This document shows positions 1-64,000 of a DNA stretch of 64,000 nt, piece after piece. Position numbers and translations under genes: made by a program. Source of the stretch: Liolophura sinensis (lineage: Eukaryota > Mollusca > Polyplacophora > Chitonida > Chitonidae). The stretch lies in assembly GCF_032854445.1 (NCBI RefSeq), contig NC_088295.1:75608028-75672027 (forward strand), given 5' to 3'. The first letter of the stretch is position 1, and every line of letters starts with the position of its first letter. The notes beneath the pieces were generated by a model. That model ran no database searches and was not told the DNA's origin. It was given only the letters and a program-made list of their open reading frames with translations.

Positions 1-960
1 ATTGTACTGGAACTTAAGCATGTACAAGTTTAGACGATAGGAAAGATGTATGAGACCGGTAAGTTTCATGGAAGTAGGTTCAGTACTTCAGGAAGAGTTG
101 CATGGACAAAATCTGAATTCATGAAAAAGCACTATTACGCATATTGATACGCTCGATATATTACGCAGTCCTAAATGGGGTAATTATGAAAACACCCGAT
201 TGCCATTAAACTTAAGCATGCACAAGTTCAGATGATGGACAAGATGTACGGTAAATTTCATCAAAATGGTACCCCCCCCCCCCCCCCCCTTCCTCCCCTC
301 CAACCAAAGCCATTTCGCTGAGGAGGTTATAATAGCCGGAAAATCTGTATCCATAAATCATTATTGATCTAAATGGTCATCATTTCCAATACTGATTATA
401 AATCAATACATTAACGTTTTATTGATAAAAATAACACTCTACACAGTCTTTTTTAGTATTTGGGGCAGTTTAATGGTCTTTGGTGCATGTTAAATGTCGC
501 AAATCTTTGATTAGTTCTAAAATTGTTTTTTTTCAAGTTGATGATTTCTTGTCACGGCATTTCTTTTTTGACTTAAAATACAGAGAGCAGTCATTTTCTA
601 TTTAAAAAAAGCCTAATTTGTCAATAGCTGCAACATTCTGTAAAAACCCTGTGTCGACTTCTCCTCGGGGCACGCGATATTTAAAGTCTTATATAAGAGG
701 TCCAGATTTTTGACCGACGGCCGGATGGATCAGCCGATTGACAAACAAACAGACAGCGTGGCTAACAGAATTGCTTATCACAACTGGAAACTAGACAGGC
801 ATATAGTACAAGTAAAATGAACAATTACGGTCGATCAATGAATAAAGGATATCCATTAATAAATTATCCATACATGTGAGCGACATATCCAAAGGTGGTT
901 CTATACAAATAAATAAATTATTAATGTGAGCGTATCAACAAACGTCTGCTATCTTGTTAT
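1..960. other. Non-coding stretch, no gene seen
   Basis: I see no supportable reading frame. The only structure is a pure C run of about 18 bases at 272-289 followed by a C/T-rich stretch. The remainder is AT-rich unique-looking sequence. Confidence 0.6.
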
Positions 961-1086
961 TCATATCTATCATCTCAGATTAAATCTCCTTACTGCGAGG
1001 AAGATAGAGTACACTGCAAATGCGCGAATATAGATGGAGTACATCACTGCAAATGTAAGAAAGTAGATGGTGTAGAGTGTAAATGT

Positions 1087-1399
1087 GAGTGAGTGAGTGC
1101 TTAGGGTTTAACGTCGTACTCAACAATTTTTCAGTCATATGACGACGAAGGAATCCTTAGGGTGCATGTACGCTAAGCTTCACTGAGACGACATACCGAA
1201 GGCAAGTAAGCTGACCCGCCCGAGCCATTATACTGATACGGGTCAACCAGTCGTTCCACTATTCCCTTCATGCTGAACGCCAAGCGAGGAAGTGACAACT
1301 TCCTCTTTTAAAGTCTTAGGTGTGACTTGATCAAAGATTGATCCTGGATCTACCGGTCCCGAAGCGGACGCTCTACCAGCTGTGCTATCCGGGCCGGTC
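1087..1399 (-). mobile_element. SINE family B, full-length, with target-site duplication
   Basis: On the minus strand the element begins with a tRNA-like head (A box near AGCACAGCTGGTAGAG, B-box-like GATCCAGGATCAATC). It runs through a body containing CTTCCTCGCTTGGCGTTCAG and ends in a tail with CATATGACTGAAAAATTG, TACGACGTTAAACCC and CTCACTCACTCAC. It is flanked by a 12-bp direct repeat GAGTGTAAATGT (1075-1086 and 1400-1411). The flanks belong to the minisatellite, so part of that match could be array sequence. Related copies lie at 4.4, 51.2, 59.2 and 60.2 kb. Confidence 0.85.
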
Positions 1400-1876
1400 G
1401 AGTGTAAATGTACAAAAGCACAGAGAAACTACACTGTAAATATACATAACTAAATGCAGTACACCGTATGTGTACAGAAAGTGAATGCAGTAAACTGTAA
1501 ATCTATTGAAGTGTACTGCGGAAATGGATGCGGTACAGTGTAGATGTGCGAAAGGAATGGAATACAGTGTAGAAGTGCGGAAATGGATGGGGTACAGTAT
1601 AGATGTGTGGAAAAGAATGGGGTACAGTATAGATGTGCGAAAATGGATGGGTACAATGGAGGTGTGCGGAAATGGTTGAGGTACAAGGTGGATGTGCTGA
1701 AATGGACGGAGTACACTGTAAATGTGCGGAAATGGATGGGGTACAATGTAGATGTGCGGAAATGGATGGAGTACACTGTAGATGTGAGGAAATGGATGGG
1801 GTACATAGGAATGTAGATTTTCAGACATCCAGGATAGAATACTATAAAAGATAAATAAATACTATACTGGACAATA

Positions 1877-2226
1877 TATATTATTTACTAACGTTGCGGC
1901 GACACCCTTTCGCCTTCAACAGAGTAAGGTGTTAAACAAAAAGAATTCCTATTTATAATAAAGTTACATACAAGAACAAAGTGAACAAACCAGTATGTAC
2001 AAGTTTCACGGTGAACACAGTTCACGTTCTTGGTTGAAGTATACAATGGGTCTATACCATTTTCAATGAGACAACAGCCATGAACGTGAACTGTGTTCAC
2101 CATGAAACATACTGGTTTGTTCACTTTGTTTTTGTATGTAACTTTAATAAAAATAGGGATTCTTTTTGTTTAACACCACTCTGTTGAAGGCGATAGGTTG
2201 TCGCCTCAACGTCGGTAAATAATATA
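1877..2226. mobile_element. Foldback (long inverted repeat) MITE-like element
   Basis: Left arm 1877-2029 and right arm 2082-2226 are near-perfect reverse complements separated by about 52 bases. The termini read TATATTATTTAC on one side and GTAAATAATATA on the other. Both arms contain a smaller palindrome, GTGAAC-3 nt-GTTCAC. There is no coding capacity, as expected for a non-autonomous foldback or MITE. It sits inside the minisatellite, so it inserted after the array formed. The target duplication may be just TA or TATA, so the class is unresolved. Confidence 0.8.
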
Positions 2227-2530
2227 CTTTCTTCAGTAGAACAGTTTTATAGTGTTATCTTTTATATGGTGGGGTACAGTGTAGATGTGCGGAAATGGAC
2301 GAAATACCCTGCAAATGTATGTAAATTTGATGCGGTATGCTGCAAATATACGGAAGTGGGTAGAGTACAGTATAAATATATGACAGTGGAGAACACTGTA
2401 ACTTAAGTTGGATGGTGAAATCTCTGTTGAACTGAACGGAATGCATTGTAAATGAGATGATTGGAATAGAGCATTCCGTGGATGTTTTTAAATGGATGAA
2501 GTACCAGGTAAATATACTTATTTGAATGTG

Positions 2531-4360
2531 GTAAATGGAAGCAAATAAAGATGAGGTATTTTATATTCACATGTTAAAGTATTGCATTTTGTCACACCGC
2601 CTCAAACTGATTGGAACTTTGAAAAATATAACTGCAGTCCATATCCTCTCCTTAACTTGTCTGATTATATTTTGGGGATTTACATTTCTTTGTGACGCAC
2701 AGACAACCTGGGGGTACCTCCATAAACTTTGTTGTAAAATGACAGCAATTGTTAGTAACACGGGTAACCAATCAGACGCGCCATGTTATCGTTATTTATG
2801 TGAATGAAGAGAGAACAGAACACGGGCGTCCTGTATGACCAGATAAAGGGAACATATTGCAGTTAGGTATTCGTGCAAGTATGCCAGAGGCTACATATTG
2901 ATTAGCAATGTACTACCTGGGCTAGCTCGCTATAAATCGCTTACCAAGAATACACGGGTAACGGTTCCATTTCTATTTTAAATTAAGCAACTTAATCCAC
3001 CCCCTACTAATGCGTGTTGTCTTTTAAACTGAACGTTTCCAACGGTTTGAGTCGAAGGTTGTAATGAGACATCCAACTGTCAGATCAGAGCAACCGGAGA
3101 CTTTAAAATTATCACCACGTGGAAAAAAGTGTCACGTAGTGTATATCCTACACGTACAACCGGAGTGTTTCGGCTGCACAGTAGCTTAATGCAGTAGGTA
3201 GTTTTATAATCGTATTCACCTCCATTTATTTGGGGTTTAGGAAATCTCAATGCACAGCGAATTTTTGACCTAGTACAATTCAGCCTGGCTTACCGTTACT
3301 AAAGGTTAGCTATACTGTAGACAGAATAGCCCATTGTCCACTAAAACCTGCAGACAGGATATTCTTTCGGGATTAATAAGATATCAGTTTGTCTTGTGTT
3401 TTACCTCGAGTACATATACACTCTCATTGTTTGTGGATGCTTTTAAGTAGGTATATCATGCTGATATAGTCGGGAATGTGTTGAAAAATGAGGAACTATT
3501 CCCTGCCCGTAACAAATAAGCTATGTTGCCTTATATTCTTTCCTTTATAACGTCACAATTCTCGGCGTATGTGCACTCGTAAAACAGAATGTCACAATCA
3601 TCGGCGTATGTGTGCTCGTAAAACACTTACTTGTTTGTAGTATCAGGGTGCTTAAGTTTCTGTATCGTCACAGAAAACGATGTGCTCTACTCCAGTGTGA
3701 ACCCTTCTGTGAAGCTCGTCACATTGTGTAGCTCGTCCCATAGTGTAGTCTCCCACTGTGTAAACTCTTCGTTGTACTTCTTACTCCAGAAACCGAAGAT
3801 CGTCGCAAGGTAATTGAGATTGCTAGCGGATGATATTTACATGTTCATTGAATCTGTGAAGATGAAACAAACCCAATATAACCTAAAATTTCGTCCATGA
3901 CTAACTTGCTCAATTTACTGTGTGCTTCAGCATCAAGAATGATATTTTCTGACATTTATTTGCCTCTAAAAATGCACTTTTGTGGGAGAAAATTGAGGTC
4001 ATTTAGAGTAGTCTACATATTTCAAATGTCAGTCAAAGAGCCGCAATTCCTTGTTACTTACAGAGTGTGTATGGCAAGCGATGGCTTTTTTTACCTTACG
4101 CCATGTTGGACACATTGCTGGTAATCTTAGTAGTCTTTACTGATTATGTCCCGATCAGCCTGTAAACGTCAATAACAGTGAAGACAAATACATCGTATGT
4201 GGGTTAATTACTCACGAACTCGAAGTCTTTGTACACACCTCGCTGTCGTGATTATCCTCATTGCTGACATGATGACGGACCATTAGGCTAGCAAAGTGAA
4301 TCATATTACTTAAATTGTTGTAAATACTATGATTAAGTTGATGAAGATCTGTACTTACGC
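2531..4360. other. Non-coding stretch with a short direct duplication
   Basis: No gene recognised. A segment with TCGGCGTATGTG...CTCGTAAAACA occurs twice (about 3552-3583 and 3593-3625). A 90-residue plus-strand frame at 2535-2807 is not recognisable and is matched by an antisense frame of similar length, so I do not call it. Confidence 0.5.
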
Positions 4361-4616
4361 CTAAGACCTTAATAGATGATGTTGTAACTTCCTCGCTTGG
4401 TGTTCATCATGAAGGGGATTGTGCAACGATTGCTTGGCCCGTATCGGTATAATGGCTCGGGCGGGGTGGCTTACTTGCCGGTAAATAGCCGCGGTAGAAC
4501 AGTGGAAATCCGTCCTGCAACAAGGAGGTACATTACGTGCACTCTATGGAATCCTTCATCGTCATATGACTGAAAAATTGTTAAGTACGACGTTAAATTC
4601 CAAGCACTCACTCTGT
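4361..4616 (+). mobile_element. SINE family B, head-truncated
   Basis: Body and tail of SINE B in plus orientation: CTTCCTCGCTTGGTGTTCA, then CCCGTATCGGTATAATGGCT, then GTCATATGACTGAAAAATTG, TACGACGTTAAATTCC and CACTCACTC. The tRNA-like head is missing. Confidence 0.8.
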
Positions 4617-4622
4617 ATTTAC

Positions 4623-4755
4623 GCAGCATGTATGTATGTATGTATGCGTGTACGTACGTATGTAGGTAGGTATCTAAGTAGGTAGGTGGGTGGTTGGGTA
4701 GGTAGGTAGGTAGGTAAGTATGTCTGTATGTATCTATGTATGTATGCATGATATT
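4623..4755. repeat. Tetranucleotide repeat (GTAT/GTAG)n
   Basis: Imperfect ATGT, GTAG and GGTA tetranucleotide units. The antisense frame across it (His-Thr-Tyr and Tyr-Leu-Pro-Thr runs) is a repeat artefact. Confidence 0.9.
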
Positions 4756-4802
4756 CGGACTAATTTCCGATATTTGAAGGTCTGTAAAAGTCACATTAAC
4801 AT

Positions 4803-4975
4803 TGAAGCATTGACTGATTTATTTATTTGTTTGATTATTGTTTAACGCCATGCTTTCAGCTTATAAGTTCAGTTTGATGGGTGGAGGAATCAGAATTCCG
4901 GCGTAAACCACCGACCTTTGGTAAATTTGTGACGACCTACAACCCGAACTGAACAGTCGGCCACACGAACACAAT
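4803..4975 (-). repeat. Old interspersed repeat (SINE family C, degenerate)
   Basis: Contains GTTTAACGCCATGCT, TTATAAGTTCAGTTTGATGG, GGAGGAATCAGAATTCCGG and AAACCACCGACCTTTGG. The same order of blocks occurs near 8.8, 23.9, 34.5 and 62.1 kb. This looks like an older SINE family distinct from A and B. Boundaries are approximate. Confidence 0.5.
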
Positions 4976-5030
4976 ACTTCCCTAACTTTCTCTAACCTGC
5001 ATGATTTATTAACTCTTACACGCTCAGTAC

Positions 5031-5137
5031 CCTGTTCGGTTTCCTCCTACAATATTAATAGCTAGGCGTCGTCGTATAAGTGAAATTTTCTTGAATACGG
5101 TGTAAAACACGAATCAAATAAATACATAAAATAAATA
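5031..5137 (+). mobile_element. SINE family A, 3'-tail fragment
   Basis: Contains GTTTCCTCC, CGTCGTATAAGTGAAAT, CTTGAATACGGTGTAAAACA and the AATCAAATAAATA end typical of family A. Tail only. Confidence 0.8.
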
Positions 5138-5449
5138 TTTAATTGTGTCATATAGTTACGCCAACATAACCGTCTTTTCACTGTTATCACTCAGGTTATT
5201 ATAGCATATTTTGTTTTCCCAATAGGTTTAATTAACATAGCTTTCAAGATGATTTACTGCAATATATGCGACAGTGTAAGTTAATGCCATTGACGATATA
5301 TTTTACAGTATCATGTCACTGGACCGTCACGTTTCAGTGATGTGATGAGAAGCTATAGTCAGATTTACAGGCTTTGCATAGTTTAACACTTATCTTCGTT
5401 AAACTGCAATTGCGACGTTGGTACAACTTGCATATTGGTAATACTTATC

Positions 5450-5576
<127 letters not shown>

Positions 5577-5659
5577 ACGTCTACACCTGTGATCATGTCA
5601 TTTATGAATTGTTGCTGTACACCCGCCTGTCGTAGGAACAGCTGCTGACTATAAGACAC

Positions 5660-8220
5660 TAATAAGCCAGTAATCCGTGGAAAGACTCCGTTCCTCAGGA
5701 TGTACGTGTAGGTACGCGGTACCCACGTGAACTGGAATATAAATCAAATTGTAGTCCGCTAGGTTTAGGCTAATCGTTTTCGTACAGGCAGCTGTTTCCC
5801 TACGAAAGACATGGTAAATTGCCCCTTTTATATTAAATTCCTCATTTATCTCCCAGTTGCCTGTAGATATATTGGTGTGAACACCGCTTCGATGGTTCCT
5901 GTGGATAAAACAGAAGCAACTGTTACTGTCGAACGTGCAGAGGACGTCACCGCACAAACGTTATTTCATCAACGCTTAGGCTATATTTTATTGAATATTC
6001 CACCAGTTGGGTGACCTTTCGCAGTTGCCCCTAAGCAGTTGTTTTTTGCGGTATTAACCTATACATATTGTGGTGATCAAGGGCATGTGCATTTTGTCTC
6101 GCAACTGAAGAATTTATTTGCTTAACATTCTGTTTCACGCTAAAAAGGCACACTTTTAAAATAAGATTTCTAATGTTATTATACAAGGACTTTGACGTTG
6201 ATAACATAAGATAATTGAACATTAATGGTAACAAATGAAAGATATATAAATTTGCCTTTAGCTTAAATTTCGTTTTGGTAAAATCAACGATCGTTCTTCC
6301 TTGTACACAGGGATATTGTTACCTAAAAAAATTACCCACGTAGCTAAATAGTGCTGTTGAACTGAGCGATACATACAAATGAGTCCTGTGGATAATACAT
6401 TCTGTGATAAGTGGTGGAAGACAGAATGGATATTCCGTGAACCTATTTAGCTGACGCGTGCGATCCACTTTATGTTGGATCGAAATTGAAATTTTTACCA
6501 ATATAAAACCCTTAGCACTTTTAAATTGACAATACCGCTCTTCCAAAAGAATAGGAAATGTGTTAACCTCTTCGAAATATTTCTTCTTGCCAATTCCGTG
6601 CGTTTGTTCTTTTTACATACTTTTTTTAGTTCTTTCTGATACTAAAAAAATAACCCTTATGCTGAAACATGTGATACATTGCATTCTTGAGCACGTCTTA
6701 ATGTGGACATATACTTTAATTGTGAGTTCATATAGTTTTAGCGAAATTTACCCCCACAACAATTCCCGGGTATAAATCCGCAAATCCAATTGATAAGAGA
6801 GCCTCTAGGAACTGAGGGGAACGGTATTTCCTCAATTTCTTCGTCAGTCCAGCGCAGGATTCTTCCATCTACCGCTCAGTAAGAAAGCCAGTAATGATGT
6901 CCTGCACAACACTTGTGTGACATATACCTGGCCATCAAGATCGGTCACCTATAATACAACACTTGTGTGACACATACCTGGCCATCAAGATCGGTCACCT
7001 ATAATACAACATTTGGAACAGTACCTTCATTTTGTGGGTCTAAACACCTACACATCAATACGTGTAGACACAGAGTACACTTAACGTGTTGTTTCACACG
7101 ACTGGATAAAGATAATATGAGGTGTACACTTTTGTGGGCATTTAACTCTTGTCATAGTGTGATATAGCAATATCAAACAATAACCATATTGGGTGGGATA
7201 ACAGTCACAAAGCCTGGGCGCCATATTGTGTCATGGCATGCATTTCTTCTTCGACGTTCAGGACAAAGAACTCTGTATACAGATCTGTGATTACCGCGTT
7301 TGCCGTCGCCCCCAAGAGATGGTTAATAACAGGAAGTTAAGGCTGCCAGCAGATACAGGAGGAAAGATTCCTTTCATGTTACATACATTAGAGCCACACT
7401 TATTCTTGAGGCCCACCCGTGAGAGCTTATCTATAAACAGAGGTCGCGTCTGCCTTTCGTCTCACCACTCATTCATATATCGAACAAAGCATACAGACCA
7501 GATATTAGCTGCACTTCAGAAAATGACAGGCTAGATGCCCAAAAGGCGAAAGCTGCTGGAAGTAATTACCCACTATCAGTCTTTCACCACACCTTGTTAC
7601 TTCTTGGCTCAACAGCAACACACTTGTCCTAATATTTACTCGGCAAAACTTCCTCTGCATTGTCCTTGGTCTATTCATGTTCTTGACAATATATGCCTTG
7701 TCGAGGTTTCATATTAAATACATCTCATGAAAGGTCGCCTTGCTTGGCCCGCCCGTCTACAACGTTGTTTAGAGCAACGGCTCGATAGGGAATTGAAAGC
7801 CACACACTGTGTTCTTTTCGGCAAGATCCATCTATTGTTCCAATATCGGGTGGATGTGCAAACGAGGGTCGTTTGACGGGAATGCATTAATGATAGAAAC
7901 TAGACACGGACGACCAAAAGTACATCGGGGCTTACCACTGTGAACATCTTGATGTACTATCCCCGGAGACAGCGGGACACACAGGCGACATAACGACCAA
8001 TGGCTGTTGATCAACTTCATGTGAACCACGCGCTGCACTTTGACCTGTATACACCACCGAGAATCTTTCGCATAAGCTTATTCTGGACATATTTAAAAGG
8101 AAATGACAAAAATGATCTACAGAAATTAAAGTTATCTGACCCACCTAGGGCAAGAAACAGACATTTTTTCCCTGACCTGCTTGGTTTATTATTATGTTAT
8201 TGTTATCATATGATCGGTGT
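5660..8220. other. Non-coding stretch with a 50-bp tandem duplication
   Basis: No gene recognised. A 50-bp unit beginning ACTTGTGTGACAYATACCTG is present twice in tandem at 6911-7010 with about one mismatch, suggesting a recent duplication. The 102-residue frames at 5649-5957 (minus) and 7226-7534 (plus) show no recognisable domain and are not called. Confidence 0.5.
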
Positions 8221-8372
8221 TTACGTCGTATATACTTTATAATATTTCAATTATGCGACGGCAACCAGCATCATGATGGGAAGAAAGTGAACAGAGCCTT
8301 AGGGAAACCCATGACCATCCACAGCTTGCTGGAAGACCTCCCACATACGACCGGGGATGTAGCCAGCAAGAG
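8221..8372 (-). mobile_element. SINE family A, partial
   Basis: Diverged minus-orientation copy with ATGCGACGGCAACCAGCATC, AGGGAAACCCATGACCATCC and CACATACGACCGGGG. The tRNA-like head is lost. Confidence 0.8.
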
Positions 8373-9645
8373 ATGTACAAATTAACTTCCTAATTTAACT
8401 TTCATAATCTGTTGTTCTTACGGAGCCATTGGATAAGCGCCATGTCGCGTCAGTCCTATATCCTTTCTTCAGTCTCTATGGTAAAAGAGCGTGACGTCAA
8501 AACGGAAATAAGTGTGTTCACGGGTTATAGAAATAACTCGCGCCTGATTGGTTAAATTGATAACATAACGGTGCTTTCGATGTTTTACTTTGAACTGCAG
8601 TATCTTGGTTATACAACATCACCAAAATAAACGGAACACTTTTCGAGTTTTTTGAAACTTTTGATACATATATACCTTTGATGTAGTCTTTCCTTTTAAG
8701 GTTTTCTCCCACGTTCAATGTCAAAGAGAGGTTAACAGCTATTTTATCTAGTTTTTCAAAATGGACATGGTCTTACCCCAATTTGTTTGATTGTTGTTCT
8801 ACGCCATATATACTCCAGATATTTTCATTTATATTACGGGGTGAAGGAAACCAGGCGGAGTGTTCTAGTTAACCCCCCCCCACCCACCCCCCCCGGCCTT
8901 TAATAAGTTACTGATGAACTTTCCCCTTCAAAACTTGCATACCATTATAATGGAAGAGAAGTGGCCGTGAGACGAAAATGGTCTACTGTGCATCATAGAG
9001 TGATTATTGTCATAAAAGGGCCCAAGAACAATGAGAGCAGAGAAATTGAAAACAATTATGTTTTAATCATACAGGTGTTTATTACTATGGAATCTGTGAA
9101 GCATTTTTCTAGGTTTTCGCAGATAACTCCAGTCGTTGGTCTGGAACTACTTTTGTTCGAATATTCGTTCAATACGACAAGTTTTTACGACAACTCGTGT
9201 CAGCTAAGCGAGTATTAATAACTTTAGTACAATAATTACATCCATAGAAAGAGGACCCCCCCCTCCCCGCCTCTCACCTCCACACACAGAGAGAGAATGT
9301 TAAGCTACTGAGAAAGACAATATGGGAATTTAATCTGTCAAGTTCTGTCAAGAGTGCGGTTGATCGTTTGAAATTATGACCCACATTTCTACTCAATCAA
9401 AACATCAACCGTGTGGATCACTGAACAATGAAATCGTGCATAGCCTAACATCATCGTTAGTTAGACGGAAAGTTCGCATTGTTTGTAGTGTTATTTGAAA
9501 TCGCTTGTATGTGAAGGAGTTGTAGTTACAAGGTAAATGAAAGCGTGATGAAGCAAACAAATAAAAACTCGTAACCACACTAAGAATAAAGATTTCACAA
9601 ACAGTGCCGGTAATGTCATTAAATGGCGCAGGCAATGTATTTAAG
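8373..9645. other. Non-coding stretch with degenerate SINE C
   Basis: 8777-8890 holds a SINE C-like piece (TTCTACGCCATATATACTCC...GAAACCAGGCGGAGTG) followed by a C-rich run. I recognise no gene. Confidence 0.45.
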
Positions 9646-9987
9646 TTAGACCTGTGTTCTTGAGGTCCGTGGTATATAGTGAGCTTGACCTGTGTGCTTG
9701 AGGTCCGTGGTACATAGTGAGCTTGACCTGTATGCTTGAGGTCCGTGGTGTATAGTGAGCTTGACCTGTGTGCTTGAAGTCCGTGGTATATAGTGGGCTT
9801 GACCTGTGTGCTTGAGGTCCGTGGTATATAGTGAGCTTGACCTGTGTGCTTGAGGTCCGTGGTATATAGTGAGCTGGACCTGTGTGCTTGAAGTCCGTGG
9901 TATATAGTGGGCTTGACCTGTGTGCTTGAGGTCCGTGGTATATAGTGAGCTTGACTTGTGTGCTTGAGGTCCGTGGTATATAGTGAA
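9646..9987. repeat. 38-bp minisatellite, about 9 copies
   Basis: The unit CTTGACCTGTGTGCTTGAGG followed by TCCGTGGTATATAGTGAG (38 bp) repeats about nine times with a few substitutions per copy. 38 is not a multiple of three, so an open frame cycles through all three frames. This produces the two repetitive minus-strand frames of 121 and 124 residues, which are not genes. Confidence 0.95.
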
Positions 9988-10019
9988 CACGTATGCAGTT
10001 ATCCATTGTCTAATCCACA

Positions 10020-12080
10020 ATTTAAATAAAGCTCAACGTAATGTAATATAATAAAAGACGTACAGCATAAACAATAGCAGCGACGACGGTGTGATAATTG
10101 ACAAATGGTCATATTTAACCAGGGGAATACCAGTCAGCTTGTGCTTTTACCTGAATTAGAGTAATTTACCCCAGTTAGAGTGTCCTGCAGACACACTGTG
10201 TTGTAGTTTATAGCATTGATAGTCTCAGTTGCGAGCATCTACACCAGCCCTTGTCCAACCATGTTCAATTCCAGGCTTATTAATTTCAAATTGCAATCGG
10301 ATACAGTGCCAATATCGCCATACCCTGTATATTTATATATAACTTTCGCTCCATTAATCTATAAATCATCATTAATACTTGGGTCACCCATCGAAAACCA
10401 CAAACTGGCGTCGCCACTCGTGAGACAAATATACTAGACATGACATGAAGAATTAATGAAGCTGTTTGACACAAACCCCCAGTTTCTGCTACATGCCTTA
10501 AGCCATGGTCCTTCGGTGGTGAGAGGCAAATGTCACAGTTAAAGGGTTGTGACTATAAGTGAAATCAAAATACCAAGAAGCCATCATTTCAGAGGTCCGT
10601 TAGATTACGTTAGCGGGTTCGTCTGACCAGACACCAGTCAGCCCACTTTTTTCGTAGGTGGACAGAGTGGTCTTTATCCCCGCAGATTTAAACTCTCTTC
10701 CCCTACATCACTGACAACTATATACTGATTTTGTCTTCTATGTTACTACCCATATTTACTATATCTATGATTATTTCTTACATATTTCTTCTTGGAAATC
10801 GCTATTTAGTCTGTTTGGAAAATGAGGCTTGGGATTATCGACTGAAAACGCCCAGCCATGGACTAAGTGGCATAGACCTTTATCAGTGTCAGACAGACGC
10901 TTTGAGTAGTTCTCAATAAAGTCTGTCAACTGTTAGAACCATCAATTATCAACAACGACCAATACCTTAGGTCCAAATATAAAGTTAACAAAGCTTAGCA
11001 AGCCAATTCAAGTATGAAACAATCCACTTGAAAGGCCATATTTTCAATTTGCCAGTTAGTTTTCTGCATTTTTCCGCTCTGGTCACAGGGGAGACAACGC
11101 GGTTCGATCTTGAAATCAGTTGCCCTTGGTTATTATCTCCCCTTTGTTCAACCAAACATTCCGAAGGTCTGAGATCTGTAAGTGGCATCAGACTCCTATT
11201 AATTTTCCATGAGCGACAATCTTTACGTTTCATGCTGTAAAACAACCCCAACATTCCATGGTCAGTAACCATTGATGCACATTTTGCCCAGCCCGTGAGT
11301 AAGATGCCCTAATAATGTTGACTTAAACTGAAGGTCCAAGATCTAGTGCTGGGAGGTTTACAGCTCCAAGGGGAAGTTGCTGGCCGACACATTTCGACCT
11401 GAGACCATGTGTTCTCTCTCCAAAAATTTTAAACTTGATCAATAAAACTGATACCTGATAGGTTAGAGAATTTCCTTTTTTTGCGTACCAAGTATACAAC
11501 TTTACACCAAGAATAGCCGACTAATAGTGAAAAAAGACTTAACACCCTAAAAGTGAAGAATGACATTCCAGAAAAACGGCAGGACTTAAGTAATTAGGTC
11601 CTGATCCCCAGTGTAACAATGCGCGTAACATGAACTACAATTGCCTGCGCTCGTCTTACGCAACCAAATCACACTCAGATAATGATATCTATAAACCAGG
11701 CGTAGTCTAATTGTCCTCGCCACATAATAAACCATACTGGCCGACCAAGAACTCGGCTGCGGGGGATTTTACTCTGACAGCAGCACGTGTGCCACCACAT
11801 AAACAGGCGGTGAAATGGCTTCTTATAACAAATAAGACTACAAACTGCCAAGTTTATCCGTCTATCAGCGACTTAACCTAACGTACTTGTCAGTGTCGGG
11901 TTGTATCCGATTGTTTTTAGACATACGTAAATTACCTTTATAATGACACCAGCACCTACTACTGGAACGCAGTACATCTATTTTGCAAGAAGTTAAAGTT
12001 TCTCACCGCCCTGGTACCTGGATAGGTATTAATTTAACTTGAGCCAGTTACAGTGCGAGACAGGCTTACTAAACGTCACC
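10020..12080. other. Non-coding stretch with one dispersed-repeat block
   Basis: 10076-10120 carries the block CAGCGACGACGGTGTGATAA followed by TTGACAAATGGTCA (repeat R3, also at 43.8, 50.05 and 55.4 kb). No gene is recognised in the remainder. Confidence 0.5.
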
Positions 12081-12160
12081 GTTTCTTCTTACCATAATGC
12101 TAGTATAAGTGAAATATTCTTGAGTACGGTGTAAAACACCAATCAAATAAATAAATAAAT
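12081..12160 (+). mobile_element. SINE family A, 3'-tail fragment
   Basis: Reads ACCATAATGCTAGTATAAGT then GAAATATTCTTGAGTACGG and an AATCAAATAAATAAATAAAT end. Confidence 0.85.
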
Positions 12161-12231
12161 ACGATATACGTTACCAACACGCAAGTGGGAAATTTACAGT
12201 TATCAATAACTCCTCAATTAACTAAAGGGAT

Positions 12232-12440
12232 GACAATGCGGTCGCTGTGAGTTCAAGTCCAGCTCATGCTGGCTTCCTCTCCGGCCGTACGTGGGAAGGT
12301 GTGTCAGCAACCTGCGGATGGTCGTGGGTCTCCTCCAGGCTCTGCCCGGTTTCCTCCCACCATAATGCTGGCCGCCGTCGTATGAGTGAAATATTCTTGA
12401 GTACAGCGTAAAAGACCAATCAAATAACCAAATAAATAAA
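12232..12440 (+). mobile_element. SINE family A, lacking the A-box end
   Basis: Starts inside the tRNA-like head at the B box (GTTCAAGTCCAGC). It then carries the whole body (CTTCCTCTCCGGCCGTACGT, CAACCTGCGGATGGTCGTGG, CTGCCCGGTTTCCTCCCACC) and the tail. It is plus-oriented and faces the next, minus-oriented copy. Confidence 0.9.
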
Positions 12441-12468
12441 CTACAGGGATGAAGGAACATTGATTGGC

Positions 12469-12610
12469 TTATTTATTTGATTGGTGTTTTACTCCGTACT
12501 CAAGAAAATTTCAGTGGTCTGACTGCCGCGAGCATTATGCTGGTAGGAACCGGGCATAGCCTCGGGGAAGGCGGGGGGAGGGGGGGGCTTTATCATCCGC
12601 AATTGGCCAA
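12469..12610 (-). mobile_element. SINE family A, diverged, beside the Tc1 element
   Basis: Minus-orientation copy starting with TTTATTTGATTGGTGTTTTA and continuing through GAGCATTATGCTGGTAGGAA into a G-rich run and CATCCGC. Together with the preceding copy it forms an inverted SINE pair about 30 bp apart. Confidence 0.75.
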
Positions 12611-12636
12611 ACATAAGCAGTACTGTTACAAATATA

Positions 12637-14167
12637 AACTCTGTCAAAAAAGAAACGCAACCCCTGTCCTCGGATATCAAAAATTCGTTCGAATAAAGTT
12701 ATTGCTTCCAAACTAAATTTTAGCCAAATGTAATGAAATTATACACGTTTTTAATGAAGATTACCATCTAAACAACTGCTTTTTCTCTCCTAAGTGTATT
12801 TTATTGCTTATGACGTCACAACGCATGGACTGACCCTGTTGACGTCGCACACAGAACCATTCACATGCAAATCATGTCAATGGCAGTTATAGTGTGGGGG
12901 TGTATAAAAACCCATGTGCTTTCGTATTTTATTCAAATATTCGTCGACAAAAGGCAGTCGGTAAAATGCCGCGACTGAGTGCTGCCGACCGAAATATCGC
13001 CATTGGTCGTCTTCAAGCCGGAGAAAGTTTTGGTACTATTGCACGACACCTAAATGTTCACAAAACAACGATATCCCGACTTTGGAGCCGTTACAACAAC
13101 TTTAATTCGACCAACGATCGCCCGAGAAGTGGAAGGCCAAGAATCACGACCCCGCTTCAAGATCGGTACATCCGGGTCCTTCACCTGCGTAATCGGCATG
13201 CCCTACCAACCGTGACTGCCACACTAATACCAGGTTTGAGGAGAATGTCGGCTCAAACGATTAGGAACCGTTTGAAAGAAGCGGGTTTACGTGCCTGTAG
13301 ACCAGTTGTTGGACCTGTACTACGCCCCTTACATCCACGCCTACCACTCAGGTGGTGCAACAACGTAAGGATATGGACTTTACAAAACTGGAGGCGCATC
13401 TGGTTTTCTGATGAATCCCGTTTTCTTTTGACACGTCACGACGGAAGACAGCGTGTGTATGGGAGACGTCATGAACGCTTTGCGCCCATCTGCGTCCGGC
13501 AAGTGGACAGATTTGGCGGAGGCAGTGTTATGGTTTGGGGAGCCATCTCATACAACCAGAAATCAGACTTGGTGATCGTTCCAGGGAGCCCGACAGCCCA
13601 ACGTTACATCAACCACGTGTTACAGCCTCACCTTCTCCCGATTATTGACCGACAGACACAGCTTTTTCAACAGGACAACGCCAGGCGTCATACTGCACGT
13701 GCAACAATGAACTTTCTGCAGGATTCCAACGTCAATGTCTTGCCGTGGCCCTCTAAATCACCAGACCTCAACCCTATTGAACACCTGTGGGATACTCTGG
13801 ATCGACACGTGCGTCAACGTCAGCCACCGCCACAGACGCTTCAACAGCTCGCCGTTGCGTTACAGGAGGAGTGGAGGGCCATTCCCCAGGAGAGAATCCG
13901 GCGTCCTATCCGTTCTTGTCCAAGGAGATGCCGTGCAGTGATTACAGCTCGTGGTGGTCATACAAGATACTGAGGAAGACGCCCTCTTGTGAGCAACTGG
14001 TGTCTGTGAGATGACTTTTGAAAAGACAGTTTTAAACATGACTATCTTGATTATTATTCTGCCAAATTTCTGACTTCTGTCTTCAATAAGAAAAAAGTTG
14101 TGCCGTCCTAGAACTAAATATTAAAATCTCTAAAATACGGGGGTTGCGTTTCTTTTTTGACAGAGTT
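12637..14167 (+). mobile_element. Complete Tc1-like DNA transposon
   Basis: The ends are perfect 28-bp inverted repeats, AACTCTGTCAAAAAAGAAAC + GCAACCCC at 12637-12664 and its reverse complement at 14140-14167. They are flanked on both sides by TA (12635-12636, 14168-14169), the Tc1/mariner target-site duplication. The 1,531-bp body has one open transposase gene with no frameshift or stop. Perfect termini and an open gene suggest a recent insertion. The homogeneity and copy number elsewhere in the genome cannot be seen here. Confidence 0.95.
12966..13973 (+). CDS. Tc1-family transposase (DD34E), apparently intact
   Basis: A 335-residue DDE transposase that would bind the element's terminal repeats and catalyse cut-and-paste at TA sites in the nucleus. 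Residues 1-50 form the first helix-turn-helix (ending HKTTISRLW). A GRPR linker lies at 56-59, and a second DNA-binding helix region (TVTATLIP...SAQTIRNRLKEAGLRA) at about 80-110. The catalytic triad is visible: D149 in WFSDESRF, D237 in QQDNAR, E272 in LNPIEHLW, with 34 residues between the last two. The glycine-rich DRFGGGSVMVWG (181-192) and the C-terminal ARGGHTRY are typical of Tc1. The frame is open 24 codons further upstream, but I chose the ATG at 12966 because MPRLS begins the usual Tc1 N-terminus. Length matches the family (about 340). Activity cannot be judged from sequence. Confidence 0.93.
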   Translation: MPRLSAADRNIAIGRLQAGESFGTIARHLNVHKTTISRLWSRYNNFNSTNDRPRSGRPRITTPLQDRYIRVLHLRNRHALPTVTATLIPGLRRMSAQTIRNRLKEAGLRACRPVVGPVLRPLHPRLPLRWCNNVRIWTLQNWRRIWFSDESRFLLTRHDGRQRVYGRRHERFAPICVRQVDRFGGGSVMVWGAISYNQKSDLVIVPGSPTAQRYINHVLQPHLLPIIDRQTQLFQQDNARRHTARATMNFLQDSNVNVLPWPSKSPDLNPIEHLWDTLDRHVRQRQPPPQTLQQLAVALQEEWRAIPQERIRRPIRSCPRRCRAVITARGGHTRY

Positions 14168-14169
14168 TA

Positions 14170-15480
14170 TGTATATATACCGAATGTCCCTGACATTAGT
14201 TGCACATGTTCAATCTTTCTGTGACGTCATGACGCCACAGTTGCTTTCTCCTGGAATGGAGTGAAAAGTAACTTTGTCACGAGAAGAGGTGGCGGGACAT
14301 TGGATGTGTTGGGTGCATTTTTCTTGGCGAGAGGGCACAAGGTGTCAGCTATTCACGCGACTGTGAGTGATGTCCCTTTGGCACGGCTGGGTACTTTCTC
14401 GTTTTGGTAACATATTACCACAAGCGTTTTTTTTTTTATACTGGTAAACCAGTATATAGTGGTAATAAATGTTTGGAAGGCAGTTTAGGTAAGCGTACAT
14501 GTAAATCAATAGCACGCTTGACCGGCGAAAGTTTGTAAGTCACATGTAAAAATGTGCGTTAGTTAAGGGCAAAGATGGTTTTTCTCATTAAATTCACCAC
14601 CTTCTTATATAGGTGATGAATTTTCAAATTTTGAAAAGCCGCCTGACTTGCTTGTCATCGCACCCAAACAAGAAAAAGAAATAAATAAAACTAGCCCGCT
14701 CTAATAAAGAGTAATAAAGAGCGTTTTATGAGTCACAACTGATATTTATCATTCACCGCTCTGCTTCCCACATCCACCGCTTTCTACTACGCATGAACGT
14801 AAGTGTAACATTCTGCCGTACGGGGTGAGGAATTAAGTAAAATAATAAGTGTGCGTCATACACGTAACACAGTCTGCTTGTGCACATCGACAGCGATCGG
14901 AACTTTGCAAGCAAAAAGCTTGGAGCGTGGTCAAAAATTTAGAGCCGCTATGAACAGACCCAGCCCACCCAAGCAAAATTGTTCTCTAATAGCTGACGAA
15001 AAATCTGCATGAAGATCACAAAATCTTACCTTTTAACGCCATTTTGCCCTTTTATGACACATAAACATGACATTTATAAACGCCATTTTGCCCTCTTATG
15101 ACACAGGTTAAAAAGTCCATTTGTACTCATGTGTTGGAATATGCCATAAACTATAGGCAATATTTTTTGGCTGTGGTAGAAGAGTTCTGGCGACTTAAAC
15201 AGACCGAAAACTATAACATGTATCTGTATTCACAATTTCAGTCTTCATAAACCAACTGAAAAGGACACAAAAAGAACGCTCTGAGCGCACGTGATTTCGG
15301 GTATCACGAGCTCGAACTTGGTTGAGACCTTTTCCATCAAGGAACTGTGCAGTGATTGTGGAGTGGACATGTTAATGTCAAGGAATTTTAAAGTAAGACA
15401 CTTTAGTCCATCTTGATGGTCAGAAAACGCTATCTGTACATTTATACAAATTTACAACAAATATAAAAAACACATAATGC
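14170..15480. other. Non-coding stretch with small palindromes and a duplication
   Basis: Two short palindromes stand next to each other: TGGTAA-CATA-TTACCA (about 14405-14420) and TATACTGGTAAACCAGTATA (14437-14456). A 46-bp-spaced duplication of AACGCCATTTTGCCC...TTATGACACA lies at about 15033-15106. No gene recognised. Confidence 0.5.
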
Positions 15481-15492
15481 AAATACGTGTAC

Positions 15493-15498
15493 TTTATT
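15493..15498 (-). terminator. Poly(A) signal of the ARF-like gene
   Basis: AATAAA on the minus strand, about 190 bases after the ARF-like stop codon. It is the first canonical hexamer found downstream and gives a plausible 3' UTR length. Confidence 0.5.
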
Positions 15499-15686
15499 CA
15501 CAAATACGTAAAGTTATAGTTACAGTATGTACATTGTTTACATTCGTAAACAAGAAGCACTTGGTTTTTTTCAATAGCACATAAAACAGCGAGTTTCACA
15601 ATAAAAGCAGAGTAAATGACTACTCAACTAAAAGCACTAGTAATCTATGAGTCACTGTCAAGAAGAGTCGGCATTTCAGCAGTGTC

Positions 15687-17795
15687 TCAGATGTAGTTGG
15701 ACTTTTTCCATTTACTGCTGTTCTTCTTGTAATTCTTAACGAGAGTAGCCATTGTTGTCATGGATTCGATCAGGCCTTCACCTCGGGTTGCACATGCGCC
15801 CTGGACACACCAATAGCGATCTTTAATCTTGCCAAGATTCAACCAATCAGCGACCTTGGACGTTGACATGGCGCCTGAAAATGTAAAAATTAAGGGTAAT
15901 TAACATGTTTTAAGTGCAAAGTTTATCGTGGAAGCATTAGTACCCTAGTGCTGCAGTAGCAATACGTACGTATGTGAGTATATACACGTATACTGGTTAC
16001 CGGGAACAATGGTTATATGGGACGTTATTGTAATGTTTGTCGTTCATGTATAGTTGGACAAGCGTGGTGTTTTTATCTTGAACTGTTCGCTTTCGTCCAT
16101 CCAAACCTGAACGTCATCATGAAAATCGTTAATTTGGACTTAAACCCAAGTCAAATAAATAAATGAAAGTGCATGAAAGCACTCTATAGTCATTTAAAAC
16201 CCCATCCACCTTTTACGTCCTGTTTGTTAGCGATGACTATCATGGGCACGCCTTTCAGCTCCTCGGCCTTGCAAATCTTCTGAAGCTCGTCTCGTGCCTC
16301 CGTCATTCTCTCTTTGTCCGAACTGTCTACCACAAACAGAATTCCTACAAACACCATGGAAAACGTCACAATATGTCAAAACCGCGGTTTACAGGCTATC
16401 CTATCGCTTAATCGTGTAACAAATCACTTCGGAGTCAACATCCGTATAAAGCAAATAGTATCGGTAATAATATTGTATACTATAACAAAAGTCGTTTTCG
16501 TTGTCAAACATTAGCAACAAATGCTGACCATCAGCGAAAAACATACTGACCAAAACCTGATCATTTTTAACTATGTTTTAAAAAAACCCATGCAATGCAG
16601 TAATTTTAATTGGTGTGCTGATTGGCTTCTATCTTCAGAGTTTTCTATCTTGACTGTGTCACAAATATGACTTCAATGATAACATATCTGCTTTTGATTT
16701 ATTTTTGATCTGTTTATTTCTGCACAATATTTTACTTATATAGAAAGCACCATGCACACATTTTGTCGTATAATACATGCTTGTCAAAATGTCCTCCGAA
16801 AAATATCCTATCCCCACGGCGGCATGGGCTAAATATGAAGGTAACGTTAGTGAACTTACCATGAGAGCCCTTGAAATACATGCTCCACAATCTTCTGAGC
16901 TTCTCCTGGCCACCGACGTCCCACACGGTGAACGTGACGTTCTTGCAGACTGTTACGGTCTCCACGTTGAAGCCGACAGTCGGTAAAGTCTCGATGTCCT
17001 CGTCATCTAGTTTGATCTTGTAAAGGATCGTGGTTTTACCTGAAAAAAAAATTCAATTGTCCTTAAGTCGATGGTCAAATTATCAACACATGTAATTAAA
17101 CAATAACTTATGACTGAAATTCTTGTTCCAGTGCATGATAAAAGTTATATATTGTGCATGGTTTCAGTCTTTGTGGATGGTTGTAGGTTTGCTCCGGGCT
17201 ATGTCCGGTTTTCAGCCACCTTAATAATGGGCGCCGTCGTATAAGGGAAACATTCTTGATTACCGCGTACAGCACCAATCACATCAATTGTCTGAGCGGA
17301 ATTAAGAAGCTGGAATCAAGCCTCCCTTTAGTTCTTTCACATAGCACAATAGTGAATAGTACTCAGGCATTATCGAGGGAAGTGTTCATGAAATGTCTGC
17401 ACAATTATAAAAGTGACTTTATTTCACGACTACATAAAAATGCATAATTATATAAATTACTTAAAGTGGGTTTTCTACATAAAAATGCATATTTAGTGTC
17501 CCTTTAAGTGGGTTTCCTACATAAAAAAGAAAACGTGCGAATTCCATTGCCATGATATTACCAACTGTTTAATGAAGTTCACTAAGTTCAAGAATGAATG
17601 AGTATGGTTAAATGCCACTTTGTCAACATTTTATAGCTATATTGTGGCGAGGCTATGTAGAAAAAAGCTTTACGTGTAGCTTATTGAGATTACTCGCAAC
17701 CCACCTGCACCGTCCAGTCCGACCATGATGAGTCTTGCTGGGGTGAGATGAAATTCCCCAAATATCTCCTGAAGGCGTGACAAGATTTTCCCCAT
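15687..17795 (-). CDS. ARF-family small GTPase, four coding exons
   Basis: Spliced minus-strand gene: exons 17795-17705, 17039-16860, 16344-16210 and 15874-15687, all introns GT...AG and all in phase 1, giving 197 residues. ARF GTPases are myristoylated switches that recruit coats and effectors to membranes. Gly2 in MGKILS fits the myristoylation signal, and an amphipathic N-terminal helix follows. The P loop GLDGAGKT is at 26-33, switch I PTVGFNVE at 50-57, switch II WDVGGQE at 70-76 with Gln75, NKQD at 130-133 and the CAT guanine-base loop at 163-165, so all nucleotide-binding motifs are intact. Compared with canonical ARF1 (about 181 residues) it has one extra residue in the interswitch ([10 protein letters not shown]), an acidic DDED before switch I, and a longer lysine-rich tail ([16 protein letters not shown]). 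It may be a lineage-specific ARF/ARL rather than ARF1. The ATG is the first in frame that restores the ARF N-terminus. Intron 1 holds a SINE. Confidence 0.93.
17173..17285 (+). mobile_element. SINE family A fragment in ARF intron 1
   Basis: Diverged plus-orientation body and tail: GGATGGTTGTAGGTTTGCTC, GGGCTATGTCCGG, GCCGTCGTATAAGGGAAACA, ACAGCACCAATCA. It is antisense to the ARF-like gene and lies wholly within intron 1. Confidence 0.75.
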
Positions 17796-17868
17796 GGTTG
17801 TGGCCGTGTGGCAGCGAGTTCGAAGGCAAGGTGGAGAGAAGTGTAGCGAAGTGAAGTCAGAAGTTGAT

Positions 17869-17919
17869 ATGAACTGAAGGTAGTCTGTCTGTTTTATATA
17901 CACCTATGCGCAGCACGTG
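17869..17919 (-). promoter_or_regulatory. Core promoter of the ARF-like gene (TATA, Inr-like, E-box)
   Basis: On the minus strand a TATATAAAA box (17900-17892) precedes an initiator-like TCAGTT (17877-17872) by about 25 bases. A palindromic E-box CACGTG (17914-17919) and a TGCGCA palindrome (about 17907-17912) lie directly upstream. The predicted 5' UTR is about 75-80 bases to the ATG at 17795. A TATA-type promoter suggests regulated rather than housekeeping expression. The start site is inferred. Confidence 0.6.
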
Positions 17920-19070
17920 ACTGTATCAGCAGTTTGGTTGTGCGTGGTGGTGAGGGAGGAGGGCTATAGTATATGGCTGTTAATTAGCCCCCGCCACTGT
18001 TTGTGTTATTAGCAATGAGGGGTGACAATGTTGATCAATGATCACTAGTGCAGGAGTGGAGATAGGGTAGGACAAACGCCTTACCCCCATTTTCTACCCA
18101 CGGGTGGTGTTCGCCTGTCTTAGTTAATCTCACATTCGCTAATCCTTCATTGTTTTACCTGGCTTCGACCAACACCTCAGGTGAGACGTCCTGATAGATG
18201 ACCCGGAAGTAGAGTGCCCCACGACTAATTATGTACGTGTGATAAATTCTTTCAGCGTGCGTCTGGAAACGCTTTGTTTCAGAAGACATAGGAAAGCCCT
18301 GTTCATCTTAAAACAATAGATAATCTAAGATCTAAGGGGAATGATTGCGGTAATCCCCGCCATGTTGGTGTGATCAGCGTGCCACTGATCTGCTCATTTC
18401 AGGGCTACACTTACAGACTTACAACGCAATAGTCAGTTTGGGCCAAAGTTATGATAGCAGAACGCAAAGAACAAAATTCTGCGGAAAATTCCAATGATAA
18501 ATAAAATCCTTTGGCTTGTTGCTCATTTCAGGATGAACATGTTCGTTAAACATTTACAAAAGTTGAAGACAAAATGCACAACAAATTTATGCACCATCTC
18601 AACCACCTGCATGCATATGTTTATAGAAAGAGAGCAAAATAATGGAAAAAAGTTTTCAACCAAAATATATGGCAGATTGCATGACATGTGTACAGTAACT
18701 GAGCGAAATATTCATGTGGTCTTATATGCAGCCCCGAAATCATCTGCGCACACAGACACTTGATTCGATACAGAAAACCCCATCGTTCAAATTTCTTTGT
18801 TTTCATTACAATATTTGCAAGTCACTCTGTCATTTACAACGTTCTGGTCGCCACCCAAGACTATATACACGGAAAGTATTACCAATAACAATACCTGTAT
18901 CTATTTGAGTAAAATAGACTCACCGCTGTCGCTTTTAAACCTGTACCTGTCCCTACTTATAAACATTCTTTGACAATTTCCCCGACTGATTGTTTGTTTT
19001 TGTTTTTTTTATTATTTTGTTGCATGTATGATAAATCCAACTTCGTTGATAAAAAAAATTGTATGTCAGT
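17920..19070. other. Non-coding stretch
   Basis: Upstream flank of the ARF-like gene. I recognise no other gene. Short frames at 18494-18908 on both strands have no recognisable domain. Confidence 0.45.
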
Positions 19071-20878
19071 GCTCGAATAAATATAATCACATTACACCTC
19101 TAATATAACATAAGCCCGCGCAGAACGTAATGTGGTGCTTATTACACAATCAGTGAAAGTAAATTGCCTTATTGTGGAAAGTGAGACATGGTGTCCGACT
19201 TGGCGCTAGGAACAGACGACGGGACCACTTTGAGATGGCAATGAATTGAGATGGTCTGGGTCACACACGATTCACAATAAACAATTAGCCTATTTACTTG
19301 TCAATAGGGTAAAGTGCCACACTTTAAGTGAATTATTTTGCACTGGTCCAACTTTCTCTCATATATCTTTCATTGTCGATGTATATAATCATGGGCACAT
19401 TTAGTTTCGGTGGAAAAAGTGCGAAGATTTTCAGTTTCAAGATTCAGTTGCTTCGCTTTGCAAGTAATGCGTGAAACAATAATACAGGCTTGACAATAGA
19501 ATCACAACACAACAGATGTCAAAAACTGTTCAGATATTGCATACGATTTGTTTGTTTCAGCAGCATTGTCGTCATAAAAACGTTCGAAAGAAGAATAAAC
19601 TTAATCTTACAATTATCAGTTTCTAACTAATAAAGTGTTTGTGAAAGAAAAAGAAACCGGTGCTACTGCGATGCGTTTGCGTGAAAGAACACTTTTTCTG
19701 CACAAATGTGTTTAAAATGCATTATCACGAGAATAATGGGTACATATAGTCCTCTAGAGAAAAAGATTGCCATTCAGGGGATTATGTAGAGTTGATCAGA
19801 GAGAGAGAGATTTCCGCTTACATAGCCTAGGCGGATTAATGTTATAGATCCATTAATGATCAATCACATTACACACATTACATATGGTTTTAATATCAAC
19901 TTTCACAACTGCGCAAAACTACATGCACTTCATTTGATTGTATTTACGCTTACTTAGTTTAGCAAAGCATACAAGGAAATGACCAGTCAGAACACCCTTT
20001 TTTAAAGTGTATGGCTTTCTCCAACATTCTGGACAATTTCCCTGTAAACCCAGTATATGCTGCGGTTTGGTTTACCAACTGTATCTGTAAATATATTCCT
20101 TTTTCGCAAGCAGGAAAATATACTTGTTTCCTTAAACTGTGCCTATATAGAGACACCTCTCGCCTGTTTATTTATATAGAAAGATGTATGCCAGTTTTAG
20201 AATAAATCTTTATCGCTTGTAATATAACATATGCCCTCTCAGAAAGCATCAGGGCGCCTATTACACAATCAGTGAAATCTTGTTGCTGTGTAACAATTAG
20301 ACATGGGATGGGACTTGGCGCCAGGAGCACTATTACAGACGGGGACACTGTGAGGTGGCAGTGAATTAAGATGGTCTGTGTCACACGCGATTCACAATAA
20401 ACAATTAACCTGTTTACTTGTCAACTTCAACAACATGTTGAAAAGTTTAGTGTTTTGAAAGTCGCAATCTTATTGAAGTGGGTACTTAAATGTGATAGTA
20501 TCAGCAATACATGCCTTTAACATCAGTATATACTCAAGTAATTAGATGGAACCAAAAACATAATGTATAGGCCTACATAATAAGAAAAGGGCAATGTATA
20601 TTGTCTGTTATAAACACTTGTGTTTAGCCATCGACTTCTCAAATGGCGATTAAAACCCAGTACTGCGCAGTAAAATCAGGAGCTATTATTCAGCATTTGT
20701 GTTTGAAATCTTCTTATTTCCATGACAGTAAATCAAATCTGCACTCCGCCATTTTTTAAGCCCCTGATAAATCACCCTCTTCTTCGGCTCACCAATGCGC
20801 GGATTATCTCCCTTATACAGCACACTTCCCACAGTCTTATCCGCCAAATTAATTGTCTTCAGCGTGTGATTGACGCCC

Positions 20879-20953
20879 ACAAGTGTCTGTTAGTATAAGG
20901 CAATTGTTCTCCCACGCACACAAGTGTCTGTTAGTATGAGGCAATTGTTCTCG
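20879..20953. repeat. Short tandem duplication
   Basis: CACAAGTGTCTGTTAGTATR followed by AGGCAATTGTTCTC occurs twice with a period of about 41 bp. The two copies are nearly identical. Confidence 0.85.
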
Positions 20954-21449
20954 TGTAAGTGAATTATTTTGCACTCTTCTAACATGCTTACATAGTTTTC
21001 ACTGGCGATGTATAGCATCACAGACACATTTAGTTACATTGCAACGAAATTCCAGGACTTACCTTTTAACTTCATTTCGTTTCAAATACGAGATTCAAAT
21101 CTCGTTTTAATACCGACTTGAGATTGCTCTAGTGAACAATGTCATTAAGTGATCAATCTCATAACACAAAGGTCAAGATATGTTCAAACATAATAAGATC
21201 CCCGATGTATTTTTAAAAAAGTAAAAATTATTAAATCTGAGCGTAAACTTGTTAATGACAAATGGAGTACACAATTTTCAGTTAAGTTGCGGCCCTGGTG
21301 GTCAGTTTCAATCATGTTACGACCCAAACTGTCTGTATTATAGAGATGGCTTGTTCGAAATACACGACAGTTTAGCCGCACAAAAAAGTAACCAAAACCA
21401 GCAGATTTTATTTTACAACAATTTATTAGCTTAACAAGAACAGATAATA

Positions 21450-21530
21450 AGACTTATACAAATACTAAAGTACTTAAGTTGAACAAGAAAGGATAGCAGT
21501 ATCTATACAAATACTAAAGTACTTACGGTG
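21450..21530. repeat. Short direct duplication
   Basis: TATACAAATACTAAAGTACT followed by TA occurs twice within about 55 bases (near 21454-21476 and 21504-21526). Confidence 0.85.
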
Positions 21531-22120
21531 TCAAGTCCAAACGTACGCATATATTCCACAATATATACCACACAGGTATAAATGCTCAGAGGCAAATTCA
21601 CAGGAGGGAAAATCCACAGTATAACTGAGTGTATGACGAAATATACACAAAATTCCACAGACAGGGTCCGTGTACTAATAAGCACTGTGTATACAAGAGC
21701 ACAAATTAAACATACAAGTTCAGACTGAACAAGTGCTCGGTGGAGATATAACAAAGCCAGAGGCTATAAAGACATCAAAATTCAGCACAAAAGGCTTACT
21801 AAAGTAATACACAGCGAAAGCATCCAAACTCCCAATATTTCTCCGTTCTCCCCCGTTTGACCTGCTTTCATAGGTCTTATATAACCTGGTGGAATTGTCC
21901 AGAATAAGAAAATTCCTGAACACTTGATGTAAACAAACAGGCACCGAACTGAGCGCATTCTGGAATATTCTAAGGTAGAGGCAGACAGCAGGCGCTGAAC
22001 TCAGCGTATGTAAACAGTGGCAAGCTAAATTTAGAAACTGACGGCAGTCGTGCACATAACAATCACCTGGAAAATCACATTTTAGAGAATAAGTAGTGTT
22101 ATTCATATTTTTCATGATCC

Positions 22121-22252
22121 TTTACGTGGGAAGGTCTGTCAACAACCAGGTTTGTCCCGGGCTCTTTCCGGTTTCCTCCCAACGTAAAAGTGGCAATCAT
22201 CCTAGAAGTGAAATTTACTTGAGTATGGTGTAAAACACCAGTTAAATAAATA
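22121..22252 (+). mobile_element. SINE family A, body and tail
   Basis: TTTACGTGGGAAGGTCTGTC, then CCGGGCTCTTTCCGGTTTCC, then GAAGTGAAATTTACTTGAGT and ACACCAGTTAAATAAATAAG. The head is missing. It sits inside the duplicated region, so it inserted into one copy. Confidence 0.85.
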
Positions 22253-23727
22253 AGTGTGTCGCGTTTGACGTGACGTTTCTACAATACAATTACAATGCAT
22301 TTTAATGGAGATTTGAGTGTACACCGCTCACATGAGGGCAGAAATCAGAAATATTGATTTTATAGCGTACGATTTGTTGGTTTCAGAATCCTTGACTTTA
22401 TCATCGCATAGAGAAAATGAATATAATTTAGGCTACAATGATGTAATGCATAAAAGAAAATGGGCAGTCGTGTTACTGCCATGCGCTTACATGAAAGAAC
22501 ACTTTTCTGCATGAATGAGTCTGACTTACACAATCCCGAGTATAATGGATAGCCTGCTTAATGAGAAAGATTACAATCATGGGGATTATATGGAGGTGAT
22601 CAAAGAGAGAGATTACTGCTGACATGGCCTATCCCGGAATGTCTTCCCAGGCCAGCCGGTGGGATTATTGTTAGAGGTAATAACGATCAATGATATACTT
22701 GTATCTCTTAATATTGTCCAATCTACTCAATTTTCACAACTTCATCAAACTGACAGCCATTTTTTTTACCGAGGTATTATCCAAACTTAAGTGAACGGAA
22801 TAATGTTTGTTGATAAATGAAACATAGCTTTCTCAGCGCGGGAAAATGACACTCTTGAAGACAGAAAGGCATAGACCTGCAGACCTACAGTCTGTATTCG
22901 TGTTAAAGTTACATTTTTCCATATTTAACTATTTTTCTATAAAATGTCTTCAATTTATGGAGGAATTATAATTTTCTAAATTAGTTCCTGACGATACAAA
23001 ACTATATGTTGATTGGGTCAATTATTGATATAACTTAGCTGTCAGTGGAAACATGAAGTGCGAAAACCAGGGGAAGCTACCTCCGCTGCCAATAGTCCGA
23101 CACACGATTTATCTCCCCGTCTCTCCCCAGGATAATGTTCTTACCCCTGTCTTGCCTGAAACCTTTGCCGCTTAGTGCTCCCCGCCTCGAAGTAGTTCAT
23201 AATATCTGAGAACGAAAGTTACCTGGAGGATTTTGAGGATGATTTATAAAGATTTTATTGGAAAATTGAACAGCTACGTCGTTAATGATCACACAAGAAA
23301 GAGCTGTTATTTTTCCACGCTATATGTGTTTTTTCATTTTGCTGCCTCTCTTAGTGCACAATATTTAAGGTCTAAACAGTTTAAGTTGACTTAAAATATT
23401 ACCATTAATTAATTAATATTGTTTACCGCGATGCGTGTGATGTAAATTCAGCGAAGCTACATTATTAAAAATCACAAATGCTGTGATGTGAAACACTCAA
23501 TGGTATTACCGAAATACTCCGCTATACTGTTAACTATTGCATAATTATGGCACATAAAACAGTATTGCTAAACAGAAGCTTTCAATGTGTAGCCAGTTAA
23601 ACTCTTAGTCAGAATATATTAATTAGTGTCCATCTGATTGCGTTAAAAATTACCGACTTTGTTGGTAACTTTATTATGTGCATTTATATGTTTTCAAGAC
23701 AGTGTTCACGAGTGACACTTTTTTTCT

Positions 23728-23746
23728 TTGTGTGTATGTATGTGTA

Positions 23747-23800
<54 letters not shown>
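23728..23800. repeat. (TG)n microsatellite
   Basis: TGTGTGTATG variants followed by about 20 uninterrupted TG units. The Cys-Val run in the plus frame here is an artefact. Confidence 0.97.
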
Positions 23801-23801
<1 letters not shown>

Positions 23802-23879
23802 GGAAGGTAGGAAGGAAGCATGGGTGGGTTTGGAGGGAGGGCGTGCAAATGTTGAGGAAACATTTGTTTATTTGTCTGA

Positions 23880-24060
23880 GTTTTGTTTAACGTCATAATC
23901 AAGAACTTCCACCTATACTATAGTGGCCAGTTTTATGTATGAAGGAACAGGAATGCCTGGAATAAACCACCAACATTTGGCCCGTCACTAGCGAACTCTC
24001 TCGCGTGCGAGATACGTCATATTGATGCACCTAAGGCAAGTAGGCACCCGCAAATTTTAT
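23880..24060 (-). repeat. SINE family C, degenerate
   Basis: GTTTAACGTCATAATCAAGA, ATAGTGGCCAGTTTTATG, GGAACAGGAATGCCTGGAAT, AAACCACCAACATTTGG: the same block order as at 4.8 kb and 34.5 kb. Confidence 0.55.
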
Positions 24061-24113
24061 TAAGGACTTGACAAACCCAGATCACTATCAACCGACTATT
24101 ACCACCATTACAG

Positions 24114-24248
24114 CTAGAGACATGAAAGCAGGGAAATCTAGAAGTTTCCTGTCCAAGAAATCCACATACTGTGCCGTTAGTGATAGATGTGACTGTGACG
24201 AAAGGAAGGCGATATTCGCTACAGCGATAAAAACGCGGATTGTCCCAG
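24114..24248 (+). CDS. Possible internal exon, phase 1-1, unrecognised
   Basis: An open 135-bp segment bounded by an acceptor (ACCACCATTACAG) and a consensus donor (CCCAG then GTAAGT). It is exactly 45 codons long and starts and ends in phase 1, the symmetry common in extracellular modules. The peptide includes KKSTYCAVSDRCDCDE and RKAIFATAIKTRIVPG, with three closely spaced cysteines. I do not recognise the family; the CxC followed by a beta-like strand faintly recalls the start of an NTR/TIMP-type domain, which is weak. No neighbouring exon was found, so this may be chance. Confidence 0.3.
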
Positions 24249-24483
24249 GTAAGTCTACCTGTAGCACCTTTTTTACTGCTGCATGTATGTTCCTTTTTCC
24301 AAAAAATGTACATTAGATGCCACGGCTTAATGATTTGTCGCCATATCCAAAGGCTGTCGCATCCATATAAGCATTGTCACGAGGTATAGGTGGAATAGAA
24401 AACGCTAATATAGCCTATACCACCATCAGTAATGGTACCAACATCACCACAAGTGTGATATAACATTAGATATTCGCCTCAGT

Positions 24484-24753
24484 CTTCTTTTTTTTTTTTT
24501 TTTTGATTGGTGTTTTACGCCGTACTCAAGAATATTTCACTTCTACGACGGCGGCCAGCATTATGGTGGGTGGAAACCAGGCAGAGCCCGGGGGAAACCC
24601 ACGACCATCCGCAGGTTGCTGGAGACCTTCCCACTTACGGCCGGAGAGGAAACCAGCATGAGCTGGACTTGAACTCACACCGACCGCATTGGTGAGAGAC
24701 TCCCGGGTCATTACGCTGCGCTAGCGCGCTAACCAACTGAGCCACGGAGGCCC
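24484..24753 (-). mobile_element. SINE family A, full-length, with target-site duplication
   Basis: On the minus strand it starts GGCCTCCGTGGCTCAGTTGG, giving an A box (TGGCTCAGTTGG) and a B-box-like GTTCAAGTCCAGC at tRNA spacing. A body and a 3' tail ending in a T/A-rich run follow. A 9-bp repeat CGCCTCAGT flanks it (24475-24483 and 24754-24762). It is one of two nearly complete copies in the window. Confidence 0.92.
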
Positions 24754-25000
24754 CGCCTCAGTTTTCAGACAACTATCCAGCGAAAGATGGTAGAACTGCA
24801 GTTTGTTTGATTCCAGATCTTCGTTAATGCCGTCGTTCTCATGACCCCAGGTCACATTTTTGTGTGTGTGTGTGGCGAGGCCTGTATATGCGTCTACAAC
24901 TACAACAACAATAACAACACCCAGTCATCAGGAATGAGGGTGAATGAAAGAACAGTTTTCTTCTCCATCGATCGATGAATGAATCAAGGAAATGTTTTAA

Positions 25001-25102
25001 TTTATTTATTTGAGTGGTGTTTTACGGCCACACAGTACAATTTTTCGCCTATGCGACGGATGTTAGGTTTAGGAAGCCGGAAACCGGTGTGACAGAGCCG
25101 AT
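25001..25102 (-). mobile_element. SINE family A, highly diverged tail
   Basis: TTTATTTATTTGAGTGGTGT, then TTTACGGCC, then CCTATGCGACGGATG and a GGAAACCGG block. Confidence 0.55.
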
Positions 25103-25280
25103 GTTTTAAGTTGTATTTTCACTTTAACATTACATTCAGATCATCAGTAATATACAACTTATTATTCGCTATTCGTCAGTGTTTGTATTGTTACTCATTT
25201 ATTCTTGATTTTACCTACTATATTTCGGCCATGTGTAGTAGCAAAATGTAATCCGATGTTTGTATATGTAGCAATATAAG

Positions 25281-25465
25281 TATTTCACTTATACGACGGC
25301 GACCAGCATGATGGTGGGAGGAAATCGGACAGAGCCCATCCGCAGGTTGCTGCAAGAGCTTCCCATTTACGACCGGAGAGGAAGCCAGCATGACTTGGAA
25401 TTGAACTGACAACGACCGCATTGGTGAGAGGCTCCTGGGTCATTACGCTGTGTTAGCGCGCTAAC
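25281..25465 (-). mobile_element. SINE family A, internally deleted
   Basis: Contains TATTTCACTTATACGACGGC, CAGCATGATGGTGGGAGGAA, then a deletion joining CAGAGCCC directly to ATCCGCAGG, then the head through TGTTAGCGCGCTAAC. Confidence 0.85.
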
Positions 25466-26142
25466 ATGTCTATCCCCAATGTATTACCAAAGATGGCACG
25501 CAGTAATGAAGGTGGTTAGCAGTTATTAATGATTAGGGGAAATAGAGGTGACAAAAATCTCACCTGGTTTATCCAGCATGTTGAAGCTTCTCTCCAAACC
25601 TTTCCCCTTTCCCCCCAACTCGCTTTCAACATAAATGTCGAAGCACATCAAATGGGGTCATGAAAATCCAATATAAAACACTGCTTACTTCGCCCAGACC
25701 GGTGGTGGTTGAGACATAAAAGCCATTCGACATAAGAATTGCAAGGACTTCATTTTTCAAACAGCAAGGACATTAAAATGCGTTATGTCGTGTTGTGTGT
25801 ATTTGTCATAACGCGGTAAATTTTATACTTGTTAGTTCCGGAGGAAATTCTGTCTACGAAAAGCCTCTTGAGATTTGCCTAAGAAGTTGATGTTTCTTTC
25901 ACCACAATTATATTTTAAGAGCACTTTATGCAACTCGCGTATAAATATCATTGTAAATATTCCTTTCTGGTTAAGTTTTTGTTGCATTTGTCTTCAAGAT
26001 GAATATCATATATCAGAACTATTGACACTACACTTCCAAACAACTTTCAACTGAATTGGTCCGAAGTAGCGTAATACTGTTCATCAAATCTGATTTTACC
26101 CTAAATAGGGCCTACTAATTTTCAATTTTCTGTGAATTTTGT

Positions 26143-26305
26143 TTTGTTTGATTCGTGTTTCACGCCATATATTCATTGAATATTTCACTTAGAAATAGGA
26201 AGAGAGGCTAAGAGTAAACTGAGCAGAGCCCAGTGGACACGACGATCTGCAGGTCGCTGACAGACCTTCCCCCGGAGAGGAAGCCAGCATGAGATGGAAC
26301 ATCAA
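26143..26305 (-). mobile_element. SINE family A, diverged
   Basis: GTTTCACGCCATATATTC, GAATATTTCACTTAGAAA, GACGATCTGCAGGTCGCTGA, CCGGAGAGGAAGCCAGCATG. The head beyond the B box is absent. Confidence 0.7.
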
Positions 26306-29300
26306 CTCATAACAAATAAAATTTTTACTGAAATAAAAACTACAATTTTCGCGCAGTAAACCTTTATGAAGTCAAGACTTGAGTTTGTGACGGCAGAGTA
26401 ATCCAGGTCCGAAGGTGTAGTATGTCATCATTCGTTAACAGTATCATTCGTTGTTTGCCAGAATCGTATTCTTCATGCGACCAGTATTGAAGTCAGAATC
26501 ACTGATATAACTGATGGTTTTGATATAACTCTATACTCCACCATGTGTATATATCAGGGAGCTCCACAGCCCAATCATATTTAGACCGCCATGTCTCAGT
26601 TTATCTCTAATTCGATCGACCGTATGCCCATCCTGTGAAACACAACAAATATCATAACCGTGGAATAATTTGTCAAAACATATATACACCTTTTCTAGAA
26701 TTGTCTTTTCTTTGAATCTTTTCTTTTTGGAGGAATATGACAATCATAAGCAATCGGAGGACATCCGGGGCACTTCGATCGTACGCGTCAGCGGCAAGCA
26801 GACGACGACCCGAAAGATCACATGGGAAGGTTCAGGGAAATGAATAACATTGGGCGACATCCAGGGAAGCACAGCTGCTAATAACCAGAAATTATAGTAT
26901 GTAAGACAACAAAACAATGTGCACATCATGTATAAATTGTGAACGTCAACAAAACATGGTTTTGGACTTATGAGGCCGTGAAGCAAAGTTCACTGTTAAC
27001 TCCCATGTTATTTAGGCAACGTTTTCACCGTCGTGTGTGAGCGAGTAATCGTGTTGGCGCGAGTAAAACGGCACTTGTCTAGATGTCCACGGTCTCCTAT
27101 ACATCATGTAAGATTTATATAAATAGATCAATAAGATATAGGTGCATGGAGAAATTGTCACTGTGTCAACGGACAAAATGATAAGTGAATCCATCTTGGA
27201 TTTGGTTTCCAACGTATAACATCTGATGAGTAAAAGCATTTAACAAATTAGCTACTATTTTCATCTCTAAATTCGACAGCTCCTTTGGATGCATCTGTTT
27301 CGTTTAGACAAGGTATTTTGTAGTAAACCTGCGCTAAGCGTCGTTTGCTGGGTATATATGTATATATAGTGCTCTGATTAGAACTCTGATTAGAATTGTG
27401 CCGTATCCAATGAAACAGCGCGTCGAGACCCTAGTCTATATGAGAGACTTTTGACGTTTAAAGCTATATTTATGTATTAAAGGACATCAGGGATGGCGAA
27501 GTTTGTGTAAATGAGCTGAGCATCACTATGTAGATATTGTGAAAATTTTAATTGTGATTTGTTATAAATAGTTTGCCACGTGGCTTTCTATTGCTAGGCA
27601 AAATAGCTGATATATACATTTGCCTCACTTTTGAAGTCGCTGTGATCAGGACTATGTCACGAAAGTATACAATGGATATAAAATGGCGACAAAGACACCA
27701 AAACACACACACACACTTCTATGTTTATAGGTCGGGATTTAAGAGCGAAGAGCTTGGGTTTACACCACAAATATACATCAATGCGCAATAAAGGCCCCTC
27801 GCAACTTCACAACGAACGCCCTAAAAGACGTCAGGCCAGGAAGAGACGTCACCCTGCCATAACACAACGATATGATGTCAAAACGGGAAGGAACATTCTA
27901 TATAACATGACAAAACAAAACTAAAAAACAAACAGAAAACAAAAAAAAAAACCGTATTTTTAGGATGGCGTGGAGTCGAAGCAAGGCATATGTTTTGCCA
28001 ATGGGATAATGATGTATCGAGTTCGTCCTCAAAGCGCCAAGTGGGCTTGGCAATAAAATGCAATGAATGATCTATAAACCGATTGATTCTGCGTGCTGTG
28101 TAAGTGCCACACAGGAAAACATAACATCGTCAAAGAGTTTGAGTGCATTGTTTGGTCTTTTCGCTGAAGCACTATCGAACATAAGTGCGTCAATGTTTCA
28201 TTGACATTGCAGTAAAGATATGTTGTACGAACACCAACACCCATTTCCAAACAGGACCCGGATGTGAGGTGCCAGTACGGCTAATCTTCAACGTGACTGG
28301 ACAAGTGAAGAAAGCAATAAAGAAGAATATGGCAATTGATGAATGGCTCTGACCAGGTGTGTGTCCAGCTCAAACTGAGCATGTCCAGCATCAATGAAAA
28401 AAATAGTCTCCATTTCAAAACAAACCTATATATCCGTTTTATTACGGTTCCAGAGAACTCTGTGTAAATACAACCGACGCCCCCGCGTACACAGAGTAGA
28501 CATGACCAGAATATGGGCAGGTGACTGTACATATTGCGCGGAGCCTCGCTGGCTGATTAAATAGAGGATTTCGAGTACAGTAATATCAGGTCGGGCAGCG
28601 TGCATGAATGGAATCCCGGTACGTTGAAGACTGCAGTAAGGTATTTTTATGAGGGTCTGGGGTTTGTCCTCAAGCTCCGCCAAGCCCCCCACCTCCACCC
28701 CACCCCCAACCATATGCAGATGATTCTACATGTAACTTACTGCATGTATTGATCTTGTTTAGTATGTAGCCATGGTGTATAACACCAATAACCACAAATA
28801 CTCAGCAATCAGTAAATTATTAATAAGAGACGCAAGCCAACTTATCCTACAAGTTGTTGATCATTCGGTACTATGGAGTTTATGAGTGGTTTTCAATCCC
28901 AAATTTAAATATTCATCCATTTATAACAACGTGGCCTGTGATTTGAGGCCTATATTCCGTCGTCGACAGGTTGTAGACAGAGGTGAGGAGAGACAAATTG
29001 AGCACCATGAACTTTTTGATCTTATTTGTGTGTCCCAGCTTACATATATATTCCAATCACAGTCTCAGCCAAACTCAATTAATGCTGGTTTGTGAATTGT
29101 AATCAGAACTGACCGAACGCCATGTTAAAGGGATCGTATGCGTGTTATTTCGTATGCGCTTAATGTTTATTTCTATTTCAGCCTTGCACAGTTTCCCCAA
29201 ATTTGAAGAAAAAATTCTAAAAAATAAATCGGCGAGACTATTCCAAATGAGAGGTGAAGAAAGAACACGGAATTTTTCCTTACTGACCACTTCTCCTGAA

Positions 29301-29430
29301 TGTGATTTTCTTTATGTCCCTCACAGGTAACCGGAAGGAGGATACAGGAATTTGCAATGTTCATCATTCCGTCAGTTTGTCTGTCATTCCGCCCGTCCAT
29401 CACGCAGAAGCCAATTGCCTTCAAACCTGA
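26306..29430. other. Non-coding stretch, no confident gene
   Basis: Several minus-strand frames of 60-95 codons (26.5-27.2 and 28.0-28.7 kb) show no recognisable motif. The exon-like segment at 29182-29326 is listed separately. Confidence 0.45.
29182..29326 (+). CDS. Possible internal exon, unrecognised
   Basis: Bounded by a pyrimidine-rich acceptor (TTTATTTCTATTTCAG) and a donor (CTCACAG then GTAACC), with one open frame for all 145 bases, entering in phase 1 and leaving in phase 2. The peptide is charged (FPKFEEKILKNK, MRGEERTRNFSLL, SPECDFLYVPH). I recognise no domain and found no partner exon. Such segments arise by chance at this rate in 64 kb. Confidence 0.22.
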
Positions 29431-30545
29431 AAGTTGGTATAACAGCAATGGGCGGACGGTTGGAACTGGTTTTGATATAATACCAATGGGAGAACAGATG
29501 GAATTTGTTTTGGTATAACAACATTAGGAGAACGGCTTTAACTGATTTTGGTAGAACATTATTGGGGGAACGGCTTTAACTGGTTTGGTATAACACCATT
29601 GGGAGAACGGCTTTAACTGGTTTTGGTATAACACCATTGGGAGAACGGCTTTAACTGATTTTGGTAGAACACCATTGGGAGAAAGGCTTTAATTGATTTT
29701 GGTAGAACATCATTGGGAGAACGGCTGTAACTGGTTTGGGTATAACACGATTGGGAGAACGGCTTTAACTGGTTTTGTTATAACGCTATTGGGAGAACGG
29801 CTGTAACGTGTTTTGGTATAACACGATTGGGAGAACACCTTTAACTGATTTTGGTATAACACCATTGGGAGAACGGCTTTAAATGATTTTGGTGTAGCAT
29901 CATTGGGAGAACGGCTTTAACTGGTTTTGGTATAACACGATTGGGAGAACGGCTTTAACTGGTTTTGGTATAACACCATTGGGAGAACGACTTTAACTGG
30001 TTTTGGCTTAACACAAATGGGGGAGCGACTGGAACTGGCTTTGGTATACCACTAATGGGAGAAGGAAGAAAATTTGTTTTGAAATAACACAAATGTGAAA
30101 CGACTGGAACTGGCTTTGGTATACAACCAATGGAAGAACGAATGGAAACAGTTTTGGCATAACACAGATGGGAAACGACTGGAACTGGCTTTGGTATACA
30201 ACCAATGGAAGAACGAATGGAACCAGTTTTGGCATAACACTAATGCGAGGACAGCTGGAACAGGTTTGGGTATAACACCAACCGGAGAACGACTTAAACT
30301 GGTATTTGGTATAACACCAATAGAAGAACAACTTGAGCTGGTTTTGGTATAACACCAATAGGAGAACACCAACGCTTAGAACGATTGAGACTGGTTTTTG
30401 GTACAACTTCAATGGGAGAACGGCTGAAACTGGTTTTGGTATAACACTGATGCACAACGGCTGGAACTGGTTTTGGTATAACACTGATGCACAACGGCTG
30501 GAACTGGTTTTGGTATCACACTGATGCACAACGGCTGGAACTGCG
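29430..30545. repeat. Large 38-bp minisatellite with 76-bp higher-order units
   Basis: About 29 units of TTGGTATAACACCATTGGGA + GAACGGCTTTAACTGGTT (38 bp). The first 600 bp is fairly uniform. At about 30030-30260 units alternate as pairs (GGGAAACGACTGGAACTGGC-type then GGAAGAACGAATGGAA-type), a 76-bp higher-order unit. From about 30420 a third subtype (ACTGATGCACAACGGCTGGA) is repeated. The 173- and 106-residue minus-strand repetitive frames derive from this array. Confidence 0.95.
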
Positions 30546-31749
30546 GCCGTCTTTATTCTGCAGTTGTTTAATCTTGATCGGATAATAATTGGAGAGCACT
30601 GTGACTGATTGCTTTAAAACTCGCAAATCGGTTGATGACAAAATGGAAGCTTGGCATTAATTTTCAGCGATGTGAGCGGCTATTTTTGCTTTCCAGTTGG
30701 TTAACTTTGTCCAGTCAATAACAACAGAACCTTTTTGGTTAATTGGCTTTAATTTTGATAGCTGGTATAAGATGTAATCATAAAGAGGAAGGTGTAGATT
30801 GGTTTCCAGGTGCGTAAACAATATGCCAACCATGACCATGTTTGTTTTCCAGTTGCTTAAATGCCCGGAAAAAATCTCCAGAACACGAATACCGAACTCT
30901 GGCCAGCTAGTTAGTATATATGGTATGACATCAACGAGGAGGCAACATGGCCGGCGAAACCATCTTGGTTTACCTGTTCATCCATACAAAAACTTGAGTT
31001 CTTGAAAAGGATTGAATTCCAGTGTGGATGGCTGTATGGCATCACTGCGATGACTGTCGTGAATGTTTTACAGGGATCTTGTTATGGTCTAACTTCCATT
31101 TTCAGTCGTTTATTGTTGGCTGGGATAGTTTTCCAATGTATTTAGAGTATTACTGACAGTCTTCCACACTACACGAATGGTGCAATTTGTCGAACACATC
31201 CATAGTTACATGTGCAATTTGTGTACCGCTGAAACGCATTGTGGATGTGCAGATTTGTACACGTATACTGTTGTTTTTAGATTTTTTTCACACAAGTTTC
31301 CTTATAAAAGTTTAGGTCTTGGAAAATTCACAAACTGATTTTGTAAATAAAAAGGTGATTAATTCAGTGACTGCCAGTGGACGTCAATCACCACTACCGT
31401 GTTTTTAAAAAGTGTGTTCATGCCCAATCTCGGACAGACTTTCCCGATTTTCATTGTTTTGAGACTTTGGTGACAAGTGGTTTATACTGCACTCTTCTGT
31501 GGTGAGTTCTGAAGTTCGCTGGCGCATGTCAGGTTACCTTCCATCAATAAACATATATGTAACACATATTGATTGGTCGTTGCCATCTAATAATTGAAGT
31601 ATGCTTGAATATGGAGTTGTGTTCACATAAATAAACAGAAGCTGAATTTTATCACCTCCTGATCCTCTCGCGTTTAAAATTAAAAACAACATAAAACGTT
31701 TATGATTGTTGTTATGGTGTATACATTTAAATTCAATTTACATCACCTA

Positions 31750-31930
31750 TACGTGGAAATAGTCATGCATTCAATCATTCATTCATCTATTGATCTATCA
31801 GTCAATGAATCAATCAATCAGGCAATGGATGAATGAATCAATCAATCAACAGATTGAAATCAACCAGTCAATCAATCAGCAAATCAATAGATGACAATCA
31901 ACCAATCAATTAATGAATCAATTATGAAGC
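31750..31930. repeat. Degenerate (TCAA)n tract
   Basis: Tetranucleotide-like CATTCAATCATTCATTC and GAATCAATCAATCA runs with many interruptions. Confidence 0.85.
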
Positions 31931-32044
31931 AATGATATCATCACCTGAGTAAACTTGTAAATCATCGTTAATGTTTTTTCCTGTTATTTTGTATACACTA
32001 CTTTTAATTTATTTGGGAAACTGTTCTCTACCTGAAAATATCAG

Positions 32045-32320
32045 TTTTCAAATCAATACAGCGCACTCTAAACGGCTCGGTTGGCTAATGTATCTTGGAA
32101 TCGATATTGACACGTTGGAATATCATGTTTATAAACTCTGCAACTATATAGATGTTGATGAATTAGTGATTAGGATGAAATTTCGAAGGGATAATGTTCG
32201 CGTGTACCAAATCTGTGAATCTCCAGAAAATTTACGATGAAGCAAAGCAATAGATCTAACAAACCTATCGATGTACAAAAATAAGCTCAAAGTCAGCAAA
32301 GAAAATAACCGCAAAGTCAG
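32045..32320 (+). pseudogene. Exon-like frame resembling a decayed Death-fold domain
   Basis: An acceptor (CTACCTGAAAATATCAG) and a strong donor (AAAGTCAG then GTAAGA) enclose 276 bp. The frame is open apart from one TGA at 32238-32240 and is symmetrical (phase 2-2). The peptide before the stop reads KRLGWLMYLGIDIDTLEYH ... FRRDNVRVYQICESPENLR, and after it SKAIDLTNL. The pattern W..LGI..d.le, then a charged turn, then NVRVYQI..., then KAIDLTNL recalls helices 2-6 of Death domains, which are expanded in molluscs. The premature stop suggests a pseudogene or a terminal exon. Alternatively, an ATG at 31971 gives an 89-residue frame with a hydrophobic leader (MFFPVILYTLLLIYLGNC). Confidence 0.3.
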
Positions 32321-32339
32321 GTAAGAACACTACTGATAA

Positions 32340-34390
32340 TTACTTCTTATGAGAAAACTATTTGTAGAAAATTACTGAGGATTAAATATTGTAAAAGGTA
32401 AGTTTGAAGCAGTAAATGTGTTTCTAGTATTGATCGGAACATGACGTTTGTGCATTGTGTTGGTTGATTTACCAAGTTTGTGTCAGCTTTACATTTCCTA
32501 AAACTTGGTTCGTTAAATAAAATTTAAGTGTTTATATCCTGAACAAGTGGTTGAACTATGGCCCATTCCCAATCACAAACTCTCTTATCTGTACCTGTGA
32601 TCAAGTCATCGTGAAGACAGAATATTAAACAATGAGTACATGGAATGCCTAGCATTTGCAAATGCATTTTCGTCAATTTTGTACTATTTATCCAAATAGG
32701 ATCAGCAAAAATAAATTAAATTGCCTGTATAATTGATGGTAATTACTGTGAATAAATTCGGTCAGACATTGGGGCCTAGTCCTAATTAAAGTAAACCTCT
32801 TTGGCCATTCAATTATGAAACATACATGCCAAAAATTGCTTATGGTTAATATTTTCTACTAATCCAAAAATATCTATTCCCAGAGTGGGCGTAATTATCG
32901 TTATTCTAGACTCGTTCCAGTTGGGTTAAACACACTGTAATTCAAGGCTACCTGAGCAGACGAATTCCCTATTGCTCACACTGACGCCCCCAACATAGCT
33001 GACAATTAATCTATGTCTGCCGCATCGACGTGTAATCAAAGATCTGGGGCTCCAAAGAAATGACGACACGGAAACAAAGGGTAGAGTTTCAAGTTCAGGT
33101 TCCGATCGAGACTTCATTAAGGCAGGCTTCACTAACTGCCTAACCCACCGTACAACAACAAAAGTTCTTGTAAAGACGAGTATGTAATAACAGTCGCTTC
33201 TAGGGTTTGTTCAATAGAACACGGATACCTGTAACGGTAGTACTGAAGCGAACACAGGGAACAAATCAGGCTAGTAAGTTTTCTAACGCATTGCATATTG
33301 CGAGAAGGACGTATTTAACCTCCGCTTATTTTACCTTCATTGATGCATTCATCAATATGAAGACCCAAAATAGGCAGGGACAGTGTATATATATAGCCCA
33401 CTGAAATTGTTTTCTTGAATGTGCTGCAATTCAATGTCCTCGGAAACACAACAGAAGTGAAGGACAAAGGGCACATCGATTAAGCGCATTAATGGTATGT
33501 TCTCAGCAGGTGGGCGTTCAGATGTGAAAACAACCCTGTTGCCCAGATCTTTCAACTTTGTTATACTGTGTTTTATTTTTATGTAGCTGAATTCATGACC
33601 AACCCAAGAGGAAGTCTTAAATTTCCGGTCCATTGCGTTAATTAAAAGATTATAAAGATTTCTTAAGACAAAGCAATCATCAAATGAATATAATAATCTA
33701 ATCAGTCTCGCAATACAAATATACAATTTAAAGGAGATTCAACTGAAATTAGCTGCTTACAGCTTAATAATACCGCAAAACAAAATTATACAATGAATTA
33801 ATTGTCACTAATGTAATAGTGCTAGGAATGTTGGGTGCCTGATGGAACTTGCGCCTATCGCACCACTTAGCCTACCAAAGGTACATGACAAACATCCTGA
33901 TTTAGGTAGCGGCTTCTCGTAGAAGAGCAGTCCATATGCGGACAGCCATCCCACCCTCGAATGGCCTCTCCTGTTGTGAAATACCTTCCGCTCATTCGGA
34001 TATGCCGCTTTTCTTCAAAATTTTTTTCCATTTACCAGAGGCCGATTCCGCAAAACGATGTTTGACTTACCGTAACATAAGGAAACTCGAGTGCTCTTAA
34101 TTTTTAAAATCATATTTTGTAATTTGACATTCGTCAGAATCGGCTTTGTGAAATTGGTAGTGAAAATACAGTGTCCACATTCATCCAACGTTAAACCGTG
34201 ACCTTTCTGATGTCAGTGAAAGTAAAGTTGACTAAAAAACTAAACATAAATGAAGTATTTATGTCGTGCTGCCTCAGTGTAACGCCATGCTGAAAACTTC
34301 AGACCAGAAACCCGACCAATTCACAGTATACTGGCAATGGACCTGTTTATAGGTGTGATTTATTATTTTAGTTTGATTGGTTAATTTTCG
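32340..34390. other. Non-coding stretch
   Basis: No gene recognised. A 124-residue minus-strand frame at 33352-33726 has no recognisable domain or flanking splice context and is not called. Confidence 0.45.
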
Positions 34391-34397
34391 GTGTCAA

Positions 34398-34467
34398 GGC
34401 TGGCCGCTGTCACATAAGTGAAATGTTCATGAGTGCCGCGTTAATCGATCAGTCAAATAAATAAATG
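34398..34467 (+). mobile_element. SINE family A, tail fragment
   Basis: GGCTGGCCGCTGTCACATAA, GTGAAATGTTCATGAGTGCC, CAGTCAAATAAATAAATG. Confidence 0.75.
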
Positions 34468-34471
34468 AAAT

Positions 34472-34640
34472 ATAAGATTAATGTCATATTCAAGAATTGT
34501 TCACTTATAACATGGTGCCTAGTTTTATGGCCGACGGAAAGCGGAGTGCGGGTTTGAGCCATCGACCTTTGACAAGTTAGAGAAGAATTTTCACACTTTT
34601 GCCCAACAGCACAGATATGCACATTGTTGGGAGACAAGTG
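34472..34640 (-). repeat. SINE family C, degenerate
   Basis: ATGTCATATTCAAGAATTGT, TTATAACATGGTGCC, AGTTTTATGG, GCCATCGACCTTTGACAAGT. The 147-residue minus-strand frame at 34449-34892 runs through this repeat and is rejected as a gene. Confidence 0.55.
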
Positions 34641-35342
34641 GTTTTCAACGAACGTTATAGAGGCTGCATAAACGGTCGCAAGAGCGTCGAGCCCACAAAC
34701 AGTGAGAGCGAGGAAAGCTGCCAGTTGACCGCATAGTGAATAGTTGAACTCACACCTCTGTGTTACAGCGATTAGAAAGCAGGTCCTACTACCACTAGAA
34801 AAACGCCCCTTCCCTATTTGGACCGTCTTTTTCATCAACGAGGCCATCCACAAAAATTCACATTCGCTTATCAAATACCATGTATTTACCAAGAATTGCC
34901 AAAATTATTGCCTTCTGGGAAATATCAGACTCAGACCTGTACTATTTCCAGTTTTAAAGTGATTTTAAAGTTTTAAAAAAATTATCAATGCTTTGTGAAA
35001 TGTAATTATTTGCGCAGCTGGATGCTTTGTCAAAACTATGCAGTATAGGGCCTCTTTAAGTAAAAAACAGATAGTTTTTCACCGTTATGGACTCCATATA
35101 GTTGGGATTGCAAATAAGCACTTGATGGTATACATTTTGGAACAGTTGTAGAAACTTTGAATAAGCAGAAGTGATACCTGGCATGATATATGGCGTTGAC
35201 TGAGTAGTTTCTCTCACTAATTTAATGATTCACGCCTTCACGTGGTCGTAACGTAGGGTGATATTATTGCATACACCGTTTGCAGCGACATCTGGAATAT
35301 AATCATTCATATGCCCTGATATATAGTGCCTGTGTCAATTAA

Positions 35343-35610
35343 TTTATTTATTTATTTGATTGGTGTTTTTCGCCGTACTCAAGAATATTTCACTTATACG
35401 ACGGCGGCCAGCATTATGGTGGGAAGAAACCGGGCAGAGCCCGGGGGAAACCCACGACCATCCACAGGTTGCTGGCAGACCTTCCCACTTACGGCCGGAG
35501 AGGAAGCTAGCATGAGCAGGACTTGAACTCACAGCGACCGCATTGGTGAGAGACTCCTGGGTCATTACGCTGCGCTAGCGCGCTAACCGACTGAGCCACG
35601 GAGGCCCCCC
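35343..35610 (-). mobile_element. SINE family A, full-length, perfect target-site duplication
   Basis: The best-preserved copy. The minus-strand head starts GGCCTCCGTGGCTCAGTCGG, with A box TGGCTCAGTCGG and B-box-like GTTCAAGTCCTGC. The body holds CCCGGGCTCTGCCCGGTTTC and the tail GCCGTCGTATAAGTGAAATA and CACCAATCAAATAAATAAAT. A perfect 14-bp duplication CCTGTGTCAATTAA brackets it (35329-35342, 35611-35624). An undecayed duplication suggests a fairly young insertion. Confidence 0.96.
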
Positions 35611-35912
35611 CCTGTGTCAATTAAGTTCTGTAGTCGACAAGACCATCGTTACACACTGTTTGAATAGTTGCTCACTATATTTTTGATTACCAACAGTTTA
35701 TAAACTAACAGAAAACTGCTGACAACCTTTTCTTTAAATTCTTTGTTCTTTGGTGGTGTTTTGTTGAATATTTTTTTGGAAATCGGCCCTGCAATTGTGC
35801 TTGACTATTGGTATACCAATCAAGGCCATTCCACATTCGCATTGACTGATCATATTACCCGAATCTTGACTTCATAACACACTCCCTTTGATAATGTATA
35901 CCGTTAGTTTTA

Positions 35913-36089
35913 TTTATTTATTCATTTGATTGGTGTTTTACGCCGTACTCAAGAATATTTCACTTATACGACGGCGGCCAGCATTATGGTGAGAGGAAAC
36001 CCACCATCATCCGCAGCTTTCTGACAGACCTTCCCACTTACGGCCGGAGAGGAAGCCAGCATGAGCTGGAATTGAACTCACAGTGACCG
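35913..36089 (-). mobile_element. SINE family A, 5'-truncated, perfect target-site duplication
   Basis: Tail and body as in the 35.3-kb copy, but it stops within the tRNA-like head (CACAGTGACCG) and has an internal deletion after GAGGAAACCCACC. A perfect 12-bp duplication CCGTTAGTTTTA flanks it (35901-35912, 36090-36101). 5' truncation with a duplication is the expected result of incomplete LINE-driven reverse transcription. Confidence 0.94.
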
Positions 36090-36101
36090 CCGTTAGTTTT
36101 A

Positions 36102-38440
36102 AGATGATGGCACATATACACACTGCTTACCTTACTTCAATCAGTTAATAACCATTTGAGTAATATATTATGCATTTTACCATGTTGCAGTCTTCATTTT
36201 ACAGAATACCCCTTGAATGTATCCCGAATCAGTCGTCAATGGGAGACTCGAGGACGAGCAAACACAGAAGTTCCAAATGTCCGTAACACGCATCGTCTTC
36301 TGTAACGTTGCAATGCGTGCATGTGTATTTCATATATGTTTATGAGCACATATACACCGATACCTTGGACGTAATAAAGGAAAGAACAGATGAGTTGGCA
36401 GCTTTGGACTGTCTTGATACAGGCGCAATGAGTTTTACGCGTTCTCCATTGTCAAAGCGTGAAGAAGCTATATATAAATACTGCTGTGCCTGACTTCTAG
36501 AAAACCTGTGTCACTAAGATCCACGTTTCAGCTCTATTAAAATCCAGTAGGCGTACAGGGCGCGTTACAATATTCAAAGTGATGCATGGGTGGATGTAAC
36601 AAGTAACATATCTCATACCCTCACCATTTCAATCAAACGTAACGGACCGGCAAATGTAGTTGTTAACCAATAGGAAAGTTGAGGATATGGAACCTCCGTT
36701 TCGGTCCACTGAAGAAGATAAGTATATCTAGTATATTGAACGTTGTGATATTCGAAGATGTGGACTAGGCAATTAAATCACAAGCGATAGGCTATTTTTC
36801 AAATCGACAACGTCTAGAACGATTCAATTAGTTCCAGCGCATGGCTACATGAGGAAGACGTCTCACTCAGAGACCAAGTGTCGGGTGAAATTAAGAGACT
36901 GCCGACTCCGTACACGTGGCTGTACGATAATGGATTTATAATGACTTGCCTCCTCGCTACACACGAAGTGTAGAGGAACTGTACTTAAAACCGCTAGCGA
37001 CGTAGAATGCCTATTTCAGAAGTCAGTTGGGGCAGAAACTCCCTGGGGAAGAGATGATCTATGGCAGGCATTGTCATAGTGTTGACGGTTTCGTGTGTAT
37101 TCCTACAGCCTATCACTACGGGTAACAGGCTTTAGTACAGCCTGTCAATACTCTGAGTCGTGCCTAGTCTTTGTCATACAACGCAGCCGAGCAAAAGCGG
37201 AAACTCCCGATGTCTTTATGCGCCAGAGTTTTTTTTCCCTGCAAGCAAAGACCTGAATGGCAGCTAACTGTTAACACGAATCGTCTGTGCATCGTTTTGT
37301 TTAACCCAGCATGCGGAGTTGTCGATTTGGGAGGGTTTGTCGTTTGGACGTCATTGTAAGAATCACCATTGAAATACTTTGCGGCTAAAATCAATGCACT
37401 GCCATTAAGACGAATATTATCTTTTGGCGGAGAACTATCGAAATCAAAAGATAATAATATCTTTAGCTATTGACGATATTAGGTCCTGAGAATAAAGCAA
37501 GTTGAACTCAACTGCATAACCCCGTATTATCACGAAGCTTCCAACATAGAAGCCGGAACGCTGAATTTCTAAGAGCCTGATTTATTCCACTGAAGTACCA
37601 TTCCTCTGAGAAATAGGAGACAGAGACACTGCTGCTCTATAAATATAAAATGACCTTAGGTGACTGTATGGTCTTACATTGACAATACATGTACATACGA
37701 ACCTGTTACATATGTTGGTAATGCACAGCTGTTCTGTGACGATCACAATGCGAACTGGTATTTAAATATCAAACTTTGGATTTTACATTATGTAAGGAAC
37801 AAATAAATAATTGACAGGCCTTAAAATATCGTTTCTTAAATTTCCACACTAGTGTGCCAGATTAAACCGTTCTCATTATGCTGTAAACTAGCGTTCCTTT
37901 CTGTTTATGTGAAGATATACGTACATGCGGCAACAACTTTCAATACTTAAACGTTTGACTGACTAAAAAACATTAACATTCGTAGCCATTGACGTAGAGG
38001 TTTACATTACACCAAGTAACGATTAGTTTGTTAGGATCACATGATATCGACGAAAGCAACAATTTGTGTATGTGCATTTCCGGTTGCGCCAAACCCTATA
38101 ATCTGAATATTTTGCAGGTTATTCCAAACCACATTTTACTGCTGACCTAATTCATTATGGATAACTTTTAAAGTAATTCTAGTATTAAACTAATTCAGAT
38201 AACAATTAAAATTGTTTGTTTTAATAGGTCTCACGTGATTTTAAAGATTGCATTAATCATTCAATAAAATATGGCGTTTGTTTAGATGTTGTGCCAACTA
38301 TGTGTGTCCTTTTATTCAGATTTGCATTGTACTCCAATGGTCCATCTCGCAAGAAAAAAAAACTATCATGGCTGGTTCTGGTCATCTTTGACAAGGCTTG
38401 TTCGAATATGTTTCGGATGTAGCTAAACCTTATGTGGAGA
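36102..38440. other. Non-coding stretch with one signal-peptide-like mini-frame
   Basis: No confident gene. An ATG at 37061 opens a 20-codon hydrophobic leader (MAGIVIVLTVSCVFLQPITT) ending in phase 1 at a donor-like ACGG then GTAACA (37121/37122). It would suit a first exon for a secreted product, but no partner exon was found. Confidence 0.4.
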
Positions 38441-38451
38441 TAAGTTGCAGT

Positions 38452-38655
38452 CGTATAATGGTGAGGTGCATTAGTATGGTGGTCGTGTGGTGGTTAGGTG
38501 CAGTCGTGTGTTTGTCGTGCGGTAGTGATGTGCAGTCGTACGGTGGTGAGGTGCTGTCGAATATCATGGTCGGTATAGTTGCATGATGGTAAGGTAAAAT
38601 AGTGCGGGGGTGATGTGTACTCGTAAGGTAGTGAGGTGGAGTCGTCTGGTAGTCA
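38452..38655. repeat. G/T-rich degenerate tandem repeat, part 1
   Basis: Units of about 25-30 bp containing GGTGAGGTGCAGTCGTATGG variants. It is related to the tract at 39.45-39.87 kb and separated from it by about 800 bp of other repeats. Confidence 0.7.
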
Positions 38656-38684
38656 GGTCACTCATCTAGTAGAGAGGTCTATAC

Positions 38685-38830
38685 ATGCGCAATTCGTGCA
38701 GTTGGGTGCAAGATTTGTCTCCCAGCTGAAGAGTGAAGGAGCATGGATTGGGTAATACTGCCACACAGACATTTAAGGTTGTTGATACACTATAAATTTG
38801 TGCACAGTTACTTTGTACCTAGTTAAAAGT
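38685..38830 (+). repeat. Dispersed repeat R1, copy 1
   Basis: CAGTTGGGTGCAAGATTTGT, AGTGAAGGAGCATGGATTGG, GTAATACTGCCACACAGACA, GTTGATACACTATAAATTTG. The same blocks in the same order occur at 58565-58700. This looks like an unclassified interspersed element. Confidence 0.75.
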
Positions 38831-39107
38831 GCAAACTGAAAGTAGTGGAATAACATGGTACCACCCGAAAGTAAGGGGGTATATGTTTCAGGTTGAAGTT
38901 TCAGGTACAAATTTACTTCATAAATAGAGAGGAGAATCTGTAACCTGTAGTCGTATTCACTGCTTATCGTTACTCACAACCCTATTAAGAACATTCGCAA
39001 GTACGCAGTAAGCCTGGAATAAATAAATAAAGTCATGAACTCGACTGCAGAATGCGGGTCAAATAAATCCATGCGTAAATTTCACCCAACAATGCTAGTA
39101 ACCGCTC

Positions 39108-39240
39108 CGATGGCCTAGTGGTTAAAACGTCCGACTCGAGGCTACGAGAGTGGAGTCAAATCCAGGTTGGGTTAACCAAAGTCATTATAAAGTAACTGTG
39201 TGAGGCGTCTTTGGCATGGCTCTTCAGTGACTCCTCGTAA
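39108..39240 (+). mobile_element. tRNA-like SINE head (third head type)
   Basis: CGCTCCGATGGCCTAGTGGT, then TAAAACGTCCGACTCGAGGC, then GAGTCAAATCCAGGTTG. The A box (TGGCCTAGTGG) and B box (GAGTCAAATCC) are at tRNA spacing. There is no CCA end or acceptor-stem pairing with the downstream sequence, so it is a SINE head and not a tRNA gene. It is related to the head in the 60.2-kb copy. Confidence 0.65.
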
Positions 39241-39449
39241 TCTAGTGACCGTAAAACCCAAACATACACTTTCCACAGATGCGACGCAAGCAATAGTAGC
39301 TCCACTCCTGCACGAGTGTAAGCGTGAACACACCGAGGATTACTCCGCTATAGAAATTCATTTCCAAGCGATGAAAAGTAGATCTAGATAGGAAACAAAC
39401 ATTCACTACGTATGAGATGACCAATGATTAGATCTTTACATACACTTAC

Positions 39450-39870
39450 TGTGAGGTGCAATCGTGTGGTGACACCTTCAGTTATGATGTAGTGATGTGA
39501 TTTGTATATGATGGTCACTTGTCGGCATGTGATAGTGCAGTTATGTGGTGGTCAGATGCAGTGGTACAGTCATTAGATGCTGTCGCACGGTGGTTAGGCG
39601 TAACTTAATGGTGGTGATGTTCAATAATGTGGTTATGATGGTGAGGCGCGATTGTGTTAGCGACATGTAGTTGTGTTGGTGAGGTTCAGTTATGATGGTG
39701 AGACACGATTGTGTTAGCGATATGTAGTTGCGGTGGTGAGGTTCAGTTATGACAGTGAGGTGCGATCGTGGTTGTGACATTTTGTTTGTGTTATGGTGAA
39801 GTTCAGTTATGGTGGTTATGCGCGATTGTGGATGCGACATGTAGTTGTGGTGGTGAGGTGCAATCATAAA
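39450..39870. repeat. G/T-rich degenerate tandem repeat, part 2
   Basis: Repeated GGTGAGGTTCAGTTATGATG and CGATTGTGTTAGCGACATGT blocks with strong G/T bias on the plus strand. The 136-residue minus-strand frame (repeated Thr-Ile-Ile-Thr, Pro-His-His) is an artefact of this tract. Confidence 0.85.
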
Positions 39871-40716
39871 TAGATCTGTACGCATTCGTAAGGTATATTC
39901 AAGAGAATACACCAGATTCAGAAAATCACCCAGTAGGCATAGTTTTATCATTTCTGTCTAATGGTGTCGAAGGAGATTCGCTATTATCAGAAAGTCCCTT
40001 CTTCTCCACATATTCACATATCCGAGTTGAGATGAATTGATTACAACCTGCATATTGTGGCGATATGTTTATTGTGTCAAACAATGGTTCCTGTTATTTT
40101 GTCTCCAAATATGTACGAAAAACATTGGTATTACATCACTTTGAACCCAGAAATCGAATACACAAACACATATATAGAAATACATCAGACGATTTGCATG
40201 GTGTTCAATTTATTTGAAAGTGTTTGAATTTGGATCTCAACTCATTTCAATGATGAGGATTTTTGGTGTCGTCGAAATCGCCCTGTGTACTCTGAAAAGT
40301 TGATTTAGCCAAAGAAAAGAGGTACATGAATTAGTAAATTATGCTGGAACGTCACTTTGACTTTTAATAACTTTGATGGAATCGGGCCTGTGAGATAACG
40401 CTTGGGATATCTCATATTTCACCTATTATGGACCAAGACTGCACTGTTAGATTATTTGCCCAAAACATCATCATACCTGCAAATCACAGTTTGTTTTTTC
40501 ATTGTCCAAGGATGTCAACGTTTCGTTCATGAAGCGAGAAATCCAAAATGTCGTCGCTGGACGTAGTTATTGCGATATGGTAACCACGATCCTTTATGAT
40601 AAACAAATAACACGCCAAAATATGCATAAAATAAATCTACATCTTTACTGGCGTAAAGAGCAACACAAGTGTTACAGAGACTGTGTTAAAGTCTAGCTGT
40701 GGCATGGGCCACAGTC

Positions 40717-40994
40717 TCACCGAGAAGGTCTGGCCTCCGACCCGCCCGCTTTTCGTAACTCCGAATGACTCTTTAATATTTCCAGCAAGTGTAATATATC
40801 TCGTCTGAGACTTTGATTTTTACCAGAGTCTTGTTTGTTCGGCATGCCACCGGATCTCTTCCCCAGCGTGTAGTACACACAACATGCGCATCTTGGATGG
40901 CTTCCGGCTTGATACTTCATGCAATCTTTGATAAAGCAATCACAGCGATGCCCGTCCGCTTCCCGAGTAGCAATGGTAAGAAACAGGAGGATAC
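40717..40994 (-). CDS. Trissin-like amidated cysteine-rich neuropeptide precursor (last exon)
   Basis: Minus-strand terminal exon, entered in phase 1 after an acceptor (TTGTTTGTGTATTTCCAG) and ending at TGA. It encodes 91 residues plus two bases of a split codon. Residues 1-8 (ILLFLTIA) look like the hydrophobic core of a signal peptide ending near TREA. The following segment holds six cysteines: RCDCFIKDC, a 10-residue spacer with SHPR, then CACC, and ends VYYTL-Gly-Lys-Arg, so it would be cleaved and C-terminally amidated. A cysteine-free spacer follows, containing LRRDILHLLEILKSHSELRK. The spacing (C-D-x-C.., K-acidic-C, H-x-R, then CC-x-x-Y-L) resembles trissin, a disulfide-rich arthropod neuropeptide; an orexin-A-like or other disulfide-rich secreted peptide is possible. 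The initiating exon was not found within several kb upstream. The trissin assignment is inference; the Cys/GKR organisation is visible. Confidence 0.65.
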
Positions 40995-40999
40995 CTGGA

Positions 41000-42570
41000 A
41001 ATACACAAACAACACAGACATCAGCTTTTCTGTGTAAATCATGGTGCTCGGAGGTATGTGTAAGTCACTACTTTTAAGCATTCACTAGAAAAAAACTCGC
41101 AATTAGGTAAATTTACAAGGGGCTTAATTTCAGGAGCTATAGGTGATTATTTGGAAACTGCATGTGCCATTTTTGCTGTTCTTGTTTTACACTTCATGCT
41201 GAAGCCGTTTTTACTGATCGATATAGCAATTACAATCTAAATCCCTTCTTGTGAGGGGAACTAAGAAATGGTAACTTACATGTATCATAAATATTTTTAT
41301 TACACACCTAACTGTCCATCGCCAATATTATCTAGTAAATGATAACTGTTCAATATGAGATCATACTGGACACTTGCAACGTCATGAAGTGACCTCACCC
41401 ACCGAACGGCTTACTCTCTGTGACGTTATGACGTTACAATTGCTTTCAACGAGAAATGAATAAAAAGTAACGCTGCCTGACTTCGGGCATCAAAAATAAA
41501 GAATTTACAACCTTTGCTCGAGAGCTGACCGTTTTAAATTTATTTGCAATTCCAAGTTTTGAGCGGGTGTATAATGAATAGCTTATTGGCTTGAATGGCA
41601 TCGTCCTGCCGCTCGGACTACAGGCGCCAGTGACCAACTCCACAAAGACATTTCTGACTTAAGTCAAAACTGAAAACTTTCTCAGAATTCTTGGGTTATT
41701 GGTTATGGAAGTTGAATTTTAGACACATTTGCCTGGAAGACTGAGGAAGTGGTAAAAATTGACTTTACAGGGCTCAAAAATATGTTCTATTTTAAATTTT
41801 GACTAAAGAAAAAAATGGCTTTGTGTAATTGGTCCCAGGCCTCGTCCACGCAGAGAGATACTAGTCAATAGCCTGCACCAACAACACCTATGAACAATGA
41901 TAAAATATCATTGGTATGTACTCAACTAATATAGTAATAAATAATAAAAACTTTTTCCTTGTGATATTGACATCATTTTTGATTCTACGGTAATATGTTA
42001 GAATCACAGAATGTTGGGAAGTAGAGTGAGGTTTCATTTATTCAATAAACCTGTGTCTGCTCATATACCATAGACTTTAAAGATGGTCCTTGTTGCTGCC
42101 TCGCTTGGCGTGTGTGTAAAGACACACTATACAGGTATTTACACACGTTTAATGATTCCTCGTCGTCATGTACATGAATTTCAACACGGGAGTACAAACC
42201 AGTATACGTCGAACTGTTCCGCGGTTGCGAGTTTCACTTCTTCGGTCATGAAAGTACCATATACCATTTTATGAAATTCATTTAGTATTTAGTAAGATCA
42301 CACCAAGCGTGGCAAAGTCACAACTCAAATAGACCACAAAGTTACCGCTCAAATAGAAATGCCATTAAGACAGGCGGGAGTCAGGCGTACCCTTTATTCT
42401 GGTATTACGGTATGCCATAACATATTATAACATAACATATCATAACTCCCATCTATGCGTTGAAACAGACATTCGTATAGCAGCCGTTAACCAAAATAGA
42501 CGTTCGAGGTCAATAATCCCACGACCAATTCCCCAACGACGTTTATCACAAACTAGAGAACTAAGAAAGT
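41000..42570. other. Putative upstream intron or flank of the peptide gene
   Basis: Expected to hold the missing signal-peptide exon on the minus strand. I checked ATG-plus-donor combinations here and found none that gives a hydrophobic leader in phase 1. A minus-strand donor GTAAGT occurs at about 41280-41275 but is preceded only by stop-containing sequence. Confidence 0.3.
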
Positions 42571-42574
42571 TTAC

Positions 42575-43085
42575 TAATCCATGTGTCTAGCGGTCAACCC
42601 AAATGGACTATTTTTCCAAACGACGTATAACACAAACCACCAAAGAACTAAGAAAGTATATTTGATTTATTTATTTGGTTGGTGTTTTTGGTCGTACTCA
42701 AGAACATTTCACTTATATGGCGGCGGCCATCAGTGGGATGGGAGGAAACCGGGTGGAGCTCGGGAGAAACCCCACGTCCATCCGCAGGCTGCTGACGGAC
42801 TTTCCCACGTACGGCCAGAGAGGAAGACAGCATGAGCTGGACTTGAAATCACAGCAATCGCATTGGTGAGAAGCTTCTGGGTCATCACGCTGCGCTTGCG
42901 CGCGAGCCGACGGAAGAAAGTATACGAAGTTAGGACAGGATCATGCAAGCAGTCAACAGTTTTCAATGTTGTTGGAAAGGCACAGGTTATGTTGTAGGCG
43001 AATGAGGAAAAGCACAAGTAAATGTTGTAGGCGAATGAGCGATATCAGCATTCAAATTGTGTACGGTGCTAGTATATAAGCTGGC
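42575..43085 (+). repeat. Dispersed repeat R2, copy 1, split by a SINE
   Basis: CGACGTATAACACAAACCAC, AAGAACTAAGAAAGTATA, then (after the SINE) ATCATGCAAGCAGTCAACAG, TTTTCAATGTTGTTGGAAAG and TATTCAGATC-like sequence. The matching uninterrupted copy is at 56575-56760. A 17-bp piece GTTGTAGGCGAATGAGG/C is also duplicated at about 42990-43040. Confidence 0.7.
42661..42913 (-). mobile_element. SINE family A inserted into repeat R2
   Basis: Nearly complete minus-oriented copy whose head is degraded near the A box (CTTGCGCGCGAGCCGACGG). A perfect 11-bp duplication AAGAAAGTATA flanks it (42650-42660, 42914-42924). The R2 copy at 56.6 kb shows the same site empty. Confidence 0.95.
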
Positions 43086-43739
43086 GATGTTAGTTGCTCT
43101 GTGATTGCAATTGTTCATCTAATTCATCTAATTCAAATCGATGAAGACCCCCACTACACCCGTGCTTAAGCGGAGTTAAACACATTCATGAAGCAGAGCG
43201 CCACAGATTCGGATTCTGATTAAATACGTATATACCTATTTGAGTGACAGATCAAGCATGTACGTATTTACCCCGGCCAAAACCACGTAACATTAAATAT
43301 TCCTTGCCTAGAACCTTGCATGCCTCATTATTGCATTATTGAAAACAGTTACTGTCAGCTACTTTTCTGTCTACATAGTTCCGTCTCAATTCCTTTACAT
43401 ATCTTTCGAAGTTTTTGATGGTTTCTTTTCTTGTTCTTTGTTGGAACATAGCTTTAGGATTGGTCTTGCGGTTTCTGACCTGGAGCATCCATTATAGCGG
43501 ACGTTTGGTAAACGAATGTCTGCTATGACGGCTAGATCGATAAAACGACTCACGCATATTGTGATTTGGAACTGAATGCGAGAAATTGAAGATTGGAGAC
43601 CATCAAAAAGACATGTGCAATTTAGACGTCACTTCCATCCTATCAATAAAACGTTGACAGCAACTACTCATAAAACTGATCATGTGAATTAGGGGGCGTG
43701 TACTTTGCTACTATTTAAGCAGTTACATAAACAGCTAGA

Positions 43740-43830
43740 ATAAAACCCTAACTGAGGTAAATTGACAAAAGGTCGTATTTCATCAAATACGTGAGACCAT
43801 TTGCCAGATATCACACTACCGCTGCTACTC
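43740..43830 (-). repeat. Dispersed repeat R3, minus-oriented copy
   Basis: The reverse complement reads AGAGTAGCAGCGGTAGTGTG, ATATCTGGCAAATGGTC, matching the R3 block at 10.08, 50.05 and 55.42 kb. Confidence 0.65.
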
Positions 43831-43852
43831 TGATTTTAGTCTCTGAGCTGTA

Positions 43853-44049
43853 TTTATTTATTTCTTTATTTATTTGAATGGTGTTTTACGCTGTACTCAA
43901 GAATGCTTCACTTATACGACGGCCGCCAGCATTATGGTGGGAGGAAACCAGGCAGGGCCGGGGGACACCCACCACCATCCAGCATGAGCTGGACTCCTGG
44001 GTCCTTACGCTGCGCTAGCGCGCTAACCGACTGAGCCACGGAGACCCCT
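43853..44049 (-). mobile_element. SINE family A with internal deletion and target-site duplication
   Basis: Tail and head are present but the middle of the body is deleted (CCACCACCATCC joined to AGCATGAGCTGGAC, then on to CTCCTGGGTCC). It is flanked by a 13-bp repeat TCTCTGNGCTGTA with one mismatch (43840-43852, 44050-44062). Confidence 0.92.
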
Positions 44050-44283
44050 TCTCTGTGCTGTACGTCTTAAATTATATTGTGTAAAACGTTAGTAACAGTT
44101 ACTCATAAACAGAGAAAATGAACATATTAAGAAAACTGGCTTCTATTACGCATACTGGAAGCATTTGGCTCATCTTCTAAGCGCATGGTTCGTATTCCTA
44201 AACGCAAAAACTTATCACCATGGGTGAGAAATTCGTGAGTATGGCGTTAAACAGAAATCAAATCAAGAACTACATAAAATTTA

Positions 44284-44515
44284 TATATTTATTTTAATGG
44301 CGTTTGACGGAATACTCAAGAATATTTCACTTACACATGGTGGACACCATTAAATGGTGGGAAAACCACGAGCACCTGCAGGTTTCCGCCAGACCTTCCC
44401 GTGTATGGCCAGAGAGGAAGCCAGCGTGGACTGGACTTCAAACTCACAGTGATGGAAGTGGTGAAAGGTTACTGGGTGAGTGCGCTGCACTACTTGGCTA
44501 ACCAAAGAGGCCGCC
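44284..44515 (-). mobile_element. SINE family A, diverged full-length copy
   Basis: TATTTCACTTACACATGGTG, CCACGAGCACCTGCAGG, CCAGAGAGGAAGCCAGCGTG, then a diverged head (CTACTTGGCTAACCAAAGAG + GCCG). Confidence 0.85.
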
Positions 44516-47500
44516 AAATAAATAAAACAGTCGTAACTTAATATGGCTATGTAATTTACAAATGAGCATATACTACCCTCGCTATGCATAATGGGGTGCA
44601 ACTAATACGATAGGAGACAGACAGCAAAACACAGAACCAATTATCTAGAATAATACTTTATAATGAGCTCAAACCTACAAAACTTTCAGTTCAAAGAGAA
44701 AAGCCATCAGCAGCTGTAAGCATAATCTGAATAAATTTTGAAAGGTTCTATTGCAAGGTGTTTAAAAATGTCGTCCAACGAAATCCAAAAACTTGTACCA
44801 CAATATATAAACGTACACACTAAAAACTCCGCTCGCGGCATGCCATGCCTAGCTTTATAACACAGACGCATAGTAGATTATAGATCTAGACAGACAGGTT
44901 GTGACCTTGGTGATAACCATATTGGGGTTGACCAAATGCTATGTGGTCCATCATCCTGCAACAGATAAATGTCATGCCCGTCTAAATATCTTTTCTCGTT
45001 TTCGACACGCTGTCAGTCGGGCATGCACCTAATCGTAACGTTTTTTACAGATATAAACATTATCTTGAAAGGTTTATGAAGGACTGCGTATATGATCGTT
45101 TTCCGTACCAGATAGCAAAACTTGGCATTCTACCCCACAACTTAATACAGGACAAAACATAATGGCTTATGAAAAAATTGGGTACATTTCAACCATATAC
45201 TAGACACTAGACATATACATATTTAGAGGCTTAATAAACACCCCGACGTGTTTAACTCTTTCACAAAACATTATGGCCTCCACATATTTATCAGCGTAAA
45301 ATGGACCAAAATAAAATCAACTTTTAGTCGGATTGATGGTTTGAATCTAGTGTTTGATGTAGGTTACTTGGCTTTGGTGAGGCTAAATCCATATTTCTCG
45401 CCCTCAAAGCACAGATCAGCTTTGTGACTGACTGACGGCCTAACTTTATCATCTAGTGTCATGCAAAACATGAATAACAGCTTTCCGTGTGTTACAAGAG
45501 ACAATTTAAAACGTCTGGATGCTGGATATTATTTCGATATTTGTCTTTTTTTATCACTTTTGATTGTTTTCATTCACCAGCTTTGTCTTTTTTTTCTGGA
45601 TACCTGATGGACTTGATCAAAGAGCAAATTTACAAAAAATACAGATAGCGGAATGCAATGTATAATTTTAGTGCGCTGTTTGGGCACTATTCATAAATGA
45701 TGAGACATTTCGCAGATAATCAAATATCAGTTAGACAGCATTATAGTTTTGAAGTCAAATGATGAATGGCGATTGACCATTAGTTATTCAATGGATTTAG
45801 TTTTTTTGTTAAGTGCAGGAAAGGATTTTTTTCTTAAAAATAAATAAAAATAGGAAAATTCAACATTCTTATCATTCCAATGAAAGTAGGCTGCTCTTAT
45901 AATATTTTATACAACAAAGAGCCATGTTTCATCAACTTCGATTTAAGAAAAAAAAAATAAAACGGACAAAACGTTCATGGCAAAATCAACTTTTGTCGCT
46001 TTTCTGTAAGACTGATTCCAAACTAACAGAAATAACACATAGAACTGTAAAATGATTAATCCAATGTTTGGCATCGTTGAATAATAACAGTGTATCTCTT
46101 ATGTCAGACTTCTATTCAGTTAAGCAAGCTGAACAAAATGCATTCTGTATCCAGTGCTTTTTGAATTGTCTGGACATTAAGATTTTTGGCAACAAACCAT
46201 AAAAATATCCACAAGGGAATCTAATTATAACATCGTTTCTTTTTTTGCTTCCGGTTCTATAATGGACGGGTTAGTAGGCACCTAGCGAAAGGCAAAGGCC
46301 CATAGAGCCACTTTCCCAAAACTTGGTAAACCACACCATTGGTCATAGCTGATACAAAAAATTGACGACATCTTATGTCACTTTAACCCAGACAACATCA
46401 TTTTCGAATATAGTTATTTCACCGCGGCTTAGAACGTCATCCTCCACCCAAAGTATATTAGCCCACATTAAGTCAATAATTTAAAGCCTAGTAAGAACAT
46501 ATGACACATGTGGTTGTATGCTGAACTCTTCAGTCCATGGAGGTAACATTGCACAGTCTTCCAAACATCACCGAATTTACCCCGGTCTTTGTTTCAACTG
46601 CCACATTCCAGCTGTAAGAATGCACAGAGTAACAGTGTGCACAACCATTGCAGTCGCATAGTGGATCTTTCGAGCCTCGAAGTGTATTGACAGAAGATCA
46701 CAAACAATCAACACCTATAATAGGGACTATAGGCTATGGATTTTCAAAATAATTGATTTGAGAGTACCGTATTCATTTCTTTTAACCGCTGCCCTCGTCG
46801 CAGCGATCGTTCCCTCCCTTACGCAGAATGATCATCGCCATTACAGAGATGCAAACAATTATTCATCAATGCCAGGGAGTGTTCAACAGGAAACAGGTTT
46901 ACGATATATTCATGTTCTGTTGTGCTGATGTATGTGGAAATCATAGGAAAACGTAACATATTGCACATATGCGTGTTAACACGACTTAGAATGATAGGCC
47001 TGTAAATCATAGAGGTTTAAGATATTGTGGGAATAAACCCGTGAACTACAGACAGTGTCATCTATAAATACCTGATGAATTGTCACACATTTTCTTCCTA
47101 AATTTTAAATACATGTTTGGAATAATAAATATTCCACGCACAGATTATACATATATATGCACGGACACGCAAGATACTATCGATTTCACATAAACCCAGT
47201 TAGCTAGATCGTGGAAGGCAGTATTGGCAGACATCTTTAAAAATGTCATCTGTCGAACTCTAAGAAATATAGACGTCAACTTTTACGACGGGACCTAAGC
47301 GCTCACGATCATAACTCGGTCCAAATATGAGATCTGAACATTTTATAGGTGCTCTATTAACTTAACGTTAGGATCATAACCCAGTAATAAAAACGAAATG
47401 ATCATGGCTAATTGACGCCCAAAGCCATCTAGTTGTGGCTTATGTTCATAAAACCCAGAGTACGTGGAACGCCAGTGTTTACGCCATGCCTGACTAAGCT

Positions 47501-47760
47501 ATCGTTATGTTTTATAGATAATGAGCAAACGCAGTGAATACGCAAACGTTAATTACACAGTCACAGAAGGCATACTTTGTTCAATTGATGTCATAACTGA
47601 TTGAGTACATAATTAAGTATTGGAAGTGAAGAGCAATTTACACCTTAGTACCTGCATTATTGACATGAATAGTGCATACTATTCTCGCATGAATGCAAAT
47701 GATGTGTTGTCATCACAACACGTTAGCTAAGCCAAAACGTCGTACAAATGGCTAGGAGAA
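44516..47760. other. AT-rich non-coding stretch, no gene seen
   Basis: More than 3 kb with no recognisable coding sequence or repeat family. No frame above 63 codons. The composition (A/T homopolymers, poly-T at 45545-45600) would suit UTR or intergenic DNA. Confidence 0.5.
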
Positions 47761-47764
47761 ATTA

Positions 47765-48049
47765 TTTATTTATTTACTTGATTGGTTATTTACGCCTTAC
47801 GCAAGATTATTACTCTTATATGATGGTTGGAGGAAACCGGGCCCAGCCCAGGGAAACCCAAGAACATACGAACTATAGTGGAAGGAGACAAAAGACCATC
47901 AGCAAGTGGCAGACAGACTTTTCCATGCTCGACCGAAGACGGACCCAGCCTGAGCTGGAATGAACTCAGAGCTACTCTCAACGGTGAAAGCCCACTGACA
48001 CAGTGTGCTGCGCTAGCACTTTTATCACTTGGCCACGAAGGTCCACGTA
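47765..48049 (-). mobile_element. SINE family A, diverged, with short duplication
   Basis: TTTATTTACTTGATTGGTTA, GATGGTTGGAGGAAACCGGG, CCATGCTCGACCGAAGACGG, GCTGCGCTAGCAC, GGCCACGAAGGTCC. The flanking AGAAATTA (47757-47764, 48050-48057) is a plausible 8-bp duplication. The body contains an extra stretch (ACTATAGTGGAAGGAGACAA). Confidence 0.85.
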
Positions 48050-48059
48050 AGAAATTAGC

Positions 48060-50030
48060 ATGAAATCGAAATGTGTGAAGTTGTTACTGTTCTTGAGGAT
48101 AATCAAAGTGTTGCACTGATGACCAACAGAAACCACCGATAGACAACATAAACATACATTGTTTAAGAAATTGAAGTAACTGACACATTACTTTAATGAT
48201 TAGGGAAGGTTTTCCCGAGAAACAAAACAGGTCCCCAAAAGATAATTGTACAGTGACAGGACATTTGTATTATTACAATATATAATATGAAAGACCAGCG
48301 CACTGACGGCCGTGCAAATGAGTCAAAACAGATGCGGAATACCACACCCACCTCCACTTTCCGCATAATCCACGCTGTAACAGGACTGTCCTTAAACACA
48401 TGTTATACAAAAACTACTAGGACCAGTGGAAAGCAAATGCTTGGATTGCTTTAGAAAGTAACTACCGCCTGTCAGGCAATTGCAATAGCCGTGTCTTTTC
48501 AGACAGAATGGAAAACAAACACGACATAAGTGGGAACCCGCTTTAGGGGTTAGACAATCCTTCACATGCTATTGTCCCCACTATTTGACAGAATCGAATC
48601 GGACAGCATCTAAACTTTGATCGAGATACCATGTCTTATTGAACCGCGAGTGACATCTGAATGATCAGTGTGTCTCACATGCCACAGTTTCTCCGGGTTA
48701 ATTACCCTCACAATGTCTCCCATAAGAGTAGTTGAAATTGAATTGTGGAAGGAAATTGGTGCCCACGAAGACGTTTACTTATACAGCTGGTACATAACGC
48801 TGTTTGGCCAAAGGGAAATTAGGCTTATTTACAGTGCGGCGAACACATGGCTGAAGATCATGAAGGTGTCTCAGGCTGTCACAAAACCACACACTCCAAC
48901 TTCTCTGGCAATGCCGTAATGACGGTTAGGTTACGAAACATGGACTAGCCTGAATTCAGAGCAATTCACCTTATCTTACAGTCCTTTTGCTCTATGGAAT
49001 GGTCTTGTAACGTGGAAGTGGCCTTTTTACAAAATGGATATAGACGCCAACAGGAAGTTTTTACACCAAGGTGATTTGGCAAGCGGTCCACACTACACAC
49101 TATATAGCAACCAGTATTGGAATACTGGAAGTGTGAATCTTATTAATTCTGTAGCCGTTAATGTTAATCTGCGTCCACGGAATTCCAACAGGAGAGTTGG
49201 CCACCCAGCAAGACTTTCCCAAGACAGATATTTAATCATGGAATCATGTACGCCAACCAGTAATGGTTAGTGAGCAATGCTCTTCAGATGCTAATGAATG
49301 GCCTTTATTTCTACAACACTTTTGTCAAAATGTAGCAAATAATTGGAAACATGTTAGGAATTTTATCGATATTGTTTTCGTCCTGTGTGCTATTCCTAAG
49401 GAATGTTGAATTCAAATAGCCTTATCATTCATATCCTACTCCACAATGCATCAAAATAAAATTGAAACCCAAGAAGCTACATACTTAGATGCTTGATTTC
49501 AGTGTTCGCTGCAAGACCAGTTCCATCGCTTTAGCTCGAATTAAGCTCACACTTAAGGCAAACATTTTGCTAAACCCTACATTTAATGAAATTCGAAACA
49601 GTATTTATTGAAAACAGGTATTTATTGTCATCGGAAATCATTTGAAACAGACGTTGTCTTGTCTTTTTTCTGTTGCAGTTTGGGTGATGAATTACCACAG
49701 ATACAGGAATTTTAAGAATAGCACTTTAAGAAAAGCTTTTGTGTACTTTATCGGGCAAATCCTGTTGTCCACATGTAACGAAACGGCATCCATTGTTATA
49801 CATGCGCCGTGATCCGGTATGCAGCCAGATACGGGTAATTCTGACTGACATTTGATGCACAAACCGCGCAGGTCAGCCCGTGTAATTACAGGCAGCTCTT
49901 GACAAGAAGTTAGATGCACCGTGAACTCTGTCAGGGGATCTCAACTGATATAAGCGACACCGGGTATCACGGTGCCAGAGTGCAACTCTAGGCACACCAT
50001 ACTCAACTGAATCTTGTATAAATGACTAAG
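48060..50030. other. Non-coding stretch, no gene recognised
   Basis: Two plus-strand frames of 78-83 codons (48668-48919, 49034-49270) have ordinary composition but no recognisable domain, so I leave them uncalled. Confidence 0.4.
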
Positions 50031-50039
50031 GGCATATAG

Positions 50040-50175
50040 AGTAAAACTAGAGCAGCGACGACAGTGTGATAATTGACAAATGGTCACCATTGATCAGTGG
50101 AATACGAGCTCAATTTAAAGTTAGGGTTTTATCCTAACTGTTCATGTAAATGCTTAGTAACAAATTGCGCACTTT
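50040..50175 (+). repeat. Dispersed repeat R3, copy 2
   Basis: AGAGCAGCGACGACAGTGTG + ATAATTGACAAATGGTCA, followed by the weaker AATGCTTAGTAACAAATTGC block that also follows R3 at 55.5 kb. Confidence 0.75.
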
Positions 50176-51217
50176 ACCCACGACAGAAGATTGTCCAAAT
50201 CACGATTCGGGCCGTCAACCGGCAGACGTACCTATTACATACAATATCCTGCTATAAAGAGAGAAAAGGTTTAAAGCTTTATGTATTATACACAACACCT
50301 AGTATCATGGTATCCCAGATCAACCTGATGTTTAATGCATTTTAGTGTCCTTTGTTCACCTAGGCTAGATGATTCACGGTGCAATCGTGCAATGAAAGAG
50401 ACTCATTACGACAAAGAGGGAAACACCCCTTGCATCCAAGTCGCCATAAATTGTTTATTTGTGTTACGAGACGAATCCTTCCCTAGACACATGTATACCA
50501 TATTCACTTAAGTGGTGTGACATGGAAGAGACTGTATTACGAATACCGTCTTTAAACATTGTATTATACTTTTTTATTTCTTCCTGGGTCATTGTCTGGC
50601 CTAGATTTTCCGATTTGTTTACCTCATAGTAAGCACTGTAATTCAGTCCAACGTCCTCGAGATTTCGGTGTTTATGACTTTAGTGTCCTTGTACATAGGA
50701 TTTACATTCTGGAAATATGTATCGGTCTTGTAAACATGTTCACACTCAAACCATCCAGAAATTTCTTTTACGTTAGTCTATAAATATGAGCGACGTATTT
50801 GTGAAGCTCGCAGTCATTTAAGGGCAGTCATTCACTCAAGTCCACTTGTGAGTAGTTATTTTCTCAAGTCCATTTGAGAGCAGTCACATTTACTGTCATT
50901 CACTGTGAAGGGGTTTGTCACGCCAATCGACATTAGTGCTCTCCATTTTCTGTACAGAGCACTTTGTGAGCTTGTGGTTGGCTTGTGTTTGTGTTCTGTC
51001 TTTTTTGGAGACGTTATTTTGGAGCTTGTTTCGCTCAGTGTCTCTTTGTGTCATCAGGTACATTTTCCATCCCAAATTTCCCTGAAAGTGTGTATCTTTC
51101 CGAAGAATAATTTCTAATTATTTGTATTGTTTTGTATATTATTGTCAGTTGTATTATTTGTCTATTTCGTTAAAATATATATATTGAATTTATTCAAGCG
51201 TCTTCGTTTTTCTTTAT

Positions 51218-51294
51218 TCGTCGCCATATGACTGAAAAATTGCTAACTACGACGTTAAACCCCAAGCACTCTCTCACTCACTCGTTTGATCTCT
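51218..51294 (+). mobile_element. SINE family B, tail fragment
   Basis: GTCGCCATATGACTGAAAAA, TTGCTAACTACGACGTTAAA, CCCCAAGCACTC, then CTCACTCACTC. Confidence 0.85.
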
Positions 51295-51299
51295 CTTTG

Positions 51300-54200
51300 T
51301 TTGATCTTGTGTAAGACCTATCGCTCATCTGAGAGTTGTACAAGTTAGTTGTTTATCATCTTGACTCTCCGATAGTGGTTGATTGACTGATTGATTTAAT
51401 TTATTTCGCTGATTTGTGCGTGACGCTTACTTAAGAGTGCTTTACTCATAGGACATCGGTTATATTTATACACAAAGTGCGAAAGGCTTTAAGCTGCACA
51501 ACATCGACCATTCCCTCGAAATAAAACAACAACAAAAAACAAACAAACAAACAAAAACAAAAAGTTTAGATGATACATAAGCTAACGTGTATGCCTACGT
51601 AAAATAGACTTAACCTGTAATATATACCGTCAAATTACGTTAAAATGTCCAAGAGTGTTTTTTGTACTCATACAGATTTACTACATATTTAGCTGACTTT
51701 CTAAGTGCCATGTCATCTGGGCTTCCGGTGTCCAGTCATGTTTGGCGGGTCAAAACAATCCCGACGGAAATGAGAATCTGATCTGCATTTGAAAATGTTC
51801 GTTGCATGAAGATACTGCGAGAATTGGTCAGTAAAGTGAATTCCTTTACGATGCTGTCGTCAGCCAGTGCCAACTACATGCATGGATTTTTCACCAAATC
51901 AGTTCATAGGGATAACTGATGTAAGAGGCTAAACACCCCGAGTTTACCAGCTTTCTTGGGATTGATTCTCTAGGAAAACAAACTACTGGTATCACCATGT
52001 AACAGCGTGAAGCCGGTGATAAAAAAGCAGGCGTATTTCACACATATTGTTCTCGAAGTCAAAATTGGATAGCGCCTATCTAGCAATATGCAATTACAAA
52101 AACTGTGACCATGTAATTTGCAGCATGAAGTAAAAGTGGCTGCCAAACAGATTTCTGTTGACGGCGTCGTAAAAAAGGAAGTTAAATGCAGTGTCACTAT
52201 TGATGAATTGAAAATGTCATTCCTACCCAGAGGGTGTGTTTTATGTCATGGTGCTTGATGTAGAGTTTTTATTGAGGTAGTATGTTTCGCTTCACCTTCA
52301 CGTATTATGCCCGCATCACATATAACTCCGATGCACTTTACTATAGCTCTCTAAACAACTACCTCAGCATCGTGTCCACTTACAGAGTTTCGTTCCACAG
52401 AGAGCAGTCGTTACAACACCCAGTTATATAAGAGCAAGAACTTATTCAGCATCAAGATGTACTCTTCTTTCACAAACTATTCTCAAACGCTATGTTCTTT
52501 CCTCTCATCAGTCCCCCTGGTGGACAAAACATAAAAGGGTATCTAGCAATTCGTTTTCACGGCCATTGAAGCCTTGAGCTCATAATGCTCTTACACTCAT
52601 AGAGCGAGAGCGTCACAGTAATGCATTGTTTACTCGTTTTGACAACAGTCTAATGAAGTCTATTGATAACTTCATCATTAATGTACAACGATGGCTGCTA
52701 AAACCGTTAACTGGTCCAAATATGGCAGTAATAGAGCCGAGGTCATTCTCAACAGAAAGCAAAGGTTACGGTTTGTAACAATGTCATTTAGCTCACCTGA
52801 TCGCCAGCAATGTTATTACTGTTCCTTCAAGCGAAGGAATACAACACATGACTCGCTTATAAATCGCAACATAAAACCAAACACAAGCACCGTTATTTTT
52901 CTATTGGTGTGAACTCAACCGCTGTGGAATAGGAAGGCAACCATCCTACATAATTACTGTCTATAAGTCGGTAAACACGCTCTTGTGTACTCAACGGCAA
53001 AGTAACGTGGCTCTTACATCAGTCAACTTAGTTTAGGCGCATAAATAGTGCCATTAATACCAACATCGGGTTCTGTGGGGTCAAGCTGGAATCCTAGTAC
53101 AGGTCGACTCAAAGTGCAGACGACCTGTTTTATGTTAGGGCTACGGCAGATATTGCCCCTAACTTCATAATTAAAATCTATATAAATGGTGAAGGCGAAG
53201 TTGGGAGCAAACTTTTGTCAGCCAAGCGTGTAATGCAATGACGGGTTGGCGACTGACGAGCACGTGGGAGGTCGTGGACATTAGGACAAGAGTGGACGGA
53301 TGGAGTTCATAAACTGCCCACAAAAGCCGTGGGTGTCTCCTTAGGCAACAGAAATGGTACAGGACGAGACTGCACCTTGTAAAACCAGCAATAACGCTCC
53401 CGGCTCAAGTATAGGTTTTAGTCTTCGTTTTAGTCACGTCTATATATCGTCCGAACAAAGGCCGTACAGCTATAAACGTTCGCAGTAAAGATTAAAGCAA
53501 AGACGTGAGGCCATCAAATATCCGAACTGAAAACAGTTTGTTCGAATTAACTAACAGAACATTCCCAATCTCAGGGTGAAACCACAGACGGTTCTTGTGT
53601 CTTGATAATGGCTTCTCGTTTGATATTGAAAGGTCTGTGGGGTGTGTCTTACGTGAGCTTTCAGGACGGGAAGAAGCTATCTAACGTCCTATCCCTCGTA
53701 CTGGTGTTTGAACAAACGTATGCTTACAGGAACATTTCTTTGTCTCTGAAGTTTTGGTATAAGTATATTAACAAACCCCACAAGTTTCCGAAATAAATGG
53801 GCAGGTCGATAAGTCAAAGGTTTAATACATTATCGATGCTTTCTTCCAAGTGGTCTAGCATTATTTTTAACGTAAACAGTTAAATATCCTAAATATTTTA
53901 TCATTTCGCAAAACCTTTAACACCTTAATTTGCTGTTAATGTTTATAGTCAGATATAGGGTATCAGCAAACACCTTATTCATTTGAAAAGATGTATATTT
54001 TCTTTAAAAATACGCCAATTAACAAGTTTGAAATTTGTTTAGCAAAATCGGCCTTTGTTCCTACATAAGAACATGCTGTTTACCTCATAAGAGAGAGACC
54101 ATAAAAATCTGAGGCACTTAGTGATGTTTCTCATGCTTGGTTTTCTCAAAGGCTTTTCCGGTAAATTGTTTATTATCTTTAAAACACTGGATATCGCTTC

Positions 54201-54600
54201 TACCCCTGTAAATATAGTGTGTTCCGGTAAAAACTTCTCTCCACTAATTTAAGTCTGCTGTTGTCTCAGAATAGCATTGTGGGTGTTACGAGTGGTATAC
54301 GAATGCCACTTTCTCATCAACCGGGAAAATTTAATTGCGGGTTGTTTCTATGCTTGTTTCCGCAAAACAGTTTTTAATCATTTTGATTAGAGTCCATACA
54401 AATATTTATATAATGAAAGCAAACAACAAGTTTACAAAGTACCATAGTGCACTTGACACCTAATGCATTGTCATCTTTATCAGTTGTACTGTAAAATGAG
54501 GCGAAAGCCATTGATTTCTATATTAATGAGCCTGGATAACAATCAGTTCATCAGATGAAGATAAGTGTATTTACTTCCTCTGAGAATACCTAATGCAATT
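51300..54600. other. Non-coding stretch, no gene recognised
   Basis: 51376-51450 may be a degenerate SINE C tail. The remainder holds short unrecognised frames only. Confidence 0.45.
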
Positions 54601-54602
54601 CC

Positions 54603-54752
54603 CTGGAACTGGAATGGTAGGTGTAAAGTAGTTTGTCAAAGTGCTTCATAGGAAACCTTCTACAAAGAGAAGATAGACTGGAACTGGAATGGTAGGTGTA
54701 AAGTAGTTTGTCAAAGTGCTTCATAGGAAACCTTCTACAAAGAGAAGATAGA
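54603..54752. repeat. Exact 75-bp tandem duplication
   Basis: The unit starting CTGGAACTGGAATGGTAGGT and ending AAGAGAAGATAGAC is present twice with no mismatch seen, so the duplication is recent. 75 is a multiple of three, so a minus-strand frame duplicates a 25-residue block (SSLCRRFPMKHFDKLLYTYH). That frame has no other support. Confidence 0.95.
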
Positions 54753-55419
54753 CCGTAACGGCCAGTTTTTTTAAGTGGGCTCAGTAGATTGGTGGTTGAA
54801 ACCACAGAGAGTGCTGCGGTGTCATACAAACTGTGGACGTAAATGTGAATGTAATATTTATGAGCATATTGAGCTAGACGTACGTGTTTATCGATTTAGA
54901 GGGTAATGTATAAAAGGAATACAGGAAGGAAGGCTATAAAAAACACATAAGGGCTCGTGTCAAGGTGTCCGTAGCTCCTCTCAGAACTTGTTTAAGAGAA
55001 AAATAATTTTGTCTGTGACATAAACTATCCTGCTCTGGATGAACCAGACTGGGAGCGTCAAACCTCAAAGCTGCTGATTAGTATGGTAAAAATTCATTGT
55101 GGGAAAGCAGCGTGAGGCAACCTTAACATGATATGTGAGTTTTCAATCCAAACAAATTCGAAACTATTGTCTGGATATTCCAAATGTCCAAATGGACAAC
55201 AATACAATATATCCATTTAAATGAACAATCTGTTTTGAAGAATTTATGCCTTCTACGAATTCGTTATCAAATATTTTTTGTGAATGACAAATGAATTAGC
55301 CTTGGGTTGCATGAAATAAGAGCAAACAGCTTCTTGGGTATAGTGCTTAAATATTATTCTGAGGAACTATATGTTTATTTGCAACAATATAAAAAAACTA
55401 CCGCATAGAGAGAGTTAAA

Positions 55420-55570
55420 CCAGAGTAGCGGCGACAGTGTTGGCAAATGGTCATACAGGGGATCTGCGTCTGTGTGCCTCATTTAGGGTCTTATTCGATC
55501 TGTTCCGGTATATGCTTAAATAGTAACAACTTACACGTGACCTAGCACCTTGCTTAAAACCTACATAATT
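55420..55570 (+). repeat. Dispersed repeat R3, copy 3
   Basis: AGAGTAGCGGCGACAGTGTT, GGCAAATGGTCATACAGGGG, then ATATGCTTAAATAGTAACAA and GACCTAGCACCTTGCTTAAA. The last blocks also match 60525-60600. Confidence 0.7.
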
Positions 55571-55844
55571 ATGTAATATAATGCAGTGATGTTAACTGCA
55601 ATTTATCATACCTTACGTCACTTGTCCATTCTTTGTTAAGTATTCACCTTTTGGGCTGGAAGTCAAAGCGCATAAGGTACTTTTGCCAGGTCAAATACAG
55701 AATACTGAAGAACAGTTTCTTGTTGACAAAGAAACAAGCAGTGACCTTTTCAGCGGTTGTTGCGAAAGCTGATTGTTGATTATTTTTTATTTCGCATTCA
55801 ATGCAAAATATTCATTCCAGAAATGCACAATATAAGTGTGATAT

Positions 55845-55893
55845 ATTTATTTTATTTATTTTGGCTGAGGGAAACTTACGACCATCCGCAGGT
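55845..55893 (-). mobile_element. SINE family A fragment
   Basis: ATTTATTTTATTTATTTTGG, then GGGAAACTTACGACCATCCG + CAGGTT: tail and body joined by a large deletion. Confidence 0.6.
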
Positions 55894-56574
55894 TCACAAT
55901 CTAAATCAAAAGAGTTCCTATTACAATTACTCGACAACTGTATCTGCACTATAACTGCGACCTGCTGTTAATTGAATATCATTCGAGCAAATGATACAAG
56001 GTGTAACGTGAAATGCAAGCATCAACAAGAAGCTTCCAGGGCCAGGCTTATAATCAAAGGAAACACAAGATAAACATAGGTAAAGAGTTGACAGGTTTAC
56101 TGGATACATGACACACACAGCATCCTTGCTATAACTAATTGCTGAGGCACAGGAGTCCTCAAATGTCATATGCAGTGTTTGTCCTCGCCCACCTTTGTGA
56201 TCATGTATAGCTCATTAAGAGGATGTCACAAAGAGCCTGACTGATAACAAGCCTACCTAGAAATACGTCCTGATCAGAGACCAACTACTAATGACTGAGT
56301 CGGCCTGTCATTTTAAAGGTGTGACTTTTGATCACTGACATCGCCCTCTTTTACCTTGCGATAAGTTTATCTGACACTGTAACAAGAAGCTAGAACTCTC
56401 AGCTGCCGAGTGCTACGAACCGTTGTCTATAAAAGGGGGAGTGGGGTTATGTTGTGTTCTTTAATGCAGCTTTCGATGAGTGGATGCTGTCAGTCACATT
56501 GGCATGCCAGTTACGTGGAAAGAACAGGGTTGTCCACTGACATTTATGTTCCAAGACAATAATCGCAAGAACAA

Positions 56575-56760
56575 ATCACAAAACGACGTTTAACATCAAC
56601 CACCAATGAACTAAGAAAGTATATAACGTGCAAAATTTGGACGAAATCATGCAGATTGAAGCAGTTTTCGATGATGATGGAAAGACACAATTAATGTTCA
56701 AAATGAATGAGTTAAATCAGTATTCAGATCTTGTACCCTGCCAGTATATCTACAGTATAC
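56575..56760 (+). repeat. Dispersed repeat R2, copy 2 (empty site)
   Basis: CGACGTTTAACATCAACCAC, ATGAACTAAGAAAGTATATA, ATCATGCAGATTGAAGCAGT, TTTTCGATGATGATGGAAAG. The AAGAAAGTATA target of the 42.7-kb SINE is uninterrupted here. Confidence 0.75.
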
Positions 56761-56769
56761 ACACAGTAT

Positions 56770-58560
56770 AAGTTGTAGTATGACCAACAATGGTACTAAA
56801 AAGTCATTTATAGTATGTACTTTTAATGCTAATTTTGTTGGGAACTAGATCTGATTTTTAAACAAAAACATTGTCAGTTCTTCGTGTACCATATCTGTTT
56901 TTCGAGATGCAGATTGTAACACGGGAATTTCGTGATTGCACATTACATCGCTGTGACACCCTGGGATTAGCCTTCCCAGAAGGGCTAATCGAGAGGGTTT
57001 ACAAGTGCAATTTATCCTGCGTATGTACATTCAATAAATGGTACTCTCGGTGACTTTTATTTCTTATGATTTATATATATTATTCAAAAATTTTGTAAAT
57101 AGTTTAATAAATTTAAGTAGTATTATAAAAAGATTTTTCAATATTGATTATATCCGCACATGTTAAAATGCACTGATTAGCCCTCCAGTGACGTGCAATG
57201 ACAATGTTACGTCACAAATCGACTTTACCGTCATGTTGTAACGTCGAAACGTGAAATTTACGTACTAAATCAGGATGATCAGCTCTCCAATCTAGGAGCG
57301 GTCTGCTGGCGGGATGGACAAACCAATGTTGGGAGAGGTCGGAAAATCTGACTAAACTGAAACATAAAACTGTGCTTGAATTGTTTTAGGAAGAACACGT
57401 TGTCAACGGTTTATACCACCGAATGAGAGTAATCTTCACACAAACTGAAAATGTAATGCCCTTATGATGACAACTTACGCTTCCCAGTATAAAGCATCAA
57501 GCAATATGGAGCCCATTCATTTTAAAATATGTCACCAATATTTTGCATACATTTTGAAGAAAGGGGCTTGTTTTAAGCTGATAATAATTAAATCAGATAT
57601 ATAATATGTATAATGATGCAGATAATTGGTGACATTTAAATAAGTTAGCTTTTCTTAATATGCATAGACAGATGTATAAAAATACAATATTGATGACATT
57701 TACGTAGGTCAACTTTTTTTGATGCGCACGCTTTCTGTGTACATTTGTATATGGCACATTTAGTTTAATAAACAAGAAAGCAATGAAAGAGATTCCTAGC
57801 TTGGACCAGTTTAGTTGGGGCTAGAAATGCTCTCTGTTGAAAGAGTTTCTTACATTCGATTTATCTTGAATGCACCTACGCAACTCATAGTCAATCAGCA
57901 TTTTCCTTTCATCTGACAGCATGGGTAGACTCAATATTCGCTTGTCCGCCCGATCGATACAAATGCGACTCCAACTTGTACACAGGGATGAACACAACGG
58001 CTTTTGGTACTAAGAGATACCTCCTTAAATCGGCCGGTTTGCTGGTGCAAGTAGGCTTTGAATTACCGGCCTAATGAGTGACTGCCCGATAAATATACCA
58101 TACTCATCCTGCTAAGACAACATCCAAGCTCTGGCCCGGAAGAGGCACGTGGCTAGACTGACAATGCATAAATAATAGGCCGAATACACCTCTTGACCCA
58201 CAAGAAACTGCCATGGTCGATGCATTTATTGGTACTATGTCTTAATCGACTTTAATAGTCAGTTGTCCCTTTAACTGGCTGTGTATATGACCCATGTACA
58301 TGTATCTCTATTTCAGGTCTGAGAAGCCTGCCTAGCTCGCCCCCGGGTTTTGTGGAGGTCAAGATATGCTTGTTGAGGGCGTATTGCATAAACTGAACAC
58401 AAGCTTAGCTGGCAATGATTGTAAGTGGTTTATGAATAATAAAGATCCTAGTCATTGAAGAGACATTTTCTATGCATTTTGTCGATACGATTATCTTCAT
58501 TTGCCTGTAAAAAGTGAATATCGTTAATCTCAGAAATCCTCTAACTTGATGATGCTAACT
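56770..58560. other. Non-coding AT-rich stretch
   Basis: No gene or known repeat recognised. Short frames at 56845-57053 on both strands have no recognisable domain. Confidence 0.45.
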
Positions 58561-58564
58561 CACA

Positions 58565-58700
58565 AATATAACCGCTTTGGAGCAATTGGGTTCAAGATTT
58601 GTCTCCGAACTGAAGTGTGAAGGAACACTTTTTGGATAATACTGCCACAGAGACAATTTAGGCTGTTGATACACTATAAATTTCTACTCTGTTATTTTGT
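58565..58700 (+). repeat. Dispersed repeat R1, copy 2
   Basis: AATTGGGTTCAAGATTTGTC, AGTGTGAAGGAACACTTTTT, TAATACTGCCACAGAGACA, GTTGATACACTATAAATTT, matching 38685-38830. Confidence 0.75.
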
Positions 58701-59169
58701 GTCTAGACAAAATATACCAGAATATTGTTTGCTTTGCACAGAACTGAAAACTTTTTGCCAGGTGTTATTACCCACCCCACTGGAAGTTACCAAGGTAACA
58801 AAATGTTATGACTTCAGTTTCACCAACCACAGCTCAAAGAAATGATGGTCATTCTACGTTAATTTTTGATATGTTGTAGAGAAAAGTGTAAGCTTCATGT
58901 GGAGGTATGGCATGGTGCCACGCCAAAGTTAGGGATCGTTCTCAGAAATTGTTCAGCCACTTGACGACAAAAAGTGATTAGGTGTCTGTACATATACTGT
59001 GTCTTTGTGTGGCAGGGCGAGTACATGCCCCCAAAGTGCTACTGCCCCAGAAGCATCACGCAGAATACACCAGACACGGCAGCCCACATATAGTCAATTT
59101 CTTTTGGAGACTCACCTAAATTCAGTAAAATCAGTCATGTTTGCTACAAAAATTGCATTTATCCAGCGA

Positions 59170-59466
59170 CCGGCCCCGTCCGCTTTGGGAGCGGTAGATC
59201 CAGGGTCAATCCTGGGTCGAGTCACACCTTAGACTTTAAAAGAGGAATTTGTAGCTTCCTCGCCTGACGCTCAGTATGCCACGACTGGTTGACCCGTATC
59301 AATATAATGGTAAGGCGTCTCAGTGAAGCTGCACTAGATAAAAGAATGGTGGAAATCCGTTCTGCAACAAGGAGGCACATTATATACACTCTAAGGATTC
59401 CTTGGTCGTCATATGGCTGAAAAATTGTTAAGTACGACGTAAAACCCCAAGTACTCACTCACTCAC
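59170..59466 (+). mobile_element. SINE family B, near full-length, with target-site duplication
   Basis: The head starts CCGGCCCCGTCCGCTTTGGG with B-box-like GATCCAGGGTCAATCC. The body holds CTTCCTCGCCTGACGCTCAG and the tail GTCATATGGCTGAAAAATTG and CACTCACTCAC. Part of the A-box region is deleted. Flanks share TTTANCCAGNGA (59158-59169, 59467-59478), a 12-bp duplication with two mismatches. Confidence 0.9.
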
Positions 59467-60225
59467 TTTAGCCAGTGACACGAAACAACACCAGCTTTAC
59501 GCATTGACGTGTTGAACGTTCATATTACTACAAGGAAAATGCAGTTAGACTACTTTTTCTAATGCATAATGTTAAACTTTATTAAAACTCATTGCCACCA
59601 GTGACGTCAGAATTATTCAAAAGCAAGATGCATGGTGGACAATGGGCATGAAGAGTAGTTTCTTTTACATTGGCTGTACCAATAACCGGTTATAACAAAC
59701 CAGCCTACACTTCTGTCTCTGGGAATTGGCTACATCGCTTTAATTTCTTAATATATATCTCTAAATCCACACCTCGGTGAGCCTTATCATGTACCCATCA
59801 TATACTACAAGAGACAAAATAAAATTATTTTATTAAGATTGTATCATACTAAAACGTGTAAACAATTTCAAAACAAAGGCAGTGTCAGTACACGGTTTAC
59901 CGTTAAGTCGATAGCAGTTTAGGTAATTGGCCTCGCCCTCCGTCAAAGCAGGTTGAGCTCCGCCTAATATTCGGCATGCCACTGGTTTTTAATAATTATG
60001 ACGTCACCCGAGGCAATGGGTTCTTCTCGTCGAAACCGAGCTTATAGAAAAAGTGTTCTAACTTCATTTTATTTGTGATAATATGGACGTTCAACATTAG
60101 AGTTTGGGTAGTTACATGTCACTTGTTAAACGCAATTTTGGTAGGGAGTATGACCGATTTTACAGAAAGCTGAATACAGGCGACTCGCTTAAAGATATAG
60201 ACTATAGTCACATTATGCTTACGTC

Positions 60226-60400
60226 GGTCCAACCAGTCAGGTTTACTGGCTTTAACCTCTCAGTTCTGAGCACGAAGCGAGGAAGCAACAAGTATCATTT
60301 TTAAAGTCTTTGGTATGTCGCGAATCGGGTTTGATCCTGGGTCTCCCGACGTCAAGGCGGACACTTTAACCGTTAGGCCACCGAAACAGTCTCTACACGG
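60226..60400 (-). mobile_element. SINE family B-related, head and partial body
   Basis: The minus-strand head GGTGGCCTAACGGTTAAAGT + GTCCGCCTTGACG carries A box TGGCCTAACGG and B-box-like GACCCAGGATCAAACC. It continues into CTTCCTCGCTTCGTGCTCAG of the B body. The head resembles the 39.1-kb type while the body is family B, so it is a chimeric or variant subfamily. Confidence 0.75.
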
Positions 60401-61189
60401 TTGAGGTTTGTAAACTTGATCATCACCCATTCGGGGCAGTCTTGTATTTCACAACATGCATCAGGGGTAAGATCATTGAAACCTTATAGCTCCATGTCTA
60501 TTTGCTTCAGTTTGGAGCTTATTCCATAAACTGGCTATGCACATGCTTACAAAGTAGCAACTTTTACTTTCCTAGCACCATGGCTTAAGCAGATATTGGT
60601 GAAAAATGCAGTGGTGTGAATAGCAATATATCTGACAATACTGCTCAAGAATTACTCAAAAGCTTTGTTGTCATCACATTTAATAAAGAATCACATCAAC
60701 TCAATGGAAATGGACCTGGCCTCCTGGATGCCTAATGAATCATCCCGTTTATGCGGTAATACATTAAAGATCTCCAACGAATGACCCATTAGCATCAAGT
60801 TTATTAAGTGAGACGAGAGTGAAACAATTTCGTTTGTTGTAGCCTCCAACGAGAAACAAACGAAAGTTTGGACCAGAGTATAATAAAGTGATACGACTGG
60901 GTGAAATCAGCCAGATAATTTTGTCTTGTTTCTCTTTATTTAGAAGGGCACGTGTAGATGTGGGGGTGTAATTTAAGTAAAGATGTGACGTTAGTCATTC
61001 GTCATCAGATGCAACAAAACTCTTAGGATGTGCAGGATAAAATATACACCACCCTAAACAATTCAACCGTGCCCAGATTTTTGACATTATTAATGACATA
61101 ATTAAAACTGAGTAGAGGATAATTTACGAACAGTTTACGAACATGTTTCCCAGACACAGAGGAATAAATATATACAATGTATGCCATAG

Positions 61190-61458
61190 ATAATCTACAT
61201 TTAAAGTGTATGCCGTAGTTACACAACATTTAAACTGTATGCCGTAGTCACGCCGGGCTTAAACAGTATACCTTAGTTACACAACATTTAAACTGTATGC
61301 CATAGTTACTCCAGGCTGAAAGGGTATACCTTCGTTACACAACATTTAAACTGTATGCCATAGTTACTCCAGGCTGAAAGGGTATACCTTCGTTACACAA
61401 CATTTAAACTGTATGCCATAGTTCCGCCAAGCTTAAACGGTATACCTTCGTTACACAA
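61190..61458. repeat. 58-bp minisatellite, about 4.5 copies
   Basis: The unit CGTTACACAACATTTAAACT + GTATGCCATAGTTACTCCAG + GCTGAAAGGGTATACCTT recurs with subtypes. The central units are almost identical and the outer ones diverged. Confidence 0.93.
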
Positions 61459-62065
61459 CATGAAACGTGAGCAAAAGAGTGGAAAACAAAGAAATGTCTA
61501 CTCTGTTGTGTTTGGAAAAGCATAAACGTGAATGAAATCATTCCTTTTCCGTCATCACGTATGTTTCGTATAAATATGTAAATAATATAAAAATTAACAT
61601 GAAATGTGGAGGCAGCATATATTTCATGAGGTGGCCCTAGTTTTAAAAGCGGGATCTCGAACCATTGTTACATCAAAAATCGATAGCAGACCAACGTCTA
61701 CAATATTTATGATGTATAAGTTTTTACTGTAACGTTGTGCTGTCTTCAATATGACCTCATTATGATGCAATGGAAAAGGGACGTTTGATGTTAATCATAT
61801 AGCGTCAGGCTTTTGCTGCTGGCCCTTAGCTGAATATCCATTAATGATTTGCCTAGATTTTTACATTTGAAACATATGGGCATGCCTGCAAAAAATAGTC
61901 CCTGGCATCCTTTGCCAGTCTTTGCCTTAAACTATGATTTATATAACAATTATACTTAATATATCCATGTCACTCCAAACCGAGTCAGAACATCTTCACA
62001 CAGGAAGTACTTTGATGATGCCTCGATGGTGTGATTTATGTTGCCAAACATTTGGGTTATTTGCT

Positions 62066-62200
62066 TAGTAGCTGTGTGACGCCTTGCTCAAGAAGATTTC
62101 ACTATTATAAGTCCGGGGGGTTTTTTTTTGGGGGGGGGGGGGGGGGTGACTAGAGTGCCTGGAGCAAACCGGAGTGCCCAGGGTGCACCGAATTGTTCTT
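62066..62200 (-). repeat. SINE family C, degenerate, with internal G run
   Basis: TGTGACGCCTTGCTCAAGAA, GATTTCACTATTATAAGTCC, then G/T homopolymers at about 62116-62147, then GAGTGCCTGGAGCAAACCGG + AGTGCCC. Confidence 0.5.
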
Positions 62201-62215
62201 GGTATAGTCGGGTAT

Positions 62216-62284
62216 TCGTCATCAAATGATGACGTCTGAAAGTTACGTCATCAGATGATGACGTCTGAAAGTTACGTCATCAGA
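62216..62284. promoter_or_regulatory. Palindromic tandem array of CRE/ATF-like sites
   Basis: A 29-bp unit, ATGATGACGTCTGAAAGTTA + CGTCATCAG, is present twice in tandem (62226-62254, 62255-62283), preceded by a partial unit. Each unit holds TGACGTC (62230-62236, 62259-62265) and TTACGTCA (62243-62250, 62272-62279), which are half or near-full CRE/ATF sites. Each is a perfect hairpin TGATGACGT-9 nt-ACGTCATCA. It could be an enhancer or just a duplicated palindrome. A hydrophobic-leader frame starts about 150 bp downstream (62438), not called as a gene. Confidence 0.45.
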
Positions 62285-62669
62285 CTCACGTTTAATTTGT
62301 GAGATAATTACATTTCTTGACACTGTGCTAGTACAATTTTGGATGATAATGCTTAATTCCTGATAATCAGTACCGTAACACTAGACGTCTGTAGCCTTTA
62401 CCAAAATCAGATTTTTCATTATCTCGATTTGTTGAAAATGTCTGGTTTTGGGTATGTGACAGACATCATGAGAACCTTTCTCATATATACCCTCTGTATA
62501 TTCGTGTTTAAAATAGATTTTCTGGTTTATTCACAGGGTGATGTTAACAGGCTTGATGGGAACCTTTCCCAAAACCTTTTAGAAATAACATCACTGAGAA
62601 TATTAACAATTCCTGCATTTCAGTTAAACATAAATCATGTTAGCACAGTAGTCTTGAGAATTTGAAGTT

Positions 62670-63250
62670 GACTCCACTGTCACTCTTTGCGTAGCCTTGG
62701 TAACAATAACTGGTCGACCACAATGTGGGAAGCCAGCGCTAATATTCGGTTAAGACAAATTTGTTTTCCACCAATATGGTTTACAAGTCAATATGTTACA
62801 CAACATTCAGTCAAATATAAAATAAATAAATTGAGACATGTCGATAAAATTTTGTGAATGTCCAGTTTGATTACTGGACAGGTTTGACTGTGCATTTATA
62901 AATGGCTACTACATGTAAAACATCACTTCATGCTATTGACGGTTTGCTATATATTTCGTGGAAAAGTATTGTTTCAATAGTATATTCGAATAAAAATATC
63001 CTTGTAAGAAGATGTCCCTTTAGGTGGCCGGAGTTTTGTATGTATATATGGTATGAGTGTAGTCATGAGTACGACATTGAACAAAGAAATGTGGTTGAGA
63101 TATAGCCTGAAGAAAGTGTCAAGGTAGTATCGGGAAAGAATGAATAACTGGAATGACTAGTTTCTCGGAGTTTCATAGCTATAAAATGCTTTTGTGAAGG
63201 TATATTTTTTCACTGTAACAATTCAAAAAGCTGTGAACAGGGACTTAAGG
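62670..63250. other. Non-coding stretch
   Basis: No gene or repeat recognised. Confidence 0.45.
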
Positions 63251-63261
63251 CGAAGTAAATT

Positions 63262-63447
63262 TGATTTATTTAATTTTATTTGATTGATGTTAAACGCCGT
63301 TCTCAGGAATATTTCACTTAATCGACTGTGGCAAGCATTATGGTGGCAGGAAAGCCGGACAGAGCCCGAAGGGAAACCCACGACCATCCGCAGGTGGGTC
63401 ATTGCGCCGTGCTGGCGTGCTAATCCCTTGGTCACGGATACCCTTTG
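63262..63447 (-). mobile_element. SINE family A, internally deleted, with target-site duplication
   Basis: TTTTATTTGATTGATGTTAA, AATATTTCACTTAATCGACT, GGCAAGCATTATGGTGGCAG, CCCACGACCATCCGCAGGTG joined to GGGTCATTGCGCCGTGCTGG. Flanked by GAAGTRAATT (63252-63261, 63448-63457) with one mismatch. Confidence 0.88.
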
Positions 63448-63534
63448 GAAGTGAATTAAGTAGCCTTGTGTGGCTTATATATTAGTAATAATTAAGTTCG
63501 ATGCGTTCGTTTCTCACATTAAACGTCAACGAGT

Positions 63535-63652
63535 ATTCATGCTGGCTCTCCACTCGTTCGTGGGTTTCCTCCCACCATACTGATGGACGCCGTCGAGTAA
63601 GTGAAATATTCTTTACATCGGCGTAAAACACAAATCAAATAAATAAATGAAT
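63535..63652 (+). mobile_element. SINE family A, body and tail
   Basis: CATGCTGGCTCTCCACTCGT, GGGTTTCCTCCCACCATACT, GCCGTCGAGTAAGTGAAATA, ACACAAATCAAATAAATAAA. It lies about 90 bp from the previous, oppositely oriented copy. Confidence 0.85.
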
Positions 63653-64000
63653 AAGTTTGTTTAGGATTGATATGGTGCGGCGTTGGTCAGCTGATGTTAA
63701 AAATATCTGCTCTTGATGTGTAATGTTCCAATAGCCATCCTTACCAATATCGTGTGAAAGCCTTTAAGCAATTCACATCTGGATCTCATTGATCTGTTAG
63801 TAAGATGACACGGGATTAAAATTTGTTTAAAGCAGAATTGGAAGTGACCGCTGTGCTTCAGTGAATTCAAATTTTTCGACCTGAGAGAGTGAACCTCACC
63901 TTTTAAAAAAAGTGTATTTATAGTTTATTGCTAGCCTGCAAATCACGGAAACACTTCTCAGCAATGTATTTCTTTTATGTTATAGTCACAACGGACATTT

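Follow-up and report, generated by a model that had tools for sequence, protein, structure and literature searches.

A candidate gene for an amidated six-cysteine peptide in the chiton Liolophura sinensis, compared with trissin and CLCCY

Introduction

Peptide hormones are generally made by a common route, in which signal peptidase removes the leader of a precursor, disulfides form, a prohormone convertase cleaves the chain, the exposed end is trimmed, a terminal glycine is converted to an amide, and the product undergoes regulated release to act on a G-protein-coupled receptor (GPCR). Trissin is a compact example with six cysteines. In the part of the polyneopteran description available to us (PMC7179676), its consensus reads LSCDSCGRECxxxCGTRNFRTCCFNYL, the C-terminus ahead of RKR being free; the cleavage site is usually RKR, with KKR or KR in a few cases, and the precursors are 88-117 aa long. 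Relatives of the trissin receptor are reported in molluscs, and the lophotrochozoan orthologues are listed among the orphan receptors, in the accessible portion of PMC8557429. No chiton or molluscan trissin peptide was among the matches listed in an open-licence literature library.

CLCCY is a lophotrochozoan proneuropeptide family that excerpts of four papers place in annelids, molluscs and other phyla (PMC3890597, PMC6425005, PMC8398477, PMC8557429), with Platynereis, oyster, brachiopods and phoronids as named taxa, and its expression has been mapped in Platynereis larvae, according to an extract of PMC5747525. Molluscs also have other small, cysteine-rich, secreted precursors, including CCCGS, clionin and GSWN; CCCGS has eight cysteines in 42 residues and, in the text seen, no relatives outside C. 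gigas (PMC8398477).

Here, we describe a locus in a chiton genome that invites comparison with these systems. The window, meaning the whole stretch of 64 kb that was analysed, is positions 75608028-75672027 of contig C1, in a genome of 609,464,459 bases in 632 contigs. The animal of the published assembly, Liolophura japonica, was renamed L. sinensis by correction (PMC12441733); the RNA tissues given in the part of its description consulted were digestive gland, foot, gill, gonad and heart, with nerve absent (PMC11068029). The original prediction, which was made from the letters alone, had placed the DNA in a mollusc, and was right to do so, since the assembly is that of a chiton.

Results

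A terminal exon with the layout of a peptide precursor

The prediction identified a short minus-strand exon at 40717-40994 that combined a hydrophobic leader, a compact region of six cysteines, an amidation glycine with a dibasic Lys-Arg, and a cysteine-free spacer. The exon holds exactly, beginning after a TTTCCAG acceptor and remaining open to a TGA, and each of the parts can be read in its translation, which is ILLFLTIATREADG-HRCDCFIKDCMKYQAGSHPRCACCVYYTL-G-KR, followed by a cysteine-free tail of 45 residues and the stop. The leader contains the core ILLFLTIA, the six cysteines are packed into 22 residues with the spacing C-x-C-x4-C-x10-C-x-C-C (gaps 1-4-10-1-0), and the tail that forms the spacer also contains an Arg-Arg. 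Hence the claim that the frame has the grammar of a peptide precursor is supported by both reading frame and motifs. The features, in window coordinates, are as follows.

40995..41020, minus strand: splice acceptor, a T-rich tract ending TTTCCAG|GT, phase-1 intron (inferred from consensus)
40717..40994, minus strand: terminal coding exon, 278 nt, comprising 2 nt of a split codon, 91 codons and the stop TGA
40951..40992, minus strand: second half of the predicted signal peptide, the ILLFLTIA core plus TREADG (translation)
40864..40950, minus strand: predicted mature peptide HRCDCFIKDCMKYQAGSHPRCACCVYYTL, 29 aa with six cysteines (translation)
40861..40863, minus strand: glycine, predicted amide donor (inferred from the GKR motif)
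40855..40860, minus strand: Lys-Arg, predicted convertase site (translation)
40720..40854, minus strand: cysteine-free C-terminal tail, 45 residues, SGGMPNKQ...EARPSR (translation)
40801..40806, minus strand: Arg-Arg within the tail, possible second convertase site (translation)
40209..40214, minus strand: AATAAA, possible poly(A) signal 503 nt past the stop (weak)

The sequence directly upstream of the exon, on its acceptor side, is TGTGTTGTTTGTGTATTTCCAG, and a further AATAAA lies 644 nt past the stop. From stop to stop, the minus-strand frame spans 40717..41064 (115 open codons) and, although it stays open to 41064, has no in-frame ATG upstream of the cysteines. Therefore the start is expected in an earlier, upstream exon. 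Cleavage by signal peptidase is predicted after A-D-G by the -3/-1 rule, judged by eye, and a dibasic motif with an amidation glycine stands directly behind the peptide, as expected of a neuropeptide precursor, this being a statement about the GKR motif and not about its use. With an amide and three disulfides, HRCDCFIKDCMKYQAGSHPRCACCVYYTL has a computed monoisotopic MH+ of 3407.43.

At the DNA level the exon has a single match across the genome, and therefore is not a recognisable repeat; scans of the window against Rfam and for tRNAs returned nothing. The candidate had no match in Pfam or among PDB sequences, and no relative among the contigs searched, which were those of prokaryotes and viruses, so the last of these results says little. 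AlphaFold2 modelled the 30-aa peptide alone at pLDDT 63 and pTM 0.23, and Foldseek found no PDB match to this model at E up to 10.

A candidate first exon 26 kb upstream

The 43 kb upstream of the terminal exon (the remainder of the window and 20 kb beyond it) were searched for exons with an ATG, an in-phase donor, and residues extending the hydrophobic core. Loose candidates were no more abundant than expected: eight were seen, triplet-block shuffles gave 7.4, and the opposite strand had 11. For a donor score of at least 6, the corresponding counts were two, 1.7 and four. The best was AAGG-ATG ACG ACC TCT AAA ATT TGC ATA G|GTGAGTA (L028:3126-3102, minus strand), which lies 3.1 kb outside the window and 26 kb upstream of the terminal exon, and encodes MTTSKICI-G. 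It is in phase, has an A at -3 of its ATG, occurs once in the genome, and its donor, ATAG|GTGAGT, has the top score, 10.5 on a generic matrix. A candidate with a donor score of at least 10, a threshold set post hoc, was present in 38 of 600 triplet-block shuffles (approximately 6%), and none was present on the opposite strand.

When joined to this exon, the precursor would be 100 residues long and begin MTTSKICIGILLFLTIATREADG|HRCDC..., with complete n-, h- and c-regions in the predicted signal peptide and A-x-G before the cut, a normal-looking arrangement by eye. The predicted junction would connect 75,675,129 to 75,649,021 of contig C1, on the minus strand, and the implied intron, of 26,107 bp, is long. 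We regard this as the likely exon 1, as judged from its phase, donor and fit to the signal peptide.

The proposed gene and its product

Taken together, these features probably mark a chiton gene that encodes a short prepropeptide, with HRCDCFIKDCMKYQAGSHPRCACCVYYTL-amide as its predicted product, and the locus is a probable neuropeptide precursor, ordinary in kind and of uncertain family. Exon 1 would be spliced to the terminal exon across the long intron, and the signal peptide would be removed from the encoded precursor after ADG. Three disulfides would then form among the six cysteines, a prohormone convertase would cleave at Lys-Arg, and, once the basic residues were trimmed, the glycine would be converted to the amide; the Arg-Arg in the tail may liberate a second fragment. 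The amidated peptide would be secreted by neurons or endocrine cells through regulated release, and would act on a GPCR; the chiton genome gave 150 matches to 7tm_1.

How readily chance produces such a frame

The contention that so structured a frame was unlikely to be noise was addressed with 4000 dinucleotide shuffles of the window, from which low-complexity frames were dropped, using criteria chosen after seeing the candidate. A loose pattern, in which six cysteines within 30 residues are followed by G[KR][KR] no more than 10 residues on, in an open frame of at least 60, occurred 31 times. Adding a hydrophobic core (an eight-residue mean Kyte-Doolittle of at least 2.5 within 30 residues upstream) reduced this to two, and adding a cysteine-free tail of at least 20 residues reduced it to none, whereas the window contains one match, the candidate. 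By arithmetic, two occurrences of pattern and core per 4000 windows correspond to about five chance matches in the 609-Mb genome. An earlier set of 300 shuffles, made without the complexity filter, gave four matches versus three in the window, two of these being CVCVCV repeats.

Frame statistics derived from 13,233 codons in 30 open frames of GPCRs gave a contrast of 8.5 bits in favour of the candidate's right frame. Among 131 true GPCR coding segments the 10th percentile is 9.2, so that this value falls just beneath it, and 6.9% of 1500 random stretches of 273 nt score as high or higher. Of the 46 frames in the window that are open for 90 codons or more, no fewer than 12 have scores of at least 20.9. 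Codon and frame statistics are a weak test here, and fail to separate the candidate from other open frames. The claim of improbability draws its support from the full grammar, seen in 0 of 4000 shuffles; codon usage does not discriminate.

A possible paralogue

Within its own genome, the candidate has one further protein match, at E 0.93, on contig C9 (C9:19156942-19157052, minus strand; L002:1501-1611, minus strand), in a 93-codon open frame that contains CFLDLSGGPERCMCCVVYAFKKFTGGLGDDDDKEKGD and whose translation reads CFLDLSGGPERCMCCVVYAFKKFTGG... The two are 35% identical over 37 ungapped residues, and have in common, at the same spacing, the C-x10-C-x-CC of the last four cysteines, V-x-Y, a basic pair and GG. 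The C9 motif is C-M-C-C-V-V-Y followed by Lys-Lys, with no glycine ahead of the lysines, and this exon is without the first pair of cysteines; the first cysteine of its frame borders a local repeat with a spacing of approximately 115 nt. The locus has one DNA match in the genome, and its frame has no match in Pfam.

A reverse search with a 63-residue query from C9 returned the candidate as its best non-self match, at E 0.29, followed by an unrelated third locus at E 0.86; E-values of 0.3-0.9 are at the level of chance. In open frames of at least 60, C-x10-C-x-CC arose eight times in 400 shuffles (25.6 Mb), and with a basic pair two to seven residues behind it not at all, a result that still allows tens in 609 Mb. 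The C9 locus is a possible paralogue of the candidate, and a lead to a small family, which leaves the odds for a gene unchanged.

Discussion

The resemblance to trissin, which the prediction had emphasised, is one of layout and size. On the portion of the trissin description consulted, both are single six-cysteine peptides of 27-29 residues beside a basic cleavage site, with a terminal CC and an aromatic tail of four to five residues ending in Leu, and with the first and third cysteines at positions 3 and 10; the chiton precursor would be 100 aa long with the candidate exon 1, inside the 88-117 aa range of trissins. Trissin directly follows its signal peptide, and the predicted chiton cut, ADG|HRC, would leave two residues before the first cysteine. 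The cysteine gaps differ, at 1-4-10-1-0 in the chiton versus 2-3-3-7-0 in the same partial source (C-x2-C-x3-C-x3-C-x7-C-C), displacing the second and fourth cysteines. The chiton peptide also has the amidation glycine of GKR where the published trissin C-terminus is free, in the excerpt available, which is the departure from the arthropod form that had been anticipated. Global alignment to the polyneopteran consensus scored 25.5, a value equalled by 107 of 2000 full shuffles (approximately 5%), by 126 of 2000 when the cysteines were kept in place, and by 597 of 2000 when the CC tail was. Hence the CC tail accounts for most of the likeness, and, given the cysteine spacing, the amide and the marginal alignment, membership of the trissin family is not supported. 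The candidate may nevertheless act in the manner of trissin, as a small disulfide-bonded ligand of a GPCR.

The candidate would sit at least as well in CLCCY, a family that the prediction had not named. The name suggests C-L-C-C-Y, to be set beside C-A-C-C-V-Y-Y in the chiton peptide and C-M-C-C-V-V-Y at C9, and the literal CLCCY string is missing from the former (CACCVYY). On this comparison, made by name only, the CLCCY type is the most likely family for the candidate if the gene is real, at somewhat below an even chance. Failing that, it would be either a trissin-type ligand that has diverged strongly or a member of a cysteine-rich family yet to be described. A genome-wide count of a CxCCYY DNA pattern was uninformative (191 matches versus 251 for the reversed control). 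In phoronids, CLCCY is reported and trissin-related receptors are not, according to the part of PMC8557429 available, a contrast resting on transcriptome absence, and this is a weak argument that CLCCY is not the ligand of the trissin receptor. Were the locus to be a chiton CLCCY, it would contribute one genomic locus to an established family, and no receptor of that family is named in the portions of literature examined.

That the frame is an accident of intergenic DNA, with a coincidental look of a peptide hormone and nothing made from it, is unlikely, but has points in its favour: codon and frame statistics leave the candidate among other open frames, relatives amount to the one borderline C9 locus, the evidence for exon 1 arises in about 6% of shuffles, and around five frames with the pattern and hydrophobic core are expected genome-wide. 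It would nonetheless require chance to supply the full grammar absent from all 4000 shuffles, and to line up acceptor, split signal peptide, plausible cut site, Gly-Lys-Arg and tail in their proper sequence and in phase. It is also quite unlikely that the six cysteines belong to a different sort of secreted product, an antimicrobial or epithelial peptide, and not to a neuropeptide. The same caution was voiced for the oyster CCCGS peptides, in the passages seen of PMC8398477, whose eight cysteines in 42 residues compare with six in 29 aa here, but a Gly-Lys-Arg followed by a long cysteine-free tail is the layout of a prohormone, and no defensin or toxin family was matched in Pfam or among PDB sequences.

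The remaining rival, that this is a true trissin-type ligand of the trissin-receptor-related GPCRs of molluscs, with diverged cysteine spacing and a newly acquired amide, we consider very unlikely. The shared cysteine positions, the CC and aromatic tail, and the place after the signal peptide would accord with it, as would the molluscan receptor relatives and their orphan lophotrochozoan orthologues, so far as the partial sources go (PMC8557429). Against it are the misplaced second and fourth cysteines, the amidation glycine, the ease with which shuffles reproduce the alignment score, and the failure of a trissin query to match the chiton genome, in a search that had no positive control. The broader proposal, that this peptide is the missing lophotrochozoan ligand of the trissin-receptor family, of trissin type but amidated and with its disulfide frame rearranged, is a long shot. 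If true, the trissin system would be common to protostomes, its lophotrochozoan peptide having been overlooked because the cysteines moved.

The preferred reading remains that of a probable neuropeptide precursor of uncertain family. As molluscs have trissin-receptor relatives that count as orphans in the text available (PMC8557429), the peptide is a cheap, testable candidate: a synthesizable 29-residue chiton amide would permit a direct ligand test of the orphan lophotrochozoan orthologues. The locus also suggests that bare genome sequence is enough to reveal a short peptide gene split between exons.

Other features of the window and genome

Elsewhere in the window, a minus-strand frame at 16732-17052 matches Arf GTPases in Pfam (E 1.7e-21, over profile positions 25-82); it starts inside the P-loop (SGKTT), and is either an exon or a decayed copy of an Arf/Arl gene. 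A plus-strand open frame of 376 codons at 12843-13973, with HTH and DDE_3 domains, is a transposase frame, presumably Tc1/mariner-like. Tandem arrays with units of 29-117 bp are found at 29434-30543, 9649-9986, 1517-1805, 39632-39859 and 61178-61461, and several of these translate as long repetitive open frames. An apparent tandem array at C6:71196360-71197863 contains fourteen identical matches to TGTGAATGTTGCTATTAC in 1.5 kb. The mitochondrial contig, C632 (15,209 bp), has a gene order that we take to be the ancestral, chiton-like molluscan one, and seven copies of cox1 in steps of approximately 15.5 kb on contig C99 form a head-to-tail mitochondrial concatemer that is probably an assembly artefact.
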